Source: Iocasia fonsfrigidae (GTDB lineage Bacteria; Bacillota; Halanaerobiia; Halanaerobiales; DTU029). Taken from it: a DNA stretch of 64,000 bases. Shown here piece by piece: positions 1 to 64,000 of the stretch (the first letter of the stretch is position 1; every line of letters starts with the position of its first letter). The stretch covers positions 2,274,137-2,338,136 of the forward strand of contig NZ_CP046640.1 in assembly GCF_017751145.1 (NCBI RefSeq), read 5' to 3'. Both the position numbers and the translations under genes were made by a program. The notes beneath the pieces are model-generated. The model was not told the DNA's origin. It saw only the letters and a program-made list of their open reading frames with translations, and did no database searches.

Positions 1-42
1 CAAAGTTATCCACAATTTCAAAATCACAATTTCCTGGTAAAC
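1..42. repeat. Right end of a modular palindromic element (partial)
   Basis: The first bases of the window (CAAAGTTATCCACAAT, then an A-rich stretch and TTTCCTGGTA) match the right end of the copy at 7.5-7.9 kb and resemble the other copies' right ends. The rest of this copy lies outside the window, just downstream of purH, so elements of this family lie both inside and after the purine operon. Identity rests on a short stretch and is therefore moderate. Confidence 0.55.
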
Positions 43-171
43 GTTAAAAAATAATTTCTAACTTCATCTATAAAGATACCAGCAAAGTTAATTATTACCA
101 TCTGTTCTATTTATTCGAGGTATCCAATTAAATTCCTTCAATTTAATGGAGATTATATTTAAATCAAAAAA

Positions 172-1743
172 CTAATGTCTAAAGTGTCTGATACCAGTAA
201 AGACCATAGCAATATTATATTCATTAGCTGCCTCTATTACCTTTTCATCCCTGATTGAACCCCCAGGTTGTATAATTGCCTTAATACCTTTAGCAGCCGC
301 CTCTTCTATCGCATCTGGAAAAGGGAAAAAGGCATCTGAGGCCACTACACCACCTTCCTGTCTGCCCTCTGCTTTACGACCAGCAATTATCATGGAATCA
401 ACACGGCTCATCTGACCAGCTCCCACACCTACAATCATACCATTCCTGGCCATTACTATGGCATTAGATTTGACATGTTTTACTACCTTCCAGGCAAATA
501 ATAAGTCTGCTAACTGCTCTTCTGTGGGTTTAGTATCAGTAACAATCTCCAGGTCATCCCGTTTAACTTGATAGATATCTCTATCTTGAACAAGCAGACC
601 ACCTGTCACTTTTTTCATATCATACCCTGGTTTTTCCCTGTTAATATATAAATCACCTACTTCAAGTATGCGGACATTTTTCCACCTGTTCATTAAAACA
701 TCCAGGGCCTGATTACTATATCCAGGGGCAATAACCACCTCGACAAACTTATCTTTCCCGGCTATTTCATGGGCTAGTTCTTCAGACACCTCTCTATTTA
801 AAGCAACTATACTTCCATAAGCAGATAAAGGATCACCGGCATGGGCATTTTTATATGCCTCTACAATATTATCTGCTACAGCCATTCCACAGGGATTGGC
901 ATGTTTAATCACAGCTGCTGCTGGCCTGTCCTCAAACTCTTTAACCAATTCCAGGGCACCATTTGTATCATTTATATTATTAAAGGACAACTCTTTACCA
1001 TGGAGTTGTTTAGCTGTTGTAATAGAAGGCTCTGCAAATGACTTTTCCTGATAAAAAGCAGCTTTTTGATGTGGATTTTCACCATAACGCAGGTTCGATT
1101 TCTTCTGATACCTATCCATAATCACCTCAGGTAGATGGTTATCATTACCTCCCTCAATAACATCAGCCAGGTAATCCTGAATCAAATGGTCATATTCTGC
1201 TGTATGCTGAAAGGCCTGATAGGCTAACTCAAGTTTGGTCTCTTTACTCACAGAGCCATTATTATCTTTTAATTCCTTAAGCACTTTATGATAATTTTCC
1301 GGGTTAACAACAACAACGACATCATTATTATTTTTGGCAGCAGACCTGATCATTGTTGGGCCACCAATATCAATATTTTCAATCGCTTCTTCCAGGCTGA
1401 CACCCTCTCTGGCAATTGTCTCAGCAAAGGGATAGAGATTACAGACAATAAGGTCAATAGGGGTAATCCCCTGTTCAGCCAGTTCTATCATATGCTGTTT
1501 ATTGTCCCTGACTGCCAGTATTCCACCATGCACAGCCGGATGCAGGGTCTTAACCCTCCCATCCATCATTTCGGGAAAATCTGTTATCTCACTTATTCTG
1601 ATTACAGGCAGACTAGCTTCTGTTAATTTTGCAGCAGTACCACCCGTAGATATTAATTCAATTCCCAATTCATTTAATCCCCTGGCAAATTCAACAATTC
1701 CCTCTTTATTGGAAACACTCAGCAAAGCACGTTTTACTTGCAT
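172..1743 (-). CDS. purH: Bifunctional AICAR transformylase/IMP cyclohydrolase PurH
   Basis: Catalyses the last two steps of IMP synthesis: formylation of AICAR with 10-formyl-THF, then ring closure to IMP, in the cytosol. The N-terminal MGS-like IMP cyclohydrolase domain (about residues 1-190, with STGGTA and DGRVKTLHP) is followed by the transformylase domain with the IKHANPCG motif near residue 280. Length (about 523 aa) is normal. The second in-frame ATG is preferred because AAGGGTGA lies 6-7 nt before it, whereas the first ATG abuts that site. It is the last gene of the purine operon, 15 nt after purN. No clear terminator is seen downstream; the end of a palindromic element follows instead. 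Confidence 0.97.
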   Translation of the reverse strand: MQVKRALLSVSNKEGIVEFARGLNELGIELISTGGTAAKLTEASLPVIRISEITDFPEMMDGRVKTLHPAVHGGILAVRDNKQHMIELAEQGITPIDLIVCNLYPFAETIAREGVSLEEAIENIDIGGPTMIRSAAKNNNDVVVVVNPENYHKVLKELKDNNGSVSKETKLELAYQAFQHTAEYDHLIQDYLADVIEGGNDNHLPEVIMDRYQKKSNLRYGENPHQKAAFYQEKSFAEPSITTAKQLHGKELSFNNINDTNGALELVKEFEDRPAAAVIKHANPCGMAVADNIVEAYKNAHAGDPLSAYGSIVALNREVSEELAHEIAGKDKFVEVVIAPGYSNQALDVLMNRWKNVRILEVGDLYINREKPGYDMKKVTGGLLVQDRDIYQVKRDDLEIVTDTKPTEEQLADLLFAWKVVKHVKSNAIVMARNGMIVGVGAGQMSRVDSMIIAGRKAEGRQEGGVVASDAFFPFPDAIEEAAAKGIKAIIQPGGSIRDEKVIEAANEYNIAMVFTGIRHFRH

Positions 1744-1758
1744 AATCATTCACCCTTT

Positions 1759-2364
1759 CTATTCCTTAATAATAACCTTTCTACCTTTTACCTGGAGTTT
1801 GTTTTCACTATAAAGCCTGATTGCCTCTGGATATATCACATGCTCTTTTTCGAGTATCCTGTTAGCCAGGGATTCTTCAGTGTCATTATCTTTGATCGAT
1901 ACAACCGCCTGAAGAATAATCGGGCCTGTATCCATTCCCTGATCCGCAAAATGGACCGTACAACCAGTGTATTTAACACCATATTCAAGTGCCTGGCGTT
2001 GGGCATGCAAACCAGGAAATGATGGTAATAAAGATGGATGGATATTCATGATCTGTCCCTGGTAATATTCTATAAAATCCTTCCCCAGGATTCTCATAAA
2101 ACCGGCCATTACCACTAAATCAATTCCTTTTTCTTCAAATACTTTAATAATAGCCTTTTCATAATTACTTTCACTCCCATAAGAAGCTGGCTCAATAAAC
2201 CGGGCAGCAATATTATGTTTTCTGGCCTTATCAAGGGCTCCAGCATCCTTATTATCACTTACTACAATTCTGATCTCAGCACTCAGACTAGCTTTTTCAA
2301 TACTATTAATAATTGACTGCAGGTTACTACCTCTCCCTGAAGCCAGCACAGCAATTTTTAACAC
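1759..2364 (-). CDS. purN: Phosphoribosylglycinamide formyltransferase PurN
   Basis: Formylates GAR to FGAR with 10-formyl-THF, the third step of purine synthesis. The N-terminus ASGRGSNLQSI is the family phosphate-binding loop. NIHPSLLPSFPG carries the catalytic Asn-His pair near residue 107, and the Asp of the D-x-G-x-D-T-G-P motif (DQGMDTGPII) completes the triad. At 201 aa it matches the single-domain folate-dependent enzyme. Translation starts at GTG with a G-rich site upstream. It sits between purM and purH with short spacers, consistent with one polycistronic message. Confidence 0.97.
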   Translation of the reverse strand: MLKIAVLASGRGSNLQSIINSIEKASLSAEIRIVVSDNKDAGALDKARKHNIAARFIEPASYGSESNYEKAIIKVFEEKGIDLVVMAGFMRILGKDFIEYYQGQIMNIHPSLLPSFPGLHAQRQALEYGVKYTGCTVHFADQGMDTGPIILQAVVSIKDNDTEESLANRILEKEHVIYPEAIRLYSENKLQVKGRKVIIKE

Positions 2365-2378
2365 CCAGGTTTCCCCCT

Positions 2379-3407
2379 TTATTTAATCTCAACACTATTT
2401 TCTCCTGGGACTACTTCCCCGATTAAACAGGCTGATTCACCAAGTCCAGCAGCACATTTTAAAATTTGTTCACAATCAGTTTTATCTACTACCAGAATCA
2501 TTCCAATCCCCATGTTAAAGGTATGATACATCTCCTTTAGCTCAATATCACCTACAGTTTGTAATAAATTAAACACAGCCGGGATCTGCCAGCTTCCCTC
2601 TTCAATGACTACCCCTGTTCCCTGAGGCAAAATGCGGGGGATATTCTCTAGAAAACCACCCCCGGTAATATGGGCAATACCCTTAATACTGAATTTATCC
2701 AGCATCTTTAAAACAGGATCAGTATAAATCCTGGTTGGTTTTAATAACTCTTCCCCCAGGCTCATCTCTAATCCTTCAATCTCTTGCTCAATATTATAAT
2801 TGGCTAAATCAAAAAAAACTTTTCTAACTAATGAATAACCATTACTGTGTATTCCACTGGAGGGGAGGCCGATTATCTTATCTCCTGCCTTAATACCTTC
2901 TCCACTTATGATCTCTTTTTTATCAACCAGTCCTACTACAAAACCTGCTAAATCATATTCTTCATCCTGATAAAAATCAGGTAGTTCAGCGGTTTCTCCA
3001 CCAATAAGTGAACAGCCCGCCCGTTTACACCCTGCTACAATACCATTTACTATTTCTGCTGCCTTAGCTGGATTAAGTTTTCCTGTTGCCAAGTAATCAA
3101 GAAAGAATAATGGCCTAGCACCCTGGGCCAGGACATCATTAACACACATTGCTACTAGATCAATTCCAATTGTATCATGTTTATCCATCATAAAAGCTAT
3201 TTTCAGCTTAGTACCTACACCATCAGTCCCTGAGACCAGCACCGGCTCTTCCATGCCCTGTAATACAGGGGCATAGAGTCCACCAAAACCACCTAAACCT
3301 GTTAAAACCTGATGATCAAAGGTTGATTCAACCTTTTCTTTTATCCTACTGATAGCCTTATTACCAGCAGCAATATCTACACCTGCATCCTTATATGTTA
3401 AGCCCAT
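2379..3407 (-). CDS. purM: Phosphoribosylformylglycinamidine cyclo-ligase PurM (AIR synthetase)
   Basis: ATP-dependent closure of FGAM to aminoimidazole ribonucleotide (AIR). The N-terminus MGLTYKDAGVDIAAGN is the family signature, followed by the GTDGVGTKLKIA motif near residue 60 and a glycine-rich ITGGGFLENIPRI segment near 250. Length 342 aa is typical. Its ATG overlaps the purF stop by one base (TAATG), implying translational coupling. No purL/purS/purQ genes (FGAM synthetase, the step that makes its substrate) are found in this operon or window; they must lie elsewhere. Confidence 0.97.
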   Translation of the reverse strand: MGLTYKDAGVDIAAGNKAISRIKEKVESTFDHQVLTGLGGFGGLYAPVLQGMEEPVLVSGTDGVGTKLKIAFMMDKHDTIGIDLVAMCVNDVLAQGARPLFFLDYLATGKLNPAKAAEIVNGIVAGCKRAGCSLIGGETAELPDFYQDEEYDLAGFVVGLVDKKEIISGEGIKAGDKIIGLPSSGIHSNGYSLVRKVFFDLANYNIEQEIEGLEMSLGEELLKPTRIYTDPVLKMLDKFSIKGIAHITGGGFLENIPRILPQGTGVVIEEGSWQIPAVFNLLQTVGDIELKEMYHTFNMGIGMILVVDKTDCEQILKCAAGLGESACLIGEVVPGENSVEIK

Positions 3408-4810
3408 TATTTTACCCCCTTATTAACTAACTCACTACCAACCGGGTATTCACCACTAAAACAAGCTGTACAGAAACCATAATCCACTGCTTTAATTGAC
3501 TTTAATAATCCCTTAATACTCAGATAGTTGAGAGAATCTGCTCCAATATGCTCACAGATACCTTCAAGATCCATCTGCCTAGCAATAAGTTCCTGACAGT
3601 TAGAAATATCTATTCCATAATAACAGGGGTTAATAACAGGTGGGGAAGAAATAGCAATATGAACCTCTTTAGCACCAGCCTCACGAACCCTATTAATTAT
3701 CTGTCTACTGGTTGTCCCTCTTACTATTGAATCATCAACCAGGATAACCCGCTTCCCTTTGATTACCTCTTTGATGGGGCTTAACTTAATACGTACCTTT
3801 AAGTCCCTTATTTCCTGGGTTGGTTGAATAAATGTCCTTCCCACATACCTATTACGCAAAATTCCTTTGGTATATGGTATCCCTGATTCCTCTGCAAAAC
3901 CCATGGCAGCCGACTTGCCAGAATCAGGTACTGGAACAACTATATCTGCCTCCACCTTTATTTCACGGGCCATCTGTCTACCCATCTCTCTGCGGGCCAG
4001 GTGGACATTCTGCCCCCCTATATTACTATCAGGCCTTGCAAAATATATAAATTCAAAGACGCAAAATCTATATGGTTTATTACTACTATAATGGTGGCTT
4101 TTGATACCATCCCTATCTATGACAATAAGTTCACCTGGTTCTATCTCTCTAATAAATTCAGCCCCAATAATATCAAAAGCACAGGTCTCAGAAGCTATTA
4201 CATAACCTGTCTCCATTCTACCAAGAACCAATGGTCTAAGACCAAAGGGATCCCTGGCTGCTACCAGGTTATCCCTGGTCATAGCGACAATACTATAACC
4301 ACCCTTTAGTTGATGGAGGGTCTGAGTCAGGGCATCTATTAGATTATCTTCAAAAGAACGAGCAACCAGATGAGCAATTACCTCTGTATCAAGGGTGGAA
4401 TGAAAGATTGAACCATGGGATTCCAGATTCTGCCTTAATTCTGCAGCATTTATCAGATTACCATTATGGGCTAATGACAGGTACCCTTTGTTACAATTTA
4501 TTAATAAAGGCTGAGCATTTGTCAGCATACTTGAACCAGAAGTAGAATACCTTACATGACCAATTGCCATCTCACCCTGCAGCTTATTTAAAATTTCTTC
4601 ATTAAAGACATTTGATACTAAACCCATTGCCTTATGATTTTTTAAGTTACCACTATCATTAACACAGATACCTGCACTCTCCTGTCCTCTATGCTGCAGG
4701 GCAAGCAGACCAAGATAACTTATAGTAGAAATACTATCTTTCTTTTCCGGGGCATAAATACCAAAAACACCACACTCTTCCCCCAATTTTTCTATCATAC
4801 TTTTTTTCAT
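3407..4810 (-). CDS. purF: Amidophosphoribosyltransferase PurF
   Basis: Committed step of purine synthesis: PRPP plus glutamine gives phosphoribosylamine. A short propeptide (about 11 residues) precedes the catalytic Cys in EECGVFGIYAP, so the Ntn-hydrolase domain is probably self-processed as in Bacillus PurF. The C-terminal PRTase domain carries VILVDDSIVRGTT (PRPP loop). Four cysteines suitable for a structural Fe-S cluster are present toward the C-terminus (CYYGIDISNC, CTACFSG), as in the Bacillus-type enzyme. Length 467 aa is normal. The start could be the first ATG or the ATG four codons later. Confidence 0.96.
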   Translation of the reverse strand: MKKSMIEKLGEECGVFGIYAPEKKDSISTISYLGLLALQHRGQESAGICVNDSGNLKNHKAMGLVSNVFNEEILNKLQGEMAIGHVRYSTSGSSMLTNAQPLLINCNKGYLSLAHNGNLINAAELRQNLESHGSIFHSTLDTEVIAHLVARSFEDNLIDALTQTLHQLKGGYSIVAMTRDNLVAARDPFGLRPLVLGRMETGYVIASETCAFDIIGAEFIREIEPGELIVIDRDGIKSHHYSSNKPYRFCVFEFIYFARPDSNIGGQNVHLARREMGRQMAREIKVEADIVVPVPDSGKSAAMGFAEESGIPYTKGILRNRYVGRTFIQPTQEIRDLKVRIKLSPIKEVIKGKRVILVDDSIVRGTTSRQIINRVREAGAKEVHIAISSPPVINPCYYGIDISNCQELIARQMDLEGICEHIGADSLNYLSIKGLLKSIKAVDYGFCTACFSGEYPVGSELVNKGVK

Positions 4811-4860
4811 CTCCTCACCATAGAATCAAGAGTATAAAGGTTTAATTTTCAGTAATTAAT

Positions 4861-5568
4861 TTACCCCTGTAGACGTCTTAATATTTCCTGATATGCCCCT
4901 TCAACTCCCCCTAAATCTCTGCGGAAACGATCTTTATCAAGTTTTTCCCTGGTTTCACTATCCCAGAAACGACAGGTATCAGGTGATATTTCGTCACCAA
5001 GATATATCTTGCCATCACTACCCTTACCAAACTCTAATTTAAAATCAACCAGTTCAATGCCTTTATCCTTTAAAAAATCAATCAAGAGTTCATTTATTTT
5101 AAAGGATAATTCCTTAATCCGGGCAATTTCTTCTCTATCTGCCATCTTCTGAGCATAAATATGGTATTCATTTATCATAGGGTCACCAAGGTCATCATCT
5201 TTATAATAGAATTCCAGAACCGGTTGGCTCATAACTGTTCCTTCTTCAAGTCCTAACCTCTTGGCAAGACTTCCGGCAGCAATATTCCTCATTACAACCT
5301 CTACCGGTATAATTTCCAGTTTCCTAACCAGAACCTCTGTTTCACTAATCTCTTCTAAAAGGTGTGTGGGGACATTATTATCGGCCAGCAATTTAAAAAA
5401 GATATTTGAAATCTTATTATTCATAATACCCTTACCACTTATCTGTCCCTTTTTCTCTCCATTAAAAGCAGTTGCATCATCCTTAAATAATACTATTAAT
5501 TTATCATCTTCTTTAGTTTTATAAATCTGCTTGGCCTTCCCCTCATATAGCATTTCTTTCTTTATCAT
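4861..5568 (-). CDS. purC: SAICAR synthetase PurC
   Basis: ATP-dependent ligation of aspartate to CAIR. The N-terminus MLYEGKAKQIYKT and the FKLEFGK and GDEISPDTCRFWD motifs are diagnostic. Length (235 aa from the chosen start) matches bacterial monofunctional PurC. Two adjacent ATGs follow AGGAGGGGT; the second, 6 nt from AGGAGG, is preferred. The start overlaps the purB stop (ATGATGA arrangement), so the genes are probably coupled. A longer upstream reading inside purB has no ribosome site of its own. Confidence 0.96.
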   Translation of the reverse strand: MIKKEMLYEGKAKQIYKTKEDDKLIVLFKDDATAFNGEKKGQISGKGIMNNKISNIFFKLLADNNVPTHLLEEISETEVLVRKLEIIPVEVVMRNIAAGSLAKRLGLEEGTVMSQPVLEFYYKDDDLGDPMINEYHIYAQKMADREEIARIKELSFKINELLIDFLKDKGIELVDFKLEFGKGSDGKIYLGDEISPDTCRFWDSETREKLDKDRFRRDLGGVEGAYQEILRRLQG

Positions 5569-6974
5569 CATACCCCTCCTAATATTTTTAGCTTTTTCTG
5601 CCATTTTTGAATAACTGCCTCGGTCTTCTTGCCAGCAATACCTGTATACTCCTCTGGATTAGCCAATATCTCCCGTTGCCTTGCAGTAAATCTTTCTAAA
5701 TAAGCCTTTAATTCATCCTTTTCAGGAATCAATTCCCGTAGTGTTTTGCCTGACTCCTGTGCCTCAAGTGTCAATCGGCGTACTGCTTCATGTGCATCAG
5801 GGTGTCCATATGAGGCCAGTAATATATATAATGGTTCAGCCACAATCATCTCTTTATTCAGAGTAAAATTCTTTTTTATATTATCATAATCAACTGCTAG
5901 TTTGCTGAAAACCCTGATTAACCTATTAGCAGCTGATAATAACCCTACAACTATTTCAGGTATAAAACGACCTGAAGCTGAATTTGTAAGGTCTCGCTGA
6001 TGTTCAGAAATCTGATCCTGATAAAGAGTAATCATCCTGGGCATAAACTCTTTCCAGAGACTCTTCACATTCTCATAGTTTATAGGATTTCTTTTATGAG
6101 GCATGGTAGAAGAACCAACTTGATCTTTGTCAAAATACTCCCCAACCTCTGCTATTTCACTACGCTGTAGATGGCGCATATCATCACTCAAATTCGCTAA
6201 AACACCAAAGCAGGAGACAATAGAATGCACAAAATCAGTCACATATTCAGGTTCTACAATTTGTGTAGAATGAGACCCGGCCTTTAATCCAAGCTCGGCT
6301 AATACCTCTGCCTCAAATTCATCAGGTTCATCAAAAAATAGGTGGCTTGCATTATAAGCCCCTACCGCCCCTGCTATCTTTCCTCTTAGTAACTGACTCT
6401 TTTTACCTATCTCTTCTATTCGATTTCCCAGACGACTAACATATTCAGCAATGGTAAAACCAAATGTTACCGGTACGGCATGCTGCCCATGTGTCCTGCC
6501 GATCTGAACAGTCTCTTTTTCCCTATCTGCTAAATCCATCAACATCTTTTCCAGCTTGATAAGTGTGGGAATAATTAATTCCCGACTTGTCTCCTTAAGA
6601 CGTAAAGAATTAGCTGTATCAACAATATCAAATGAAGTTGTTGTAAAATGGACATATGGTTTGGCCTGATCACTAACCCGTTTTTGTATACAATTTACCA
6701 GGGCACGTATATCATGTCTGGTCTTTTTTTCCTCCTGATATACCTCCTCTACTGTAATATCCTTAACTACTTCTAGCAGTTCTCCAGCAACTTCTGCAGG
6801 ACATATTTCTCTTTTAGCCAGCACCTTTACCAAAGCCGCTTCAACCTGAAGTTGATAGCCTATCCGGGCCTTTTCAGATAAATATTTCTTATAATCCTGA
6901 TACTCCTCTTCTCTTAAGGAATAACGATGGTCTAAAGGGCTTATATTCTCAAAGATATTACGCCTTATCACCAT
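5568..6974 (-). CDS. purB: Adenylosuccinate lyase PurB
   Basis: Fumarase/aspartase-superfamily lyase acting twice: SAICAR to AICAR plus fumarate, and adenylosuccinate to AMP plus fumarate. The signature GSSTMPHKRNP (about residue 285) carries the mobile catalytic loop, and TSFDIVDTAN and GRTHGQHAVP are conserved active-site segments. Length 468 aa is within the range of bacterial PurB. It starts two bases after the purE stop and overlaps purC, so it sits in the middle of a tightly packed run. Confidence 0.97.
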   Translation of the reverse strand: MVIRRNIFENISPLDHRYSLREEEYQDYKKYLSEKARIGYQLQVEAALVKVLAKREICPAEVAGELLEVVKDITVEEVYQEEKKTRHDIRALVNCIQKRVSDQAKPYVHFTTTSFDIVDTANSLRLKETSRELIIPTLIKLEKMLMDLADREKETVQIGRTHGQHAVPVTFGFTIAEYVSRLGNRIEEIGKKSQLLRGKIAGAVGAYNASHLFFDEPDEFEAEVLAELGLKAGSHSTQIVEPEYVTDFVHSIVSCFGVLANLSDDMRHLQRSEIAEVGEYFDKDQVGSSTMPHKRNPINYENVKSLWKEFMPRMITLYQDQISEHQRDLTNSASGRFIPEIVVGLLSAANRLIRVFSKLAVDYDNIKKNFTLNKEMIVAEPLYILLASYGHPDAHEAVRRLTLEAQESGKTLRELIPEKDELKAYLERFTARQREILANPEEYTGIAGKKTEAVIQKWQKKLKILGGV

Positions 6975-6976
6975 AA

Positions 6977-7492
6977 CTAACCCCTTTCTTCAAGATATTT
7001 TTGATAACCAAGCTTTTCTAAAGCTGCTGCAGTCTCTGTTACCTTCTCAGCCATCCTGTTCTTATATTCTTTAAACTTATCTCTTAACTTTTTATCAGCT
7101 GTACCCAGTATCTGGATTGCTAGCAATCCGGCATTTTTTGCACCATTAAGGGCAACAGTTGCTACTGGTACCCCACCAGGCATCTGTACCATAGAATAAA
7201 GTGAATCAGCACCACCTAGTGTAGATGTTTTAATAGGAACACCAATTAGTGGTAAGGGGGTATATGCAGCCAGTACCCCAGCTAAATGAGCTGCCTTACC
7301 GGCACCGGCTATTATAACTTCCAGACCCCTTTCTTCCGCAGTTCTGGCATATTCCTCTGCTGCAACTGGTGTGCGGTGTGCTGAAATAACAGTTATCTCA
7401 AAGTCAACTGCAAACTCTTCCAGTACTTCTGCAGCCTCTTTCATAACCGGCAAATCCGAATCACTCCCCATCACTATCCCAACCCTGGCCAT
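6977..7492 (-). CDS. purE: N5-carboxyaminoimidazole ribonucleotide mutase PurE
   Basis: Class I PurE, converting N5-CAIR to [20 protein letters not shown] near the N-terminus and SAHRTP (with the catalytic His) are diagnostic, followed by [15 protein letters not shown]. Length 171 aa is normal. No purK is seen here, although class I PurE normally uses N5-CAIR made by PurK, so purK should be elsewhere or bypassed. The gene is separated from purD by about 460 bp holding a repeat element and a small broken-looking ORF, an unusual interruption of an otherwise gapless operon. Confidence 0.97.
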
Positions 7493-7541
7493 AATCTACC
7501 ACTCCCTGTTTTAATATATTTTAATATCAGCTATTACAATT

Positions 7542-7935
7542 TGAACAAAATGGCTCCGCCACCCTACTGCAACTCAGAATCCCCTTCTGTTTTACGGTAG
7601 GGGTATTTAATATAAGATGATTCAAAAACCATCTTTGTAAGACATTCAGGACATGCCACTCCAGGCATTTCCCCTTCTTTCAATTTTTGAACCATTGCAA
7701 ACTCATCTACTACAAAATCAGGTAGAATACTTCTTACACAAAGTTAACTAATTTTAATAATCCAGACAGATATATTTGTTGTACGACTCTAGAAATTATC
7801 CGTAGGCAGGACGCCGGAGGATAATTTCTCGACAGTAAGCGGAGGTAGGACACCGCAGCACACGACAAGGAAAACAAATATATCTGTCGGTCTTCAAAGT
7901 TATCCACAATCTCGAAAAAACATAGAGTTTTCCTG
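7542..7935 (+). repeat. Modular palindromic element, copy 1 (inside the pur operon)
   Basis: Left end TGAACAAAATGGC, shared with the other copies. Outer arms at 7766-7780 and 7873-7887 are perfectly complementary over 15 bp. Inner arms GAAATTATCC (7792-7801) and GGATAATTTC (7819-7828) enclose hairpin GGC-AGGAC-GCC (7805-7815). A second hairpin GGT-AGGAC-ACC is at 7844-7854. Imperfect direct repeats AAAGTTAAC and AAAGTTATC bracket the core. A coding-like segment at 7564-7743 lies between left end and core. The purD-purE message must be transcribed through it (as the reverse complement), so it could fold strongly between the two genes. Confidence 0.8.
7564..7695 (-). pseudogene. Small zinc-ribbon-like ORF, possibly a truncated gene
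   Basis: A 43-codon frame from ATG encodes a peptide with a CPEC motif near residue 15 and a charged, coding-like C-terminal half (KMVFESSYIKYPYR). The same frame stays open upstream (ILPDFVVDEF before the ATG) until a stop formed by the repeat's GTTAAC end at 7744-7746. This suggests the element's core replaced the gene's 5' part. No convincing ribosome site precedes the ATG. It may be a remnant or a tiny real gene; I do not recognise the family. Confidence 0.35.
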
Positions 7936-7950
7936 GTAGTAGAAACAAAT

Positions 7951-9219
7951 CTACTTAAGGGCCTTACTGGCTATATCATTTCGATAGTAAGCCCCTTCAA
8001 AATCAATCAAAGATACACCCTGATAAGCAAGATCAATTGTTGACTGATAGTCTTCCTCCAGAGCAGTAACAGCCAGTACCCTGCCACCATCTGTCACAAT
8101 ATTACCCTGGCAAACTGCTGTCCCTGCCTGAAAAACAATAATATTATCCTGATTATCAGCTTCTTCTATTCCTGTAATCACCTTCCCTTTTTCATAATTA
8201 TTTGGATAACCACCAGAAGCCATTATTACAGCTACCGCTTTTTTATCTAACCAACTTAATTCAATATCAGCTAGCTTACCTGTAATAACAGCCTCAGCAA
8301 TATCTATTATATCTGTTTGTAACAAAGGTAAAATAATCTGGGCCTCAGGGTCACCAAAACGGACATTATATTCCAGCACCCTAGCCCCAGTATCAGCAAT
8401 CATCAGTCCACAATATAGAACACCCTTGTAGTTTATCCCTTCTTCTCTTAACCCAGAAATAGTTGGCCTAAGTATCTTATCATAAATATCACTCATAAGT
8501 GATTCACCTACTACTGGTGCCGGGGCATAAGCACCCATCCCCCCAGTATTAGGCCCCTGATCATGATCATAGGCTGGTTTATGGTCCTGGGAGGGTAGCA
8601 TCGGCATAATTGTCTCACCATCAACAAAAGCAAGCACTGTAGCCTCTTGGCCAGAGAGGTATTCTTCAATAACAATCCTCTCACCAGCCTGTCCAAACCT
8701 CTCCTCAATCATAATACTATTTACTGCCTCAATGGCCTCTTCTTCTGTCCCGGCCACAAAAACACCCTTACCTGCTGCTAAACCTTCTGCCTTAACAACA
8801 ATAGGAACCCCTTTATCCTGAATATATTTAACTGCTTCAGCCGGCCTGGTAAATGACCGGTATTCAGCAGTAGGGATATTGTATTTTCCCATGAAATCCT
8901 TGGAAAAAACCTTACTACCTTCCAGTTGGGCAGCTTTACTATCAGGTCCAAAAATCATTAACCCCCTATCTTGAAATCTATCTACTATCCCAGCTACTAA
9001 CGGGGCCTCAGGACCAACAAAAGTCAAATCAATCTCCTTTTTGCTAGCAAAATCTACCAATCCATCAATATCACAACTGTCAATAGCCAGATTAGTAGCA
9101 ATCTGTGCTGTCCCAGCATTACCTGGAGCTACATATATCTCATCAACCCGATTACTTTGAGCTATTTTCCAGGTCAAGACATGTTCCCTACCACCATTGC
9201 CTATTACTAATACCTTCAT
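7951..9219 (-). CDS. purD: Phosphoribosylamine-glycine ligase PurD (GAR synthetase)
   Basis: ATP-grasp ligase joining glycine to phosphoribosylamine. The N-terminus MKVLVIGNGGREH and the motifs FGPDSKAAQLEGSK, VKAEGLAAGKGV and RFGDPEAQ are family landmarks. Length 422 aa is standard. It is the first gene after the tandem riboswitch leader, whereas purD is the last gene of the Bacillus subtilis operon. A GGGGTATAA site precedes the ATG. It is followed by a 460-bp gap with a repeat element before purE. Confidence 0.97.
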   Translation of the reverse strand: MKVLVIGNGGREHVLTWKIAQSNRVDEIYVAPGNAGTAQIATNLAIDSCDIDGLVDFASKKEIDLTFVGPEAPLVAGIVDRFQDRGLMIFGPDSKAAQLEGSKVFSKDFMGKYNIPTAEYRSFTRPAEAVKYIQDKGVPIVVKAEGLAAGKGVFVAGTEEEAIEAVNSIMIEERFGQAGERIVIEEYLSGQEATVLAFVDGETIMPMLPSQDHKPAYDHDQGPNTGGMGAYAPAPVVGESLMSDIYDKILRPTISGLREEGINYKGVLYCGLMIADTGARVLEYNVRFGDPEAQIILPLLQTDIIDIAEAVITGKLADIELSWLDKKAVAVIMASGGYPNNYEKGKVITGIEEADNQDNIIVFQAGTAVCQGNIVTDGGRVLAVTALEEDYQSTIDLAYQGVSLIDFEGAYYRNDIASKALK

Positions 9220-9261
9220 ATTTATACCCCCAATATACTATTTGATATTTTATACCAGCAA

Positions 9262-9322
9262 AACAAAAACGCCCAGCAGGAAAGATCTACTTTTATCATG
9301 AGTAGAACCTCCCCGCCTGGGC
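9262..9322 (-). terminator. Regulated intrinsic terminator of the pur leader
   Basis: On the minus strand, GCCCAGGCGGGGA pairs with TCCTGCTGGGC (one bulged G), followed by GTTTTTGTTTT. The 5' arm re-uses the 3' strand of the ykkC-type aptamer (AAAAGCCC...AGGT), so aptamer folding and terminator formation exclude each other. Confidence 0.85.
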
Positions 9323-9414
9323 TTTTATCCCTTCGGTGTGATATAAAATATCTGTACCGCTTGGACCTGCCATTTTATATATCAGCTAATAATATAATAT
9401 GCGGAAACCTAGGT
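9307..9414 (-). promoter_or_regulatory. ykkC-class aptamer, most likely PRPP riboswitch
   Basis: The minus-strand RNA reads ACCTAGGTTTCCGC, then a variable AT-rich stem, then GGCAGGTCCAAGCGGTACAG, ACACCGAAGGGATAAAAGCC and a closing AGGT that pairs with the first ACCT. These blocks and their order match the ykkC core (GGTTCCG, CTGGTCCRAG, GGGATAAAAGCCC). Because it precedes de novo purine genes and follows a guanine aptamer, the PRPP-binding subtype is far likelier than guanidine or ppGpp. Overlap with the terminator's 5' arm predicts that ligand binding prevents termination. Subtype assignment is inference. Confidence 0.8.
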
Positions 9415-9421
9415 ACACTTC

Positions 9422-9490
9422 CCTCATAGTCAGACAGTTTGCGGCCGTCTGGTAGAAACTTGCAGGCCATATTCCCACGATTATATGAGG
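9422..9490 (-). promoter_or_regulatory. Guanine (purine) riboswitch aptamer
   Basis: The minus strand matches the purine aptamer: P1 CCTCATA/TATGAGG, J1/2 TAATCGTGGGAATATGG, J2/3 GTTTCTACC and J3/1 GACTATGAGG. The C in GACTATG (position 74 of the xpt aptamer; U in adenine aptamers) predicts guanine/hypoxanthine specificity. It sits 5' of the ykkC-type aptamer and both precede one terminator ahead of purD. Confidence 0.93.
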
Positions 9491-9546
9491 TAACTTTTAG
9501 TTTTATTCTATTGTTAAATACAATGTTATAATTAAATTACATATAA

Positions 9547-9575
9547 ATCATAACAAATCCTTTCACCTTAGTCAA
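9547..9575 (-). promoter_or_regulatory. purD: Sigma-A-type promoter of the pur operon
   Basis: TTGACT at 9570-9575 and TATGAT at 9547-9552 on the minus strand are separated by 17 bp. Transcription would start near 9540, about 50 nt before the guanine aptamer. Confidence 0.8.
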
Positions 9576-9633
9576 ATAATTTTTTGATAAAGATATTTAG
9601 TTATATGATTTTATACAATGATAATAAAAAACT

Positions 9634-9676
9634 TAAAAAACAAGCGGAAAAAATTAACTTTCCCGCTTGTTTTTTT
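9634..9676 (-). terminator. Bidirectional intrinsic terminator
   Basis: CAAGCGG (9641-9647) pairs with CCGCTTG (9663-9669) and is flanked by A-tract and T-tract on the two sides, so it can act in both directions. It ends the small coiled-coil gene at 9,714 and insulates it from the pur promoter. Confidence 0.8.
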
Positions 9677-9713
9677 AAAATATAAACATCTACTTTTCTT
9701 GTTGATTTTGCTG

Positions 9714-10058
9714 TCAAATAATCTCATCTACATACAATCCTACTGTAGAATATGGGGCACGCTCCCTTTTTTCATCATCCTTTTCTGTTTTGGAAGACTT
9801 ATTTCTGTCTTTACTGTCACTTTGTTTTAATTTTTGAATTTGTTCATTAATCTTTTCAAGACGTCTTTTTAATTCTTCAATTTTTTTGCGTCTGGCTTCC
9901 TCGTCTAAAGACTTATCTTGTTCAGTTTGTTTTAGCTGATTTTGTAGTTGCATCTTCTGCTGCTCAAGAATTTGTACTTTTTGTTGTGAATCAGATGGTA
10001 TATTGCTTGTAGAATTTGCAACAGAAGAAATATTTGAACTTAATGCAGAAATACTCAT
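9714..10058 (-). CDS. Small coiled-coil protein, FlxA-like
   Basis: A 114-aa protein starting MSISALSSNISS, a serine-rich N-terminus followed from about residue 25 to 80 by a heptad-like, Glu/Gln/Lys-rich coiled coil (QQKVQILEQQKMQLQNQLKQ), then a charged tail. The layout resembles FlxA-type proteins, but I would not assign a function. The start is set by GGGGAGGTGG 8 nt upstream; the longer in-frame reading begins before that site. Its 3' end is at a strong terminator. It is adjacent to and co-directional with another alanine/lysine-rich coiled-coil gene, possibly a pair. Confidence 0.7.
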   Translation of the reverse strand: MSISALSSNISSVANSTSNIPSDSQQKVQILEQQKMQLQNQLKQTEQDKSLDEEARRKKIEELKRRLEKINEQIQKLKQSDSKDRNKSSKTEKDDEKRERAPYSTVGLYVDEII

Positions 10059-10191
10059 TCGACACACCACCTCCCCTATATAAGATATTATTACATTTTT
10101 GTTAGCTAAAATCAAAGTCACGTTTCCTAATAAGTTATATGTACATTATCCTATAAACTCATCTTTGCTCATCAATATTTTACAACTGCAA

Positions 10192-10731
10192 CTATACTGT
10201 TACCACAACTTTATGCCCAACAGATGCTGGTTTAACTTCACCTTGAGCTGTATAAATTCCCTGAATAACTGTATCTTTTTTATCTGTACTATCATAATCC
10301 ACATCTATTTCTTCCTGGCTAGATGCGCTTATCTTGTTTGTTTCTTTTACATCTGTTTCTTGATTTTTTTTACCTTTAGCACTTTTTTGAGCATTTTGCT
10401 GTGCATCCTTAATCTTTTCTTTTTCTTCTTGTTTTTTATCCTTAGCTGCTTCCTGACGACGTTCTTCAATAGCAGCCTCCTGCTCAGCTTGGGCCTGTTT
10501 CCGGGCTTCTTTCTGTGCTTCTCTTAAGGCTTCCTGGGCCTGCTTATTTGATTCTGCAGCACTATTCATAGAATCACGGGCTAAACCTGAGGAACTTTCC
10601 AGAATACTTTGATTAGCTTTAGCACCTTTAGCTTTTTCCTGATGATAAATTCCCATAGCAACATTGGCAGATTTCATATGTAAACTTGCACCTACCATAC
10701 CTTGAACAACCCCTGAAGTTAATAGACTCAT
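10192..10731 (-). CDS. Hypothetical Ala/Lys/Gln-rich coiled-coil protein
   Basis: A 179-aa cytosolic-looking protein I do not recognise. Residues 1-40 (MSLLTSGVVQGMVGASLHMK) are mildly hydrophobic with no clear signal peptide. Residues 60-130 are an uninterrupted charged helix (AQEALREAQKEARKQAQAEQ). The C-terminus returns to a short beta-like stretch (GHKVVVTV). GGAAGGGGGTG precedes the ATG. It is followed 133 bp later by the FlxA-like coiled-coil gene with no terminator between, so the two may be co-transcribed. Low sequence complexity makes homology by eye unreliable. Confidence 0.6.
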   Translation of the reverse strand: MSLLTSGVVQGMVGASLHMKSANVAMGIYHQEKAKGAKANQSILESSSGLARDSMNSAAESNKQAQEALREAQKEARKQAQAEQEAAIEERRQEAAKDKKQEEKEKIKDAQQNAQKSAKGKKNQETDVKETNKISASSQEEIDVDYDSTDKKDTVIQGIYTAQGEVKPASVGHKVVVTV

Positions 10732-10739
10732 TTCAACAC

Positions 10740-11001
10740 CCCCTTCCTAACTGAAAACATAGCAATTACAGCTGTGTTTATCTTCATTGATTTAGCAAGT
10801 ACAATAATTGCCATCTTTTTTATATATCGTACATTTCTTGGTTTTTTTTAAATCTATTAGGTGTCAATAACTAAGCCTAAAGTCTTATATTTCCTGATTA
10901 CTAATGATTTCATCCCGTAATATTCTAAAAATCTTTATTATGCTCTATAATCTTATTTTTTAATTATACTTATCAAAAAAATATAAATAAACATGTTAAA
11001 T
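10740..11001. other. AT-rich intergenic stretch without recognisable gene
   Basis: About 260 bp between the coiled-coil gene and the pyrE terminator. No ORF with a ribosome site, tRNA or repeat is seen. A TTGACA-like sequence is present on the minus strand but has no acceptable -10 at the right distance, so no promoter is called. Confidence 0.5.
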
Positions 11002-11045
11002 AAAAAAAAGAAGCACTCTATTACTTATCAAAAGCAGAGTGCTTC
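11002..11045 (-). terminator. Intrinsic terminator after pyrE
   Basis: Minus strand GAAGCACTCT...: arms at 11010-11019 and 11036-11045 are perfectly complementary over 10 bp and followed by eight Ts. Confidence 0.9.
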
Positions 11046-11067
11046 CAGAGTTATAAAAAATATTGCC

Positions 11068-11640
11068 TTATTCCCGACTGCCGGGTTTTACTGCCTTACT
11101 ACCTTCCTTACAGAGTGGGCATTCATCGGGCTGATAGACAGCTAAATTAAGTGAAATCAATGATTCAAAAGGTACACCGAAGTCAGCTTTACCTCCACTC
11201 CTATCAATAAGTGATGCAACTGCAATTAATTCACCACCCCTATCACTAACAATTTCAATGACCTCTTTGACAGAACCCCCGGTAGTAACAACATCCTCCA
11301 CAACTAGAACACGGTCACCAGGATTAATTTCAAAATTCCTTCTTAATTCCATTTTCTTTTCTTTTCTCTCCGTAAAAATACCCGGTTTTCCCAAAGCACG
11401 TGCCAGCTCATATGAGACTATAACACCTCCAAGTGCTGGTCCTACAACAATATCAGGCTTATATTCTGCCACTTTATCAGCCAGTTCTTCACATAATTTA
11501 CCAGCAGTGGCTGGATATTTTAAGAGTGAAGCACATTGAACATATCCACCACTATGCAGACCTGAGGATAACAGAAAATGCCCTTTTAATAAGGCACCAG
11601 TCTCCTCCAAATCTTTTAGAATCTCTTCTCTTGACAACAT
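11068..11640 (-). CDS. pyrE: Orotate phosphoribosyltransferase PyrE
   Basis: Transfers ribose-phosphate from PRPP to orotate. The PRPP-binding motif VLVVEDVVTTGGSVKEVIE lies near residues 95-115, with GPALGGVIV and FTERKEKKMELRR before it. Length 190 aa is typical. It starts four bases after pyrF and ends at a strong terminator, making a two-gene pyrFE operon. A cysteine pair near the C-terminus (CPLCKEG) is common in clostridial-type homologues and its role is unclear. Confidence 0.95.
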   Translation of the reverse strand: MLSREEILKDLEETGALLKGHFLLSSGLHSGGYVQCASLLKYPATAGKLCEELADKVAEYKPDIVVGPALGGVIVSYELARALGKPGIFTERKEKKMELRRNFEINPGDRVLVVEDVVTTGGSVKEVIEIVSDRGGELIAVASLIDRSGGKADFGVPFESLISLNLAVYQPDECPLCKEGSKAVKPGSRE

Positions 11641-11643
11641 AAT

Positions 11644-12351
11644 TTATACCCCCTCTATCTCCTTGATTATTTTTTCCACAGCAGCTGCTGGATTATCCGC
11701 TTTAGTAATCGGCCTGCCAATCACAAGGTAGTCTGCCCCTTCCTTTACTGCATTAGCAGGGGTCATAATCCGTTTTTGATCCCCCTTTACAGCCCAGTCA
11801 GGTCTAATACCCGGACATACTGTTAAAAAATCACCGACAGCCTTTTGCTTAATTTCCCCTGCCTCATTGGCTGAACAGACAACCCCATCAAAACCTGCTT
11901 TGGCAGCTAGAGCAGCCTTTTTAAGGACAAGTTCCCCGGCTGAGTACCTATTTCCCAGCATCTGTAGGTCATTATTATTTAAAGAGGTTAAGACAGTAAC
12001 ACCAATTATTAAGGGTTTTTTAACCCCCAGTTTTAGGGCTTCAGTTTCAGCAGCCTCTACAACAGCTTTCATTCCCTCTAATCCTGTAACATGAATATTA
12101 AACATCCAGACACCATGTCCAACTGCCTGCCGGGCTGCAGCAGCCATAGTATTTGGTATGTCATGAAATTTAAGGTCCAGGAATACCTTCTTCCCCTTAG
12201 AATTTAGATAATCAACTACCTTACCACGACTGGCCAGATATTGTTCCAGTCCAATCTTAAATACCTCCACCCTATTTTCAAGGGAGGCAACCAGTTCTTT
12301 AACCGAACTTTCTTCCGCTGTATCCAGAGCAACAATAATTTTTTCTCGCAA
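11644..12351 (-). CDS. pyrF: Orotidine 5'-phosphate decarboxylase PyrF
   Basis: Decarboxylates OMP to UMP. IIVALDT at the N-terminus, the catalytic FLDLKFHDIPNT (Asp-Lys-x-x-Asp tetrad region, near residue 60) and VIGRPITKADNP at the phosphate site are diagnostic. I set the start at a TTG (MREKIIVALD) because AAAGGAG lies 8 nt before it; the upstream in-frame ATG would overlap that ribosome site. First gene of pyrFE, controlled by the attenuator just upstream. Confidence 0.95.
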   Translation of the reverse strand: MREKIIVALDTAEESSVKELVASLENRVEVFKIGLEQYLASRGKVVDYLNSKGKKVFLDLKFHDIPNTMAAAARQAVGHGVWMFNIHVTGLEGMKAVVEAAETEALKLGVKKPLIIGVTVLTSLNNNDLQMLGNRYSAGELVLKKAALAAKAGFDGVVCSANEAGEIKQKAVGDFLTVCPGIRPDWAVKGDQKRIMTPANAVKEGADYLVIGRPITKADNPAAAVEKIIKEIEGV

Positions 12352-12372
12352 AACTATCACTCCTTTCAAAAT

Positions 12373-12470
12373 AAAAACCCCTCACCAATCCGGCAAGGGG
12401 TATAAATATCCCATAAGATATATATACTAATCCCTTTCTGGCCTCACCGGACCATCTTAAAGGTTTATTA
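12373..12470 (-). promoter_or_regulatory. PyrR-type transcription attenuator of pyrFE
   Basis: The leader contains GGTCCGGTGAGGCC on the minus strand, matching the PyrR anti-antiterminator loop consensus (UCCNGNGAGGCU type). It is followed by terminator CCCCTTGCCGG...GGTGAGGGG with TTTTTATTTT ending at about 12,373. AAAGGG after the loop can pair with the CCCCTT of the terminator as an antiterminator. UMP/PyrR control is inferred from this match. Confidence 0.75.
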
Positions 12471-12483
12471 TTAATTTTGTTAA

Positions 12484-12513
12484 ATTATATTATATCAGAA
12501 CAGGCTTTGTCAA
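12484..12513 (-). promoter_or_regulatory. pyrF: Sigma-A-type promoter of pyrFE
   Basis: TTGACA (12508-12513) and TATAAT (12484-12489) on the minus strand, 18 bp apart. A second overlapping TATAAT (12489-12494) is only 13 bp away. It lies just downstream of the queT stop codon. Confidence 0.8.
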
Positions 12514-12518
12514 TTAAA

Positions 12519-12995
12519 TTAATTATTATTAAAGATAGATAAACTCTTTTTAAGCACTCCCATTAAAGGCAGACCAATAATATATACAGAAATGAACTGT
12601 CCCAAACCAATATATAAGACTGTGATCCAGTATGGCAGGTCAGCTATCAGGTATAGTATCAAGGAAATACCAAAGGCATTTAAGAGAACAGGATATATTC
12701 CGGCTTCATATTTATTTCCGGCCCTGGCAGTTAATAATCCAGCTAACAGAGTTATTAATGAACCAAAAATAACATCAACTAAACCATTTGGTCCTAAATA
12801 ATTAGCAATCATACAGCCTATCCATAGAGCAATGGCAGACCATCCCCCCAAATAAAAGGGTAATAAGGTCAAGGCCTCACTGATTCTAACCTGTAACTGT
12901 CCATAAGAAATAGGTGCTAACAGAAGTGTAATAACCGCATAGAGTGCTGCTATCACAGCTATCTTGGTAATTTTTTTGGTTTCAATTCTTTTCAT
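12519..12995 (-). CDS. queT: QueT-family queuosine-precursor transporter
   Basis: A 158-aa integral membrane S-component-like protein for uptake of a queuosine precursor (preQ1 or preQ0) with a shared ECF energizing module. The hydrophobic segments begin with AVIAALYAVITLLLAPISYG, followed by the QLQVRISEALTLLPF loop and ANYLGPNGLVDVIFG, which are characteristic of this family. The start is the ATG after AAGGATG; the longer reading has no support. A preQ1-I riboswitch whose 3' end is this same ribosome site gives independent support for the substrate. Confidence 0.88.
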   Translation of the reverse strand: MKRIETKKITKIAVIAALYAVITLLLAPISYGQLQVRISEALTLLPFYLGGWSAIALWIGCMIANYLGPNGLVDVIFGSLITLLAGLLTARAGNKYEAGIYPVLLNAFGISLILYLIADLPYWITVLYIGLGQFISVYIIGLPLMGVLKKSLSIFNNN

Positions 12996-13005
12996 AATAA
13001 ACACA

Positions 13006-13043
13006 TCCTTAGTTTTGATCAAGCAGGATTTTGCGAACTGCTA
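13006..13043 (-). promoter_or_regulatory. preQ1-I riboswitch upstream of queT
   Basis: Minus-strand RNA: stem AGCAG/CTGCT enclosing TTCGCAAAATC, followed by TTGATCAAAACTAAGGATG. The short P1 stem, the TTC at the loop start and the tail AAAACTAAGGA, which doubles as the Shine-Dalgarno of queT, match the class I preQ1 aptamer. Ligand binding should hide the AAGGA and repress translation. Confidence 0.78.
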
Positions 13044-13075
13044 TTATCTTTTTTTTATATTATTTTTTATACCTA

Positions 13076-14011
13076 CTAAGTACCAGTATTAAGCCTTTCA
13101 TATTTCTCCCTGTATAGTTTCCTGAGATAGGCCAGTTGTTCCAAATTAAACAAACCTTCCTGTTTAATCCTGTTACCTAGTTTCTGTAATTTTTCAATAT
13201 CAGCTGTTTCTTTCATTATCTGTTGAAATTGTTTGAAGGCATATTCATTTACAATAGAAAAAGAGAAGCGGTGTATTTCTAAGGGGCCATTTTCCTTTAA
13301 AGCAGCAATATGTTCCTCAGTACCATAACCCTTATTTCTGATAAAACCATAGGCTGGATAAATAAGATGATATTTATCCATAATCCGATCCCTGCTAACC
13401 TTAGCAATTATTGAAGCTGCTGCAATCGCATTAACTCTACTATCACCATCTATTACAGTCTCCTGCTTTATTTTTATATCAGGGAGCTGGCGGTTTCCAT
13501 CAACCAGCAGGTAATCAGGTTTAATTTCCAACTTGTCTATAGCAGTCCTCATCGCCTTAAAAGTCGCCTGCAGGATATTTAACTTATCAATTACATTATT
13601 TTCAATAATTCCTATGCTTACTGCTAAGGCTTTTTCTTTTATCTCTACAAATAGTTCTTCTCTCTCTTTGGCAGATAATTTTTTTGAGTCATTTAAGCCG
13701 ATAATCTTACTTTCAGGATCAAGTATTACAGCCGCTGCTGCAACAGGCCCAGCCAAAGGGCCCCTCCCGGCCTCATCAATTCCAGCAACAAAATTATAAC
13801 CAGATTCCCTTAAGGACTCTTCCTTTTTATTAAGCAGTTTCCACTGCTCTTTTTTTTCTTTTAACCTCTGCTGCATTTTTCGATATCTGACAGACAGTTT
13901 CTGGACACCCTTACGGGGATCGAGAGCAAGTTCCTCAATAATATTATCAGTAAGAGCAATCTTTTCTAAAATACTTTTAATTTCACTAATAGTATGTTTA
14001 TGCCACTGCAT
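13076..14011 (-). CDS. rnhB: Ribonuclease HII
   Basis: Cleaves RNA in RNA-DNA hybrids. GIDEAGRGPLAGPV (near residue 78) supplies the first catalytic Asp-Glu; LLVDGN and SRDRIMDKY supply the other acidic residues. About 70 residues precede the catalytic core, as in many Firmicutes RNase HII. The C-terminus is also extended by roughly 50 residues (after FKQFQQIM) with helical, Lys/Leu-rich sequence, giving 311 aa versus about 255 in B. subtilis. It lies immediately after rbgA, the usual Firmicutes order. Confidence 0.95.
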   Translation of the reverse strand: MQWHKHTISEIKSILEKIALTDNIIEELALDPRKGVQKLSVRYRKMQQRLKEKKEQWKLLNKKEESLRESGYNFVAGIDEAGRGPLAGPVAAAAVILDPESKIIGLNDSKKLSAKEREELFVEIKEKALAVSIGIIENNVIDKLNILQATFKAMRTAIDKLEIKPDYLLVDGNRQLPDIKIKQETVIDGDSRVNAIAAASIIAKVSRDRIMDKYHLIYPAYGFIRNKGYGTEEHIAALKENGPLEIHRFSFSIVNEYAFKQFQQIMKETADIEKLQKLGNRIKQEGLFNLEQLAYLRKLYREKYERLNTGT

Positions 14012-14013
14012 TT

Positions 14014-14868
14014 TTAATCCCCCATAATAGGCTTTTCAAGGGTAACCCTACCCAGTTTACCCCTGCGAAATTCATGAATAAGAGTCTTGGCCGTCCTTGC
14101 CCTATCAACTTTACCACCACTCATTAAACAACCCCTCTTTCTGCCAATAAGGGGTAATATATCATAGGCCTGGGCTGTAGATAATTCAAGCTGATAGTTC
14201 TGTTCAATTATATCCTGATTTATATCCAGAAGATATGTAATAAGTTTATAGGCCGCCATTTCCTTATCATAGACATCATCACTTATTGCACCAGTAATTG
14301 CCAGTTTATAACCAATATCCTCATCATCAAACTTGGGCCATAGTATACCAGGTGTGTCTAACAATTGGATATCATCACCTATTTTTATCCACTGTCTTCC
14401 CCTGGTAACACCAGGTCTATTACCTGTTTTAGCCATACCCATACCAGCAAGGGCATTAATCAGGGCAGATTTACCTACATTAGGAATACCAATAATCATT
14501 ATTCTTATCTCCCTTTTATTACGGCCTTTTTTAGTTATTCGCTGATTTATTTCATTAGCATAATTTTTAATTAAGCCAATTAATTCATTAATACCTTCAC
14601 CATTCAAAGAATTCACTCTGACTGCTTGATATTTTTCTGTAAAATAATCTAACCACTGCCTGGTTAATCCTGAATCAGCCAGGTCATATTTATTTAAAGC
14701 CAGAATCCTTTTTTTGTCTTTTATTAATTCATCAAGATCAGGATTCTGACTGCTAACAGGTATCCTTGCATCAAGGACCTCTACTACCAGATCAACCAGT
14801 TTTAAGTCTTTATTTAATATTCTCCTGGCCTTGGCCATGTGTCCAGGGTACCATTGAACCAATCCCAT
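14014..14868 (-). CDS. rbgA: Ribosome biogenesis GTPase RbgA/YlqF
   Basis: Circularly permuted GTPase needed for late assembly of the 50S subunit. The G4 motif (ALNKYD, near residue 58) precedes the G1 P-loop (IGIPNVGKSALIN, near 125) and G3 (LLDTPGILWP), the hallmark of the permuted order. The N-terminus has the family sequence QWYPGHMAKARRIL. Length about 284 aa is normal. The second of two adjacent ATGs is chosen because of AAAGGA spacing; either is possible. It follows rplS after a terminator. Confidence 0.95.
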   Translation of the reverse strand: MGLVQWYPGHMAKARRILNKDLKLVDLVVEVLDARIPVSSQNPDLDELIKDKKRILALNKYDLADSGLTRQWLDYFTEKYQAVRVNSLNGEGINELIGLIKNYANEINQRITKKGRNKREIRIMIIGIPNVGKSALINALAGMGMAKTGNRPGVTRGRQWIKIGDDIQLLDTPGILWPKFDDEDIGYKLAITGAISDDVYDKEMAAYKLITYLLDINQDIIEQNYQLELSTAQAYDILPLIGRKRGCLMSGGKVDRARTAKTLIHEFRRGKLGRVTLEKPIMGD

Positions 14869-14917
14869 CATTCCTTTCCATTAAAACCCACAGGTTATAA
14901 GGAATTATTATAGAAAC

Positions 14918-14953
14918 TCAAAAAAGGGTGTTCGGCATAACCCTCCCACCCTT
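14918..14953 (-). terminator. Intrinsic terminator after rplS
   Basis: Minus strand AAGGGTG (14947-14953) pairs with CACCCTT (14924-14930) and runs into TTTTTT. Confidence 0.8.
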
Positions 14954-14958
14954 ATTTC

Positions 14959-15306
14959 TTAATCTCTCTTTTCTTTAATTCTAGCAGCCTTACCTTTTCT
15001 TTCACGCAGGTAGTATAGTTTTGCCCTTCTAACATCACCGCGGCGGAGAAGTTTTATACTGGCAATCTTTGGTGAATGAAGCGGAAAGGTCCTTTCAACA
15101 GCAACCCCATGTGAAACCTTTCGAATTGTAAATGTCTCACGAAGACCACCACTCTGGCGTTTGATCACAACACCTTCAAAGGGCTGTAGTCTTTCTTTAC
15201 CACCTTCAACAACCTTAACCATCATTTTTAGTGTATCACCAGGAGAGAATTCAGGCAGATCATCTCTCATCTGTTCCTGTTCAATACTTTTAATAATATC
15301 ATTCAT
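14959..15306 (-). CDS. rplS: 50S ribosomal protein L19
   Basis: A 115-aa ribosomal protein at the 30S-50S interface. [39 protein letters not shown] and [11 protein letters not shown] are universal L19 segments. GGAAGGAGGTTG lies upstream. Its own promoter and a leader hairpin precede it, and a terminator follows, so it can be expressed apart from the trmD cluster. Confidence 0.98.
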
Positions 15307-15325
15307 ACAAGTTCAACCTCCTTCC

Positions 15326-15358
15326 ATTAATGTTCATATCAAATAGAGGAACATTAAT
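15326..15358 (-). promoter_or_regulatory. Leader hairpin of rplS (candidate L19 autoregulatory site)
   Basis: ATTAATGTTC (15326-15335) and GAACATTAAT (15349-15358) are perfectly complementary over 10 bp, placed between the promoter and the rplS ribosome site. Its position fits the L19 leaders described in Firmicutes, though this small AT-rich hairpin cannot be assigned with certainty. Confidence 0.55.
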
Positions 15359-15372
15359 TTTTCACAAATGCA

Positions 15373-15401
15373 ATTATACCACATAATACAAAGAAAAACA
15401 A
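15373..15401 (-). promoter_or_regulatory. rplS: Sigma-A-type promoter before rplS
   Basis: Minus strand TTGTTT (15396-15401), 17 bp, TATAAT (15373-15378), with TG-type extension GTGG before the -10. It falls just after the stop of the preceding SPOUT methyltransferase gene. Confidence 0.7.
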
Positions 15402-15407
15402 TTTCTA

Positions 15408-15989
15408 CTAAACCCACCATTCTTCAGCTAGCAGTCTATCGAGAATAATAGAGACTGCACTACGAACAGAGAGGTGATTAAAATTCCCTCTACCATAGAC
15501 TGGTTCTAAAATATAGTCACATTCCTGTAAGGTCTTTTCTGTCAAACCCCAACCTGTACCAAAGATAATAAGAATAGGTCTATCAGCAGCAAAAATAATC
15601 TCCCTCATCTGGCTGTAAGATACAGAATTAGCAAAGGGGTTTGCATCAGTTGCCACCAGAATAGGTGGGCTACCTGTTTCACGAAAAATATCCTCAATCA
15701 CATTTTCCATTGAAGCAGCAATATCAAGGATACTAAAGGCCTCCTGACGGTTGCTATTATATTCAGCACCATAATCACTTTCCCAATATTTCTTCATTCT
15801 TCTCACCAGGGATTGTTGAGATTTCAAGGGATTCACCACATAATATTTCTCAATACTATAGGTCTTACCTGCCCTGGCAATATCGTGCAAATCCATATTG
15901 GTGATGGTAGTTGTTATTTTAGCACCCCTTTTATTATATATAGGGTAATGGATCAAACCCAGATATATACTGGCCTCAAGCCTGCTCAT
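15408..15989 (-). CDS. SPOUT-type RNA methyltransferase (PF09936/COG4752 family)
   Basis: A 193-aa protein of the SAM-dependent RNA methyltransferase family found next to trmD. The N-terminus ([14 protein letters not shown]) and the SPOUT knot region ([47 protein letters not shown]) resemble the trefoil SAM site. The substrate is not established; tRNA or rRNA is inferred from context. Its ATG overlaps the trmD stop by four bases (ATGA), implying coupling. Confidence 0.85.
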
Positions 15990-16735
15990 CTTTTTTTCAC
16001 CTTCAAATCCTTTTTAATATCTTCCAGTAATTCTATTTCCTCAGCTGTTAGTGTCTTCACTTCCATCAGGTCAGGTCTTCTCAGTAGTGTCCTCTTAAGA
16101 GACTCTTGCTGACGCCACTTATCAATCTCAGCGTGATTACCACTAAGTAAAACCTCAGGAACCTCCATTCCTTTAAAAGACCTTGGTCTGGTATAATGCG
16201 GGTAATCCAGTAAACCATTATAAAAGGAATCATTTATAACAGAATTTTCATCACCTAAAACACCAGGAATCATTCTCGCTACAGCATCAATTAAAACCAT
16301 TGCTGCCAGTTCTCCACCGGTTAGTACATAATCACCGATAGATATCTCATCTGTGACAATACTGCTGCGGATCCGATCATCGAAGCCCTCATAGTGACCA
16401 CAGATAACAGTTAAACCCTCCTGAGCACTTAAATCCTTAACAATTTCCTGGTTTAGTTTTCTACCCTGGGGGCTCATTAAAATCACGGGAGAACTATCTT
16501 TCTCGTTTCTACATTTATCCTCCCAGGCCTTATAAACTGGCTCAACCTTCATTACCATACCAGCCCCACCCCCATATGGGGCATCATCAGTAACCTGGTG
16601 TTTACCACTGGCATAATCCCGAATATTAATTATATTAATATCCAGCAAGTCATTTTCTTGAGCCCGGCCGATCATGCTTTCATTTAATGGACCGTTAAAC
16701 ATCTCAGGAAATAGGGTCAATATATTAAAATACAT
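15986..16735 (-). CDS. trmD: tRNA (guanine37-N1)-methyltransferase TrmD
   Basis: Makes m1G37 in tRNAs to prevent frameshifting. ILTLFPEMF at the N-terminus, [12 protein letters not shown] and [14 protein letters not shown] (SAM knot, residues about 108-140) and DYPHYTRP are signatures. Length 249 aa is standard. It lies 16 nt after rimM and overlaps the next SPOUT gene, within the ffh-rpsP block. Confidence 0.97.
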
Positions 16736-16751
16736 TTATTACACCTCAAAA

Positions 16752-17267
16752 CTAAAGCTCAAGTAATCCTGATATCGGCTTAATTACCATTACTCCCTTA
16801 TCCATATCTATATCAATGACTATCTCCCGGGCAGCAGGAATCATATATTCATTATTATTGTCTCTGACAAGAAAAATATCAGTCCCCTCTGTTGTAATTA
16901 CATCAAAAATCTCACCTAATTTTTCCCCGCTATCAGTAATAACCTGATAACCCAGTAAATCATCAATATAGTATTCGTTTTCCTCTAAGGGTAATATCTC
17001 TTCAGAAGGTATTTTAATAAAGTAATCCCTCAGTTCCAGTGCCTGACCAATATTATCGATTCCTTCCAGTTTTAAGACAAGAAAGTTTTTATGATATCTC
17101 AACCCTTCAAGATTCTTTTGGAAGATATCATTACCTTTAGCAAGATAAACACTCTCCAACAACTCAAACCTTTCTGGATGATCAGTTAAAGGTATTACCC
17201 TAATTTCACCTTTATTACCCTGGTTTTTAGTAATCCTACCGATCTTAACTAATTCTTTAGTATCCAT
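16752..17267 (-). CDS. rimM: 16S rRNA processing protein RimM
   Basis: Ribosome maturation factor for the 30S head, binding S19. The N-terminal RimM barrel begins with KIGRITKNQGNKGEIRV; the C-terminal PRC-barrel contains YYIDDLLGYQVITD and EYMIPA. Length 171 aa is typical. It sits between khpA and trmD as in most Firmicutes. Confidence 0.95.
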   Translation of the reverse strand: MDTKELVKIGRITKNQGNKGEIRVIPLTDHPERFELLESVYLAKGNDIFQKNLEGLRYHKNFLVLKLEGIDNIGQALELRDYFIKIPSEEILPLEENEYYIDDLLGYQVITDSGEKLGEIFDVITTEGTDIFLVRDNNNEYMIPAAREIVIDIDMDKGVMVIKPISGLLEL

Positions 17268-17290
17268 AATAATACTCCAAGTATTATAAT

Positions 17291-17524
17291 TTATTTTTCC
17301 TGAATATCAACAATTACCTTTTTGCCTTCCTTGGTTGCTGCTGCCTTAACTACAGTTCTGATAGCACGTGCTATCCGCCCCTGACGTCCGATAATTTTAC
17401 CCATATCATCATCAGCAACTGATATTTCAAGAATTACAGATTTTTCACCCTCTACCTCATTTATATGAACCATATCCGGGTAGTCAACAATAGATCTGGC
17501 AATTGTTTCAACTAATTCTTTCAT
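17291..17524 (-). CDS. khpA: KH-domain RNA-binding protein KhpA (YlqC)
   Basis: A single KH domain of 77 aa with the GxxG loop in [19 protein letters not shown]. KhpA forms a complex with KhpB (Jag) in Firmicutes and affects cell-envelope and RNA homeostasis. Placement between rpsP and rimM is the conserved position for the family. Confidence 0.93.
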
Positions 17525-17539
17525 CTAAACAATCCCCCT

Positions 17540-17803
17540 TTATCTCTGCTCATTATATTTTGCGTAAATACCCTCTTTCTTTAATAGACTCTTAACAGTA
17601 TCAGAAGGTAATGCTCCATCATTTAACCATTTTAAAGCCCTATCTTCATCAATCTTCACAGTGGCTGGTTCAGTTGTTGGATTATAATAGCCAAGTTCTT
17701 CAATAAATCTACCATCACGAGGTTTACGGGAATCAGCAACTACCAAACGATAAAAGGCATTCCTTTTACTACCCATTCTCTTTAAACGAATCTTAACAGA
17801 CAT
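17540..17803 (-). CDS. rpsP: 30S ribosomal protein S16
   Basis: An 87-aa ribosomal protein: [39 protein letters not shown] and the conserved YNPTT segment are diagnostic. The start is the ATG at 17,803, behind GGGGGGTGAAG; the upstream ATG in frame precedes that site. It follows ffh by about 40 bp. Confidence 0.97.
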
Positions 17804-17844
17804 AACTTCACCCCCCTTCAATTTGTAATCTTAGGGTAAGAAAT

Positions 17845-19179
17845 CTAATTAAAGAAAGGCAATCTACCTTTCATTTTCTTAGCCCCACCGCTAAACTGTT
17901 TCATCATTTTTTTGGTCTGTTTAAACTGTTTTAACAGGCGATTTACATCCTGAATACTTGTCCCACTACCACCAGCTATCCGCTTCCTTCTGCTTCCATT
18001 TATCTTGTCAGGTTTCCTTCTTTCTTCAGGTGTCATGGAATTAATAATAGCTGTGATATGATCAAGCTGTTTTTCATCAACCTGCAGGTTTTTTAATTGA
18101 CCTGCCCCACTTAAACCCGGGATCATTCCCAGAATCTGATCAAGGGGCCCCATATTCCTTACCTGTTCCATCTGATCTAAAAAGTCCTCCAGAGTAAATT
18201 CATTCTGCTTAAGCTTTTCTTCCAGTTCCATAGCCTTTTCTGCATCTATACTGGCCTCAGCCTTTTCAATTAAACTAAGCACATCACCCATTCCCAGTAT
18301 TCTGGAAGCCATTCTGTCTGGATGAAAGACCTCAAGGGCATCAAGTTTCTCCCCCATACCAACAAATTTAATGGGTTTGCCTGTAACAGCCTTAACTGAT
18401 AAGGCCGCACCACCGCGGGCATCACCATCAAGTTTAGTAAGAATTACCCCATTTATTCCTAAAAGGTCATCAAATTTATTAGCTACCTTAACAGCATCCT
18501 GACCTGTCATGGCATCAACTACCAGTAAAATTTCATCTGGCTTGACTTCTTGACGTATTGACTTTAATTCATCCATCATCTCTTCATCTACATGGAGTCG
18601 ACCTGCAGTATCAATAATTACAACATCATTATTGTTCGACTGTGCAAAACTAATACCAGCCTTAGCAATATCTACCGGGCTGCTCTGATCACCCATAGTA
18701 AAAACCGGCAGATCCAGTCTATCCCCTAAAACCTGAAGCTGTTTAATAGCCGCTGGCCTATAGATATCAGCAGCAATCATAGCCGGTCTTTTACCATCCT
18801 GTTTTAAAGATTTTGCTAATTTACCGGTACTTGTTGTCTTACCTGAACCCTGTAAACCTACCAGCATAATTACAGTTGGTGGACTATCAGCAAAACTTAA
18901 TGCACTTTTACTCCCCCCCATAAGTTCTGTTAGCTCATTATTTACTATTTTAATTACCTGCTGACCAGGTGTGAGGCTAGCCAGAACTTCATGCCCAACA
19001 GCCCTTATCTCAATCTTTTTGATAAAATTTTTGACAACCTTATAATTTACATCTGCCTCTAACAAAGCCAGTTTTACCTCTTTTAAAGCAGCCTTAACAT
19101 CTTTTTCACTTAATTTACCCTTACCACGCAGTTTTTTAAAAGTATCCTGTAATTTTTCTGCCAGGCCTTGAAAAACCAT
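17845..19179 (-). CDS. ffh: Signal recognition particle protein Ffh
   Basis: SRP54 GTPase binding 4.5S RNA/scRNA and signal sequences. N domain residues 1-90; G domain with GLQGSGKTTS (near 107), DTAGR and TKLDGDARGG; C-terminal Met-rich M domain with RIAGGSG, SIQDVNRLLKQF and FSGGAKKMKG. Length 444 aa is normal. AGGAGGATACAATT precedes the ATG. It follows ylxM; its receptor FtsY is encoded in this window at about 24 kb. Confidence 0.98.
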   Translation of the reverse strand: MVFQGLAEKLQDTFKKLRGKGKLSEKDVKAALKEVKLALLEADVNYKVVKNFIKKIEIRAVGHEVLASLTPGQQVIKIVNNELTELMGGSKSALSFADSPPTVIMLVGLQGSGKTTSTGKLAKSLKQDGKRPAMIAADIYRPAAIKQLQVLGDRLDLPVFTMGDQSSPVDIAKAGISFAQSNNNDVVIIDTAGRLHVDEEMMDELKSIRQEVKPDEILLVVDAMTGQDAVKVANKFDDLLGINGVILTKLDGDARGGAALSVKAVTGKPIKFVGMGEKLDALEVFHPDRMASRILGMGDVLSLIEKAEASIDAEKAMELEEKLKQNEFTLEDFLDQMEQVRNMGPLDQILGMIPGLSGAGQLKNLQVDEKQLDHITAIINSMTPEERRKPDKINGSRRKRIAGGSGTSIQDVNRLLKQFKQTKKMMKQFSGGAKKMKGRLPFFN

Positions 19180-19192
19180 AATTGTATCCTCC

Positions 19193-19534
19193 CTAAAGGT
19201 CTTTTTTTATCTCCTCTATTTTCTCTTGTAAATCTTTTTTTACTGTTGATTTTAATGATAAACCACTAATAAAAGCAGCCAGATTGTCTATCTCATCCTT
19301 TAATTTAAGATATCTATTAACTAAAGCAAGTTTATTCTCATAATTACGCAATATTTCTTCAGCACGGTGCAGATGGTCATAAACCCCCTGACGGCTAATA
19401 TCCAGTCTTTCAGCAATCTCAGCCAGAGATAAATCTTGAAAATAATATAACTCCATAGCCTCCTGTTGTTTATCAGTTAATAATTTCCCATAGAAATCAA
19501 ACAACATACCAATCTCTATAACCTTTTCTAACAA
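19193..19534 (-). CDS. ylxM: YlxM/p13-like helix-turn-helix protein
   Basis: A 113-aa sigma-70 region 4-like HTH protein, the usual partner gene of ffh. LFDFYGKLLTDKQQEAMELY and LSLAEIAERLDISRQGVYDH (HTH at about residues 33-55) are family motifs. I prefer a TTG start, AGGTGG lying 5 nt before it, over the GTG three codons upstream; both fit. It is the first gene of the ffh-rpsP-trmD block. Confidence 0.93.
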   Translation of the reverse strand: MLEKVIEIGMLFDFYGKLLTDKQQEAMELYYFQDLSLAEIAERLDISRQGVYDHLHRAEEILRNYENKLALVNRYLKLKDEIDNLAAFISGLSLKSTVKKDLQEKIEEIKKDL

Positions 19535-19647
19535 TACTACCACCTGCTTGTGTTAAGTAAAACTACTTTACATGTTCATAGTTTATATGATAATGAAACT
19601 GTTGTCAAGTATGGAATAAAAAATTATTAAATCCATATATCTTTTCA

Positions 19648-19912
19648 TGAATAAAGTGACATAACGGACATCCAGACTTAATCAACAATCATTAATATTT
19701 TCTTAGAACTATTTTTTACATAAAGTTAACTACTTATCATAAACCAGACCAATATATTTACTGGACGACTCTAGAAATTGTCTGGAGGCATGGACGCCGA
19801 AAGACAATTTCTCGACAGTAAACGAAGGCAGGACGCCGTAGTATACGACAAGGTAAGTAAATATATTGGTCGGCCTTTAAAGTTATCAATTTAAAAAATC
19901 ACATAATTCCCT
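19648..19912 (+). repeat. Modular palindromic element, copy 2
   Basis: Left end TGAATAAAGTGAC. Outer arms ACCAATATATTTAC (19748-19761) and GTAAATATATTGGT (19857-19870) pair perfectly over 14 bp. Inner arms GAAATTGTCT (19774-19783) and AGACAATTTC (19802-19811) pair over 10 bp around GGC-ATGGAC-GCC. A second hairpin GGC-AGGAC-GCC is at 19827-19837. AAAGTTAAC and AAAGTTATC flank the core. It occupies most of the ylxM-gltA gap. No genes are visible within it. Confidence 0.85.
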
Positions 19913-19914
19913 AA

Positions 19915-19950
19915 GATCAATAAAGCTGTTAGCATTTCCGCTAACAGCTT
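19915..19950 (-). terminator. Hairpin terminator after citrate synthase
   Basis: AAGCTGTTAGC (19923-19933) and GCTAACAGCTT (19940-19950) pair perfectly over 11 bp; the minus-strand T-tract (TTTATT) is weak, so efficiency is uncertain. Confidence 0.65.
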
Positions 19951-19972
19951 AAATAATAATCTAATTTATTTA

Positions 19973-21247
19973 CTAATCTGTACTGGCAATCTCTTCTTCC
20001 GGCTCAACCAGAATATGCCTGTCATTAAAACCATCATATAACTGATTAGGTCTAAAAATTCTATTTTTAACTTCCATATGCTCTACCCAATGTGCTGACC
20101 ACCCCATAATCCTTCCCAGTACAAATACTGTAGTAAAGTAATGCGGTTCAATACCCAGAGCTTTCATAACAAGGCCTGACCAGAAGTCAACATTAGGATA
20201 GAGTTTCTTGCCAGATAAAACATCGAGAACAACCCGTTCCATCTTTTGAGCAGTCTTATACAAGTCTCCTAATTCATCATCAATATCTAGCGGATTATCC
20301 TCAGCAAATATCCTGGGAAGAATCTTATTTTTAGTAAATAAGGCCCTGGGATCATAGGTCTTATAGACACGATGACCGATACCCATAATCTTTTCACCTT
20401 TTGCTAATACACTACCAATATAGGATTCTACTTTGTCAGGACTGCCGATCTCCTGCAGCATTTTCAAGACACGCTCATTTGCTCCACCATGTAAAGGACC
20501 TGATAATGAATTAATAGCAGAAGCAACAGACGCATAAATACTTGCCTTTGAAGAACCAACAGCCCTTACAGAAAATGTGCTATTATTCATTGTATGATCA
20601 GCATGGAGTATCAACAATTTTTCGAAAATATCTACCCATTCCTCATCATCTGCTAAATCCTGATTAAAACAATATAAACAGTACTGTGCATAAGAATCAA
20701 ATTCTTTATCAGCAGCAAACTCAGCATCTCTTGTCCTTGATATGCCAATAATAGTTGGCAATTTAGCTACTAATCTTATCGCCCTAAAAAGGTTCTGGTT
20801 GTAATTATCTACTGTAAAACAGAGATTATCATTGGCTTGTAATTGCAGAACACTAGCACTTAACATATACATAGGATGCAGTTCTTCAGGCATCGCTATG
20901 ACAGCTTTAGCAATATCTCTATCAACATCTCTATGAACCAAAAATTGTTTTTGTAAAATATTTTTTTCATTCCTTAAAGGTAGATCACCATTTAAAAGCA
21001 AAAAAGCAACATCTTCATATGAACAATGCTCGGCAAGTTCCTGGACAGGGTAACCCCTGTATGTAAGTATACCCTTTTCACCATCAATATGACTAATACC
21101 CGATTTAGCAACCGGTACACCCGCTAAGCCCGGGAAATATCCCTTCTCCAGTAAAGTGAAAACCAACTGTGAGTAATGTTCTTTTAAGTCGGGGTCTTTA
21201 ATATCTGAAAGACAGTCCCGAATTTTCTTAATCATTCTTCTTCTCAC
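19973..21247 (-). CDS. gltA: Citrate synthase
   Basis: Condenses oxaloacetate and acetyl-CoA. LLLNGDLP, the His-containing segments LHADHTMNNSTFSVR and GPLHGGANERVLKML, and MGIGHRVYKTYDPRA are the catalytic landmarks. Length 424 aa suits type I/II bacterial enzymes. In an anaerobe it would feed glutamate synthesis through a partial TCA cycle, matching the 2-oxoacid:ferredoxin oxidoreductase at 57-60 kb (inference). Start uncertain: GTG is 2 nt from AAAGGAG, while the ATG four codons later is 14 nt away. Confidence 0.95.
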   Translation of the reverse strand: MRRRMIKKIRDCLSDIKDPDLKEHYSQLVFTLLEKGYFPGLAGVPVAKSGISHIDGEKGILTYRGYPVQELAEHCSYEDVAFLLLNGDLPLRNEKNILQKQFLVHRDVDRDIAKAVIAMPEELHPMYMLSASVLQLQANDNLCFTVDNYNQNLFRAIRLVAKLPTIIGISRTRDAEFAADKEFDSYAQYCLYCFNQDLADDEEWVDIFEKLLILHADHTMNNSTFSVRAVGSSKASIYASVASAINSLSGPLHGGANERVLKMLQEIGSPDKVESYIGSVLAKGEKIMGIGHRVYKTYDPRALFTKNKILPRIFAEDNPLDIDDELGDLYKTAQKMERVVLDVLSGKKLYPNVDFWSGLVMKALGIEPHYFTTVFVLGRIMGWSAHWVEHMEVKNRIFRPNQLYDGFNDRHILVEPEEEIASTD

Positions 21248-21320
21248 TACTCCTTTCTTTTCTTTCCAAACCTAATTTTAACTCATAGCTCCTCAAAAAA
21301 TGTGTAGATGGTGCATATAT

Positions 21321-21349
21321 ATTTTATCACAAGCAATTTAACTTATCAA
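21321..21349 (-). promoter_or_regulatory. gltA: Sigma-A-type promoter of gltA
   Basis: Minus strand TTGATA (21344-21349), 17 bp, TAAAAT (21321-21326). An 18-bp inverted repeat CTATATAC-tt-GTATATAG lies at 21374-21391, 25 bp upstream of the -35, a possible operator or activator site. Confidence 0.65.
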
Positions 21350-21490
21350 TATTAATTATGAAGAATATTCTACCTATATACTTGTATATAGAGAATAAAG
21401 ATAATTGCACTGCTATTATCATTATTAAACTACTTATTTCGTCAAAATACTGACAATATGAGTAATAAAAAAATAAAATGTTAAAATTAT

Positions 21491-21517
21491 AAAAAAAAGA
21501 GCCCCTGAGGGACTCTG
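21491..21517 (-). terminator. Intrinsic terminator after the Dabb gene
   Basis: Minus strand AGAGTCCCTCAGGGGCTCT hairpin followed by eight Ts. Confidence 0.85.
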
Positions 21518-21544
21518 TAAAAATAAATACTATTATTTATCCAA

Positions 21545-21841
21545 TCACACCTTATAATCTACAACCACCCTTGACGCTACATGTTTTTTTATGAACTCAA
21601 CTACTTTTAAGTGTTCCGGGTGGTTTTGATATCTATTAAGATGATTTTCATCAATAAATTCTGAATAAAGCACCAGATCTTTTGCAGCTTCTGAAGGATT
21701 AGTATTCACCCCAACTTCAATAAATTTCAATTCATCAATTAAGTCATTTAAGATCTCTAGTTTTTCTTTAATTTTATAGGCTATTTCTTCTTTATTATCA
21801 ATTTCATCACTAATATCCCACATTACAATATGTTTTAGCAT
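21545..21841 (-). CDS. Dabb (stress-responsive A/B barrel) family protein
   Basis: A 98-aa alpha/beta-barrel protein. The N-terminus MLKHIVMWDI and the segment YSEFIDENHLNRYQNHPEHLKVVEFI with C-terminal RVVVDY follow the Dabb family pattern. These small dimeric proteins are seen across bacteria; no substrate is known for this one. It follows ilvE by 35 bp and has its own terminator, so it may be co-transcribed with ilvE. Confidence 0.85.
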   Translation of the reverse strand: MLKHIVMWDISDEIDNKEEIAYKIKEKLEILNDLIDELKFIEVGVNTNPSEAAKDLVLYSEFIDENHLNRYQNHPEHLKVVEFIKKHVASRVVVDYKV

Positions 21842-21876
21842 AAAATATTAACCCCCTGAAATTCAGTATCTTTCCA

Positions 21877-22944
21877 CTATATCTTTTCTGTCCACCCGAA
21901 GTCATCTTCTAACTCACCAGTTTGAATACCTGTAAGTTTTTGATATATCCTTTCTGCCAGCCGACCTGTCTTACCGTCATTTACCTTAATGGAGCGACCT
22001 TCCCAGTTTAATTCTCCTATTGGAGAAATAACAGCAGCAGTACCAGTACCAAAAGCCTCGTCCAATCTGCCTTTTTTATGTTCTTCAAAGATTTCTGCAA
22101 TAGAGACCCTTCTTTCAGTGACTTTGATGCCCCAACTCTTTACTAATTCAATAGTAGAATCCCTGGTCACACCAGGTAGGATGCTCCCCACAAGAGCCGG
22201 TGTTACAAGTTCACTATCAATCTTAAAGAATACATTCATTGAACCAACCTCTTCAATGTATTTTCTTTCTAGACCATCAAGCCACAAAACCTGAACATAT
22301 CCCCTAGCAGAAGCCTCGGCCTGAGCCTTCAAACTAGCAGCATAATTACCACTGGTTTTAACATGGCCAGTCCCTCCTGGTACTGCACGAACATATTCGT
22401 TTTCTACATAGATTTCAACTGGATTAACCCCCTGGGGATAATAAGCCCCTACAGGTGATAAAATAACCATAAATTTATATGTAGATGATGGTTTCAACCC
22501 CAGGTATTTATCAGTCGCTATAATAAAAGGCCTGATATACAAAGAAGTCCCTGGAGCAGTTGGTATCCATTCCTTATCAATATTAACCAGTTTTTTAATT
22601 GCTTCCAGACAAAACTCTTCATCAATCCGTGGGATACACATTCTATCATTAGTATTATTTAATCTCTCCATATTCTTTTCCGGTCTAAACAATAGAATTC
22701 TATTGTCAGGGCTTTTATATGCCTTCATACCCTCAAATACCGCCTGTCCATAATGCAATGTAGCCATAGCGGGATCAAATTTCATCGGGCCATAAGGGAC
22801 AATTCTGGCATCATGCCACCCTTTGTCTTTAGAGTAATCCATGATAAACATATGATCAGTAAAGTTAGTCCCAAAACCCAGGTTTCCCTGGTCAGGCTTT
22901 TCTTTTGGGTTATCAGTTTTTTGTACAGTTATTTCCATGGCCAT
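21877..22944 (-). CDS. ilvE: Branched-chain amino acid aminotransferase IlvE
   Basis: PLP fold-type IV transaminase for Leu/Ile/Val. HYGQAVFEGMKAYK near the N-terminus, KTSGNYAASLKAQ with the PLP-binding Lys near its conserved place, EEVGSMNVFF and LPGVTRDSTIEL define BCAT. Length about 355 aa corresponds to the larger class II-like BCAT. The start is the ATG after AGAGGGAGTG; a longer reading overlaps that site. Confidence 0.94.
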   Translation of the reverse strand: MAMEITVQKTDNPKEKPDQGNLGFGTNFTDHMFIMDYSKDKGWHDARIVPYGPMKFDPAMATLHYGQAVFEGMKAYKSPDNRILLFRPEKNMERLNNTNDRMCIPRIDEEFCLEAIKKLVNIDKEWIPTAPGTSLYIRPFIIATDKYLGLKPSSTYKFMVILSPVGAYYPQGVNPVEIYVENEYVRAVPGGTGHVKTSGNYAASLKAQAEASARGYVQVLWLDGLERKYIEEVGSMNVFFKIDSELVTPALVGSILPGVTRDSTIELVKSWGIKVTERRVSIAEIFEEHKKGRLDEAFGTGTAAVISPIGELNWEGRSIKVNDGKTGRLAERIYQKLTGIQTGELEDDFGWTEKI

Positions 22945-23061
22945 AGTATAACACTCCCTCTTCATTTTTCAACCTTTTACAGCCAGCATAATTTTAACAG
23001 AAAACAATTTCAAGCAGTTTTAATAAACTGGATTCCTTCTATATTTAAATAATATTTTATT

Positions 23062-23499
23062 CTACATCTCCACCTTCCAAGTATCATCTCTATTAAACCA
23101 ATCCCTATATTTCTCTTCACCACCTCTTACCTTCCAGTCAGAGTCCACTGTTAGCTTAGAACTAATACCACCCCTGGGGTTACAGATTATAACAATCCTT
23201 AAACGTTCAGGTTGATAAACTTCCATTAAATGTTCATACAGGACATTTATTAACCTCTCATAGGAAACGACAATATTTCTAAACTGATAGATATATTTCT
23301 TTAATGACTTTAACTCAATAATCTTTTTATCAGGATAAAATGTGAAATAAACCGTAGCAAAATCAGGTTGGTTCTGCACCCCCAGAAAGGTACACTCTGG
23401 AATCTTAATCTTTGTCTCATATGCCTGTTCACTGGGATTTGGTATTGATTTTAAGATTGAAGGGTCAATATCCTTATATGTTTTTATTTCTTTACCCAT
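23062..23499 (-). CDS. QueF-like T-fold protein lacking the expected catalytic Cys
   Basis: A 145-aa protein of the QueF (preQ0 nitrile reductase) family, tunnelling fold. The QueF motif ELKSLKKYI is at residues 62-70, QPDFATVYF at 44-52 and PRGGIS near 109. In characterised QueF enzymes a Cys lies seven residues before the Asp of QPD; here that position (residue 39) is Leu, and the nearest Cys is residue 36. The FRNHGDFHE block of Bacillus QueF is FRNIVVSYE. DNA around this site shows no frameshift. It could be an inactive or repurposed homologue, or use another residue. Confidence 0.8.
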   Translation of the reverse strand: MGKEIKTYKDIDPSILKSIPNPSEQAYETKIKIPECTFLGVQNQPDFATVYFTFYPDKKIIELKSLKKYIYQFRNIVVSYERLINVLYEHLMEVYQPERLRIVIICNPRGGISSKLTVDSDWKVRGGEEKYRDWFNRDDTWKVEM

Positions 23500-23533
23500 T
23501 ATTACTCATCTCCCCATTTTTTTAAAATTTATC

Positions 23534-24520
23534 TTAAATAAATAAAGCCTCAATAAATTTTTTAGCATTAAAGTCCTGTAAATCTTCTGCTGCTTCTCCA
23601 ACACCTATTAGTTTTATCGGGATACCAAGCTCATTTTTTATCCCGATAACAATTCCACCTTTAGCAGTTCCATCCAGTTTGGTTAAGGCTATCCCATCAA
23701 CATGAACTGCCTCATTAAAAAGTTTTGCCTGACTCATAGCATTCTGACCTGTAGTAGCATCAAGAACCAGCAAAACCTGTATGTTAAAATCCCCGGCTTC
23801 CCGCTCAATAACTCTTTTTACCTTTTTAAGCTCTTCCATAAGGTTTTTCTGGGTATGCAGTCTTCCAGCAGTATCTACAATCAGCAGGTCAATATCCCTG
23901 GCCCTAGCAGCCTGTACAGCATCAAAGGCAACTGCTGCAGCATCAGAACCCTCACTCTGAGCAATAACATTAATACCAAGTCTGTCTCCCCAGACCTTTA
24001 ATTGATCAATGGCAGCAGCACGAAAGGTATCTGCTGCCGCCATTAATACTTTTTTACCATCTTCTTTAAACCTCCGGGCAATTTTGGCAATAGTAGTTGT
24101 CTTACCTGCACCATTTACACCCACTACTATTATAATATTCTGGCCTGCTTTTAAGTCCAGTTGACCATCTTCTTCCTTCAATAATGCTGATAATTCCTCT
24201 TTAAAGACTTCTGTTAATTCCTCAGGTTCTTTCAGCTCATCTTCTTCAACCCTTTCCTCCAACCCTTCAATTAATTCCATAGCCGTATTAATTCCTACAT
24301 CAGCCTGAATCAGGATCTCTTCCAGTTCTTCAAATAATTCATCATCAATTTTACCATGGGTACTAAATAAACTGGTTACCTTATTAATAAATCCATCCTT
24401 GGTTTTAGACAAACCATTCTTTAACCTATTAAATAAACCACCTTCACTATCATTTTTTTTCTCTGTTACTTCCTCTATTTCCTGCTCATTTTTACTACTT
24501 TTCTTGAAAATATTTAACAT
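23534..24520 (-). CDS. ftsY: Signal recognition particle receptor FtsY
   Basis: SRP receptor GTPase at the inner membrane. An acidic, Lys-rich N-terminal A segment (about 45 aa) is followed by the N domain and the G domain with GVNGAGKTTTIAK (near residue 134), DTFRAAA, DTAGRLHTQ and TKLDGTAKGG. Length 328 aa is normal. It follows smc and the JAMM-like gene; smc-ftsY adjacency is conserved in Firmicutes. Confidence 0.98.
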   Translation of the reverse strand: MLNIFKKSSKNEQEIEEVTEKKNDSEGGLFNRLKNGLSKTKDGFINKVTSLFSTHGKIDDELFEELEEILIQADVGINTAMELIEGLEERVEEDELKEPEELTEVFKEELSALLKEEDGQLDLKAGQNIIIVVGVNGAGKTTTIAKIARRFKEDGKKVLMAAADTFRAAAIDQLKVWGDRLGINVIAQSEGSDAAAVAFDAVQAARARDIDLLIVDTAGRLHTQKNLMEELKKVKRVIEREAGDFNIQVLLVLDATTGQNAMSQAKLFNEAVHVDGIALTKLDGTAKGGIVIGIKNELGIPIKLIGVGEAAEDLQDFNAKKFIEALFI

Positions 24521-24540
24521 ATCTACCCCTCATTTATTAT

Positions 24541-25677
24541 TTAGATTATTTTAATTTCCCTACATAATTCGGTAAATTCCTGGGCTATTTTATATTTTTG
24601 TTTTCTAAGTCTGGTCTCATCTGCCGGGTTATCAGCCTGATAAAATTCCTGTTCAATCATCTCATATTTATCGGCCAAAATATTAAGCTCGGAACTAAAT
24701 TCTATTACAGTAGCACCCTTAATAATACCATCCCTATCATGACCTATCGCAATTATAGGGCATCCCCAGGTACCAGGACCTGCCATGGCATCACCCATAT
24801 GCATCACACCTGTTCCACCGGGATGTGTATGTACTATCACTGCCTCTGCTGGTATCTTATCTGTATAGGCTTCCCGTAGAGAAATATCCCTAATATCAGC
24901 ATAACCAGAAAGAAGGAGTCGAGAAGGAACATAACCCATCCCCCCTACAATAAGCTCCCCTGCCTGCTCAACATAGCCTTTATTATTGAGAATACCAACT
25001 GCTGCAACCTCTCTACCCTGTTCTATACTAATTGATTTATTTACCAGCATTTCAGCAAAATTTCTTTCAATACCCTTAACTGTTAAACGCGGGAGTGACC
25101 AGTCTATTTGAGCTGCTTTATTTTTTTTATATTTTTTTATTGGTAGATCTACTACTGGTATTTCAGCAGAGATATCAAGATAAGCCAGGCGTAGTTCTGT
25201 AGAACGCCTTAGTGCCTGCCTTTCTTCTTTCATTGTCAGAGCAGACAAACTTTTAAGCTGAACTTTCTCTGATTCTGAAGCAAGTTTAAATAGATATTTT
25301 TCAGGATAAAGAACACCAACACCTACTGCTCTCTTATTCTTGATCCCTATTTTTATTATCGGACAGTCAAATATATTAATTCCACCAGTACTAATTATTA
25401 TCCCTGTCTTACCAGGTGAAGTTGAAATGACTGCCGTATTAGCCGGAAGACGGTTTATTAATTCCAGCAATGAACCAGTCGTATTATTAAGCACTGCTGA
25501 CAACATCATCCTGAAAGGTAAGCCTGCCAGACCACCATCTACCATATCACTATAGGTGGAAATATACCCCTGTTTATCTATAAAAGCCAGCAGACCTATG
25601 GAACGACCCTGACCGAGCTTATTACTCCTGTCAACTAAACAATCAATCAATTCCCTTGCTATCCCTTTAATTATCAA
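24541..25677 (-). CDS. Tandem-duplicated JAMM/JAB-like protein between smc and ftsY
   Basis: A 378-aa protein of unrecognised function built from two homologous halves. Each half starts IKGI/VKGI (residues 3 and 200) and has a GGL-AGLPFRMMLS / GGM-GYVPSRLLLS segment. The C-terminal half has AVIVHTHPGGTGVMHMGD: His283, His285 and Asp296 fit H-x-H-x10-D, the JAMM metal motif. In the N-terminal half the same place reads VISTSPGKTGIII, both His replaced by Ser, so that copy cannot bind metal this way. Two IxxxDxPIIxIG repeats (CPIIKIG, CPIIAIG) follow. A serine-peptidase-like label is an alternative. No signal peptide. Confidence 0.75.
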   Translation of the reverse strand: MIIKGIARELIDCLVDRSNKLGQGRSIGLLAFIDKQGYISTYSDMVDGGLAGLPFRMMLSAVLNNTTGSLLELINRLPANTAVISTSPGKTGIIISTGGINIFDCPIIKIGIKNKRAVGVGVLYPEKYLFKLASESEKVQLKSLSALTMKEERQALRRSTELRLAYLDISAEIPVVDLPIKKYKKNKAAQIDWSLPRLTVKGIERNFAEMLVNKSISIEQGREVAAVGILNNKGYVEQAGELIVGGMGYVPSRLLLSGYADIRDISLREAYTDKIPAEAVIVHTHPGGTGVMHMGDAMAGPGTWGCPIIAIGHDRDGIIKGATVIEFSSELNILADKYEMIEQEFYQADNPADETRLRKQKYKIAQEFTELCREIKII

Positions 25678-25689
25678 ATAAATACACCC

Positions 25690-28600
25690 CTATGCAATTC
25701 CTTCATCAAATCTGAGAGAAACAAGTTTGGAAACACCCCTTTCTTCCATAGTGATACCATAGATAGCATCTGCCTGAGTCATCATTTTTTTATTATGTGT
25801 GATCAGCATAAATTGTACATAAGCAGAATACTCACGTATATAATTGGCAAAACGAAGGACATTGGCATCATCCAGTGGGGCATCTATCTCATCCAGAATA
25901 TAGATCGGACTGGGGTTTACCTTTAAGAAAGCAAATACTAGAGCAATTGCTGTTAAAGCGCGTTCTCCACCAGACATCAGGCTTAGTTTTTTCAACTGTT
26001 TACCTGGTGGTTGTGCTTCAATCTCTACACCTGTTTCCAGAAGATTATCTGTTTTAGTAAGGTTTAGTCGGGCTTTACCACCATTAAACAGGTGGGAAAA
26101 AGTCTTTTCAAACTCAGTTTTAACCTTCTGAAAGGTAAGGTGGAACAATTCAGCCATTTTATCCTTAATATCATCAATAATCCTCACAATAGCATCCCTG
26201 GCCTTTAATAAATCTTCTTCCTGATCCCTGAGATACCCTAATCTGTCTTTTAATTCATTATATTCCATAACTGCCCCAGTATTAACAGTACCCAGGCGTT
26301 TAATTGCCTCTTTAAATTCAGCAATTTTATTTGCTACCTGCCGCTGCTCTTTTATTTCTATCCGCTCCCCAATTCCCTCTTCAGCACTAAGATCATATTC
26401 ATCACTCAGCCTCTCTTCAATCTGCTCATTCCTATCTTCTAAACGCGTAATCTTTAGAGCTAATTTATGATTTTTTTCATTATATTCATTAACAGTCTGT
26501 TCTATAATTTGATGCTTTTCTTTTAAGCCTTTAAAATCCTCTTCCTGTACAGCAAAGTCTTTTTTTCTCCCTTCAAGTTCTTCCTGTAAAGAAGAAATAT
26601 TATCTACATATTCCTCTTTTTTTAATACAAGTTCAGTCTTACGCTCTTTTAAAACCTCCTCCTTTTTGTTTAATCCGGCCACTTTTTCCCTAAATTTCTT
26701 TATCTGAAGCTCATTTGTCTCCCTTTGCTCTTGTAATGAATTCTTTTCGCGAAGTAGATTTTCTTCTTTCTGCTTTACTGTTGCTAATTCAACTTTCAAT
26801 TCTGTAATATCTTTTCTGATTTCCTCTTCAAGACGCTCTAGTTCAGCTATCTCTTTTTCCTTAATAAAAATCTCATCTCTACCCTTGTCATTCTCCCTAT
26901 TAATTAATTCAAGCTGTTGTTCGATTTTTTGTTTTCTATTATCAGTTTCCCCCAGAGTTTCATGACATTTTACAAAATTCTGGTCCAAATTCTCCAGTTT
27001 ATTTTCCAGTTTCAATTGTTCTTTTTTAAAATTACTTAAATCTTTTTCAAGGTCATTTTCCGTAAATTTTAGTTTGTTTATTTCTTTAAGACAGCCCCCT
27101 TTTTCCTTTTCATCTTGCTCAAGCCTGACCAGTAGTTCTTCTTTTTTTCTTTCTTCTATTTCTATAGTTCCTTTAATATCTACTATCTTCTCCCTGAGTT
27201 CCTCAATTTCTCTTCCTCTGGCCAGCAGACCCTGTTTATTTCTGGTCCTGCTGCCGCCTGAAATTGCACCACCAGGGCTAATCACTTCACCATCAAGAGT
27301 TACAATTCTAAAACTACTTCTTATCTTTTTAGCTATCTCCCTGGCTGCCTTTAAATCTGAAGCAATAATTATCCTGCCCAGTAAATAATTAAATACAGGA
27401 GTTAATTCACTATCAAATGATATAAATTCTACTGCTAACCCCAGAAAACCTGGTACATTATCTAAATTACAATGAGTAAGCTCAGCCCTCTTACCAGTAA
27501 TCATATTTAACGGTAAAAAGGTGGCTCGTCCAGCTTTTTCCCGTTTTAAGAAATTTACACACTGTTGGGCTGATTCATCATCTTCAACAATAAGATTCTG
27601 CAATTTAGCCCCCAGAGCAGTCTCAATAGCTGTTTCAAATTTTCTATTTACCTTAATTTGATCAGCAACAACCCCTATCACTCCATTTAAAACTTCACTA
27701 TTTTTTAAGACCCCTCTGACACCTTGAAAATACCCCTGATAATCCTCTTCCATATTCTCCAATATATGTAGACGAGAGGCCATCTGCTGCAGTTGTCTAT
27801 CTTTACTATCAATACCTTCCTGTAGTTCTGTTATACCTTTCTTAGATTCATTAATTCTGTTATCCAATCTTACTATATTTTCATTAAGGGAAGACAAGTC
27901 ATCAATTACTGAGTTTAAATCTTCATTGATATTCTCCTGCTGTAAAATATTCATATCCAGCTCTTCAGAGATACCTTTCCGCTCAGCAATTAGATTTTCA
28001 ATCTCCTTCTCTAGATAATAACTCTTCTCACGAACCTTCTCTAACTCAGTATGGATATCAGTCAATTCAACATTTTCACTTAATAGAGATTCCCTTAAAA
28101 CTAATAACTTTTCTTTTTGCTGGTTTAATTTTTCTTTCTTTAGTAAAAGCTCATCTTCCTTAGAAGACAGTCTATCTTTAATATCGGCATTTTGATCACT
28201 AGCCCTTTTATTCTCATCATTAAGTCCAACTATTTTATCATGCAAGTCTTTCTGATTTTCTTGCAAAATACTTATCTGTTCTTTAAGATTAAGCCTCTCT
28301 CTGTTTAAGCCGTTTTTCCTTTCAGCAAGAATCTTTAAATTATTCTCTGCCTGTTCTTTTTTAATTTTCAACTGGTAAAAGTCTGCCTGCCGTTCATCTA
28401 ATAAATCCTGATCCACTTCCAGTTTATTCTTTTTTACCTCTAATAATTCATTCAGTGAGTCAAGCTCTTTTCTATTTTTGTTCAAATCCCTACTGACTAT
28501 TTCTTTTTCTGCCTGGGCATCATTAAGATCTAAGCTATTTTTAGACCACTTATCCAGCAGGAGATTAACCTCCAATTCCTTCAGCTCATGATGAAATCGT

Positions 28601-29247
28601 TCATATTTCCTGGCTTTTTCAGCAGCTTTTTTTAAAGGATTAAGCTGTTTATCCAGCTCCCAGATCAGGTCCTTAACCCGCTGTAAGTCCTGTTTAGTTT
28701 TGTCAAGTCTTTTTTCTGCTTCATCCTTTCTCATCTTATATTTACTAATACCAGCTGCCTCTTCAAATAATTCCCTGAGTTTTTCAGGTTTGCTATTTAA
28801 GATAGAGTCTATCTTCCCCTGACCAACTATAGAATAGGAGTCTTTACCCATACCTGTATCCATCATTAACTCCTCTATATCCTTTAAACGGCATAAGGAA
28901 CCATTTAATAGATAATCACTCTGACCATCTTCAGTTACCTGGCGGCTGATCTTTATTTCCCGTGCCTCACTTGCCAGTGTCTGATCAGCGTTATCAAAAT
29001 AAAGGGTGACAGAGGCCTTTTTTAACGGTTTGCAATCATCACTACCTGCAAAAATAACATCAGCCATTTTCCCACCCCGTAGTGTTTTAGCACTCTGTTC
29101 GCCTAAGGCCCAGCGAATAGCATCAACTATATTACTTTTACCGCTCCCATTGGGCCCAACAAGCGCTGTAATAGGGGATTGAAAATCAATGGTAACAGGT
29201 TTTGCAAATGATTTAAAACCATCAATCTTAAGCTTTTTAAGAAACAT
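25690..29247 (-). CDS. smc: Chromosome segregation ATPase SMC
   Basis: Condensin core ATPase, 1185 aa. Walker [15 protein letters not shown] near residue 32, two long coiled coils (about 165-500 and 670-1010), a hinge around residues 515-640 with [17 protein letters not shown] and [11 protein letters not shown], and the C-terminal signature [16 protein letters not shown] with Walker [24 protein letters not shown] 6 nt before the ATG sets the start. Its kleisin partners scpA and scpB are in this window at 32-34 kb. Confidence 0.98.
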
Positions 29248-29274
29248 ATGAATCACCTCATCAGATCAATATAT

Positions 29275-29303
29275 ATTTTATCAATCTATAAATACAAAAA
29301 CAA
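29275..29303 (-). promoter_or_regulatory. smc: Sigma-A-type promoter of smc
   Basis: Minus strand TTGTTT (29298-29303), 17 bp, TAAAAT (29275-29280). It begins immediately after the rluB terminator. Confidence 0.6.
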
Positions 29304-29304
29304 G

Positions 29305-29333
29305 ATAAAAACCTATCCAACAGCAGATAGGTT
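29305..29333 (-). terminator. Intrinsic terminator after rluB
   Basis: Minus strand ACCTATC (29326-29332 complement) pairs with GATAGGT and is followed by TTTTATC. It separates the rluB/dac operon from smc. Confidence 0.75.
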
Positions 29334-29425
29334 AACAAACAATATTTAACTATCTATGATAAACCTTTTCCTGTATAGTAATTCTAGATAATAGATAAAA
29401 GTCCTTCAACAATAAACTAAGTTAA

Positions 29426-30130
29426 TTAAATTTTTTTCAACCTATTTACTTCCCTATTACTCAAAAACCGGTAACTGCCCTCTGAAACACCATCTAAATT
29501 AAGAAAAGCAAAGCCTATCCTTTTTAAAGCTATCACCTGATAATCCAGTTGACTGCACATTCTTCTAACCTGACGGTTTCTGCCCTCATGGATAGTTAAT
29601 ATAAATGTTGTACTATTCCCTTTTTTAATTACATCCTGAACAGAGGCAGGTGCTGTCAAGCCATCTTCAAGCTTGACCCCTTTTTCCAGCTGTTTAAAAA
29701 ACCCAGGGGAGGGATGCCCAGGTATCTCTACCTGGTAAATCTTATCTATTTCATGTGATGGATGTGTTAATTTATAGGTTAGGTCCCCATCATTTGATAA
29801 TAATAAAAGACCACTTGTATCATAATCAAGTCTTCCCACAGGATAGATCCTTTCTTTAATTCCTTGAATATAATCCAGGACTGTATTCCTACCCCTGGGG
29901 TCATTAACTGTTGTAATACACCCGCTTGGTTTATTTAAAAGCACATATACCTTTTTTTCTCTGTTTATTTTTTGGCCATCAACCTCAATAGTATCTTCTG
30001 TAGAGACCTTAACACCTAGTTCCCTGACAACACTCCCATTTACCTTAACCCTCCCCTGTTTAATAATATCTTCTGACTTACGCCTGGATGCAACCCCAGC
30101 ATGAGCCATCACCTTTTGTAGTCTCTCCAT
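29426..30130 (-). CDS. rluB: RluB/RsuA-family pseudouridine synthase
   Basis: Modifies a uridine in rRNA (23S position of the RluB type is likely; RsuA-like cannot be excluded). N-terminal S4 RNA-binding domain (ERLQKVMAHAGVASRRKSED), then the catalytic domain with GRLDYDTSGLLLLSNDG, which carries the catalytic Asp, and GRNRQVRRMCSQL. About 234 aa from the ATG after AGAGGTG. It lies 39 bp downstream of a carboxypeptidase gene, the arrangement seen near scpAB in Bacillus relatives. Confidence 0.94.
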   Translation of the reverse strand: MERLQKVMAHAGVASRRKSEDIIKQGRVKVNGSVVRELGVKVSTEDTIEVDGQKINREKKVYVLLNKPSGCITTVNDPRGRNTVLDYIQGIKERIYPVGRLDYDTSGLLLLSNDGDLTYKLTHPSHEIDKIYQVEIPGHPSPGFFKQLEKGVKLEDGLTAPASVQDVIKKGNSTTFILTIHEGRNRQVRRMCSQLDYQVIALKRIGFAFLNLDGVSEGSYRFLSNREVNRLKKI

Positions 30131-30168
30131 CAACAACACCTCTATTAATTACTATTCTATATTAAAAG

Positions 30169-31305
30169 CTAATCCCCTCCTAGTAAAACAGTAATCCAGT
30201 TCCAGAATTTCAAAAAAAATGACCTGTAATTTAAATCATTCGCCGCCAGAAGCTCCACTTTACTTAGGAGCTCTCCATTATCATAAACCTTAAGACTTCC
30301 TATAAGATCCCCCCTTTTTATTGGCAGTTCCAGGCTGGGTTTTAAATAAACCTCCTTCTGCAATTTAATCTTTCCCCCTCTGGGAAGGACTGTCAGGAGA
30401 GGACAATTAATCATAAACCCTAATTCCCCTTCCTGGGAATCCTCCCAATTCATTTTATAAACTATTTCACCTTTATCCATTACTACTACCTTTTTAAATT
30501 GATCAAGTCCAAAATCCAGGAGATTCCTTACATCATTCCAGTCATTCGGACAATTTAAAACAACGGCAACTACCTCTCTACCATCCCTCCGGGCAGAGGC
30601 CACCAGACAACGGCCGGCTGCCTTTGTATAACCAGTCTTACCTCCAGTTATATCAGAATATGACCAGAGTAGTTTATTATGATTCCTTAATCCCCTACCC
30701 CAATCATTTCCTGACCAGGAGATCGTCTTGTTTTTACTGGCCGTAATTCGGGCAAAAATTTCGTTTTCCAGGGCATATGCCATAATCATAGCTAGATCGT
30801 ATGCTGTAGAGTAATGATTACTATCAGGTAGTCCACTGGGATTTATAAAATTACTATTTTTAGCCCCCATCTCTACTGCCCGTCTATTCATTAATTCTGC
30901 ATATTCCTCAACAGAACCTGAAATATGTTCCGCAATGGCCATTGCAGCATCATTACCTGAAGCAAGCATGACCCCATAAAGGAGTTCTTCCAGCCTTATT
31001 TTTTCACCTTCACTCAGGTAAATAGAAGACCCCTCCTGATATGCCGCCTTTCGACTAACAGTTACTACATCATTAATATTGCTTTCTTCAATAGCTACAA
31101 TACTAGTAAGGATCTTGGTTGTACTTGCTGGCGGGCATTTCAAATGCATATTTTTATTATAAAGGACCTGTCTTGTTTCCAGATCAATCACACAGGCTGA
31201 ATTTGCAGAAACATATGGTGCTGCAGTTACTATTACTGACTGCGAAACCAATATCAAAAGAAAAATAAATAGAAAAAAAATACTCAAATTAAATAACCTC
31301 TTCAT
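30169..31305 (-). CDS. D-alanyl-D-alanine carboxypeptidase (DacB-like, serine type)
   Basis: Penicillin-binding protein 5-family enzyme trimming D-Ala from peptidoglycan stem peptides outside the membrane. A signal peptide (residues about 1-28, very hydrophobic LFNLSIFFLFIFLLILV) is followed by SxxK (STTK near 61), SGN (near 118) and KTG (GKTGYTKAAG near 220). A C-terminal beta domain and a terminal hydrophobic helix (FFLKFWNWITVLL) suggest membrane anchoring. Position beside gerW/scpAB resembles Bacillus dacB, a spore-cortex enzyme; that role is inferred. Confidence 0.93.
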   Translation of the reverse strand: MKRLFNLSIFFLFIFLLILVSQSVIVTAAPYVSANSACVIDLETRQVLYNKNMHLKCPPASTTKILTSIVAIEESNINDVVTVSRKAAYQEGSSIYLSEGEKIRLEELLYGVMLASGNDAAMAIAEHISGSVEEYAELMNRRAVEMGAKNSNFINPSGLPDSNHYSTAYDLAMIMAYALENEIFARITASKNKTISWSGNDWGRGLRNHNKLLWSYSDITGGKTGYTKAAGRCLVASARRDGREVVAVVLNCPNDWNDVRNLLDFGLDQFKKVVVMDKGEIVYKMNWEDSQEGELGFMINCPLLTVLPRGGKIKLQKEVYLKPSLELPIKRGDLIGSLKVYDNGELLSKVELLAANDLNYRSFFLKFWNWITVLLGGD

Positions 31306-31384
31306 AAATTCACCTACCTGGGAAGCTATTTCCTTTAAGTATATGCAAGAAAAAAAGTTTTATTAAAACATTTATAACACTTAT

Positions 31385-31768
31385 TTATTTTTTCTCCATA
31401 ATCTCCTGTATTTGTTTTAATAGTTCAGGAGCAACATTAATTATCCTTTCTGCAACAGCATTATTGGCCACTGGCAGTAGCCTTACCTGTTCTTTATTAA
31501 CAACCAGAAAGGCCATTGGGTTTAGCATTACACCTGCTCCACTACCACCTGCAAAGGGTTGTCGGTTTCCTCCCTCCTGACCCTTAGCAGGAGCTGTACT
31601 TATCTCACCACCACCTGCCGCAAAACCAAAAGAAACCTTCGATATTGGGATAATCACACTACCATCTGGGGTCTCAACAGGATCACCCACAATTGTATTA
31701 ACATCGACCATTCCTTTGATATTGCTCATTGCTGTATCCATTAATTTTTCAATTGGATGTTCTCCCAT
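31385..31768 (-). CDS. gerW: GerW/YtfJ-family spore protein
   Basis: A 127-aa protein of the YtfJ/GerW family. The N-terminus PIEKLMDTAMSNIKGMVDVN, then VIIPISKVSFGFAAGGGE and the glycine-rich loop GGSGAGVMLNPMAFLVV are family landmarks. In Bacillus the protein is made in the forespore and needed for normal germination. It starts inside the end of the DUF2953 gene, consistent with coupling; ytfI(DUF2953)-ytfJ pairing is conserved in Firmicutes. Confidence 0.93.
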   Translation of the reverse strand: MGEHPIEKLMDTAMSNIKGMVDVNTIVGDPVETPDGSVIIPISKVSFGFAAGGGEISTAPAKGQEGGNRQPFAGGSGAGVMLNPMAFLVVNKEQVRLLPVANNAVAERIINVAPELLKQIQEIMEKK

Positions 31769-32406
31769 GGGCGGTATCCTCCTTTTACTCGATATACTAT
31801 TATCTTTATTACTGTAAATATAATATTACCTATTGTTAGTAAAAATATACCATGAAAGGAGGTCTTAAAACCCCGCTGTTTAAAATTCGGTTTAATACTA
31901 AGTCGTGGTTTTTTGATAAAATCAATCCTCTTTTCAGCCAGCTGTATCAATAAACACTTAATAAACCAGAGTAGCCCATTACTTATCCCTGTTAATGCAG
32001 GGTCGGCCAGACCAAATTCAGTCTCCCAGGAAACCTCTTTTGCCTTTAAATGTATGGTATTAATTATTAATTCATTTAATTGCTTATTAAGCAAGACAGC
32101 TATAACCCGGCTAAGTTTTTTAAATTGTATTTCCTGCCAACTGACCTCTTTTTCCAGTTCAATATCCTTTTTCTTGTGCCAGACATTTATAAAAATAGCA
32201 TCTATTTCAGCAAATAGCTCTGTAAAAAAAAGCAGAAATCTATTCTCAATATAGGGTATCTTAAAGTGAAAACCAAATATTCTCAATCCAGTAAATAAGT
32301 CAAGTCTAAAGTCATCATCTGCACCTTTTCTACTATAATCTATTTCCAGACTAACCGGTATTAGCAGCAAAAATAAAAATAAAGAGACCAATAAGATAAG
32401 AATCAT
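31741..32406 (-). CDS. DUF2953 membrane protein (YtfI-like)
   Basis: A 221-aa protein with an N-terminal transmembrane helix (ILILLVSLFLFLLLIPVSL) and a second hydrophobic segment near the C-terminus (FHGIFLLTIGNIIFTVIKII). The central part is amphipathic and charged, with EVSWETEFGLADPALTGI typical of DUF2953. No biochemical function is known. The ATG 8 nt after AGGAG is chosen over an upstream reading. It precedes gerW with a 28-nt overlap and follows scpB. Confidence 0.85.
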   Translation of the reverse strand: MILILLVSLFLFLLLIPVSLEIDYSRKGADDDFRLDLFTGLRIFGFHFKIPYIENRFLLFFTELFAEIDAIFINVWHKKKDIELEKEVSWQEIQFKKLSRVIAVLLNKQLNELIINTIHLKAKEVSWETEFGLADPALTGISNGLLWFIKCLLIQLAEKRIDFIKKPRLSIKPNFKQRGFKTSFHGIFLLTIGNIIFTVIKIIVYRVKGGYRPWENIQLKN

Positions 32407-32468
32407 AGGTTTCACTCCTGTCCTCTTATCCCTATTAGTCCCCATATTTTAGTAATAATATACCAGTT

Positions 32469-32981
32469 TTAGTCCTCTTCTTCAACCTCTGGTAATTCAC
32501 TTAAATTCTCAAGGTCGAAATGCCGCAAAAACTCTTTTGTTGTACCATAGACTATCGGATTACCTATTGTATCTTTACGGCCTAATTCTTCAACAAGCCC
32601 ATATTTGCCGAGGGTAAGCAAGGTTTTTTCAGCCTTAACACCACGAATCTCCTCTATCTCGGCCCTTGTTACTGGCTGTTTATAGGCAATTATAGCCAGC
32701 GTTTCCAGTGCCGCCTGACTTAAACGGGTAATTTTTTTATTATACATATCCTCAATAAGTGAGGAATACTCCGGTTTAGTCATAAGAACATAACTCCCAT
32801 TATATTCTTTTAAAAATACCCCGTGCTGTTCTTTCTTATATTCAGCTGCCAGGGAAGACAAATACTTGCGCAGCTTTATTTCTGATATATTTAAGATCTT
32901 TGTCATTTCATCTATCGAAATAGGTTCAGCTGTTGAAAATAGCAGGGCCTCTATCCCTGCCAGCCAATTATCCTTCACCAT
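32469..32981 (-). CDS. scpB: Segregation and condensation protein ScpB
   Basis: Condensin accessory dimer with two winged helices binding ScpA. WLAGIEALLFSTAEPISI, AALETLAIIAYKQPVTRAEIEEIRGV and LVEELGRKDTIGNPIVYGTT are family signatures, followed by an acidic tail. About 170 aa. The start is ambiguous between a TTG and the ATG five codons later; no strong ribosome site is present. It follows scpA by some 13-27 nt. Confidence 0.96.
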   Translation of the reverse strand: MVKDNWLAGIEALLFSTAEPISIDEMTKILNISEIKLRKYLSSLAAEYKKEQHGVFLKEYNGSYVLMTKPEYSSLIEDMYNKKITRLSQAALETLAIIAYKQPVTRAEIEEIRGVKAEKTLLTLGKYGLVEELGRKDTIGNPIVYGTTKEFLRHFDLENLSELPEVEEED

Positions 32982-33008
32982 CACTACCAACCCCAAATAA
33001 GATAAATT

Positions 33009-33758
33009 TTAATTTTTTGCCAGCACCCTGGATAAATTTATATTGGAAAATACCCTATCCTGCTTAACCCTTATCTTTGACTGCCTGGCTAACTCAAGAA
33101 TACTTAAGAAAGTAACTACTATCTCAATCCTATTTTTCCGGTTATTAATTAACTCTTTAAAAGAAAGCCCTGTCTCTGTCTCAAGAAGTCTTCTTACAAT
33201 CTCTCTTATCTTATCCTCAATCTTTATTTCTTCAAACTTAAAGTCGGGGAGGTGACTCTTCACACCCCTCTGACCTTCTTCCTCTTCCTCTTTCTTACTT
33301 ATAGAATTAATCGACTTTTGATAAGCTGTTATTAACTGGGACAGTTCTAGATCAAGATTAAGTCTTAGATCAGCACTTATAAAACTCTCCTCATTAATTG
33401 GTCTGCTAAACATCTTACAGGACTTTTCCTCAAAATCCCTTAAAACCAGAGATATCTTTTTAAAAAGGTGATATTCCTTTAAACGCCTGACCAGCTTATT
33501 CCCCTCATCTTCCTCATCAATTTCATCATCCTGAGGGAGTATTGTTCTGGCCTTAATTGCAATCAACTCTGTTGCAATAAGCATAAATTCACTAGCATAA
33601 TCAAGATTAAATTCCTGAAGATTGTTCAGATAATCCAGATACTGTTCAGTTATACTAGCCAAGGAGATATTGCTAATCTCTATCCTGTTTTTTTTAACTA
33701 ACTGATAAAGGAGTTCCAGTGGACCCTGAAAACTCTCTAGTTGGACTTCATAGACCAT
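33009..33758 (-). CDS. scpA: Segregation and condensation protein ScpA
   Basis: Kleisin bridging the SMC heads. YEVQLESFQGPLELLYQLVKKNRIEISNIS at the N-terminus binds the SMC neck; EFMLIATELIAIKARTILP and the C-terminal winged helix (VTFLSILELARQSKIRVKQD) bind the SMC cap. Length 249 aa is typical. It is downstream of an M50 protease gene, with 13 bp between. Confidence 0.96.
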   Translation of the reverse strand: MVYEVQLESFQGPLELLYQLVKKNRIEISNISLASITEQYLDYLNNLQEFNLDYASEFMLIATELIAIKARTILPQDDEIDEEDEGNKLVRRLKEYHLFKKISLVLRDFEEKSCKMFSRPINEESFISADLRLNLDLELSQLITAYQKSINSISKKEEEEEGQRGVKSHLPDFKFEEIKIEDKIREIVRRLLETETGLSFKELINNRKNRIEIVVTFLSILELARQSKIRVKQDRVFSNINLSRVLAKN

Positions 33759-33771
33759 TTACCTCACCCTT

Positions 33772-34422
33772 TTATAGCAGAATATTAACCAGAATACCTA
33801 AGATAGGGGTTATTATACTCGACAAAATACCAGTATATAATAATACCAGAAGAATTATCATACCAACTGGACCCTCTAACTGGTATAAATACCTGTCAAA
33901 TTTAGGGGGCAAAAAACCACGCAGTATCTTTGAACCATCTAATGGCGGCACAGGTATAAGATTAAAGAGAGCTAAACCCAAATTCATGAGTACACCCAAA
34001 AATAAGAAATTTACCAAGACTTCTACAATATTCCCCGGACCAAGGTAATTAATCTGAAACAAAAGACTGCCCAGGGGTTGACCTGTAATAAGGGAAAAAG
34101 ACCTCAGTAACATAGCAAAAACAAAAGCAAGAACAAAATTTGCTGCTGGACCAGCCATCCCAACCAGCATCATCCCCTGTCTCTGATTCTGATAATACCG
34201 CGGATTAACTATTACCGGTTTAGCCCAACCAAATCTCCTGGTAATTATTAAAACTAGGGTACCTACAAGGTCAAGATGTACCAGGGGATTAAGTGTTAAC
34301 CGGCCCATCATCCTGGGGGTTGGATCACCCAGCATATCTGAGGCCTTACCATGAGAAAACTCATGAAAAGATAATGACAATAATAAAATAGGTATAGCCA
34401 GAATCAATTCCATTATATCCAA
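33772..34422 (-). CDS. Site-2 protease family (M50) intramembrane metalloprotease
   Basis: A 216-aa polytopic membrane protein. The zinc site HEFSH (near residue 20) lies in the first helix, a second site NLIPVPPLDGSKIL (with the metal-binding Asp) near 145, and GMAGPAANFVLAF between. This is the short YwhC-type M50 family placed beside scpA. The substrate is unknown. I use a TTG start because GGAGTG is about 10 nt before it, and the next ATG is 9 bases farther on. Confidence 0.9.
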   Translation of the reverse strand: MDIMELILAIPILLLSLSFHEFSHGKASDMLGDPTPRMMGRLTLNPLVHLDLVGTLVLIITRRFGWAKPVIVNPRYYQNQRQGMMLVGMAGPAANFVLAFVFAMLLRSFSLITGQPLGSLLFQINYLGPGNIVEVLVNFLFLGVLMNLGLALFNLIPVPPLDGSKILRGFLPPKFDRYLYQLEGPVGMIILLVLLYTGILSSIITPILGILVNILL

Positions 34423-34429
34423 AAATATT

Positions 34430-37030
34430 TCACTCCATTCTCTCTTTTAGCAGTTCTTTTACATAAGCAAGTTCTTCCTGATGGGTAGATACCTCTCCCT
34501 TTAAACGTGCCCGGTATACCCTATCAAATATATCTTTATATACAGGGCCTGGATTTAAACCAAGTTCTTTTAAATCAAAACCACTAATAGCCAGTTCTAT
34601 CCCCTTCAACTCATTTATATAACGCCTGATATTTTTTTCAACCATTACCTTTCCAGACTTAACAAGGAGAATAACAAGTTCCTCTAATTTATATTCATTA
34701 AGCATATCTACCAGTCTCAGGTCATCAAGATCATTATCAAGAGTCTCTATCAAATCCCTGGCAGTTAAATAAAAAGACAGGATATCTTTATACCTTTCTT
34801 TAAGATTCCAATCTACAATATCTTTTTTCTTAAGTTTATCAGTAAATAAAGCAAGACGTAGTACCCATTCTTCTATATTATAATTCTTTTCTTTTAAATA
34901 TTCAAGCCAGGACTCCAGTCGAGTTGACTGCTGCCAGTAATCAACACCTTCTGCTAATTCTATCCCCAGCAGTTTAAAAACAGGAATATTTTTAATCAGT
35001 CCTAAAAGCCTCCTGTTTATCTTCTCAGCAAATAATAATTCCAGTTCCTTAATAATTCGTTCAGATGTAAGGCGGGAAAAATCGCCTGCTAATACAGCTT
35101 CCCTTGCTAAATCCTCTGTCTCCTTTTCAAAATCAAATTTCAGTCTACTAGCCAATCTAATACCCCGAATTACTCGTGTGGGGTCATCAAGAAAACTAAA
35201 CCTATGCAGGGCTCTCAGTTTTTTCTCTGCCAAATCCTTCTGTCCACCAAAATAATCAATCATCCTACCCCATTTATCACTATTTAGCGCCACAGCCAAA
35301 GCGTTTATCGTATAATCCCTGCGAAATAAGTCCTCAAAAATATTTGTCTCTGTTACTTCAGGCAAAGCCCCAGGATAATGATAGTTTTCTCTCCTGGTAC
35401 CAGCCAGGTCAATGTTTAAACCATCAGCAAATTTAATACTCCCTGTTTTAAACTGTTCATTATATAAAACCTTGGCAGAAAAAAAATCACTTAGTTGTTT
35501 GATAAGTTCTACAGGATTACCATCAACAACTATATCTATATCATTATTCCCCTTACCTAACAGTAAATCCCTGATTATCCCACCAATTAAATAGGCCCTG
35601 ATTTGAGATTTATCAGCAATAGCACCTATTTCTTTTAATATTTTTATTATCTTGACAGGAAGCTCATCCATAAGATCCCTAATCTCTAGCTCTTTCTCCT
35701 CAATCTTAACCAGACTACTGCCATAACGATTCTTATGCTGATAGGGAGTCTCATTACCATAATATGAGGCCAGTATATCACTCCTGGTTACTATGCCCAG
35801 CAATTCCCCTCCCTCTACTACTGGTAATCTTCCTACCCCATGTTTAACCATTAGGTCCTGTGCCTGATGGACAGGGAGATACCCCTGTATAGTAACCAGG
35901 TCTTTTGACATGTAAGCCTTTACAGGTGCATGCATCAAGTTATGTTGTTTGACTTTGTCAATGTCACGGCGGGAAAAAATACCTTTAACTTTACCATCAT
36001 ATACTACAACGCCATTATGCCCATATTTTTTCATGATTTCTTCAACTTCACTTATCGGCGTATCAGGGAGAACAGTTCTTACTGGAGATGACATAATTTC
36101 CCTTATGCTTTTTACAGGCTGTACTCTATTATTAACAATTTTCTTCAGTCTCTTTATAACAGAAGAAAGTTCCCCTTCTAAACTGGCAGCACCTGCACCT
36201 GCATGTCCACCACCACCAAGTTCCTTACATATTGAACCAATGTTAACAGCTTCATCACTACTCCTACCTATTACTTCTACCTTTTTGCCCATCTTTACTA
36301 CTACAAAAAGACTGGGCAAGTGATAAAGCTCTTTTAATTTCTCAGTAACCCGATTAATACCTCCTATATACTTAGCATATGAAGTAGCAAAAAGTGCAAT
36401 TTCAATACCATCTATTTTAATTAGCTTTTTATTATCAAGGAGTTCCTCCAGTAGTTTTTCCTGTTTACTATTCAACGGTTTTTTTGTAAAATCATTTATA
36501 ATTTTAAGATTAGCACCTTCATCAAGCAAATAGGCAACAGCCCTGGCGTCAGCTGCTGTTGTATTCATGTGTGTCAGGTTTCCAGTATCAGCATAAATAG
36601 CCAGGGCACATACCGTAGCCTCCAGAGGGTTTAGTTCCCTGGATTCGGCAATTATTTTATTGATCAATATAGTTGTTGCTGACCCTACTTCTTGGCTTAA
36701 ATCCAGGGTAGCCCAATCAAGTTTATCATGGGGATGATGGTCATATACCACCGTCTCACACCTGGACCAGTCTATCTTATCTTTTAAATCACCTAATCTT
36801 TCAATCTTATATGTATCAACAATAATTACCCTGTCAACCTTAGAAAGGTCTATTTCCTTCAGTTTAAAGACCTCTATTTCATCTCTATAAAGTACTAAAA
36901 AATCCTTTACTAGCCTGTGTATCCGGCCAACAAAAACTGCTTTTGCCGCCGGGTATATCTTTCTGGCAGCTACCATAGCCCCCAGACCATCAAAATCTGT
37001 TAATTGATGTGACACAATAATATCCAGCAT
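34430..37030 (-). CDS. DHH-CBS-tRNA nucleotidyltransferase fusion
   Basis: An 866-aa multidomain protein. Residues 1-300: DHH phosphoesterase with SHQLTDFDGLGA, VVYDHHPHDK and the DHHA1 loop GGGGHAGAGAA. Residues about 310-430: two CBS domains (SPVRTVLPDTPISEVEEIMK, GRLPVVEGGELLGIVTRSD). Residues about 470-866: nucleotidyltransferase class II head YLIGGIIRDLLLG with the D-x-D pair IDIVVDG, then RRDYTINALA, consistent with an A-adding or CCA-adding enzyme. The DHH half could be a nanoRNase or exonuclease; pairing suggests tRNA 3'-end repair, and CBS nucleotide sensing is inferred. The ATG after AGGGGTGAGT is used. Confidence 0.92.
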   Translation of the reverse strand: MLDIIVSHQLTDFDGLGAMVAARKIYPAAKAVFVGRIHRLVKDFLVLYRDEIEVFKLKEIDLSKVDRVIIVDTYKIERLGDLKDKIDWSRCETVVYDHHPHDKLDWATLDLSQEVGSATTILINKIIAESRELNPLEATVCALAIYADTGNLTHMNTTAADARAVAYLLDEGANLKIINDFTKKPLNSKQEKLLEELLDNKKLIKIDGIEIALFATSYAKYIGGINRVTEKLKELYHLPSLFVVVKMGKKVEVIGRSSDEAVNIGSICKELGGGGHAGAGAASLEGELSSVIKRLKKIVNNRVQPVKSIREIMSSPVRTVLPDTPISEVEEIMKKYGHNGVVVYDGKVKGIFSRRDIDKVKQHNLMHAPVKAYMSKDLVTIQGYLPVHQAQDLMVKHGVGRLPVVEGGELLGIVTRSDILASYYGNETPYQHKNRYGSSLVKIEEKELEIRDLMDELPVKIIKILKEIGAIADKSQIRAYLIGGIIRDLLLGKGNNDIDIVVDGNPVELIKQLSDFFSAKVLYNEQFKTGSIKFADGLNIDLAGTRRENYHYPGALPEVTETNIFEDLFRRDYTINALAVALNSDKWGRMIDYFGGQKDLAEKKLRALHRFSFLDDPTRVIRGIRLASRLKFDFEKETEDLAREAVLAGDFSRLTSERIIKELELLFAEKINRRLLGLIKNIPVFKLLGIELAEGVDYWQQSTRLESWLEYLKEKNYNIEEWVLRLALFTDKLKKKDIVDWNLKERYKDILSFYLTARDLIETLDNDLDDLRLVDMLNEYKLEELVILLVKSGKVMVEKNIRRYINELKGIELAISGFDLKELGLNPGPVYKDIFDRVYRARLKGEVSTHQEELAYVKELLKERME

Positions 37031-37043
37031 ACTCACCCCTATC

Positions 37044-37589
37044 CTAAAAAAAATCATCAACCATTGTCTTTAATTTGGTGAACATCCCTATGTAATTGGA
37101 AAAATCATCATAAGTAAATAAGATATCTACAATACTTTGATAATACCATTCCTGCTCATCCCTCTTACCAGTAAATTTATCCCACAACTTCTCACCCTGA
37201 CTATTATATTCTTCAGTAATAGAACTGATATTGTGAAGCTTATCAGCACATATCACCAACCGTTCATTAAGTGGAGCCTCACGCAGATAATTAATTGTAT
37301 GTTCCTTTCTAACCCTCCAAGGAAGCTTTTTATCTGGTTCTGAAACCCCTACTACAATATCCCTTATCTGTTTATCAAATTCTTTTTCTATATCTTCATC
37401 CTTTACTGAAGTGTCTTCTATAGTATCATGTAAGATACCAGCTACAATAACTTCCTCCGCACAATTTTCACCATAGAGAATCATCCCTACCATATAGGGA
37501 TGTACAATATATGGAGTCTCTGTCCCCTTCCTCAACTGCCCCTGATGTGCCCTGGCAGCAAAATTAACAGCCCTCTCAAACCTCAACAT
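37044..37589 (-). CDS. HD-domain hydrolase, possible (p)ppGpp hydrolase (MESH1-like)
   Basis: A 181-aa single HD domain: FAARAHQGQLRKGTETPYIVHP with the first metal His, AGILHDTIEDT with the HD pair (near residue 52), and RLVICADKLHNI with the later Asp. The pattern matches the hydrolase domain of SpoT/RelA and of small alarmone hydrolases, without synthetase or regulatory domains. Substrate is inferred; another nucleotide is possible. It precedes the DHH-CBS gene by 14 bp. Confidence 0.85.
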   Translation of the reverse strand: MLRFERAVNFAARAHQGQLRKGTETPYIVHPYMVGMILYGENCAEEVIVAGILHDTIEDTSVKDEDIEKEFDKQIRDIVVGVSEPDKKLPWRVRKEHTINYLREAPLNERLVICADKLHNISSITEEYNSQGEKLWDKFTGKRDEQEWYYQSIVDILFTYDDFSNYIGMFTKLKTMVDDFF

Positions 37590-37681
37590 TAAATACCAGC
37601 TCCCTATCTTAATTCAAATAGCTAACAAAAGTGCTTCTTTATCTTAATTATTCAATAACCCTTAACAAAATCCTGCCTGTT

Positions 37682-37958
37682 GAACAAAGTGACCTAACGT
37701 CCATTCAGGCTTAATCAAAGACATCAGCTTTCTTAAGTCAACTGTTTATTACACATAGTTAATAATAAACTATTAGCCAGACAAATATATTTGTTGTACG
37801 ACTCTAGAAATTGGCTGGAGGTAGGACACCGCAGCGCAACATTAATTTTCTTGTACGCTCTGCTCAGATGCGGAGTGCCTGCGGTACACGACAAGGGAAG
37901 TAAATATATTTGTAGGTCTTTCAAGTTATCCATAATCTTGCAAATCACATAATCTCCT
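37682..37958 (+). repeat. Modular palindromic element, copy 3 (deletion variant)
   Basis: Left end TGAACAAAGTGAC. Outer arms ACAAATATATTT (37781-37792) and AAATATATTTGT (37902-37913) are complementary. Only one internal hairpin, GGT-AGGAC-ACC (37820-37830), remains; the right inner arm (AATTTC) is missing, as if recombination between two AGGAC hairpins removed the segment. An extra module, ATTAATTTTCTTGTACGCT through GGAGTGCCTG, shared with copy 4, follows. An ORF running through it on the minus strand is judged spurious. Confidence 0.8.
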
Positions 37959-37978
37959 GAATATAAACCTCTGTCACT

Positions 37979-38938
37979 CTATACTGCCTCCCAGCGCGGA
38001 CATTTTGCCCCCCAGCGGGCTATTAACTGACTATCCTGATAGATATTTACTATTTCACAACAATTAGGACAACCATCACACTCAAAACTGGTAGTTTTAA
38101 AATTGAAATCAGTAATCTCAAAACCCTTAAATGAAGTCTTTTTCCTTTTTAAACGGGCGATCTCTTCCCGGGCAAGTATCGCTGCCCCAACAGCCCCCAT
38201 AACATTATAATTCTCCGGAACAATTACATCAATCCCCAGTTCATCTTCAAAGGCTTTTTTAATTCCTACATTAGCCGCCACTCCCCCCTGAAATATTATC
38301 GGACCTTTAATGTCCTTACCCTTGGCCAGATTATTCAAATAATTTCTAACCATGGCAGCCGATAATCCTGCTATTATCTCAGGAAGGTCATGTCCTAACT
38401 GCTGTTTGTGAATCATATCTGATTCTGCAAAAACCGAACAACGTCCTGCAATCCTGACTGGTGCCTCGGCTCTTAAGGCATATTCCCCAAACTCTTCAAT
38501 AGGTATCTCCAGACGGGCAGCCTGCTGGTCAAGAAATGACCCGGTACCAGCAGCACAGACAGAATTCATGGCAAAGTCAACAGCTACTCCATCACGAATG
38601 ATTATAATCTTGGAGTCCTGACCACCTATCTCCAGGACAGTTTTCACATCAGGTATCATATGTACTGCTGCTACAGCATGGGTAGTGATCTCATTTTTTA
38701 TAACATCAGCCCCCAGTATCACACCAGCCAGATTACGTCCACTACCTGTTGTCCCTACTGCCCCTATTTCAGAGTTATCATACTTATCTTGCAGCTGATT
38801 GATTCCCTCGCTAATCACTTTTAGAGGTTGACCCTTTGTTCTTAGATATATTTTATCAACTATCTTCATTGAACTATCCAGTACAGCAATATCTGTACTA
38901 ACTGAACCAACATCTACCCCTAAATAATATCTAGGCAT
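37979..38938 (-). CDS. Acyl-CoA dehydratase activase (BadF/HgdC family ATPase)
   Basis: A 319-aa ASKHA-fold ATPase that uses ATP hydrolysis to push low-potential electrons into a 2-hydroxyacyl-CoA dehydratase-like partner. LGVDVGSVSTDIAVLDS is the phosphate-1 loop; NSVCAAGTGSFLDQQAARLE carries the conserved Cys of the homodimer [4Fe-4S] cluster, and RCSVFAESDMIH a second Cys. Unusually, the C-terminus has additional cysteines (CDGCPNCCE and CPRWE). It overlaps the next gene by eight bases. Confidence 0.93.
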   Translation of the reverse strand: MPRYYLGVDVGSVSTDIAVLDSSMKIVDKIYLRTKGQPLKVISEGINQLQDKYDNSEIGAVGTTGSGRNLAGVILGADVIKNEITTHAVAAVHMIPDVKTVLEIGGQDSKIIIIRDGVAVDFAMNSVCAAGTGSFLDQQAARLEIPIEEFGEYALRAEAPVRIAGRCSVFAESDMIHKQQLGHDLPEIIAGLSAAMVRNYLNNLAKGKDIKGPIIFQGGVAANVGIKKAFEDELGIDVIVPENYNVMGAVGAAILAREEIARLKRKKTSFKGFEITDFNFKTTSFECDGCPNCCEIVNIYQDSQLIARWGAKCPRWEAV

Positions 38939-40031
38939 AATTTATCCCCTTTTCCAATAATTTGCCATCATAAATTTTTTTACGCATTAAGAGGTCCACA
39001 AAGGCTTCAATCCTTGTCTGTAAACCAGCATCACCAGTATGCTCATCAAAAAACAGTGATAGAACAGGTATCTTTTCTTTTTTACTTACTGAAGGCAAAA
39101 TCGTCTGGGAGATTATCTCCGGCATACAGGTAAAAGGTGCCAGCTGTATAACACCATCATACCCAACCCGGGCATAACGAACTGTGTTTCCAATACTATC
39201 AAGTCCATGTCCCCCGACAAATGAATCCAGATAATCCTCTGCTGCTTTTTTTATTTGCCTCATTTCATTTCCCAGGTGAAGGAAATGTGATAACCAGCTT
39301 GACATATAGATATCCCTCTTAACTATCACACCAAGTTCACCTAGTTTTTCTTCAATATTTAGGTTAACAAAGGGTTCAAGTACCAGATAGATTTCACCTA
39401 CTATTCCAATTATCAGCCTTTCATCCCTTTGATAGTCGTTAATATTTTCTTTAATTTTATTTTGATATTCGTCTTTCAGTGCTTTTATCTTTTTGAGGGA
39501 ACTAACCTGATCTATTTTCTTTAAAAAAGAACTATAAAGACTATCAATCTCACCCTTTTTTTTCTCCAAAGCACGAGTAGCCAGAACAAGCTTATATATA
39601 TTATCAATCATATAAATTTTATACAGGGCCAGTTTTAATCCATTATAAAGCCTTTTTAAAGAAACATTACCCAGAATTTTTTTGATATGCTGATAGTCCC
39701 TGAGTAAGTTTGGTTCCAACACAATCATTTCAAAACAGTAACCCAGATCTTCTAATATTGCCCGTTGTACTTCAGCATAATAACCAAAGCGGCAGGGACC
39801 ACAGCCGCCTCCCATGACAATAACATTAGCCCCCTTTTCCAGGGCCTCAATAAAATTACCCAGATTTATTTTTAAAGGAAGACAGGCAAATTCTGGTCCA
39901 TATTTAACACCAAGATCAAGTGTTTTTTTTGATATTTTAGGGGGAACTACTACTTCAAATCCAAGTTCAGCAAACAATGCCTTAAGACCTATCTTCATAT
40001 CTCCCATCTGGGGAAAGGTTATTTTTTTCAT
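38931..40031 (-). CDS. 2-hydroxyacyl-CoA dehydratase-like (HgdB/CoA-activase-associated) protein
   Basis: A 366-aa protein of the HgdB/DUF2229-type family encoded with the activase. Cysteines that could bind an Fe-S cluster lie in FACLPLKINLG, MGGGCGPCRFGYY and QLAPFTCMPEII. It could be a double-cubane-type electron acceptor or a dehydratase subunit; the substrate cannot be read from sequence. It overlaps both neighbours (8 and 4 bases), indicating a tightly coupled three-gene unit. Confidence 0.85.
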   Translation of the reverse strand: MKKITFPQMGDMKIGLKALFAELGFEVVVPPKISKKTLDLGVKYGPEFACLPLKINLGNFIEALEKGANVIVMGGGCGPCRFGYYAEVQRAILEDLGYCFEMIVLEPNLLRDYQHIKKILGNVSLKRLYNGLKLALYKIYMIDNIYKLVLATRALEKKKGEIDSLYSSFLKKIDQVSSLKKIKALKDEYQNKIKENINDYQRDERLIIGIVGEIYLVLEPFVNLNIEEKLGELGVIVKRDIYMSSWLSHFLHLGNEMRQIKKAAEDYLDSFVGGHGLDSIGNTVRYARVGYDGVIQLAPFTCMPEIISQTILPSVSKKEKIPVLSLFFDEHTGDAGLQTRIEAFVDLLMRKKIYDGKLLEKGINYA

Positions 40032-41008
40032 GCCATCTCCCTTCTTTCCACCAGGTCCACAAAGGCCTCTAACCTGGTAAGTAGACCAGCTTCACCACTA
40101 TGCTCATCAATATTTATATTTAAAATCGAAACCCCTCTCTTTTTACCCCTGAGATTAATTAGTTCCTTGACCAGAGAATCAGGACCACAACCAAAAGCAG
40201 TTAACTGTATCAAACCATTAACCCTCTTATTATAAATCAAATGATAAGCAGAACCCATAACATGTCTATTATAATACCAGAATAGTTTTTTATCCTGTCT
40301 GTCTGCTTCCCTTTCCAGGACTGCTGGTTCAAACATCTCCAGTGTAATAACATTTACTTTTAAGTCCTGTAGATGCTTAATAATATTCATACTTAAACAA
40401 TGATCATTTGTTATATATGAATGTCCCAGTAAAGCAATTGTAATTGGATAATTATTATCCTTTTTATTTTTATCAAATTTTATTTTATTATTTACAATTT
40501 TCATGGCCTCATCAAGCATTATGCCCTGTTGTTGAACCTTTAAAAACTTCTCATGTTTTTTCTTTGCCTTATAAAAAGCCTTTTCAATCTGCCACATATT
40601 AGCCCCCAATCTCTTCCCCAGGGCATATACTATTCTCCGCATAGGGAAGAGTAAGTATCTAAGGTCTATAACTGGGGCCAATATCGGTGGATACTGAGCA
40701 AATATAGCCTTAACCATATCTGGCAAACCCATAAATTTAGGGCAAACACAATTGTTTTTTCCCAGACTAATAAATTTGGGAATAAATAAATAGTCAACCC
40801 TCTCTACTAATTCCCTGACATGTCCAAAAAAAACCTTGAAAGGAAGGCAGATATCATCTACTGCCATCTTCACTCCCTTATCTAAGATTTCCTTATTTGT
40901 TTCAGGAGATAAAATTACTTCAAAACCTAATTCTTCAAAAAAGGTCTCCCAGGACGGGTAATAATAATGATACATTAATGCCCTGGGAATACCAATTTTC
41001 CTGCACAT
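40028..41008 (-). CDS. DUF2229/activase-related 2-hydroxyacyl-CoA dehydratase-like protein
   Basis: A 326-aa relative of its neighbour, starting KIGIPRALMYHYYYPSWETF, a segment typical of DUF2229. Cysteines are in DDICLPFKVFFGH, NNCVCPKF and LTAFGCGPDSL, at positions equivalent to those of the 366-aa protein. The two proteins look like an ancient duplication and may form a heterodimer served by the activase. ATGA overlap with the neighbour suggests coupling. Function unassigned. Confidence 0.85.
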   Translation of the reverse strand: MCRKIGIPRALMYHYYYPSWETFFEELGFEVILSPETNKEILDKGVKMAVDDICLPFKVFFGHVRELVERVDYLFIPKFISLGKNNCVCPKFMGLPDMVKAIFAQYPPILAPVIDLRYLLFPMRRIVYALGKRLGANMWQIEKAFYKAKKKHEKFLKVQQQGIMLDEAMKIVNNKIKFDKNKKDNNYPITIALLGHSYITNDHCLSMNIIKHLQDLKVNVITLEMFEPAVLEREADRQDKKLFWYYNRHVMGSAYHLIYNKRVNGLIQLTAFGCGPDSLVKELINLRGKKRGVSILNINIDEHSGEAGLLTRLEAFVDLVERREMA

Positions 41009-41012
41009 TATA

Positions 41013-42506
41013 TCACTCCTTATCTGCCTCTTTTTTATCCCCCTTAACAGCCCTATCCTGATCCTGTGTGTGTAAAGCTATCGGTCTTAGATGTGAGAGA
41101 TCCAGAACAGTCTGCCTGACCATATATGACTTTAAGGCCTGATAGTTAAAAGGAATAATAGGCCACAGGTAATTTACACCAAAAGACTTGGTGAAAACCA
41201 TCCATAAAAAAATGAGACTAAAACTAATTGCAAAACCCCAAATATTAGCAATAATAACCGCTATTAATAATATAAAACGAAATAGTTTTAAAACTAAGGC
41301 TATTTCATAACCAGGTATAGAAAAATTGCTTATAGCGGCTACAGCCATATATAGTATTACCTCTGGTGAAAACAAACCAACCTTTACAGCGAAATCACCC
41401 AATAATAAAGCCCCAATTAAACTCAATGAGGTTGCCAGTGTACTGGGGGTCTGGATTGATGCTATTCTTATCAGGTCAATACCCAGACTGGCTAAAATAA
41501 ACTGAATACCTAATCCTATTGAACTTCCTTCCTTCACACCTATAAAACTGAGGTATTCAGGTAATAAAGCCCTATTAGTAGCCAGAATCAGCCAGACAGC
41601 CGGCAGAAAAACAGAAATCAGCATTGCCATTAAGCGCATTAGTGATAGATAAGTTCCCAGGACTGGTCCTTTCCGGTATACTTCAAGTGTCTGTACATGA
41701 GACAGAAAGGGTGCAGGAAGCACTAAAGCTGTTGGTGAATTATCTACAATTATCACCAGATGGCCTTCCAGTATATGGGCAGCAACATTATCAGGCCGCT
41801 CAGTATAGCGAACAAGTGGTAAGGGATTTAAAGTTCCACCTGTAATAATATCTTCTATACTCTTATCTGCAAGTGGTAAACCATCAATATCAATACCCTC
41901 CAGTTTACTCTTTACATCCTGTAGGAGGTCAGGATTAATAATATCCTTAATATAAACCAGGGCAAGATCATTCTTGGACCTCTTTCCTACCTGTATTACC
42001 TCAGCACGAAAATTAACATCCCTGATACGCCGCCTAACTGCATTTACATTAAATAACATTGTCTCCACAAAACCATCAGCAGGACCCCTGGTAGCCTTCT
42101 CTAGTTCTGGCTCATCAGGTGTCCTTGACAGCCAGGTCCTACCATCTATTACTATGGCCTCATCAGAGCCATCTATAATAAGTACCTGGGGACCAGCCAG
42201 AACCTGCTGAACTACCTTATCCATATCCTTAACTGTCTCAACTTCATAATAGGGCAGACGGTTATTAAGTACTTTCTTAATGGTCTTAACAGAAATATCT
42301 TCCCTACTACTCTCCATAAGTTTCATCATAGGTATTATCAAGTCATCCTTAATAAAACCATCCAGAAAGATAAGGCTAGCCTTTTTTCCACCAATTTCAA
42401 ATTCCCTGACTAACACATCAAAACTCTCATCAGCACCAAGCTCTTTCTTTATCATCTGTAAATTTTTATCTATTTTTTTATCAAGAGGATTATTCATCAT
42501 CTTCAT
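41013..42506 (-). CDS. spoVAF: Spore germination protein of the GerA family, SpoVAF-like
   Basis: A 497-aa membrane protein. A soluble N-terminal domain (residues 1-240, FLDGFIKDDLIIPMM, GRTWLSRTPDEPELEKATRGP with the conserved EP-x-x-E/RGP block) is followed by about five hydrophobic helices (residues 285-440). RGPADGFVETM and SIEDIITGGTLNP are GerA-family marks. Placement near sigF favours SpoVAF over a GerKA-type germinant receptor, since no gerB/gerC genes follow. No strong ribosome site is seen. Confidence 0.88.
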   Translation of the reverse strand: MKMMNNPLDKKIDKNLQMIKKELGADESFDVLVREFEIGGKKASLIFLDGFIKDDLIIPMMKLMESSREDISVKTIKKVLNNRLPYYEVETVKDMDKVVQQVLAGPQVLIIDGSDEAIVIDGRTWLSRTPDEPELEKATRGPADGFVETMLFNVNAVRRRIRDVNFRAEVIQVGKRSKNDLALVYIKDIINPDLLQDVKSKLEGIDIDGLPLADKSIEDIITGGTLNPLPLVRYTERPDNVAAHILEGHLVIIVDNSPTALVLPAPFLSHVQTLEVYRKGPVLGTYLSLMRLMAMLISVFLPAVWLILATNRALLPEYLSFIGVKEGSSIGLGIQFILASLGIDLIRIASIQTPSTLATSLSLIGALLLGDFAVKVGLFSPEVILYMAVAAISNFSIPGYEIALVLKLFRFILLIAVIIANIWGFAISFSLIFLWMVFTKSFGVNYLWPIIPFNYQALKSYMVRQTVLDLSHLRPIALHTQDQDRAVKGDKKEADKE

Positions 42507-42552
42507 CTTTCATTTTAAGAATGCTTTTCATCTATTATTCTCTCCCCATTCT

Positions 42553-42672
42553 TTATATTTTTAAAGCATCTGTCGGTACATTTTGATTAAACTCTGGTAA
42601 TATAAACCACATCAATGCAATTAAAAAAATACAGATTAAAACACTAAAAATAATCTTTGAAGTAAAATTCAT
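42553..42672 (-). CDS. Small 39-aa membrane protein
   Basis: A short gene missed by length cut-offs. GTGAGGTGATATTAG precedes ATG. The peptide MNFTSKIIFS is followed by one hydrophobic helix (residues 7-26, VLICIFLIALMWFIL) and a polar tail ending TDALKI. One transmembrane segment, N-terminus probably cytosolic. It lies between sigF and spoVAF, so a role in sporulation is possible but unproven. I do not recognise a homologue. Confidence 0.6.
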   Translation of the reverse strand: MNFTSKIIFSVLICIFLIALMWFILPEFNQNVPTDALKI

Positions 42673-42788
42673 CTAATATCACCTCACTATTATTTCCTAA
42701 TAACTAGTATCTTAAAAGAGTATTTTTTTTATACACAAAATCTAAATGTGAATATTTTACAAACAAAGTCAATTATACCCTACCCGAG

Positions 42789-43150
42789 TGAACAAAACAG
42801 GCTTCGCCACCCAGACTTAATCACTAATTATTAATTTTTTCTTAGAACCACTTTTCACTCAAAGTTAACTACTAATCATAATAAACCAGACCAATATATT
42901 TACTGGACGACTCTAGAAATTGTCTGGAGGCATGGAACTTGGCCTCGATGGCCTGATACTGACTCGACCATGCGTTATAAAAAGAAGAGTCAGTGAGCCG
43001 CAAGACAATTTCTCGACAGTAAACGAAGGCAGGACGCCATAGTGCAACCCTAATTTTCTTGTACGCTTTGGTCAGATACGGAGTGCCTGTGGTGCACGAC
43101 AAGGTAAGTAAATATATTGGTCGGTCTTCAAAGTTATCCATAATTCCATG
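42789..43150 (+). repeat. Modular palindromic element, copy 4 (longest copy)
   Basis: Left end TGAACAAAACAGGC. Outer arms ACCAATATATTTAC (42890-42903) and GTAAATATATTGGT (43108-43121); inner arms GAAATTGTCT (42916-42925) and AGACAATTTC (43003-43012). The first inner hairpin is enlarged by about 60 bp containing GGCC-TCGAT-GGCC and CTGACTC...GAGTCAG hairpins. The second hairpin GGC-AGGAC-GCC is at 43028-43038, then the extra module shared with copy 3. An ORF across it on the minus strand is judged spurious. Confidence 0.85.
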
Positions 43151-43183
43151 AATAAATACCTGTCTATCTTTAAATTAAAACAT

Positions 43184-43217
43184 AAAAAAATCCCTATTAT
43201 TTTACTAATAAGGATTA
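43184..43217 (-). terminator. Intrinsic terminator after sigF
   Basis: Minus strand AATCCTTATTA...TAATAGGGATT hairpin followed by TTTTTTT. Confidence 0.75.
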
Positions 43218-43242
43218 GTAATTATTTATTATTAAAAACCAT

Positions 43243-44004
43243 TTATAATGACATCCGTAGCTCTTTTAATATCTTCTTTTCTAAACGTGAGACCTGGACC
43301 TGTGAAACACCTATTTCCTCAGCAATTTCCTGCTGTGTCTTGTCCTCAAAATAGCGCAGAAAAATAATCTTCCGTGAACGTTTATCAAGACGTCTCAGCA
43401 CCTCAACCAACTCCAGTTTATCAAAATTATCTAGCTCTTTTTCTGCTGATTTATTCGCCAGGCTGTCAAGTAAGTAAAGGTCATTATTACTATCTGGATT
43501 AATCGTCTGATATATTGAAGCTGGGTTTTTATCTGCTTCCAGAGCCTGGATTATGTCCTCTCTGGAATATCCTGTTTCACTGGCCAATTCACTGATTGAT
43601 GGTGATTGATTATTTTTTTGGCTTAATTCTTCCTCCTTCTGCCGTACAACCCTGGCAATCTTTTTTAATGACCTACTCACCTTAATAAGTCCATCATCCC
43701 TGAGGTGAAGTCTGATTTCTCCTATTATTTTGGCAACTGCATAAGTTGAAAACTTAATTCCCCTCTCCAGATCAAAACCCTCCACAGCCTTTATTATCCC
43801 TATAACACCTACCTGAAAAAGGTCCTGTAAATCATAACCAGAATTTTTAAAACGGTAGCTTACTTTCAACACCAAACGCAGGTTATGTTCAACAACCTTC
43901 TCCAGGGCAGATTTATCCCCCTGTTGAGCAAGTCGAATATAATAACGCGTTTCCTCTTCACTTAAAAGTTCAAGATCAGGAAGGTCTATCATACTATAAT
44001 TCAT
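43243..44004 (-). CDS. sigF: RNA polymerase sporulation sigma factor SigF
   Basis: Forespore-specific sigma factor, 253 aa. Region 2 contains VEHNLRLVLKVSYRF, DLFQVGVIGIIKAVEGFD and FSTYAVAKIIGEIRLHLRDDG; region 4 ends with QQEIAEEIGVSQVQVSRLEKKIL. It is 14 bp after spoIIAB, whose product inhibits it. A terminator follows, so the downstream spoVAF gene is not clearly part of the same transcript. Confidence 0.97.
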   Translation of the reverse strand: MNYSMIDLPDLELLSEEETRYYIRLAQQGDKSALEKVVEHNLRLVLKVSYRFKNSGYDLQDLFQVGVIGIIKAVEGFDLERGIKFSTYAVAKIIGEIRLHLRDDGLIKVSRSLKKIARVVRQKEEELSQKNNQSPSISELASETGYSREDIIQALEADKNPASIYQTINPDSNNDLYLLDSLANKSAEKELDNFDKLELVEVLRRLDKRSRKIIFLRYFEDKTQQEIAEEIGVSQVQVSRLEKKILKELRMSL

Positions 44005-44018
44005 ATGACTACCGCCAC

Positions 44019-44450
44019 CTATTCAACCGTATTTTTTAGCTGTTCCGGTATCTTAATCATCCTAAGGGTAGTACCTTCATCTATCTCAGATATTAATTTA
44101 AATTCATCCATAAAAGAGTCTATAAAAGCCAGTCCCAGCCCCATATGCTCTTCTTTAGTAGAGTAAGAAGGTTGTAAAACAGCCTCTATATCTTTTATCC
44201 CAATACCCTGATCCTTAATTATTATTATTAATTTGCAGTCTTCAATCTCCAAATCAAGCTCAATGATACCTTCATCCATAGGATAAGCATGGATAATGCA
44301 ATTTGTTACTGCTTCAGAGACTGCTACCTTAATTTCCTCAAGCTCACTTAAAGTAAAGTCCAGTTCTGAGGCAAAGGTTGCTGTAGTTATGCGTGCCAGA
44401 CCAACATTGCTACTCTTGCCTAAAAGAGTTAAATGGGCTTTATTATGCAT
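44019..44450 (-). CDS. spoIIAB: Anti-sigma F factor SpoIIAB
   Basis: A 143-aa GHKL-fold kinase that binds SigF and phosphorylates SpoIIAA. AVSEAVTNCIIHAYP is the N box; IIKDQGIGIKDIEAVLQP the G1 box; MGLGLAFIDSFMDE the G2 box. Start overlaps the spoIIAA stop by eight bases, as usual in the spoIIA operon. Confidence 0.97.
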   Translation of the reverse strand: MHNKAHLTLLGKSSNVGLARITTATFASELDFTLSELEEIKVAVSEAVTNCIIHAYPMDEGIIELDLEIEDCKLIIIIKDQGIGIKDIEAVLQPSYSTKEEHMGLGLAFIDSFMDEFKLISEIDEGTTLRMIKIPEQLKNTVE

Positions 44451-44802
44451 TTTTCAAACCCCCTTCATCCAGTTCCTGAACAGCCAGTTTTTCACTATCA
44501 TATACCTTCATTATCTTTAAGATACCTGCCATTTTAAATATTTTTGCTACCTGTGGTTTTAAACCTACCAGTAAGACACGGCCACCTTTTTTATTCAAGT
44601 AGCGGTATCTACCCAAAATAGCCCCTAAACCTGAACTATCTATAAATCTAACCTCCTTCAGGTTTAAAACAAGGTGTTTTAGTAAATTATTATCCATCAC
44701 CTTGATAATCTTATCCCTGAATCCTGGTACAGAATGCATATCTAATTCACCAATTAATTTAACAATCAGGATATCACCCACAATCTGTGTTGCTATATCC
44801 AA
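44443..44802 (-). CDS. spoIIAA: Anti-sigma F factor antagonist SpoIIAA
   Basis: A 119-aa STAS-domain protein. The phosphorylated Ser lies in VRFIDSSGLGAILGRY (near residue 58). It frees SigF when dephosphorylated by SpoIIE. Start codon is TTG, with AAAGGAGG and an 8-nt spacer upstream. It heads the spoIIAA-spoIIAB-sigF operon. Confidence 0.96.
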   Translation of the reverse strand: MDIATQIVGDILIVKLIGELDMHSVPGFRDKIIKVMDNNLLKHLVLNLKEVRFIDSSGLGAILGRYRYLNKKGGRVLLVGLKPQVAKIFKMAGILKIMKVYDSEKLAVQELDEGGLKNA

Positions 44803-44847
44803 AATTTTTTCCTCCTTTTACTATTATTTACTATATATTTATTTTTA

Positions 44848-44874
44848 TATTTCGCTGTCAGTAGCAAAACTCCT
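44848..44874 (-). promoter_or_regulatory. spoIIAA: Candidate sigma-H promoter of the spoIIA operon
   Basis: Minus strand AGGAGTTT (44867-44874), 11 bp, GCGAAATA (44848-44855), resembling the sigma-H pattern AGGA-N12-GAAT used for spoIIA in Bacillus. The -10 deviates from GAAT (GAAA), so this is tentative. Confidence 0.4.
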
Positions 44875-44940
44875 TCTTTAATAGAGATTTTTCTGTCAAA
44901 ATATTCTTGGTTTGGTAAAAAAGTTATTATGTAATTATAT

Positions 44941-44968
44941 AAAGAAAAGGCACATAAAATGTACCTTT
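44941..44968 (-). terminator. Intrinsic terminator after the secreted-protein gene
   Basis: Minus strand AAAGGTACATTTTATGTGCCTTT hairpin followed by TCTTT. Confidence 0.7.
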
Positions 44969-45010
44969 CCCGGTTGGTGACTATTATATTATTATTAAGA
45001 ATTACAAAAA

Positions 45011-45586
45011 CTATTTCTCATCCTTTTTAAACATATTAGAAAATGAACCCCTGATCTCTGTGCCAAGATAAAACGTGGTAAATTTATCTTTGATTTTATA
45101 ATTCAAATCACCTGAATCATAGTCTTTTTCAGTACTATTGGTATTTACACAACCAAAGAAAACATTTTTATCATCATCTATAGAGTAATTTAATAAAAGT
45201 CCTAGTTCATTTGCCTTATTATTATCATCATAATTATCCTTATATTCAGGAACATAGTCAAAAGTCAGATTCAAATAGAGTTTATCTGTTAGAGCAGTAT
45301 CAAAAACACTATAAAAGGTATTTGAATGACTACCAATATCATCATAAGAATAAGAAGAAGAATACACATCATAATCCCTGCTAGATATATTTCGAGCTAA
45401 ACCAAAAGTATATCTATACTCACCTTTTTCCAGTTCTCCTGGTTCTATTGGTGTTACATAATCAATTAACCAATCTGCATTAAAATAAATCTCTGAGATA
45501 CTATTAAAACCCAAAGCCAGAGCATTACCCGCCACCATAACAGATGCCACCAAAACCAACACACTTACTACAATTATTTTTTTCAT
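45011..45586 (-). CDS. Secreted beta-rich protein, possible outer-membrane barrel
   Basis: A 191-aa protein with a signal peptide (MKKIIVVSVLVLVASVMVAGNALA, cleavage near residue 24). The mature part alternates polar and hydrophobic residues, rich in Tyr and Asp, with repeated beta-strand-like stretches (KLYLNLTFDYVPEY, ELGLLLNYSI, FTTFYLGTEI), as in small barrels. The ending is not a typical aromatic terminal strand (tail NMFKKDEK), so the barrel call is weak. It is divergently transcribed from a LuxR regulator. Confidence 0.65.
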   Translation of the reverse strand: MKKIIVVSVLVLVASVMVAGNALALGFNSISEIYFNADWLIDYVTPIEPGELEKGEYRYTFGLARNISSRDYDVYSSSYSYDDIGSHSNTFYSVFDTALTDKLYLNLTFDYVPEYKDNYDDNNKANELGLLLNYSIDDDKNVFFGCVNTNSTEKDYDSGDLNYKIKDKFTTFYLGTEIRGSFSNMFKKDEK

Positions 45587-45622
45587 TATTTTCTCCACTC
45601 CCCTTAGCAGGATTTATAAGTA

Positions 45623-45645
45623 CCATATAGAATTAATCTATATGG
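45623..45645. promoter_or_regulatory. Inverted repeat between divergent genes
   Basis: CCATATAG and CTATATGG are perfectly complementary over 8 bp with a 7-bp spacer. Located about 37 bp upstream of the secreted-protein start and 78 bp before the LuxR gene; possible regulator binding site. Confidence 0.4.
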
Positions 45646-45681
45646 ATATAAAAAATATATCACTTTTTATCTTATTTTAGT

Positions 45682-45699
45682 ATTACACTAAAGTGTAAT
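45682..45699. promoter_or_regulatory. Inverted repeat before the LuxR-family gene
   Basis: ATTACACT-aa-AGTGTAAT, an 8-2-8 perfect dyad just before the ribosome site AAGGGGCGG. Size suits a LuxR-type dimer; autoregulation is inferred. Confidence 0.45.
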
Positions 45700-45722
45700 T
45701 TTTCAAAAAAGGGGCGGAACTA

Positions 45723-46523
45723 ATGACTATCTTAAATGTTGGCGACTGGCGTAAAATAAATGACTTCCTCCTTCAGACAGGCCAAATTTATTCACTGAAG
45801 AACTATCCCTCTATTATATTAGATGCCTGTAAAGGATTAATTAATTATGACTCAGCCAACTTCTTTATTCATATTAATCCCCATAGTAATAACCTGGATA
45901 AACCATATGTAGTTAATATCAGTGATAATACACTGATAGATTATATAAAGTATTATCAGTTTCTTGACCCTATGAAAGAAAAAGCCTTTAATCAGCCGGA
46001 ACCTACCAAAAGTACAGAAATAATGAATTATCAAGAGTGGCAGACAACAGAGTATTTTTCTGATTTTATTCAACCAAATGGTTTCTATTATTCTTGTGGC
46101 ATTGATCTGCATTATAAAGAAAAACTACTGGCTACCCTGAGTCTCTTCCGGGACAGGCATAGTCCAGATTTTTCTGCCAAAGAACTGTATTTCTTTCATA
46201 TCCTTAAACCACATCTCGGCAACCAGCTATATAAATTAATAGTGATTGAGAGTAAAGAAAGTTCTAGATATACCAATTACTCTCAGCTTATTGACCAGTT
46301 AGCTGATAAATTCGGACTTTCAACCCGGGAAGCTGAAGTAATTAATCTTGTTATCAAAGGGGCTACTAATCAGGAAATAGCAGATAGGCTTTTTATTTCT
46401 ATCAATACAGTAAAAAAACACCTCTACAAGATTTTTAATAAAACAAACTCAGCTAGCAGAACTGAACTTATTGCCAGAACCCTGGATATAAACCTTGTCT
46501 TAATGGAGAATGATAATACATAA
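45723..46523 (+). CDS. LuxR-family transcriptional regulator
   Basis: The only clear plus-strand gene in the window, 266 aa. The C-terminal HTH (residues about 195-255) reads FGLSTREAEVINLVIKGATN, then QEIADRLFISINTVKKHLYK, a classic LuxR/GerE motif. The N-terminal 180 residues are not a receiver domain (no DD/D/K phosphorylation pattern) and may be a GAF-like sensor; ligand unknown. It may control the divergent secreted-protein gene through the two dyads between them. The 3' side runs into a nested palindrome. Confidence 0.9.
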   Translation: MTILNVGDWRKINDFLLQTGQIYSLKNYPSIILDACKGLINYDSANFFIHINPHSNNLDKPYVVNISDNTLIDYIKYYQFLDPMKEKAFNQPEPTKSTEIMNYQEWQTTEYFSDFIQPNGFYYSCGIDLHYKEKLLATLSLFRDRHSPDFSAKELYFFHILKPHLGNQLYKLIVIESKESSRYTNYSQLIDQLADKFGLSTREAEVINLVIKGATNQEIADRLFISINTVKKHLYKIFNKTNSASRTELIARTLDINLVLMENDNT

Positions 46524-46535
46524 TATGGATTCAAA

Positions 46536-46739
46536 CACAAAAAGGTTATATTGAGCAAATAGCAAATTTTTTGTAAGGAATCTTGGCACATAGGAATTCA
46601 AAATAAGGTCGAAGCACAGGACGTGGTGAGCTAATCCTGGGTCAGGATGTCCCATGGATTAGGAAACCTTATTTTGAATGGATACGGGCCTTAGATGACT
46701 CAAAAAATTTGCCTTGCTGCGAGAGATGACCTTTTTGTG
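46536..46739 (+). repeat. Nested palindromic element of a second type
   Basis: Three concentric perfect pairs: CACAAAAAGGT/ACCTTTTTGTG (46536-46546, 46729-46739), GCAAATTTTTTG/CAAAAAATTTGC (46562-46573, 46701-46712) and ATTCAAAATAAGGT/ACCTTATTTTGAAT (46596-46609, 46666-46679). Inside are hairpin CAC-AGGAC-GTG (46615-46625) and stem CTAATCC/GGATTAG (46631-46637, 46656-46662) carrying GGGTCAGGATGTCCC. It starts 13 bp after the LuxR gene stop, so it could be a folded 3' UTR of that transcript. The AGGAC loop links it to the other elements. Confidence 0.75.
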
Positions 46740-46768
46740 GGCAAACCATCATATATTAATAAATTTAT

Positions 46769-47944
46769 TTAAAACAGATTAATAATAAGCTGGATAATCC
46801 GAGTTATTATCCTTAAAACCAGTTGGAAAATACCTGCTTTTTCTACATCTCTATCTAAAATAATATCACTGCTCTTTAGTAATAGATTTCCTTTATAGGC
46901 CCTAAGCTCACCAATTTTATCACCTTTATTAAGTGGAGCTCTTATTAACTCGTCTAAAAACACCTCTTTTCTTATACTATCTTCATTTCCTTTTTTTACG
47001 GGAACAATAAGTTCTTCCTTGATTATCCCTCTGGCAGTTTCCTCTTTTCCATTAGGAATCTTCACTTCAGCAATAAATTCATCCTTAGCAGCTACCTCAT
47101 ATCCCTGGTATGTACTGAAACCAAAGGAAAGTAATTCAGCTGCCTCGGCAAACCTGGTTTTTGAATCATCTGCAGCCATTACAACAGCAATAAACCTGAT
47201 ACTATCCCTCCTGGCAGTCGATGTCAAACAAAATTTAGCTTCTTCTGTATAACCAGTCTTTAAACCATCTGCCCCCAAATAATGTCTTACCAGTCTATTG
47301 GTATTATTTAATACTGAACTACCATCCCTTAAATAATCAATCCAGGTTGAAGTCCATTTAAGAACCTCAGGGTATTTTAATATCTCTCTGGCCAGAACCG
47401 CCAGATCATAGGCAGTTGTATAATTACCCTGGATTTCTTCATTATCTGCTGGCAACCCATTGGTATTGTAGTAATAAGTATTCTTTAATCCAAGTTCCCT
47501 GGCGCGTTCATTCATCCTCTTTACAAAAGCCTCTTCAGTACCATAGAGATATTCAGCTACAGCTACACAGGCATCATTAGCAGATACTATAGCAATGGCC
47601 CTTAACATTTCTTCTAGTGTCATCTCTTCACCAGGTTCAAGCCAGATCTGTGAACCACCCATACTGGCAGCAAACTCACTAACTACCAGTTTGTCAGCAA
47701 GCTCAGCCCGTCCCTGTTCAATAGCCTCCACAGCCAGTAACATAGTCATTATCTTGGTCATACTTGCCGGCGGTAATTTCAGATGGGCATTTTTTTCAAA
47801 AATAATCTCCCCTGTTTCATATTCCATTAAAATAGCCGATTTAGAATTCAAATCGAAATCAGGTTGTTCTGCCATTATAGGAAGAGTTATCAGTGTAGTG
47901 ACGATAACTACAACTAAAAAAGATTTAAAAATCTTGAGGAACAT
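46769..47944 (-). CDS. dacF: D-alanyl-D-alanine carboxypeptidase DacF
   Basis: PBP5-family carboxypeptidase, 391 aa, exported (signal peptide FLKIFKSFLVVVIVTTLITLPIMA, residues 1-24). SxxK is SMTK near residue 62, SxN is SAND near 119, KTG is LKTGYTEEAKF near 222; a C-terminal amphipathic helix (FQLVLRIITRIIQLIINLF) anchors it to the membrane. Its position between punA/pdp and the spoIIA operon matches Bacillus dacF. The ribosome site GGGGAGGTT is complementary to an upstream sequence. Confidence 0.95.
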   Translation of the reverse strand: MFLKIFKSFLVVVIVTTLITLPIMAEQPDFDLNSKSAILMEYETGEIIFEKNAHLKLPPASMTKIMTMLLAVEAIEQGRAELADKLVVSEFAASMGGSQIWLEPGEEMTLEEMLRAIAIVSANDACVAVAEYLYGTEEAFVKRMNERARELGLKNTYYYNTNGLPADNEEIQGNYTTAYDLAVLAREILKYPEVLKWTSTWIDYLRDGSSVLNNTNRLVRHYLGADGLKTGYTEEAKFCLTSTARRDSIRFIAVVMAADDSKTRFAEAAELLSFGFSTYQGYEVAAKDEFIAEVKIPNGKEETARGIIKEELIVPVKKGNEDSIRKEVFLDELIRAPLNKGDKIGELRAYKGNLLLKSSDIILDRDVEKAGIFQLVLRIITRIIQLIINLF

Positions 47945-47949
47945 AAAAA

Positions 47950-48014
47950 AACCTCCCCTTTATTTGTTATAATAGATATTTATTATCTATTATTCTTAAT
48001 TATGCAGGGAGGTT
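47950..48014 (-). terminator. Terminator of pdp that also hides the dacF ribosome site
   Basis: Minus strand AACCTCCC (complement of 48007-48014) can pair perfectly with GGGAGGTT (complement of 47950-47957), followed by TTTTTT running into the dacF ATG. An inner stem TAATAGATA/TATCTATTA sits in the loop. The same hairpin would end pdp transcripts or block dacF translation on read-through. Confidence 0.55.
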
Positions 48015-48027
48015 AAAGTAGTCTATT

Positions 48028-49344
48028 TTATTTGATAATATCAATAACAAGATCTTTTTTTGAAGGTTCTTCATCTGTTATAACAAAAGCCTTTTCCAGT
48101 CTTTTAACAGCCTCTTGCTGATGTGAAAGATCATTTAAATACAATTTTGCAATCGTTTCACCTTTAAGTACCTCTTCACCGTTTTTCTTAAGTAAAACAA
48201 CACCAACAGCAGGATCTATGGCATCATCTTTAACAACCCTACCACCACCTATCATCATAACAGTAAGACCTATTTCACGGGCATTAATACTACTTATAAA
48301 ACCATCACTCCGACTCTTAATTTCAATTACATTTTCGGCTTCGGGAAGCAGTTCCAGATCATCAACTACAGCAGGGTCAGCACCCTGGCGCCCAATAAAT
48401 TTTTTAAACTGGCATAGGGCCTTACCTGAGGAAAGATTCTCGCTTAAAAGAGAATAACCCTCATTAAAATTATCAACCCCCTTAGCAATAGTCAACATAT
48501 TTGCACCCAGTATTAAGGATAATTCTCTGAGGTCATTAGGGCCCTTACCCCTGAGTGTCTGTATAGCCTCCTTAAGTTCCAGTGAATTGCCTACTGCCTG
48601 ACCCAAGGGTTGGTCCATATTTGTTAGCACTGCAATAGTCTCCCTACCAACCTCATGTCCGATAGCTACCATGGCCTTCCCCAGAGAATGGGCTTCATCA
48701 ATTCCTTTCATAAAAGCCCCATTACCTACCTTTACATCCAGCACAATTCCATCTGCCCCGCCAGCAATTTTTTTACTCATGATACTGCTAGCAATCAGGG
48801 GGATTGATTCTATAGTTGCTGTAACATCACGTAAGCCATAGAGTTTTTTATCAGCAGGGGTAAGGTTGGCGGTCTGACCAGCTACAGCTACACCAACATT
48901 ATTAACATTATTGATAAATTCTTCTCTGCTGAGTGAGGTCTTAAAACCAGGTATAGACTCCAGTTTATCAATAGTACCCCCTGTATGACCAAGTCCACGC
49001 CCTGATAATTTGGCTACAGGAACACCCGCAGAGGCAACCAGGGGTGCAAGGACAAGGGTAGTAGTATCACCAACCCCACCTGTACTATGTTTATCAACTT
49101 TAATTCCCTCAATCTCACTCAAATCCAGGATATCACCAGATTCAGCCATAGCCATAGTTAAATCAGCTGTTTCTTCAGCATCCATCCCCTGAAAAAAAAC
49201 CGCCATTGCCCAGGCTGAGACCTGATAATCTGGTATCTTTCCAGCCGTATATTCATTTATTAAATACCTTATTTCTTCAGGGGAGAGTTTCTGTCCTTCC
49301 CTCTTTTTATAAATAATATCATAGGGCCTCATCTTCTCCACCAC
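48028..49344 (-). CDS. pdp: Pyrimidine-nucleoside phosphorylase
   Basis: Phosphorolysis of uridine/thymidine and deoxy forms, 438 aa. KHSTGGVGDTTTLVLAPLVA (near residue 83) is the phosphate-binding signature and SGRGLGHTGGTIDKLES a substrate loop. Pyrimidine-nucleoside phosphorylases (Pdp) and thymidine phosphorylase (DeoA) cannot be split with certainty by eye; Pdp is preferred for a Firmicute. Four bases follow between punA and this gene. Salvage of nucleosides feeds ribose-phosphate into glycolysis. Confidence 0.93.
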   Translation of the reverse strand: MVEKMRPYDIIYKKREGQKLSPEEIRYLINEYTAGKIPDYQVSAWAMAVFFQGMDAEETADLTMAMAESGDILDLSEIEGIKVDKHSTGGVGDTTTLVLAPLVASAGVPVAKLSGRGLGHTGGTIDKLESIPGFKTSLSREEFINNVNNVGVAVAGQTANLTPADKKLYGLRDVTATIESIPLIASSIMSKKIAGGADGIVLDVKVGNGAFMKGIDEAHSLGKAMVAIGHEVGRETIAVLTNMDQPLGQAVGNSLELKEAIQTLRGKGPNDLRELSLILGANMLTIAKGVDNFNEGYSLLSENLSSGKALCQFKKFIGRQGADPAVVDDLELLPEAENVIEIKSRSDGFISSINAREIGLTVMMIGGGRVVKDDAIDPAVGVVLLKKNGEEVLKGETIAKLYLNDLSHQQEAVKRLEKAFVITDEEPSKKDLVIDIIK

Positions 49345-49347
49345 CTT

Positions 49348-50160
49348 TTAAAGTACAGCAGTAATACCTTTGATCAAAGAAACAAAATTTTCTTTTACCT
49401 TCTCAGTTGTTTCTATAACCTCTTCATGGCTTAAAGGCTGGTCTAAAATCCCTGCTGCCATATTTGTTATACAGGAAATCCCTAGGACATTAACACTCAT
49501 ATGTCGGGCAGCAATTACCTCCGGCACTGTTGACATTCCTACGGCATCAACACCATTGTTAGCAAAAAATCTTATTTCAGCAGGTGTCTCAAAACTTGGT
49601 CCTGTAACAGCAGCATAGACTCCTTCCCTGGCAGTTATTCCTAATTGCTCAGCAGTCTCCCTGGCTAGTTTAAGCAGTCCCTTATTATATGCCTCACTCA
49701 TATCAGGGAAACGGGGACCAAATTCCTCAAAGTTTTGACCAATTAAGGGATTAGTCCCCATCATATTTATATGGTCACTTATTAACATAAATTCACCAGG
49801 ATTAAAATCTTTATTTACTCCACCAGCTGCATTGGTTACAATTAGTGTCTCTATCCCCAATAATTTCATCACCAATACTGGTAATATAATCTGTTTCATT
49901 GTATATCCTTCATAAAAATGAAATCTACCCTGCATGGCTATAACTGCTTTACCTTCAAGTCTCCCTGCAATCAATCTTCCAGCATGTCCAGGGACTGTTG
50001 ATACAGGAAAATCAGGAATATCCTGGTATTTAAAAACACGTTGTTCTTCAATTTCATTAGCCAATTTCCCCAACCCAGAACCTAGGATCAGGCCAATTTG
50101 TGGTTTCTCTGTCAATTTCTGCTTAATAATCTCAGTTATCCGCATTGAACTATATTTCAT
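49348..50160 (-). CDS. punA: Purine-nucleoside phosphorylase
   Basis: A 270-aa class II (trimeric) PNP: IGLILGSGLGKLA, the AMQGRFHFYEGYTM segment, VTNAAGGVN and GMSTVPEVIAARH with the catalytic region are diagnostic. Cleaves inosine and guanosine with phosphate. It lies upstream of pdp and dacF as in Bacillus (drm-punA-dacF), here without drm nearby. Confidence 0.95.
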   Translation of the reverse strand: MKYSSMRITEIIKQKLTEKPQIGLILGSGLGKLANEIEEQRVFKYQDIPDFPVSTVPGHAGRLIAGRLEGKAVIAMQGRFHFYEGYTMKQIILPVLVMKLLGIETLIVTNAAGGVNKDFNPGEFMLISDHINMMGTNPLIGQNFEEFGPRFPDMSEAYNKGLLKLARETAEQLGITAREGVYAAVTGPSFETPAEIRFFANNGVDAVGMSTVPEVIAARHMSVNVLGISCITNMAAGILDQPLSHEEVIETTEKVKENFVSLIKGITAVL

Positions 50161-50239
50161 TTAACACCAGTCCTCCCCATTTTGAATAATAAAGTTCTTT
50201 AATATAGAAAAAATATCTTATCATTAATAATTAAAAATA

Positions 50240-50272
50240 GTCAAATCTCCACCTATACTGATGGAGATTTTT
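50240..50272 (-). terminator. Hairpin after pfkA
   Basis: AAATCTCCA (50243-50251) and TGGAGATTT (50262-50270) pair perfectly over 9 bp; the minus-strand tail GACTATTTTT is a poor T-tract, so termination is probable rather than certain. Confidence 0.55.
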
Positions 50273-50289
50273 ACTTATAGTCTATTATA

Positions 50290-51384
50290 TTAATCACCAA
50301 AAGCTATCCCAATACTCTTGGCAGTATTAACCATTTCCCCTTCAGGGTCAACATTCTTTGACTTTCCTATAACCTCTTCCAGAGAGGCAGATGACATGGT
50401 ATTCCCTTTTAAGGTAACCATTTCAGCAAATTTACCTGAAAATACCAGATCTACTGCTGCCTTACCATAACGGGTTGAAAGATTCCGATCATAAGATGTT
50501 GGAGTACCTCCCCTCTGCAAGTGTCCCAAAATAGTTGCTCTTGATTCTAAGCCAACAATTTCTTCCAGGTCAGCAGCAACCTTATTGGCAATACCACCTA
50601 ATCTAACCGGATCAGGACTATCTTCAATTAACTTCTGTACAACCATATCACCTGAGAGTGGTTTAGCCCCTTCAGCAACTACAATAATACTGAAGTCTTT
50701 ACCAGCTGCCCTTCTTTCTTGTATTTTGGCAGCAACTTTATTGATATCATAGGGTATTTCCGGAATAAGTATCGCATCTGCTCCTCCAGCCAGACCAGCT
50801 TCTAGAGCTATCCAGCCAGCATATCTCCCCATTACTTCCAGACACATAATCCGGTGATGTGACTCTGCGGTTGTATGTAAGCGGTCTATTGCATCTGTAG
50901 CTACACTAACAGCTGTATCAAAACCAAAGGTTATATCTGTATATGCCAGGTCATTATCAATAGTTTTGGGCACACCAATTACCTTAACTCCTTTACGGGC
51001 AAAATCCCTGGCACTGGTTAATGTCCCATCACCACCAATAATAATCAGAGCATCTATTCCTGCTTCTTTAATGTTTTTTACACCAACATCTGACAAATCC
51101 TTATAAATAGTCTCCCCATTCTCCTTAAAAGGCATTCTAAAGAGATTTGTCTTATTTGATGTATATAGTATTGTCCCACCCCTGGGGAGGATACCAGATA
51201 TAGCATCCATATCAAGATTCATAATATTACCATTATATAACCCCTTATATCCATTAACAAAACCAACTACCTCAACACCATATTTTATAATAGCTGTTTT
51301 AGTTGCAGCCCTAATAACTGCATTCAACCCAGGGCAATCTCCCCCACCTGTCAGTAGGGCAATCTTTTTTATTCCCTTTACCAT
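50290..51384 (-). CDS. pfkA: 6-phosphofructokinase (group III type)
   Basis: Phosphorylates fructose-6-phosphate, 364 aa. LLTGGGDCPGLNAVIR and MGRYAGWIALEAG are PFK signatures. The phosphoryl-donor site reads GGDGT (Gly, as in ATP enzymes) but the following motif is PKTIDND (Lys, as in PPi enzymes, instead of PGTIDND). This Gly plus Lys combination characterises PFK group III, which contains enzymes with ATP or PPi preference. Length is larger than the 320-aa E. coli type. Confidence 0.93.
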   Translation of the reverse strand: MVKGIKKIALLTGGGDCPGLNAVIRAATKTAIIKYGVEVVGFVNGYKGLYNGNIMNLDMDAISGILPRGGTILYTSNKTNLFRMPFKENGETIYKDLSDVGVKNIKEAGIDALIIIGGDGTLTSARDFARKGVKVIGVPKTIDNDLAYTDITFGFDTAVSVATDAIDRLHTTAESHHRIMCLEVMGRYAGWIALEAGLAGGADAILIPEIPYDINKVAAKIQERRAAGKDFSIIVVAEGAKPLSGDMVVQKLIEDSPDPVRLGGIANKVAADLEEIVGLESRATILGHLQRGGTPTSYDRNLSTRYGKAAVDLVFSGKFAEMVTLKGNTMSSASLEEVIGKSKNVDPEGEMVNTAKSIGIAFGD

Positions 51385-51397
51385 TATAACACCCCCG

Positions 51398-51413
51398 ATA
51401 AGTATATACTTAT
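51398..51413. promoter_or_regulatory. Perfect 16-bp palindrome before pfkA
   Basis: ATAAGTATATACTTAT lies just upstream of the pfkA ribosome site (GGGGGTG). A possible operator overlapping the 5' UTR; chance is possible in AT-rich sequence. Confidence 0.35.
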
Positions 51414-51770
51414 TCTAATCTCCATTCCCTCTAGTTTATCTGAACATAATTTCCAGATATGAAGCACTTATTAATTTATATTCAACATATAATTTCAATT
51501 TCCTTTAGAAAAATTAACTTTATTTTTATTTTTTCACATTTGTTTTTTTATTTTAATGTTATTTATATTTTAACCCCAAAAAATAATACTTATTTATTAA
51601 CTATTAAAAAATACAAATTAATTCAAATTGGACAAAATATATTAATTAATGAACCTGTTCAGATAAGTAGGGTTATCATAATTGTTCTCTTAACTTTAGT
51701 AGTTCATATTATCTTCGGCCTATTTTATAAAAGAACTCCTGGCCAGATTTGTTATAAGGATAAATAGTAT
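51414..51770. other. AT-rich gap between pfkA and spoIIM
   Basis: About 360 bp, convergent/divergent region. A plus-strand ORF of 102 codons (51,459-51,767) ends just before the spoIIM terminator and has one hydrophobic stretch (VIIIVLLTLVVHIIFG), but no ribosome site precedes any of its starts and its first half is low-complexity. I do not call it a gene. No promoter for pfkA with good boxes was found. Confidence 0.4.
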
Positions 51771-51807
51771 AAAAAAAAACCCTGGGGGTAATTAAATACC
51801 CAGGGTT
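51771..51807 (-). terminator. Strong terminator after spoIIM
   Basis: Minus strand AACCCTGGGTA...CCCCCAGGGTT hairpin followed by ten Ts. Confidence 0.9.
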
Positions 51808-51826
51808 TAATTTATATGATAGCATT

Positions 51827-52429
51827 TCAAATAAAATGGAGTATTATTTTCATTAAATAAGGGCTAATAAAGGTTTCAATAATAGAACCACCTACCAATA
51901 AGAGGGCAAGCAAACCCATCTCCAGGGTATATGTCAAGAGATCTTCTCCCTTTAATCCCTCAAGTCCTCGATAATATTTAAATATTCGTACACTTAAATA
52001 AATAGCCATAACTGCTGCCAGAATATAGGCGGGTATAATAATTAAATTCTGGGGAAAAACAGCTGCAATTGCCATTATTATCCCATGAAGACTATATTCA
52101 TTAACCAGAAAACCTACAGTAAAACCAAGAACAAAGCCTTTAAAAAATACCAAAACCATAATAAGCGGCATTAAAAATACAGATATCCCCAAAACCCAGA
52201 TTATAACAATATTTAATAAATTAAATTTAATACTTTCACTAACCAGGGTACTACTACTATAATTAAGCTCATCATAACCTTTCATAAAATCATTAAAATA
52301 AACAAAGACATTTTCTCTGATACTATAATCTACTGTTTTTACAGCAATAGCCCCAAAAGAGATTCCTGAAACAAAGATAATAAATACAAACACAAAGAGT
52401 GGTAATCTATCATAAAAATATTTGTTCAT
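51827..52429 (-). CDS. spoIIM: Stage II sporulation protein M
   Basis: A 200-aa membrane protein of the SpoIIDMP peptidoglycan-remodelling machine that drives engulfment. Five hydrophobic segments; the first is LFVFVFIIFVSGISFGAIAV, and the conserved region includes SIKFNLLNIVIIWVLGIS and GFVLGFTVGFLV. spoIID and spoIIP are not in the window. Its ribosome site is complementary to an upstream sequence. Confidence 0.93.
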   Translation of the reverse strand: MNKYFYDRLPLFVFVFIIFVSGISFGAIAVKTVDYSIRENVFVYFNDFMKGYDELNYSSSTLVSESIKFNLLNIVIIWVLGISVFLMPLIMVLVFFKGFVLGFTVGFLVNEYSLHGIIMAIAAVFPQNLIIIPAYILAAVMAIYLSVRIFKYYRGLEGLKGEDLLTYTLEMGLLALLLVGGSIIETFISPYLMKIILHFI

Positions 52430-52436
52430 GGCTTAA

Positions 52437-52479
52437 TCCTCCTGTTACAGATATATATAATAAATATGCAGCAGGAGGA
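52437..52479 (-). promoter_or_regulatory. spoIIM: Possible ribosome-site-masking hairpin of spoIIM
   Basis: The Shine-Dalgarno CAGGAGGA (complement of 52437-52444), 7 nt before the ATG, is perfectly complementary to TCCTCCTG (complement of 52472-52479), 27 nt upstream. Pairing would hide the ribosome site. Confidence 0.5.
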
Positions 52480-52493
52480 CAAGATATACTATT

Positions 52494-53183
52494 TTAGTTC
52501 ATTTTCAAAAAACCATTATTGATTATCTCCTGGCAAATATACTGACAGGCCTGAACATCTTCCATTGAATTAGAACTTGCTGCCACAACAGTAATACCCC
52601 GTTTGAACTTTAACGCCTTTTCTATAGCCCTTTCTGCAGCAACCCTGGCAGCAAAACTACCATTCATATTATTTGTTCGGGCTATAGTACCAGTAATTAC
52701 TTCAGGTGCACCATAATTATAGGCTGCATCATAGGCCGTACCACCTGATGGACTAACAACCACAACAATTTTATTAGCAAAATCAGCTAACTCAACAACC
52801 TCCCGCCCAATATTGGGTACCACCTCTTCCAGCTCAGCTCCTGCCCTCTCTATTCCCTTTAGAACCTGCTGTATCTCCTTTAATCTATCTTTTTCATTTT
52901 GAATTAGTCTCGGTTCAGCTGCAACTATAACAGTTGTATCATGTTTTAAGGCTTTTTTCCCAGCAAAATAGCCTATTTTTTCTGGATTAACTGTAACAGG
53001 TACTGTGTTATTATCAGGACTGGCTCCCAGGACAGTAATTGCCCCTGCTTCAAGAACTGCCTCAGATGTAGTAGACATATCTATGACATCTACTATCATA
53101 ACTACATTACCCTGACGGGCCGCTGCTGCAGCCCCAGATGCATTATAAGTCGTCTGTAATGTTTTAACCCATAACTTTACCAT
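52494..53183 (-). CDS. ComB-like (2-phosphosulfolactate phosphatase-fold) hypothetical protein
   Basis: A 229-aa protein. MIVDVIDMSTTSEAVLEAGA resembles the ComB segment VVIDVLRATST, and ITVVAASSNSMEDVQACQYI the ComB C-terminal motif, but the catalytic residues are not all obvious; function is unknown. The start is set by GGAGGTGG 4 nt before the ATG. It overlaps the end of the EndoQ-like gene by about 20 bp, so the two are translated from one message. Confidence 0.6.
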   Translation of the reverse strand: MVKLWVKTLQTTYNASGAAAAARQGNVVMIVDVIDMSTTSEAVLEAGAITVLGASPDNNTVPVTVNPEKIGYFAGKKALKHDTTVIVAAEPRLIQNEKDRLKEIQQVLKGIERAGAELEEVVPNIGREVVELADFANKIVVVVSPSGGTAYDAAYNYGAPEVITGTIARTNNMNGSFAARVAAERAIEKALKFKRGITVVAASSNSMEDVQACQYICQEIINNGFLKMN

Positions 53184-54345
53184 AAAAACCACCTCCACCG
53201 GTTTTTATCCTGGCAGCCCCTGAACGTGCCCTAACAATACTACTGGCTATTTTATCACCAACGACCAGCCTTAAATCCTCAAAACTTACTTTATGAAGAA
53301 TATCCATTTCTGTTGTAAACTTTATTAATAATTTCTCCATTGTTCGCGGACCTATTCCTGGAATATCCAGAAGCGGGATTTGATGGATATAAGCAGGGCG
53401 AAATGCTGGTGAATCAGTAACTCCTTTTACACTTATTTCCATAATCCTATCTTTTACTCCCTTTATTACCTTATCTCCCCCACACAGAGGGCATTTTAAG
53501 ATAAACCCTTTTTCATCAATACCCTGCTGACAATCTTCACAATAACTGTGGTGATATTTACCCAGCCTGGGGTCGAGTCCATAATTAGCTAGTACTTTAC
53601 GTCCCTTACTATTTTTAAGGGCGAGTATCAGTTCCTTAAAACTTAATTCTTTCAACCTTATTTTATTATACTCCCTGGCTATTTTAGGTAGTGAATGGGC
53701 ATCTGAATTACTAATAAATGTTTTATCTCTTAATTCAGGTAAATAATCAGCCAAATAAGTATCAGCACTTAAACCTAACTCAATAGCAGGTATCATCTCC
53801 CACTCTTGAGTATTAAAAACCTCTTGATAACTACTAAAAGAACGCCCGTAAAAACTCTTATAAGGGGTAAATACATGAGCAGGAATACATACCCCCCCTG
53901 TACTATCAATTATTTGTAACAGCTGACTAGCATTTAAACCAGTGGACTGGGAACTTAAAGTAATATTTTTGATATATTCACTCATAATCTCACTAAAGTC
54001 TTTTATATTCCTTAAAAAGGGAAAATAAGCAAGGTAATGAGACTGACCGCCATTACTTTCCCTACTTTCTATCTCTGCCCCCAGTATAACTGTTAAATTA
54101 CCATACTTTATTCCACCATCTGTTAACTCCTCCATCAATCCTTCAGCCAGTAATTTTTCTATATCAGCAATGACCGGTGGTGAAGCACAATCTATAATCC
54201 CTATAATATCAAGACCCTTATTTTCAGCAGACTCTTTAAGAATATTCGCAAAGGTCAAACTACGTGAAGCAGTAATCTTTACAGGGTTACCACTGGAAGC
54301 TGCTCCTATATGGATATGCAGGTCAGCAAAATATTCACTAAACAT
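53164..54345 (-). CDS. Endonuclease Q-like PHP-domain protein
   Basis: A 393-aa protein. YFADLHIHIG and the later NSDAHSLPKIA and HSYCEDCQQG/CPLCGGDK (zinc-binding Cys pairs near residues 270-290) fit the EndoQ family, which nicks DNA 5' of deaminated bases (uracil, hypoxanthine). The C-terminal helix-hairpin-helix-like LLDIPGIGPRTMEKLLIKF suggests DNA binding. It overlaps nudF (8 bp) and the ComB-like gene, so DNA repair and nucleotide-pool cleaning may be co-expressed (inference). Confidence 0.85.
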   Translation of the reverse strand: MFSEYFADLHIHIGAASSGNPVKITASRSLTFANILKESAENKGLDIIGIIDCASPPVIADIEKLLAEGLMEELTDGGIKYGNLTVILGAEIESRESNGGQSHYLAYFPFLRNIKDFSEIMSEYIKNITLSSQSTGLNASQLLQIIDSTGGVCIPAHVFTPYKSFYGRSFSSYQEVFNTQEWEMIPAIELGLSADTYLADYLPELRDKTFISNSDAHSLPKIAREYNKIRLKELSFKELILALKNSKGRKVLANYGLDPRLGKYHHSYCEDCQQGIDEKGFILKCPLCGGDKVIKGVKDRIMEISVKGVTDSPAFRPAYIHQIPLLDIPGIGPRTMEKLLIKFTTEMDILHKVSFEDLRLVVGDKIASSIVRARSGAARIKTGGGGFYGKVMG

Positions 54346-54877
54346 TAAAATCCCCTCTTAAATACGTAAGCAAACCAACAATTGTTTTAGCATCCTTAAT
54401 CCGGCCTGATAAAATACTATCCATTATCTCCCCGGGACTTATCAGGTGATTTTTTATAATCTCATCCTCATCAAAATCAGTACCCACCTCTTCCAACTCT
54501 GAAGCTAGATACAAATAAAGAAGCTCATCACTAAAACCTGGAGTAGTATAAAATGAATAAAGATGCTTAATCCTGGCGGCCTTAAAACCTGTTTCCTCAA
54601 TAAGTTCCCTCCTGGCACAATCCAGCGGGTTTTCACCAGGTTCTAGTTTCCCAGCAGGAAGTTCAAGCAAAGTCTCTTCCACCGGGGTTCTATATTGTTC
54701 CACCAGTAAAATTTCCTTTTTTTCTGTAAGAGCCAGAATAGAAACCCCCCCGCTATGTTCAACAACCTCCCGGGTAGAAACCCTTCCATTAGGTAATTTT
54801 ACCTGATCAATTCTCAGATTAACAATTTTCCCCTGATATATATCTTCTGAATCTATTCTTTCTTCTTTAAAGTCCAT
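54338..54877 (-). CDS. nudF: ADP-ribose pyrophosphatase (Nudix), NudF-like
   Basis: A 179-aa Nudix hydrolase: the box GKLEPGENPLDCARRELIEE followed by TGF matches GX5EX7REUXEEXGU with all catalytic Glu residues. LVEQYRTPVEETLLELPAG and YTTPGFSDE are typical of ADP-ribose pyrophosphatases. It sits between the DUF3866 and EndoQ-like genes with minimal spacing. Confidence 0.93.
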   Translation of the reverse strand: MDFKEERIDSEDIYQGKIVNLRIDQVKLPNGRVSTREVVEHSGGVSILALTEKKEILLVEQYRTPVEETLLELPAGKLEPGENPLDCARRELIEETGFKAARIKHLYSFYTTPGFSDELLYLYLASELEEVGTDFDEDEIIKNHLISPGEIMDSILSGRIKDAKTIVGLLTYLRGDFNV

Positions 54878-54880
54878 AAC

Positions 54881-55954
54881 TCACTCTCCTAGTAATTCTT
54901 TTATCCTATTAACAGCCAAACCAGCTGTGCTAAAAAACACCGGGTCATCCTCTAAAGAACGCCCCATACTATAGAAATCAATCCCTGAATTAAAGAGTTT
55001 CTCTACAATCCCATCTATTTGATAATAACAACAATTGTGTTTCTCTAAAATATTACAGGCAAGTAATTGTTTTTTCAGTCTATCATCAAGCGGTAGAATA
55101 AGCTCTACCGGAAAATCAATTAATTCCTCCAGGATTGTACGGCTATGATGGCTTAAACCAAAATGCCTCTGCCGTTTATCGGCAAAACTAATCCTGGGTA
55201 CAAAGACACAGGTCCCTCCGATAATATTTATAGCAGAAGATGTAAAACAATCATCAATCCCACTAAATCCATACCTAGTTCCAGTACCAACAATACCTGG
55301 ACCCATGCCTACAACAATCAGATCCCCCCTAAGAACTTCACGGGCAGCTATCAAAGCAGTAAAAATATTAATAGCCTCCAGGTCACCACCAAAGGAATGT
55401 CCAACAGTAATAGTCTTATCAAGGAGTTTTTTCTTTGTTAAAAATTGTACTGTTTTACTAAACCCTATTGATAACGAACCCTGCTCTGTCATAATATAGA
55501 CAACCCTCTGCTGTGGATAATAACTTTTATAGATTACAAGTAGTGGAGCCAACAGGCTGTGCAGAGGAATTAAAACAACTGGATAGCCATCTAAATTATA
55601 ATCCTTAGTAAAAATATCATGATAAGGACTGTCTTCTTCTTCGACACTTAAAGTTCTCAATTGACAGGGTGTATAACGGAGTTTCATAATATGACCCTTT
55701 TTATCATTTAAACCCCTGGAATTACTGCTTATATTAGAACAGACAAAATGATATCCTCCGGTCCCCAGCTGTAGATTGAAGGCGGTAGTATTTAGTAATA
55801 CCTTATCACCAGTTTTAATTTCCCCGGTAAGGTAGTTATAATTGACAGCCTTGTACACACCCAATCCTTTAATTAAAACCTCCAGGAAAGAGAGCTCTGT
55901 AGTCTTATTAATTACTTTTAATACTCTACCTTTCTCTATTGACATATCATACAT
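54881..55954 (-). CDS. DUF3866 family protein
   Basis: A 357-aa cytosolic protein with no known activity. ALLLNTTAFNLQLGTGGYHFV-like strand (VLLNTTAFNLQLGTGGYHFV), VGHSFGGDLEAIN and GMGPGIVGTGTRYGFSG are the family blocks; HHSRTILEELI follows. Its ATG overlaps the preceding M20 peptidase stop (TAATG). An alternative ATG three codons downstream is possible. Confidence 0.85.
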   Translation of the reverse strand: MYDMSIEKGRVLKVINKTTELSFLEVLIKGLGVYKAVNYNYLTGEIKTGDKVLLNTTAFNLQLGTGGYHFVCSNISSNSRGLNDKKGHIMKLRYTPCQLRTLSVEEEDSPYHDIFTKDYNLDGYPVVLIPLHSLLAPLLVIYKSYYPQQRVVYIMTEQGSLSIGFSKTVQFLTKKKLLDKTITVGHSFGGDLEAINIFTALIAAREVLRGDLIVVGMGPGIVGTGTRYGFSGIDDCFTSSAINIIGGTCVFVPRISFADKRQRHFGLSHHSRTILEELIDFPVELILPLDDRLKKQLLACNILEKHNCCYYQIDGIVEKLFNSGIDFYSMGRSLEDDPVFFSTAGLAVNRIKELLGE

Positions 55955-57075
55955 TAATAGTAACCCCTACTATCTTTAATCACCTTTATCATTAGTTCAA
56001 CCAGCTTGATCATATTATGCATACAAACAGTCTCATTACTGGTATGCACCTTCTCCATTCCCACTCCGAGGTTTATTGTTGGCAGACCAAGTTTATTAAA
56101 GATATTTGCATCACTTCCCCCACCACTTACCATATAAATAATAGGGATTTTAAGCCCCTCCATGGAATATGCAATCAATCTTATTATATCACTTTCCAGA
56201 GGCAATTCAAATCCCGTATATAGTTTTTCAATATTATATTTTACACTACCACCATATTTCTCCACTGCCTGCTTAATTATTTCTTTCATATGCTTAAGCT
56301 GTTTTTCTAGTTTAAGATCATTGTGACTTCTTACTTCCCCTTCCAGTTCTACAATCTCTGGTACTATATTAATTGCTTTCCCACCCCTTATCACCCCTAT
56401 ATTTGCTGTTGTTTCCTCATCTATCTGGCCTAGTTTAATATCAGAAATGGCCTTACTGCTAATCTTAATTGCATTGATACCCTCTTCAGGATGCATACCT
56501 GCATGAGCTGATTTACCTTTGATCACAGCATTAAATTTAAGCTGTGCTGGGGCCTTATATACAATTGTACCAACATCCCCATCAACATCAAGGACTATTC
56601 CCAGGTCAAGACCACTAATTTCTACAGGGTCCAGTTGCCGGGCCCCAAGTAAACCCAGTTCCTCAGCTACAGAGAAAACAACTTTTAAATCACCATGTTC
56701 TATTCTTCTTTCCTTAAGTACCCTGATAACTTCCAGAATTGCAGAAACACCAATAAGGTCGTCACCCCCCAGCACCGTATTGCCACTACTATAGATATAA
56801 TCACCTCTAATAACAGGCTTAATTCCCCTACCAGGTTCTACCCTGTCCATATGTGCTGATAAAAGTATTGCTGGATAATTATCATTTCCTTTAAAATATC
56901 CAATAATATTTCCAGCCTGACCACCTATCTTTTTGGCAGTATTATCTTCATGAACTTCCCCACCAAGTGATTTCAATTCAGCACTTAGTCTATCAGCCAT
57001 CTCCCTTTCTGCAAGTGATATACTATCAATTTGTACCAGCTCCAGAAATAAATCTATTACCCGATTGTTTTTCAT
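55954..57075 (-). CDS. M20-family metallopeptidase, PepT-like
   Basis: A 373-aa zinc aminopeptidase/hydrolase. LLSAHMDRVEPG provides the first metal residues, GNTVLGGDDLIGVSA the bridging Asp, VVFSVAEELGLLGAR the catalytic Glu pair, and the end has VHTSNETVCMHNM. The dimerisation lid lies about residues 190-290. PepT-like (tripeptidase-like) assignment is by motif order; the substrate is unknown. The ATG after GGAGGA (7 nt) is preferred to upstream starts. Confidence 0.9.
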   Translation of the reverse strand: MKNNRVIDLFLELVQIDSISLAEREMADRLSAELKSLGGEVHEDNTAKKIGGQAGNIIGYFKGNDNYPAILLSAHMDRVEPGRGIKPVIRGDYIYSSGNTVLGGDDLIGVSAILEVIRVLKERRIEHGDLKVVFSVAEELGLLGARQLDPVEISGLDLGIVLDVDGDVGTIVYKAPAQLKFNAVIKGKSAHAGMHPEEGINAIKISSKAISDIKLGQIDEETTANIGVIRGGKAINIVPEIVELEGEVRSHNDLKLEKQLKHMKEIIKQAVEKYGGSVKYNIEKLYTGFELPLESDIIRLIAYSMEGLKIPIIYMVSGGGSDANIFNKLGLPTINLGVGMEKVHTSNETVCMHNMIKLVELMIKVIKDSRGYY

Positions 57076-57173
57076 CAACAATTCCTCCACTAACACAATT
57101 TATAAATTAAATATGTCCATAACTTATACCTATTATTCTGGATATGCTTTTATTCTCCTCCGTAATTATAAAT

Positions 57174-57215
57174 AAAAAAACGACAAAAAGCCTCTTATAG
57201 CAGACCTTCTGTCGT
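57174..57215 (-). terminator. Intrinsic terminator after the 2-oxoacid oxidoreductase operon
   Basis: Minus strand ACGACAGAAGG...CTTTTTGTCGT hairpin followed by TTTTTTTATTT. Confidence 0.85.
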
Positions 57216-57244
57216 AAATAATATCCTAATTATATTTTTAATCC

Positions 57245-57781
57245 CTAATCTATTAATTCAACCCCATAATCAAGGGCTTTTTCGTTAACTGGTATCAACT
57301 CATGTCTTCTTTCAGGCAGAACATTTTTCAAAGATCGCTTAACAGTCTCCATTTTTACAATTCCCTTTCTGGCAAGATAGGCTCCTAACATAACCATATT
57401 AGCTATCTGCTTATTCCCTATCTTATCTGCTATATCATTAGCCGGTACCTTAATAATTTCCAGGTCATCTCTTATTACAATTTTGTTGATCAAAGAAGAA
57501 TTTAAAAGCACAAGTCCACCCTTTTTTACCATTGGTGAAAACTTCTCCCATGAAGGTAGGTTCATCACAATTATTGTATCAGGACGCGAAGACAAAGGTG
57601 ATGGTATTTTATCACTGGAAACAATTACTGTACAATTTGCTGTGCCACCTCGCATCTCGGGTCCATATGAAGGCATCCAGGATACCTCATCCCCCTCTTT
57701 CATCCCCGCATAGGCAATAAGTTTTCCAATAGACATAACTCCCTGGCCACCAAATCCAGCCAAAATAATTTCTTCCTTCAT
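57245..57781 (-). CDS. 2-oxoacid:ferredoxin oxidoreductase, gamma subunit
   Basis: A 178-aa subunit of the ferredoxin-dependent 2-oxoacid oxidoreductase complex. IILAGFGGQGVMSIGKLIAYA and WMPSYGPEMRGGTANC are diagnostic of the gamma (CoA-binding-region) subunit. The start is the ATG after AAGGAGGTGG; a longer reading is not supported. Last gene of the delta-alpha-beta-gamma operon. Confidence 0.93.
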   Translation of the reverse strand: MKEEIILAGFGGQGVMSIGKLIAYAGMKEGDEVSWMPSYGPEMRGGTANCTVIVSSDKIPSPLSSRPDTIIVMNLPSWEKFSPMVKKGGLVLLNSSLINKIVIRDDLEIIKVPANDIADKIGNKQIANMVMLGAYLARKGIVKMETVKRSLKNVLPERRHELIPVNEKALDYGVELID

Positions 57782-57785
57782 TATA

Positions 57786-58523
57786 CTAATCCACCTCCTT
57801 AAATACCCCAAGTGGATATACATCAAGCATATTTTCTGCCAGCCATTTAAGGGCCTGAACCGGACTCATACCCCAGTTAGTTGGACAGGAAGATAAAACC
57901 TCTACCGTGGCAAATCCTTTGCCTTCCAGTTGAACCTGAAAGGCCTTTTGGATAGCCTTCTTAGCCTGTCTTATGTGTTTGGGGTCATGAACAGAAACCC
58001 TGGCAATATAAGCAGGACCATCCAGGACTGCCAGCATCTCAGATATTTTAATCGGATTACCAGCTAGCCCCTTATCCCTACCATATGGTGATGTTGTAGT
58101 CTTCTGTTTATCCAGGGTAGTAGGTGCCATCTGGCCACCTGTCATTCCATAAATAGCATTATTAACAAATACGGTAGATATTAATTCACCACGGTTAGCA
58201 GCATGTACAATTTCAGCAGTACCAATTGAAGCCAGGTCACCATCACCCTGATAGGTAAAAACAACTTTATCCTGGTGGACCCGTTTAATTCCAGTAGCAA
58301 CAGCAGGTGCCCGGCCGTGAGAGGCCTCATGCATATCACAATTAAAATAATCATAGGCCAGAACAGCACAACCAACAGGAGCAACCCCTATCGTATCCTT
58401 CCTGACACCAAGTTCATCAATTACCTCTGCTACAAGGCGGTGTATTATACCATGGGTACAGCCTGGGCAATAATGAAATTCTTTATCTGTCAGTGATTCC
58501 GGATAAGCAGCTACGATTTTCAT
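57786..58523 (-). CDS. 2-oxoacid:ferredoxin oxidoreductase, beta subunit (thiamine diphosphate)
   Basis: A 245-aa ThDP-binding subunit. [13 protein letters not shown] contains the conserved CPGC for an Fe-S cluster and [20 protein letters not shown] is the ThDP motif GDG-x(24-27)-N ([16 protein letters not shown]). Overlaps the alpha subunit gene by 4 bases. 2-oxoglutarate or branched-chain 2-oxoacid preference is not decided by sequence alone. Confidence 0.93.
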
Positions 58524-59584
58524 CTCTTTACACCCCCAATTTTCTCTATTTCAGCCAGTATTTCTTCTGGAGATGGTACCATACCACCTGTTCTTCCATA
58601 GAAATAAACCGGTTTTTCCCCATTTACAGCCAATCGTACATCTTCAACCATCTGCCCGGTACTCATTTCAACAGTCAGGAAATTAACCACTTGCTCTGCT
58701 GTTTCATTAATAACCTTTTCTGGAAAAGGGAACAGGCTAATCGGCCTGATTAGTCCAGCCTTGATTCCTTTCTTTCTTGCCATATCGACAGCACTAATTG
58801 ATATACGAGCCGTAGTCCCATAGGCAACAACTGCCAATTCAGCATCATCCATCTTATATAATTCATAACGCACTTCATTTGCTTTCATTTGCTTATATTT
58901 ATCTTCCAATTTCATTACATGGTCTTCAAGTTTCTGAGGATCAAGGAAAAGGGAGTTAATAATATTGGGTTTTCTCCCTCTGGCCCCATCAGTAGCCCAT
59001 TCTTTTAACGGTAAGTCTGCCGGGTCTATCTCCTGTTTAAATTCCACTGGTTCCATCATCTGACCAATCATACCATCTCCCAGAATCATAACCGGGTTTC
59101 GGTATCTATCTGCAATATCAAAGGCATCAATCGTCAAATCAACAGCTTCCTGCACAGAAGAAGGTGCCAGTACTGCCAATCTATAGTCACCATGTCCACC
59201 ACCTTTTGTTGCCTGAAAATAGTCTGCCTGTGAGGGTTGAATCCCACCCAGTCCAGGCCCCCCCCTCATTATATTAACAATAACTGCTGGCAGTTCTGCA
59301 CCAGCAATATAAGAGATACCTTCCATCTTCAGACTAATACCAGGACTTGATGAAGATGTCAAAACCCTGGCTCCAGCACCGGCAGCACCGTAAACCATGT
59401 TACTAGCAGCAACCTCACTCTCTGCCTGGAGGAAAACACCACCAACTTCCGGTAGACGTTTAGACATATATTCTGGTAGGGCATTCTGTGGTGTAATCGG
59501 ATAACCAAAAAAATACCTACAGCCAGCCTTAATAGCCGCTTCAGCAATCGCTTCATTGCCTTTCATTAAAACCTTATCAACCAT
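58520..59584 (-). CDS. vorB: 2-oxoacid:ferredoxin oxidoreductase, alpha subunit (VorB-like)
   Basis: A 354-aa alpha subunit. [41 protein letters not shown] and [20 protein letters not shown] match the VorB group (3-methyl-2-oxobutanoate:ferredoxin oxidoreductase) closely, although KorA-type enzymes are similar. The start is the ATG 5 nt after AGGAGGGG. Together with IlvE it could oxidise branched-chain 2-oxoacids, giving acyl-CoA and reduced ferredoxin. Confidence 0.92.
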
Positions 59585-59598
59585 CATTTCCCCTCCTC

Positions 59599-59823
59599 TC
59601 ATTTATTTACAGGTCGATACACCTCAATAACTACATCAGGGCAGATAAGGGCACATCTCCCACAGCTTATACATTTATCCTGCTCAACCACCTCTGCAGG
59701 ATGATACCCATGACTATTAATTTTCTCCGCCATTTTTATTATTTCTTTAGGACAAACTGTAGTACACAACTCACAACCCTTACACCGTTCTTCATTAAAA
59801 ATAACCTTTTTATCACTGGTCAT
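59599..59823 (-). CDS. 2-oxoacid:ferredoxin oxidoreductase, delta subunit (2x[4Fe-4S])
   Basis: A 74-aa ferredoxin-type subunit with two cluster motifs, CKGCELCTTVCP and CISCGRCALICP. First gene of the four-gene operon (delta, alpha, beta, gamma), 15 bp ahead of alpha. Transfers electrons to ferredoxin. Confidence 0.94.
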   Translation of the reverse strand: MTSDKKVIFNEERCKGCELCTTVCPKEIIKMAEKINSHGYHPAEVVEQDKCISCGRCALICPDVVIEVYRPVNK

Positions 59824-59903
59824 GGCATTACCCCCTTTTTATACATTCAAAATAATTGCTTGAACATTATTGTGCATTTTATTACCTTGTCCTATTAGCT
59901 GAT

Positions 59904-59922
59904 ATTATTACCTGGTAATAAT
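59904..59922. promoter_or_regulatory. Perfect 9-1-9 inverted repeat upstream of the oxidoreductase operon
   Basis: ATTATTACC-T-GGTAATAAT, about 80 bp before the delta subunit start. Dimer-operator-like; no recognised regulator consensus (not the Rex TTGTGAA type). Confidence 0.4.
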
Positions 59923-60095
59923 ATAATTCTAGATAAATTTTAAAATTCCTTTATTTTATTAACTCTATAAACCTATTATTATCAAAAAAATATTCTTTTG
60001 CCTTTTCTTCACCACTTAATACCCTGTTTGCTCCGGCAACCAGAGCCTTTAATTACTCCTCCTCTAGATAAACCCTTATTGCTAGCAATAAATGC
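59923..60095 (-). pseudogene. Gap with a possible gene remnant
   Basis: Minus strand at 59951-60055 is open for about 33 codons ending at a stop, reading ALVAGANRVLSGEEKAKEYF then FDNNRFIELIK, which looks like a real protein C-terminus. No start codon follows the nearby AGGAGGAG, and an in-frame stop lies just before it. It may be a decayed gene tail; I do not recognise it. The rest of the gap is AT-rich with nothing visible. Confidence 0.25.
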
Positions 60096-60128
60096 AAAAA
60101 GGGATAAGGAGAAAATCCTTATCCCTTT
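60096..60128 (-). terminator. Intrinsic terminator after the small membrane-protein gene
   Basis: Minus strand AAGGGATAAGGA...TCCTTATCCCTT perfect 12-bp stem followed by TTTTG. Confidence 0.85.
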
Positions 60129-60140
60129 AAAAGGTGTTTA

Positions 60141-60359
60141 CTAACTATTTTCTTTTACAGTAGGACGCAGCCTATCTAACTGTCCCAGTACTACATGAGC
60201 AAGTCCAAAACCAACTATACCAGCACCTACACGGTTTTTTACCATCCTAGCACCAATAGTTGAGACAAGCAGGCCCAGGCCACTCACCACCCAGCTAGTA
60301 GTCTGGGGATTATTCTTTTTCTGCTTCCTCTGCATTAAACTCAAACCCTTTAAATACAT
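60141..60359 (-). CDS. Small hypothetical protein with two hydrophobic segments
   Basis: A 72-aa basic protein with hydrophobic stretches SWVVSGLGLLVSTIGARMV and GAGIVGFGLAHVVLGQLD, probably membrane-associated. The start is the ATG after GGTGGAGGTG. It lies 51 bp after argF and has its own terminator, so it probably shares the argF transcript. Family unknown to me. Confidence 0.65.
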   Translation of the reverse strand: MYLKGLSLMQRKQKKNNPQTTSWVVSGLGLLVSTIGARMVKNRVGAGIVGFGLAHVVLGQLDRLRPTVKENS

Positions 60360-60410
60360 GTAAACACCTCCACCATTATTATTCCATATCAATGGTGAAA
60401 TACACTTACT

Positions 60411-61406
60411 TTATTTACCTAAAGTAGCAACCATAACTGCTTTGATAGTATGCATCCTGTTTTCTGCCTGATCAAAAACTTTGGAGTATTTACTATTAAA
60501 AACCCTATCTGTAACCTCCATTTCCTCAATATTATATTTCTCATATATGTATTTTCCATTCTCAGTGTCAGTATTATGATAAGCAGGTAAACAATGCAGA
60601 AAAATAGGATGATCATTGTTGGTGTTCTTAATCATTTCCATATCAACTTGATAGGGTTTCAACAAATTTATTCTTTTGGCAAATTTATCTTCTTCACCCA
60701 TAGATACCCAGACATCTGTATAAATAACATCTGCATTTTTTACTCCTGTAACAGGATCATCTGTCTGTCTAATAGCCGCACCAGATTCCCGGGCTAAACT
60801 ATGGCATTTTTCCTGTAATGCTGGAGCAGGACGCAATTTATCTGGAGATACAATTGTAAAATTCATACCCATAATTGCTGCAGCAATCATAAGTGAGTTG
60901 GCCATATTATTCCTGCCATCACCAAGGTATGCAAAATTAACTCCCTTAATATAACCTAGATTTTCCTTAACTGTCAACAAATCAGCCAGAACCTGTGTTG
61001 GATGATAACTATCTGTTAACCCATTCCACACAGGCACACCAGCATTGACAGCTAATTCTTCAATTGTCTGATGAGCATATCCACGAAATTCAATACCATC
61101 AAACATTCTACCCAGAACACGGGCAGTATCTGCTACACTCTCTTTTTTACCAAGTTGGATATCATTTATGCCTAAAAATTCTGGATAAGCACCTTCATCT
61201 CTAGCAGCTACAGCAAAAGCACTCCTTGTCCGGGTAGATGTTTTTTCAAAGATTAAAGCTATATTTTTACCCTCCAGCAAATCACCCTTAATACCAGAAT
61301 TTTTCTTGATTTTCAGATTTTCAGAGAGTTTTATCAAATAATCGATTTCTTCTCTATTATAATCAAGCAGTGTTAAAAAATTCCTCCCCTTAAGATTATA
61401 CGGCAT
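60411..61406 (-). CDS. argF: Ornithine carbamoyltransferase
   Basis: Makes citrulline from ornithine and carbamoyl phosphate (or the reverse in arginine deiminase catabolism), 331 aa. [15 protein letters not shown] holds the carbamoyl-phosphate motif STRTR, then [20 protein letters not shown] and FLHCLPAYH. No arcA/arcC or other arg genes are adjacent, so its direction is undecided. A strong promoter precedes it. Confidence 0.95.
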
Positions 61407-61443
61407 ATTCAAGCCCCCCTTATCTCCTTTAAAAGATATCTCT

Positions 61444-61473
61444 AGTATAGGATAAAACTGCTTTAACTGTCAA
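61444..61473 (-). promoter_or_regulatory. argF: Sigma-A-type promoter of argF
   Basis: Minus strand TTGACA (61468-61473), 18 bp, TATACT (61444-61449). The -35 overlaps the stop of the preceding MraY-like gene. Confidence 0.8.
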
Positions 61474-62222
61474 GGTTCTTTGTTCAATCTGCCTAAATCA
61501 TCAAACCACTTAAGGAAGTGGTTGGCAGCAATATACTCTGTAAATGAATATTTTTCAGATAATAGATTTAGTAATAAAAGGATAATAACGAAAATTAGCC
61601 GTAAACTAAAAGATGTCTGAAGCAGACCGTAAGCCAGAACAGCCCCTAAAACATTGGCACCTGTATCTCCCAGCATAACACTTGCCTTCATTTCATACGG
61701 TAAATAAAAAATAGAAATAAAGTAAACTGGAAGATAGTATATATATAATTTAGGATATATAAATAAAATTAAGCTAGATACCAAAATAAAATATTTTATA
61801 CTTCTACCCGGGCGCAGGTCAAGTAGATTAAAGAAATTAGTAGACAGCAAAATAATCCCTGTATTAATTAATAGATTAAAAAAATCATCTTCTAGTAAAA
61901 CAAGAAGTACAGCTGCTAAAGCTACAATAGCCTTCAATCCACCTGTTGTAAGACTACCGGAAAGCAAACTGTTAAAATGTCCTTTAAAACCCTGCTGTTC
62001 CTTACTGCCTATCATATCATCTAGCAAACTCACTGAGGCAATTATCACTACTAGAAATATTAACCTATCTAAGCCAGTTATTGGGCTAATAAAAAAAAGA
62101 AAAAGCCAGTAGAAAAGAAGTGATATACTATAGATTATACCACCTATCACCAGTACCGGCTCACCCCTGTAGTTATTCTTCAGAAGATTTGTCTTTACAT
62201 AAAATTTGTTCAATCGCATCAT
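61470..62222 (-). CDS. MraY/WecA-like glycan phosphotransferase-related membrane protein
   Basis: A 250-aa polytopic protein, shorter than MraY/WecA (320-360 aa). ASVSLLDDMIG resembles the catalytic DD motif and ATNFFNLLDLRPGRS/LLSTNFFNLLDLRPGR the N-x-x-N-x-x-D loop, and ASVMLGDTGANVLG the third motif; the usual N-terminal helices are reduced. It may transfer a sugar phosphate to a lipid carrier or be a derived relative. Its neighbours are GT2, SteB-like and SteA-like genes. Confidence 0.75.
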   Translation of the reverse strand: MMRLNKFYVKTNLLKNNYRGEPVLVIGGIIYSISLLFYWLFLFFISPITGLDRLIFLVVIIASVSLLDDMIGSKEQQGFKGHFNSLLSGSLTTGGLKAIVALAAVLLVLLEDDFFNLLINTGIILLSTNFFNLLDLRPGRSIKYFILVSSLILFIYPKLYIYYLPVYFISIFYLPYEMKASVMLGDTGANVLGAVLAYGLLQTSFSLRLIFVIILLLLNLLSEKYSFTEYIAANHFLKWFDDLGRLNKEP

Positions 62223-62231
62223 CCCTGACTA

Positions 62232-62897
62232 TTAGACTATATTATTTTTAAAAGACCATAAAACAGATAATACTTCTTTAAACTGTTTACCCCGGTGGAT
62301 AAATCCTGACAAGTCTTTACCACTTACTCTATGTTTAAAATTACAGGGTACTTCTTTATACTGGATATTATTTTTTAAAATAAGCAGATCCATACCTATT
62401 TCTAAACCATAACCATTATAAAATGGGGTTATCAAGGGTAAAATTTTGCGTTTAAAAGCTCTCTGTCCGGATAGTGGGGCTTTCATCGCTAACCCAGTTA
62501 TAGTTTTTAAACTGAAATCAGCAAACTTCCTGAGCAGGCCAACACCACCACCTTTAATTGTTAATAAGGCAATAGTCAAGTCTACTTCCCCAGCTATAAT
62601 TGGTTTAGCTAATTTTTCTACCTCCCGGGCACTATCACCCAAGTCTGCATCAAGCAAGACAATTATATCACCCTGTGATTCCCTTACACCTACTTCAACC
62701 GCACGTCCTTTACCCTGATTTTGCACCAGATTAATTAACCTCACCCTATTCCTATTACATAACAGTGGCGTATTATCTGTAGAACCATCATCAACAACAA
62801 TGATTTCAGTTATATTGTTTATTTTTTCCAGAGCATCAAGGGTTTTACCGATTATGTCTTCCTCATTATATGCTGGAATAATAATAGAGATATTCAT
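62232..62897 (-). CDS. Family 2 glycosyltransferase
   Basis: A 221-aa GT-A transferase. IIIPAYNEEDIIGKTLDALE, VVDDGSTDNT and LLDADLGDSAREVE (DXD metal site) define GT2; the C-terminal region FKHRVSGKDLSGFIHRGKQF resembles dolichol-phosphate-type or lipid-linked transferases. No transmembrane helix. It overlaps the SteB-like gene by 4 bases and is 10 bp before the MraY-like gene, implying a four-gene envelope operon. Confidence 0.88.
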   Translation of the reverse strand: MNISIIIPAYNEEDIIGKTLDALEKINNITEIIVVDDGSTDNTPLLCNRNRVRLINLVQNQGKGRAVEVGVRESQGDIIVLLDADLGDSAREVEKLAKPIIAGEVDLTIALLTIKGGGVGLLRKFADFSLKTITGLAMKAPLSGQRAFKRKILPLITPFYNGYGLEIGMDLLILKNNIQYKEVPCNFKHRVSGKDLSGFIHRGKQFKEVLSVLWSFKNNIV

Positions 62898-63442
62898 GTT
62901 TTTTCTTCCTTCAGAAGGGTAAGGATTAAACCTAATAAGTCTTCTTGGTTATAAAATAAATATTTTTCTTGCTGAACACCTTCAACAGCTTCATTTTTAA
63001 TTTGATCACAATTCCAATATATTACCTTGTTTATCCCTTCTAAATCATCATTGTTAATGGGTCCATCTATTATATTAATCCAGGCTCCAGCCTTGTTTAA
63101 AATTTCCTTTAATTCATTCTTAAATTCAAGAGAAATACTCCCCTGATCTACCATATAATATTTTTTTTCTTTTAAGCTATCTTTTAAGAGAAGGGATAAA
63201 ATCTCTTTTTCCATCTTCTGACGGTACTCAATTTCTTTCTCCAGCTCAACAAGCTTATCCTGTAAAGAAAGATTCTTATTCTTAATATTATTAATATCAC
63301 TCCCAATTTTTGTTATTATACGCTTTTGCTCTTCAACGATTCCCTGATCAGCTACAAAACTTGAACCAATTAAAATTCCTATACCTAGAGCAGCAAAAAT
63401 TGCAGTAATAGTGAAGATATGATAACGAAAGTTTATAATCAT
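62894..63442 (-). CDS. SteB/MctB-like copper-transporter-family protein
   Basis: A 182-aa protein with an N-terminal transmembrane helix (HIFTITAIFAALGIGILIGS), a coiled coil (residues about 40-75) and a periplasmic-like alpha/beta domain. This architecture is the MctB/SteB family (DUF3186-type copper transporter). SteB pairs with SteA in septal peptidoglycan control in actinobacteria; role here is inferred. The ATG after GAAGGGATAGT is chosen. Confidence 0.82.
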   Translation of the reverse strand: MIINFRYHIFTITAIFAALGIGILIGSSFVADQGIVEEQKRIITKIGSDINNIKNKNLSLQDKLVELEKEIEYRQKMEKEILSLLLKDSLKEKKYYMVDQGSISLEFKNELKEILNKAGAWINIIDGPINNDDLEGINKVIYWNCDQIKNEAVEGVQQEKYLFYNQEDLLGLILTLLKEEKT

Positions 63443-63453
63443 ACTATCCCTTC

Positions 63454-64000
63454 TCATAAATGAAATATTATTCTGAATCTTAAGGCTAATAGCTGTAGCA
63501 ATTGTTTTATATGGGGCGAAAAAAAGACTACAATACTTAAAGGGAGTAATATTGCCAGAAAGACCTGTAACCAGTAGTGATAATATATTTTACTATGATA
63601 TAGTTTGCTGACACCCTTAGCATCTACCAGTTTATCACCAACCTTTAATCTAGCCAAGAATGTACTGGCCATCCCTGGCCTCCCCTTTTCTAAAAAATCA
63701 ATCATATTTGTATGGGTACCTACTGCAGTAATTAATTCTGCTCCCTTTTCATAAGCAAGTAGCATTGCTATATCTTCACTGGTTCCAGGGGCAGGAAATA
63801 ATTCATAATCCAGACCTAATTTTTTTACCCTTTTTAAACCTGGTGCCTTTCCATCAGAATAAGCATGTACTAGAATCACCTTTGCTTTTTTTAAAGAATA
63901 ATCTGTAACACTATCCATGTCTCCAATTATAATATCAGGGAGATATCCCCTTTCTAAACAGGCATCTGCACCACCATCTACGGCAATAATAATGGGATTC
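63454..64000 (-). CDS. SteA-like thiamin pyrophosphokinase-fold protein (5' end outside window)
   Basis: The reading frame stays open through the right edge: IIIAVDGGADACLERGYLPD, IIIGDMDSVTD precede the first ATG, a TPK-like phosphate-binding region, so the gene starts beyond 64,000. ELFPAPGTSEDIAMLLAYEK and GTHTNMIDFLEKGRPGMAS are conserved in SteA/TPK-like proteins; a C-terminal hydrophobic helix (VFLAILLPLSIVVFF) is also present. Pairing with the SteB-like gene supports the call. Confidence 0.85.
   Translation of the reverse strand, partial: NPIIIAVDGGADACLERGYLPDIIIGDMDSVTDYSLKKAKVILVHAYSDGKAPGLKRVKKLGLDYELFPAPGTSEDIAMLLAYEKGAELITAVGTHTNMIDFLEKGRPGMASTFLARLKVGDKLVDAKGVSKLYHSKIYYHYWLQVFLAILLPLSIVVFFSPHIKQLLQLLALRFRIIFHL

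Follow-up and report, generated by a model that had tools for sequence, protein, structure and literature searches.

A guanine–PRPP tandem riboswitch, very probably of the IMPLY type, ahead of the purDEBCFMNH operon of Iocasia fonsfrigidae

Analysis of a 64,000-nucleotide stretch of the I. fonsfrigidae genome (the window) indicates that the leader of the purDEBCFMNH operon is very probably a guanine–PRPP tandem riboswitch, acting as a transcription-attenuating two-input switch of the IMPLY type. In sequence and structure, both aptamers are intact and one terminator is common to them, and we infer the ligand responses and the IMPLY logic of this RNA from its published relatives. The leader is a further copy of a kind already known: the guanine–PRPP tandem was described by Sherlock et al. 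(2018, eLife 7:e33908) with B. megaterium codA and 127 examples (PMC5912903), and the count had reached 192 by 2022 (PMC9481103). An earlier note on this DNA had correctly recognized a guanine aptamer with a ykkC aptamer behind it (87.8 bits with RF00167 and 102 bits with the PRPP model described below), in an interval, 9262-9490, that proved accurate. It had also recommended the leader as a natural test of the arrangement, for which there is little need, since the same architecture has been tested both in vitro and in vivo elsewhere (PMC5912903) and occurs in most genomes of the order.

The Rfam search of the 64-kb window returned a full-length match to the Purine family (RF00167) at 9508..9407 on the minus strand, the strand of all leader features described here, with 87.8 bits (E 1.4e-14) against a curated cut-off of 37, which identifies a purine riboswitch. 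Together with this match, reading of the sequence placed the aptamer core, from P1 to P1, at 9490..9422, with P1 formed by CCUCAUA (9490-9484) and UAUGAGG (9428-9422), J2/3 reading UUUCUACC, and C74 corresponding to C9429 within GACUAUG. In the purine riboswitch family, C74 is the mark of guanine rather than adenine specificity. Thus, by C74 and the RF00167 score, the first aptamer is predicted to be of the guanine type. A consensus scan further gave a candidate sigma-A-like promoter at 9547..9575, consisting of TTGACT (9575-9570), 17 nt and TG-TATGAT (9552-9547), some 57 nt before the guanine P1. Taken alone this candidate is not above shuffle expectation; both paralogous leaders of this genome carry TTGACA/TATAAT at a similar distance.

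For the second aptamer, no ykkC family appeared at the gathering level in the Rfam search of the window, and no PRPP family was found among the E-value matches. Guanidine-I (RF00442) matched 9423..9312 at the E-value threshold with 47.1 bits (E 1.6e-07), below its cut-off of 63, a score that is expected given that the ykkC subtype-2 RNAs were separated from guanidine-I in 2018 (PMC5912903). Since the gathering level had missed this aptamer and no PRPP family had come up, the subtype was tested with a purpose-built covariance model, R1. It was built from an alignment (A1) of 32 PRPP-type aptamers from other genomes, with the genome of the window left out; the members were picked by motif, mostly with purine-gene context in addition, and are of the PRPP type by that criterion, not by assay. 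R1 matched 9426..9303 with 102 bits (E 1.4e-26), while no other site in the 64 kb exceeded 6.8 bits. Of the covariance-model check that the earlier note had proposed, the purine part held with Rfam itself (87.8 bits), and the ykkC part fell short with RF00442 (47.1 against 63) and succeeded with R1 (102).

De novo folding of A1 with RNAalifold recovered P0, P1, parts of the P1a/P2 stack and P3, and compensatory changes were seen both in P0 (column pair 7-147 is A-U in 15 members and G-C in 14; 6-148 occurs as G-C, G-U and U-A) and in P1. Alignment to R1 places P0 of the window aptamer at GGAA (9422-9419) and UUCU (9307-9304), and P1 lies at 9417-9412 with its 3' partner and the P3 tip, GGGAUAAAAGCCC, at 9331-9319. 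Crystal-structure numbering, which was transferred through conserved motifs and not through alignment to the PDB sequence, assigns G48/C49 to 9360/9359, A74-C75-A76-C77 to 9339-9336 (C75 is C9338 and C77 is C9336), G96 to G9317, and A103-G104-G105 to 9310-9308 (G104 is G9309 and G105 is G9308). A5, G6, G48, C75, C77, G104 and G105 are all canonical in the window aptamer, and G96 is invariant across A1. In the co-crystal structure, a pyrimidine at position 49 parts subtype 2 from guanidine-I, and G96 parts PRPP from ppGpp aptamers (PMC6031431). The held-out score, C49, G96 and P0 thus support, from the sequence, the assignment of the second aptamer to the PRPP type (ykkC subtype 2b), which the earlier note had offered as an inference. 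The aptamer of PDB 6CK5, the PRPP sensor in a guanine–PRPP tandem of Thermoanaerobacter mathranii (PMC6031431), shares all checked pocket residues with the window aptamer but one, namely 101, which is G in the window and A in 6CK5; both bases are seen among the aligned PRPP aptamers.

Folding predicted an intrinsic terminator with a U-rich tail at 9322..9261 (hairpin 9322..9271, tail 9269-9261), with a 5' arm reading GCCCAGGCGGGGAGGUUCUAC (9322-9302) and a 3' arm ending in GGGC (9274-9271). The hairpin has a folding energy of -30.6 kcal/mol (z -6.8 against mononucleotide shuffles), and the region 9406..9250 folds better than 200 of 200 dinucleotide shuffles. The 5' arm consists of the 3' half of P3, the pocket residues from G96 to G105 and the P0 3' strand, which agrees with the re-use of the ykkC 3' strand claimed earlier; the PRPP-bound fold and the terminator would therefore be mutually exclusive. 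This terminator is the only one, none being present between the aptamers. The two aptamers also adjoin directly: the P0 5' strand begins at G9422, the last base of the guanine P1, without a linker, so that a fully paired guanine P1 and a fully paired P0 should exclude each other. For the T. mathranii tandem, Knappenberger et al. had put forward the same exclusion (PMC6031431). Counting the PRPP P1 from G9416, the two P1 stems are 5 nt apart (9421-9417), within the 5 to 7 nt of the published tandems (PMC5912903). The leader resembles the tandem of Sherlock et al. in the order of the aptamers, the 5-nt spacing, the PRPP-type residues, the purine-gene context and the single terminator overlapping P3/P0, and differs from it only in the particular genes that follow (purDEBCFMNH) and in the organism.

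Two other ligands were weighed for the second aptamer. Were it a ppGpp aptamer (subtype 2a), the leader would sense guanine and an alarmone; the 2a and 2b subtypes differ very little, having the fold, the tail conservation and most core residues in common, and G96A alone converted the T. mathranii PRPP aptamer to a ppGpp aptamer (PMC6031431). Three ppGpp-type RNAs (L089, L118 and L123) score with R1 as well, at up to 77.2 bits. However, these three carry C, or no G, at position 96, the absence of G at this position being the mark of the ppGpp type, whereas G96 is present in the window aptamer and in 34 of 34 relatives from the order. Two of the three precede a peptide-permease-like gene and one a glutamate-synthase-like gene (identities by eye), while the window aptamer precedes purine genes; ppGpp riboswitches in general usually stand before amino-acid genes and often form tandems with T-boxes in which the terminators are separate. 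We therefore regard the ppGpp reading as very unlikely. The guanidine-I reading is more improbable still, to the point of being nearly negligible: RF00442 is the best Rfam family for this element, and guanidine-I riboswitches (ykkC subtype 1) have the same P1/P2/P3 architecture and P3 loop, but the match stays at 47.1 bits against the cut-off of 63, C49 replaces the conserved A, and the P0 helix of the window aptamer is absent from guanidine-I. With R1, nine guanidine-I RNAs score 45-63 bits (maximum 62.7) against 102 for the window aptamer. Guanidine-I riboswitches go with guanidine-related genes, and the purine context of the window aptamer also counts against this reading.

With PRPP as the second ligand, guanine binding to the first aptamer would lock the guanine P1 and, as P1 and P0 have the last P1 base in common, weaken P0; the PRPP aptamer would then be destabilized, the terminator would form and the operon would be off. 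PRPP binding would stabilize P0 and P3 and hold back the 5' arm of the terminator, so that the operon would stay on even in the presence of guanine. In assays of the B. megaterium tandem, PRPP raised and guanine lowered read-through, and PRPP overrode guanine, which corresponds to IMPLY logic (PMC5912903), that is, expression in every state except high guanine with low PRPP (PMC5912903, PMC9481103). The earlier note had instead proposed that expression needs low guanine and high PRPP. This is 'NOT A AND B' logic, and we consider it unlikely, since a single terminator shared by the aptamers, with none between them, is the feature that makes a tandem IMPLY rather than 'NOT A AND B' according to the 2022 census (PMC9481103), and PRPP prevailed over guanine in the tandem that was assayed (PMC5912903). 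What speaks for it is the strong default terminator, with which the state without either ligand may be largely off; the stability of the hairpin (-30.6 kcal/mol) means that this state could be more OFF here than in an ideal IMPLY gate. Under the IMPLY reading, the operon would thus be shut down in a single state, high guanine with low PRPP, and would not require low guanine together with high PRPP for its expression.

The first gene behind the leader is purD (7951..9219, minus strand, start at 9219; TIGR00877, 555.4 bits), and NCBIfam matches identify purE, purB, purC, purF, purM, purN and purH at 172..7492 on the same strand. All of these exceed their NCBIfam cut-offs except purB, which reaches 319 bits against 326 and still has this as its best family. 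A purL-like match, also on this strand, lies about 4.6 kb past purH and does not belong to the purDEBCFMNH run; the earlier description of a switch for the whole purine operon is thus right for purDEBCFMNH and does not extend to purL. The purL-like match (2267811-2269736 of the same contig, minus strand) is located in a 1265-aa open frame and is below the cut-off of TIGR01736, suggesting that the frame probably encodes the long single-chain form. Between purD and purE, a palindromic repeat of about 130-150 bp (window 7780-7930) has 46 matches genome-wide, a few of them fragments, with 72-100% identity, and resembles a non-coding element of the miniature or REP type in the operon. Elsewhere in the window, a predicted PyrR binding site (RF00515, 12467-12370, minus strand, 55.5 bits with a cut-off of 54) stands directly before genes reading as pyrF and pyrE.

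Among 38 genomes of the order, including that of the window, 29 have an RF00442-like match. In the other 28, every one of the 34 ykkC matches lies directly behind a guanine aptamer and carries G96 (one, L039, with a 1-nt insertion in the guanine aptamer, was counted by eye), so that nearly all ykkC RNAs of the order show the tandem arrangement. A comparable terminator hairpin overlaps the aptamer in 34 of 34 of these relatives and in both paralogues of the window's genome. The genes behind the tandems are mostly purD, others being purE, purB-like or purQ-reading (by eye), and some tandems precede transporters of the Xan_ur_permease or BMP type. In the sample of the phylum, 237 of 398 genomes match R1, a model that also catches the ppGpp and guanidine-I subtypes. 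Several other sampled Firmicutes have tandems before permeases similar to the Xan_ur_permease type. In a 6.4-Mb Firmicute (L120, 1963-2092), a guanine and ykkC tandem precedes a xanthine phosphoribosyltransferase-like gene; it has a variant tail, AGAUUC, and its predicted terminator does not contain the GCC of P3. No paper on PRPP riboswitches in Halanaerobiales came up in a literature search. The present data extend the published two-input gate to a complete genome of the Halanaerobiales type, which has three copies.

Within the window's genome (G000), three purine aptamers were found, each followed by a ykkC aptamer. A fourth, weak RF00442 match (19.3 bits, C1:598407) falls within a protein-coding gene and was taken as chance. 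The second tandem (G000:C1:2582251-2582459, minus strand; L008 5252-5460) is canonical, scores 90.2 bits with R1 and precedes a transporter of the Xan_ur_permease family. The third (G000:C1:2788542-2788745, minus strand; L009 5543-5746) scores 52.1 bits with R1 and precedes a 409-aa ORF without a Pfam match, followed by a BMP/PnrA-type ABC transporter. Both extra tandems thus precede transporters, and permeases are absent from the main text of Sherlock et al. (PMC5912903).

By the motif-carried register, the PRPP pocket of the third tandem has the changes A76G, G96A, G99A, G104A and G105A; the guanine aptamer beside it (77.8 bits) and the terminator (-23.8 kcal/mol) are both intact. Judging from these sequences, we read the third copy as one in which PRPP sensing has relaxed, so that what is left would be an OFF switch for guanine or a leader in decay. 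It is conceivable that ppGpp, or another ligand, has replaced PRPP in a natural two-input gate, since G96A alone made the T. mathranii aptamer bind ppGpp, and the copy would then be the natural counterpart of that laboratory mutant. We hold this to be improbable, and a ppGpp switch, as suggested by A96, was rejected as the likeliest reading: G104 and G105 are lost as well, the R1 score is only 52 bits, and the three ppGpp-type RNAs keep most or all of the tail that this copy has lost. Such a guanine–ppGpp gate would be a pairing outside those in the 2022 tandem riboswitch census (PMC9481103).

A protein search of the named genomes with the BMP protein gave one Halanaerobiales relative, a MAG, at 82% identity, and more distant others. 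At the BMP gene, the relative G006 has an intact canonical PRPP tandem (L142, 105.6 bits with R1), G007 and the MAG L046 have only a truncated guanine aptamer, without a ykkC element or terminator, and no such leader was found upstream of the gene in the other relatives inspected. These states likewise spoke against the third copy as a ppGpp switch, and with one relative canonical and another truncated at the same gene, a loss is more probable for the third copy than a new specificity. The copies at the BMP transporter (intact, altered pocket, truncated, absent) form a small natural series of possible gate loss. The guanine-aptamer remnant before the BMP gene in L140, from a relative, and in L046 (about 3840-3900), the Halanaerobiales MAG, comprises only the P1 5' strand, P2 and J2/3, an apparent step in riboswitch loss.
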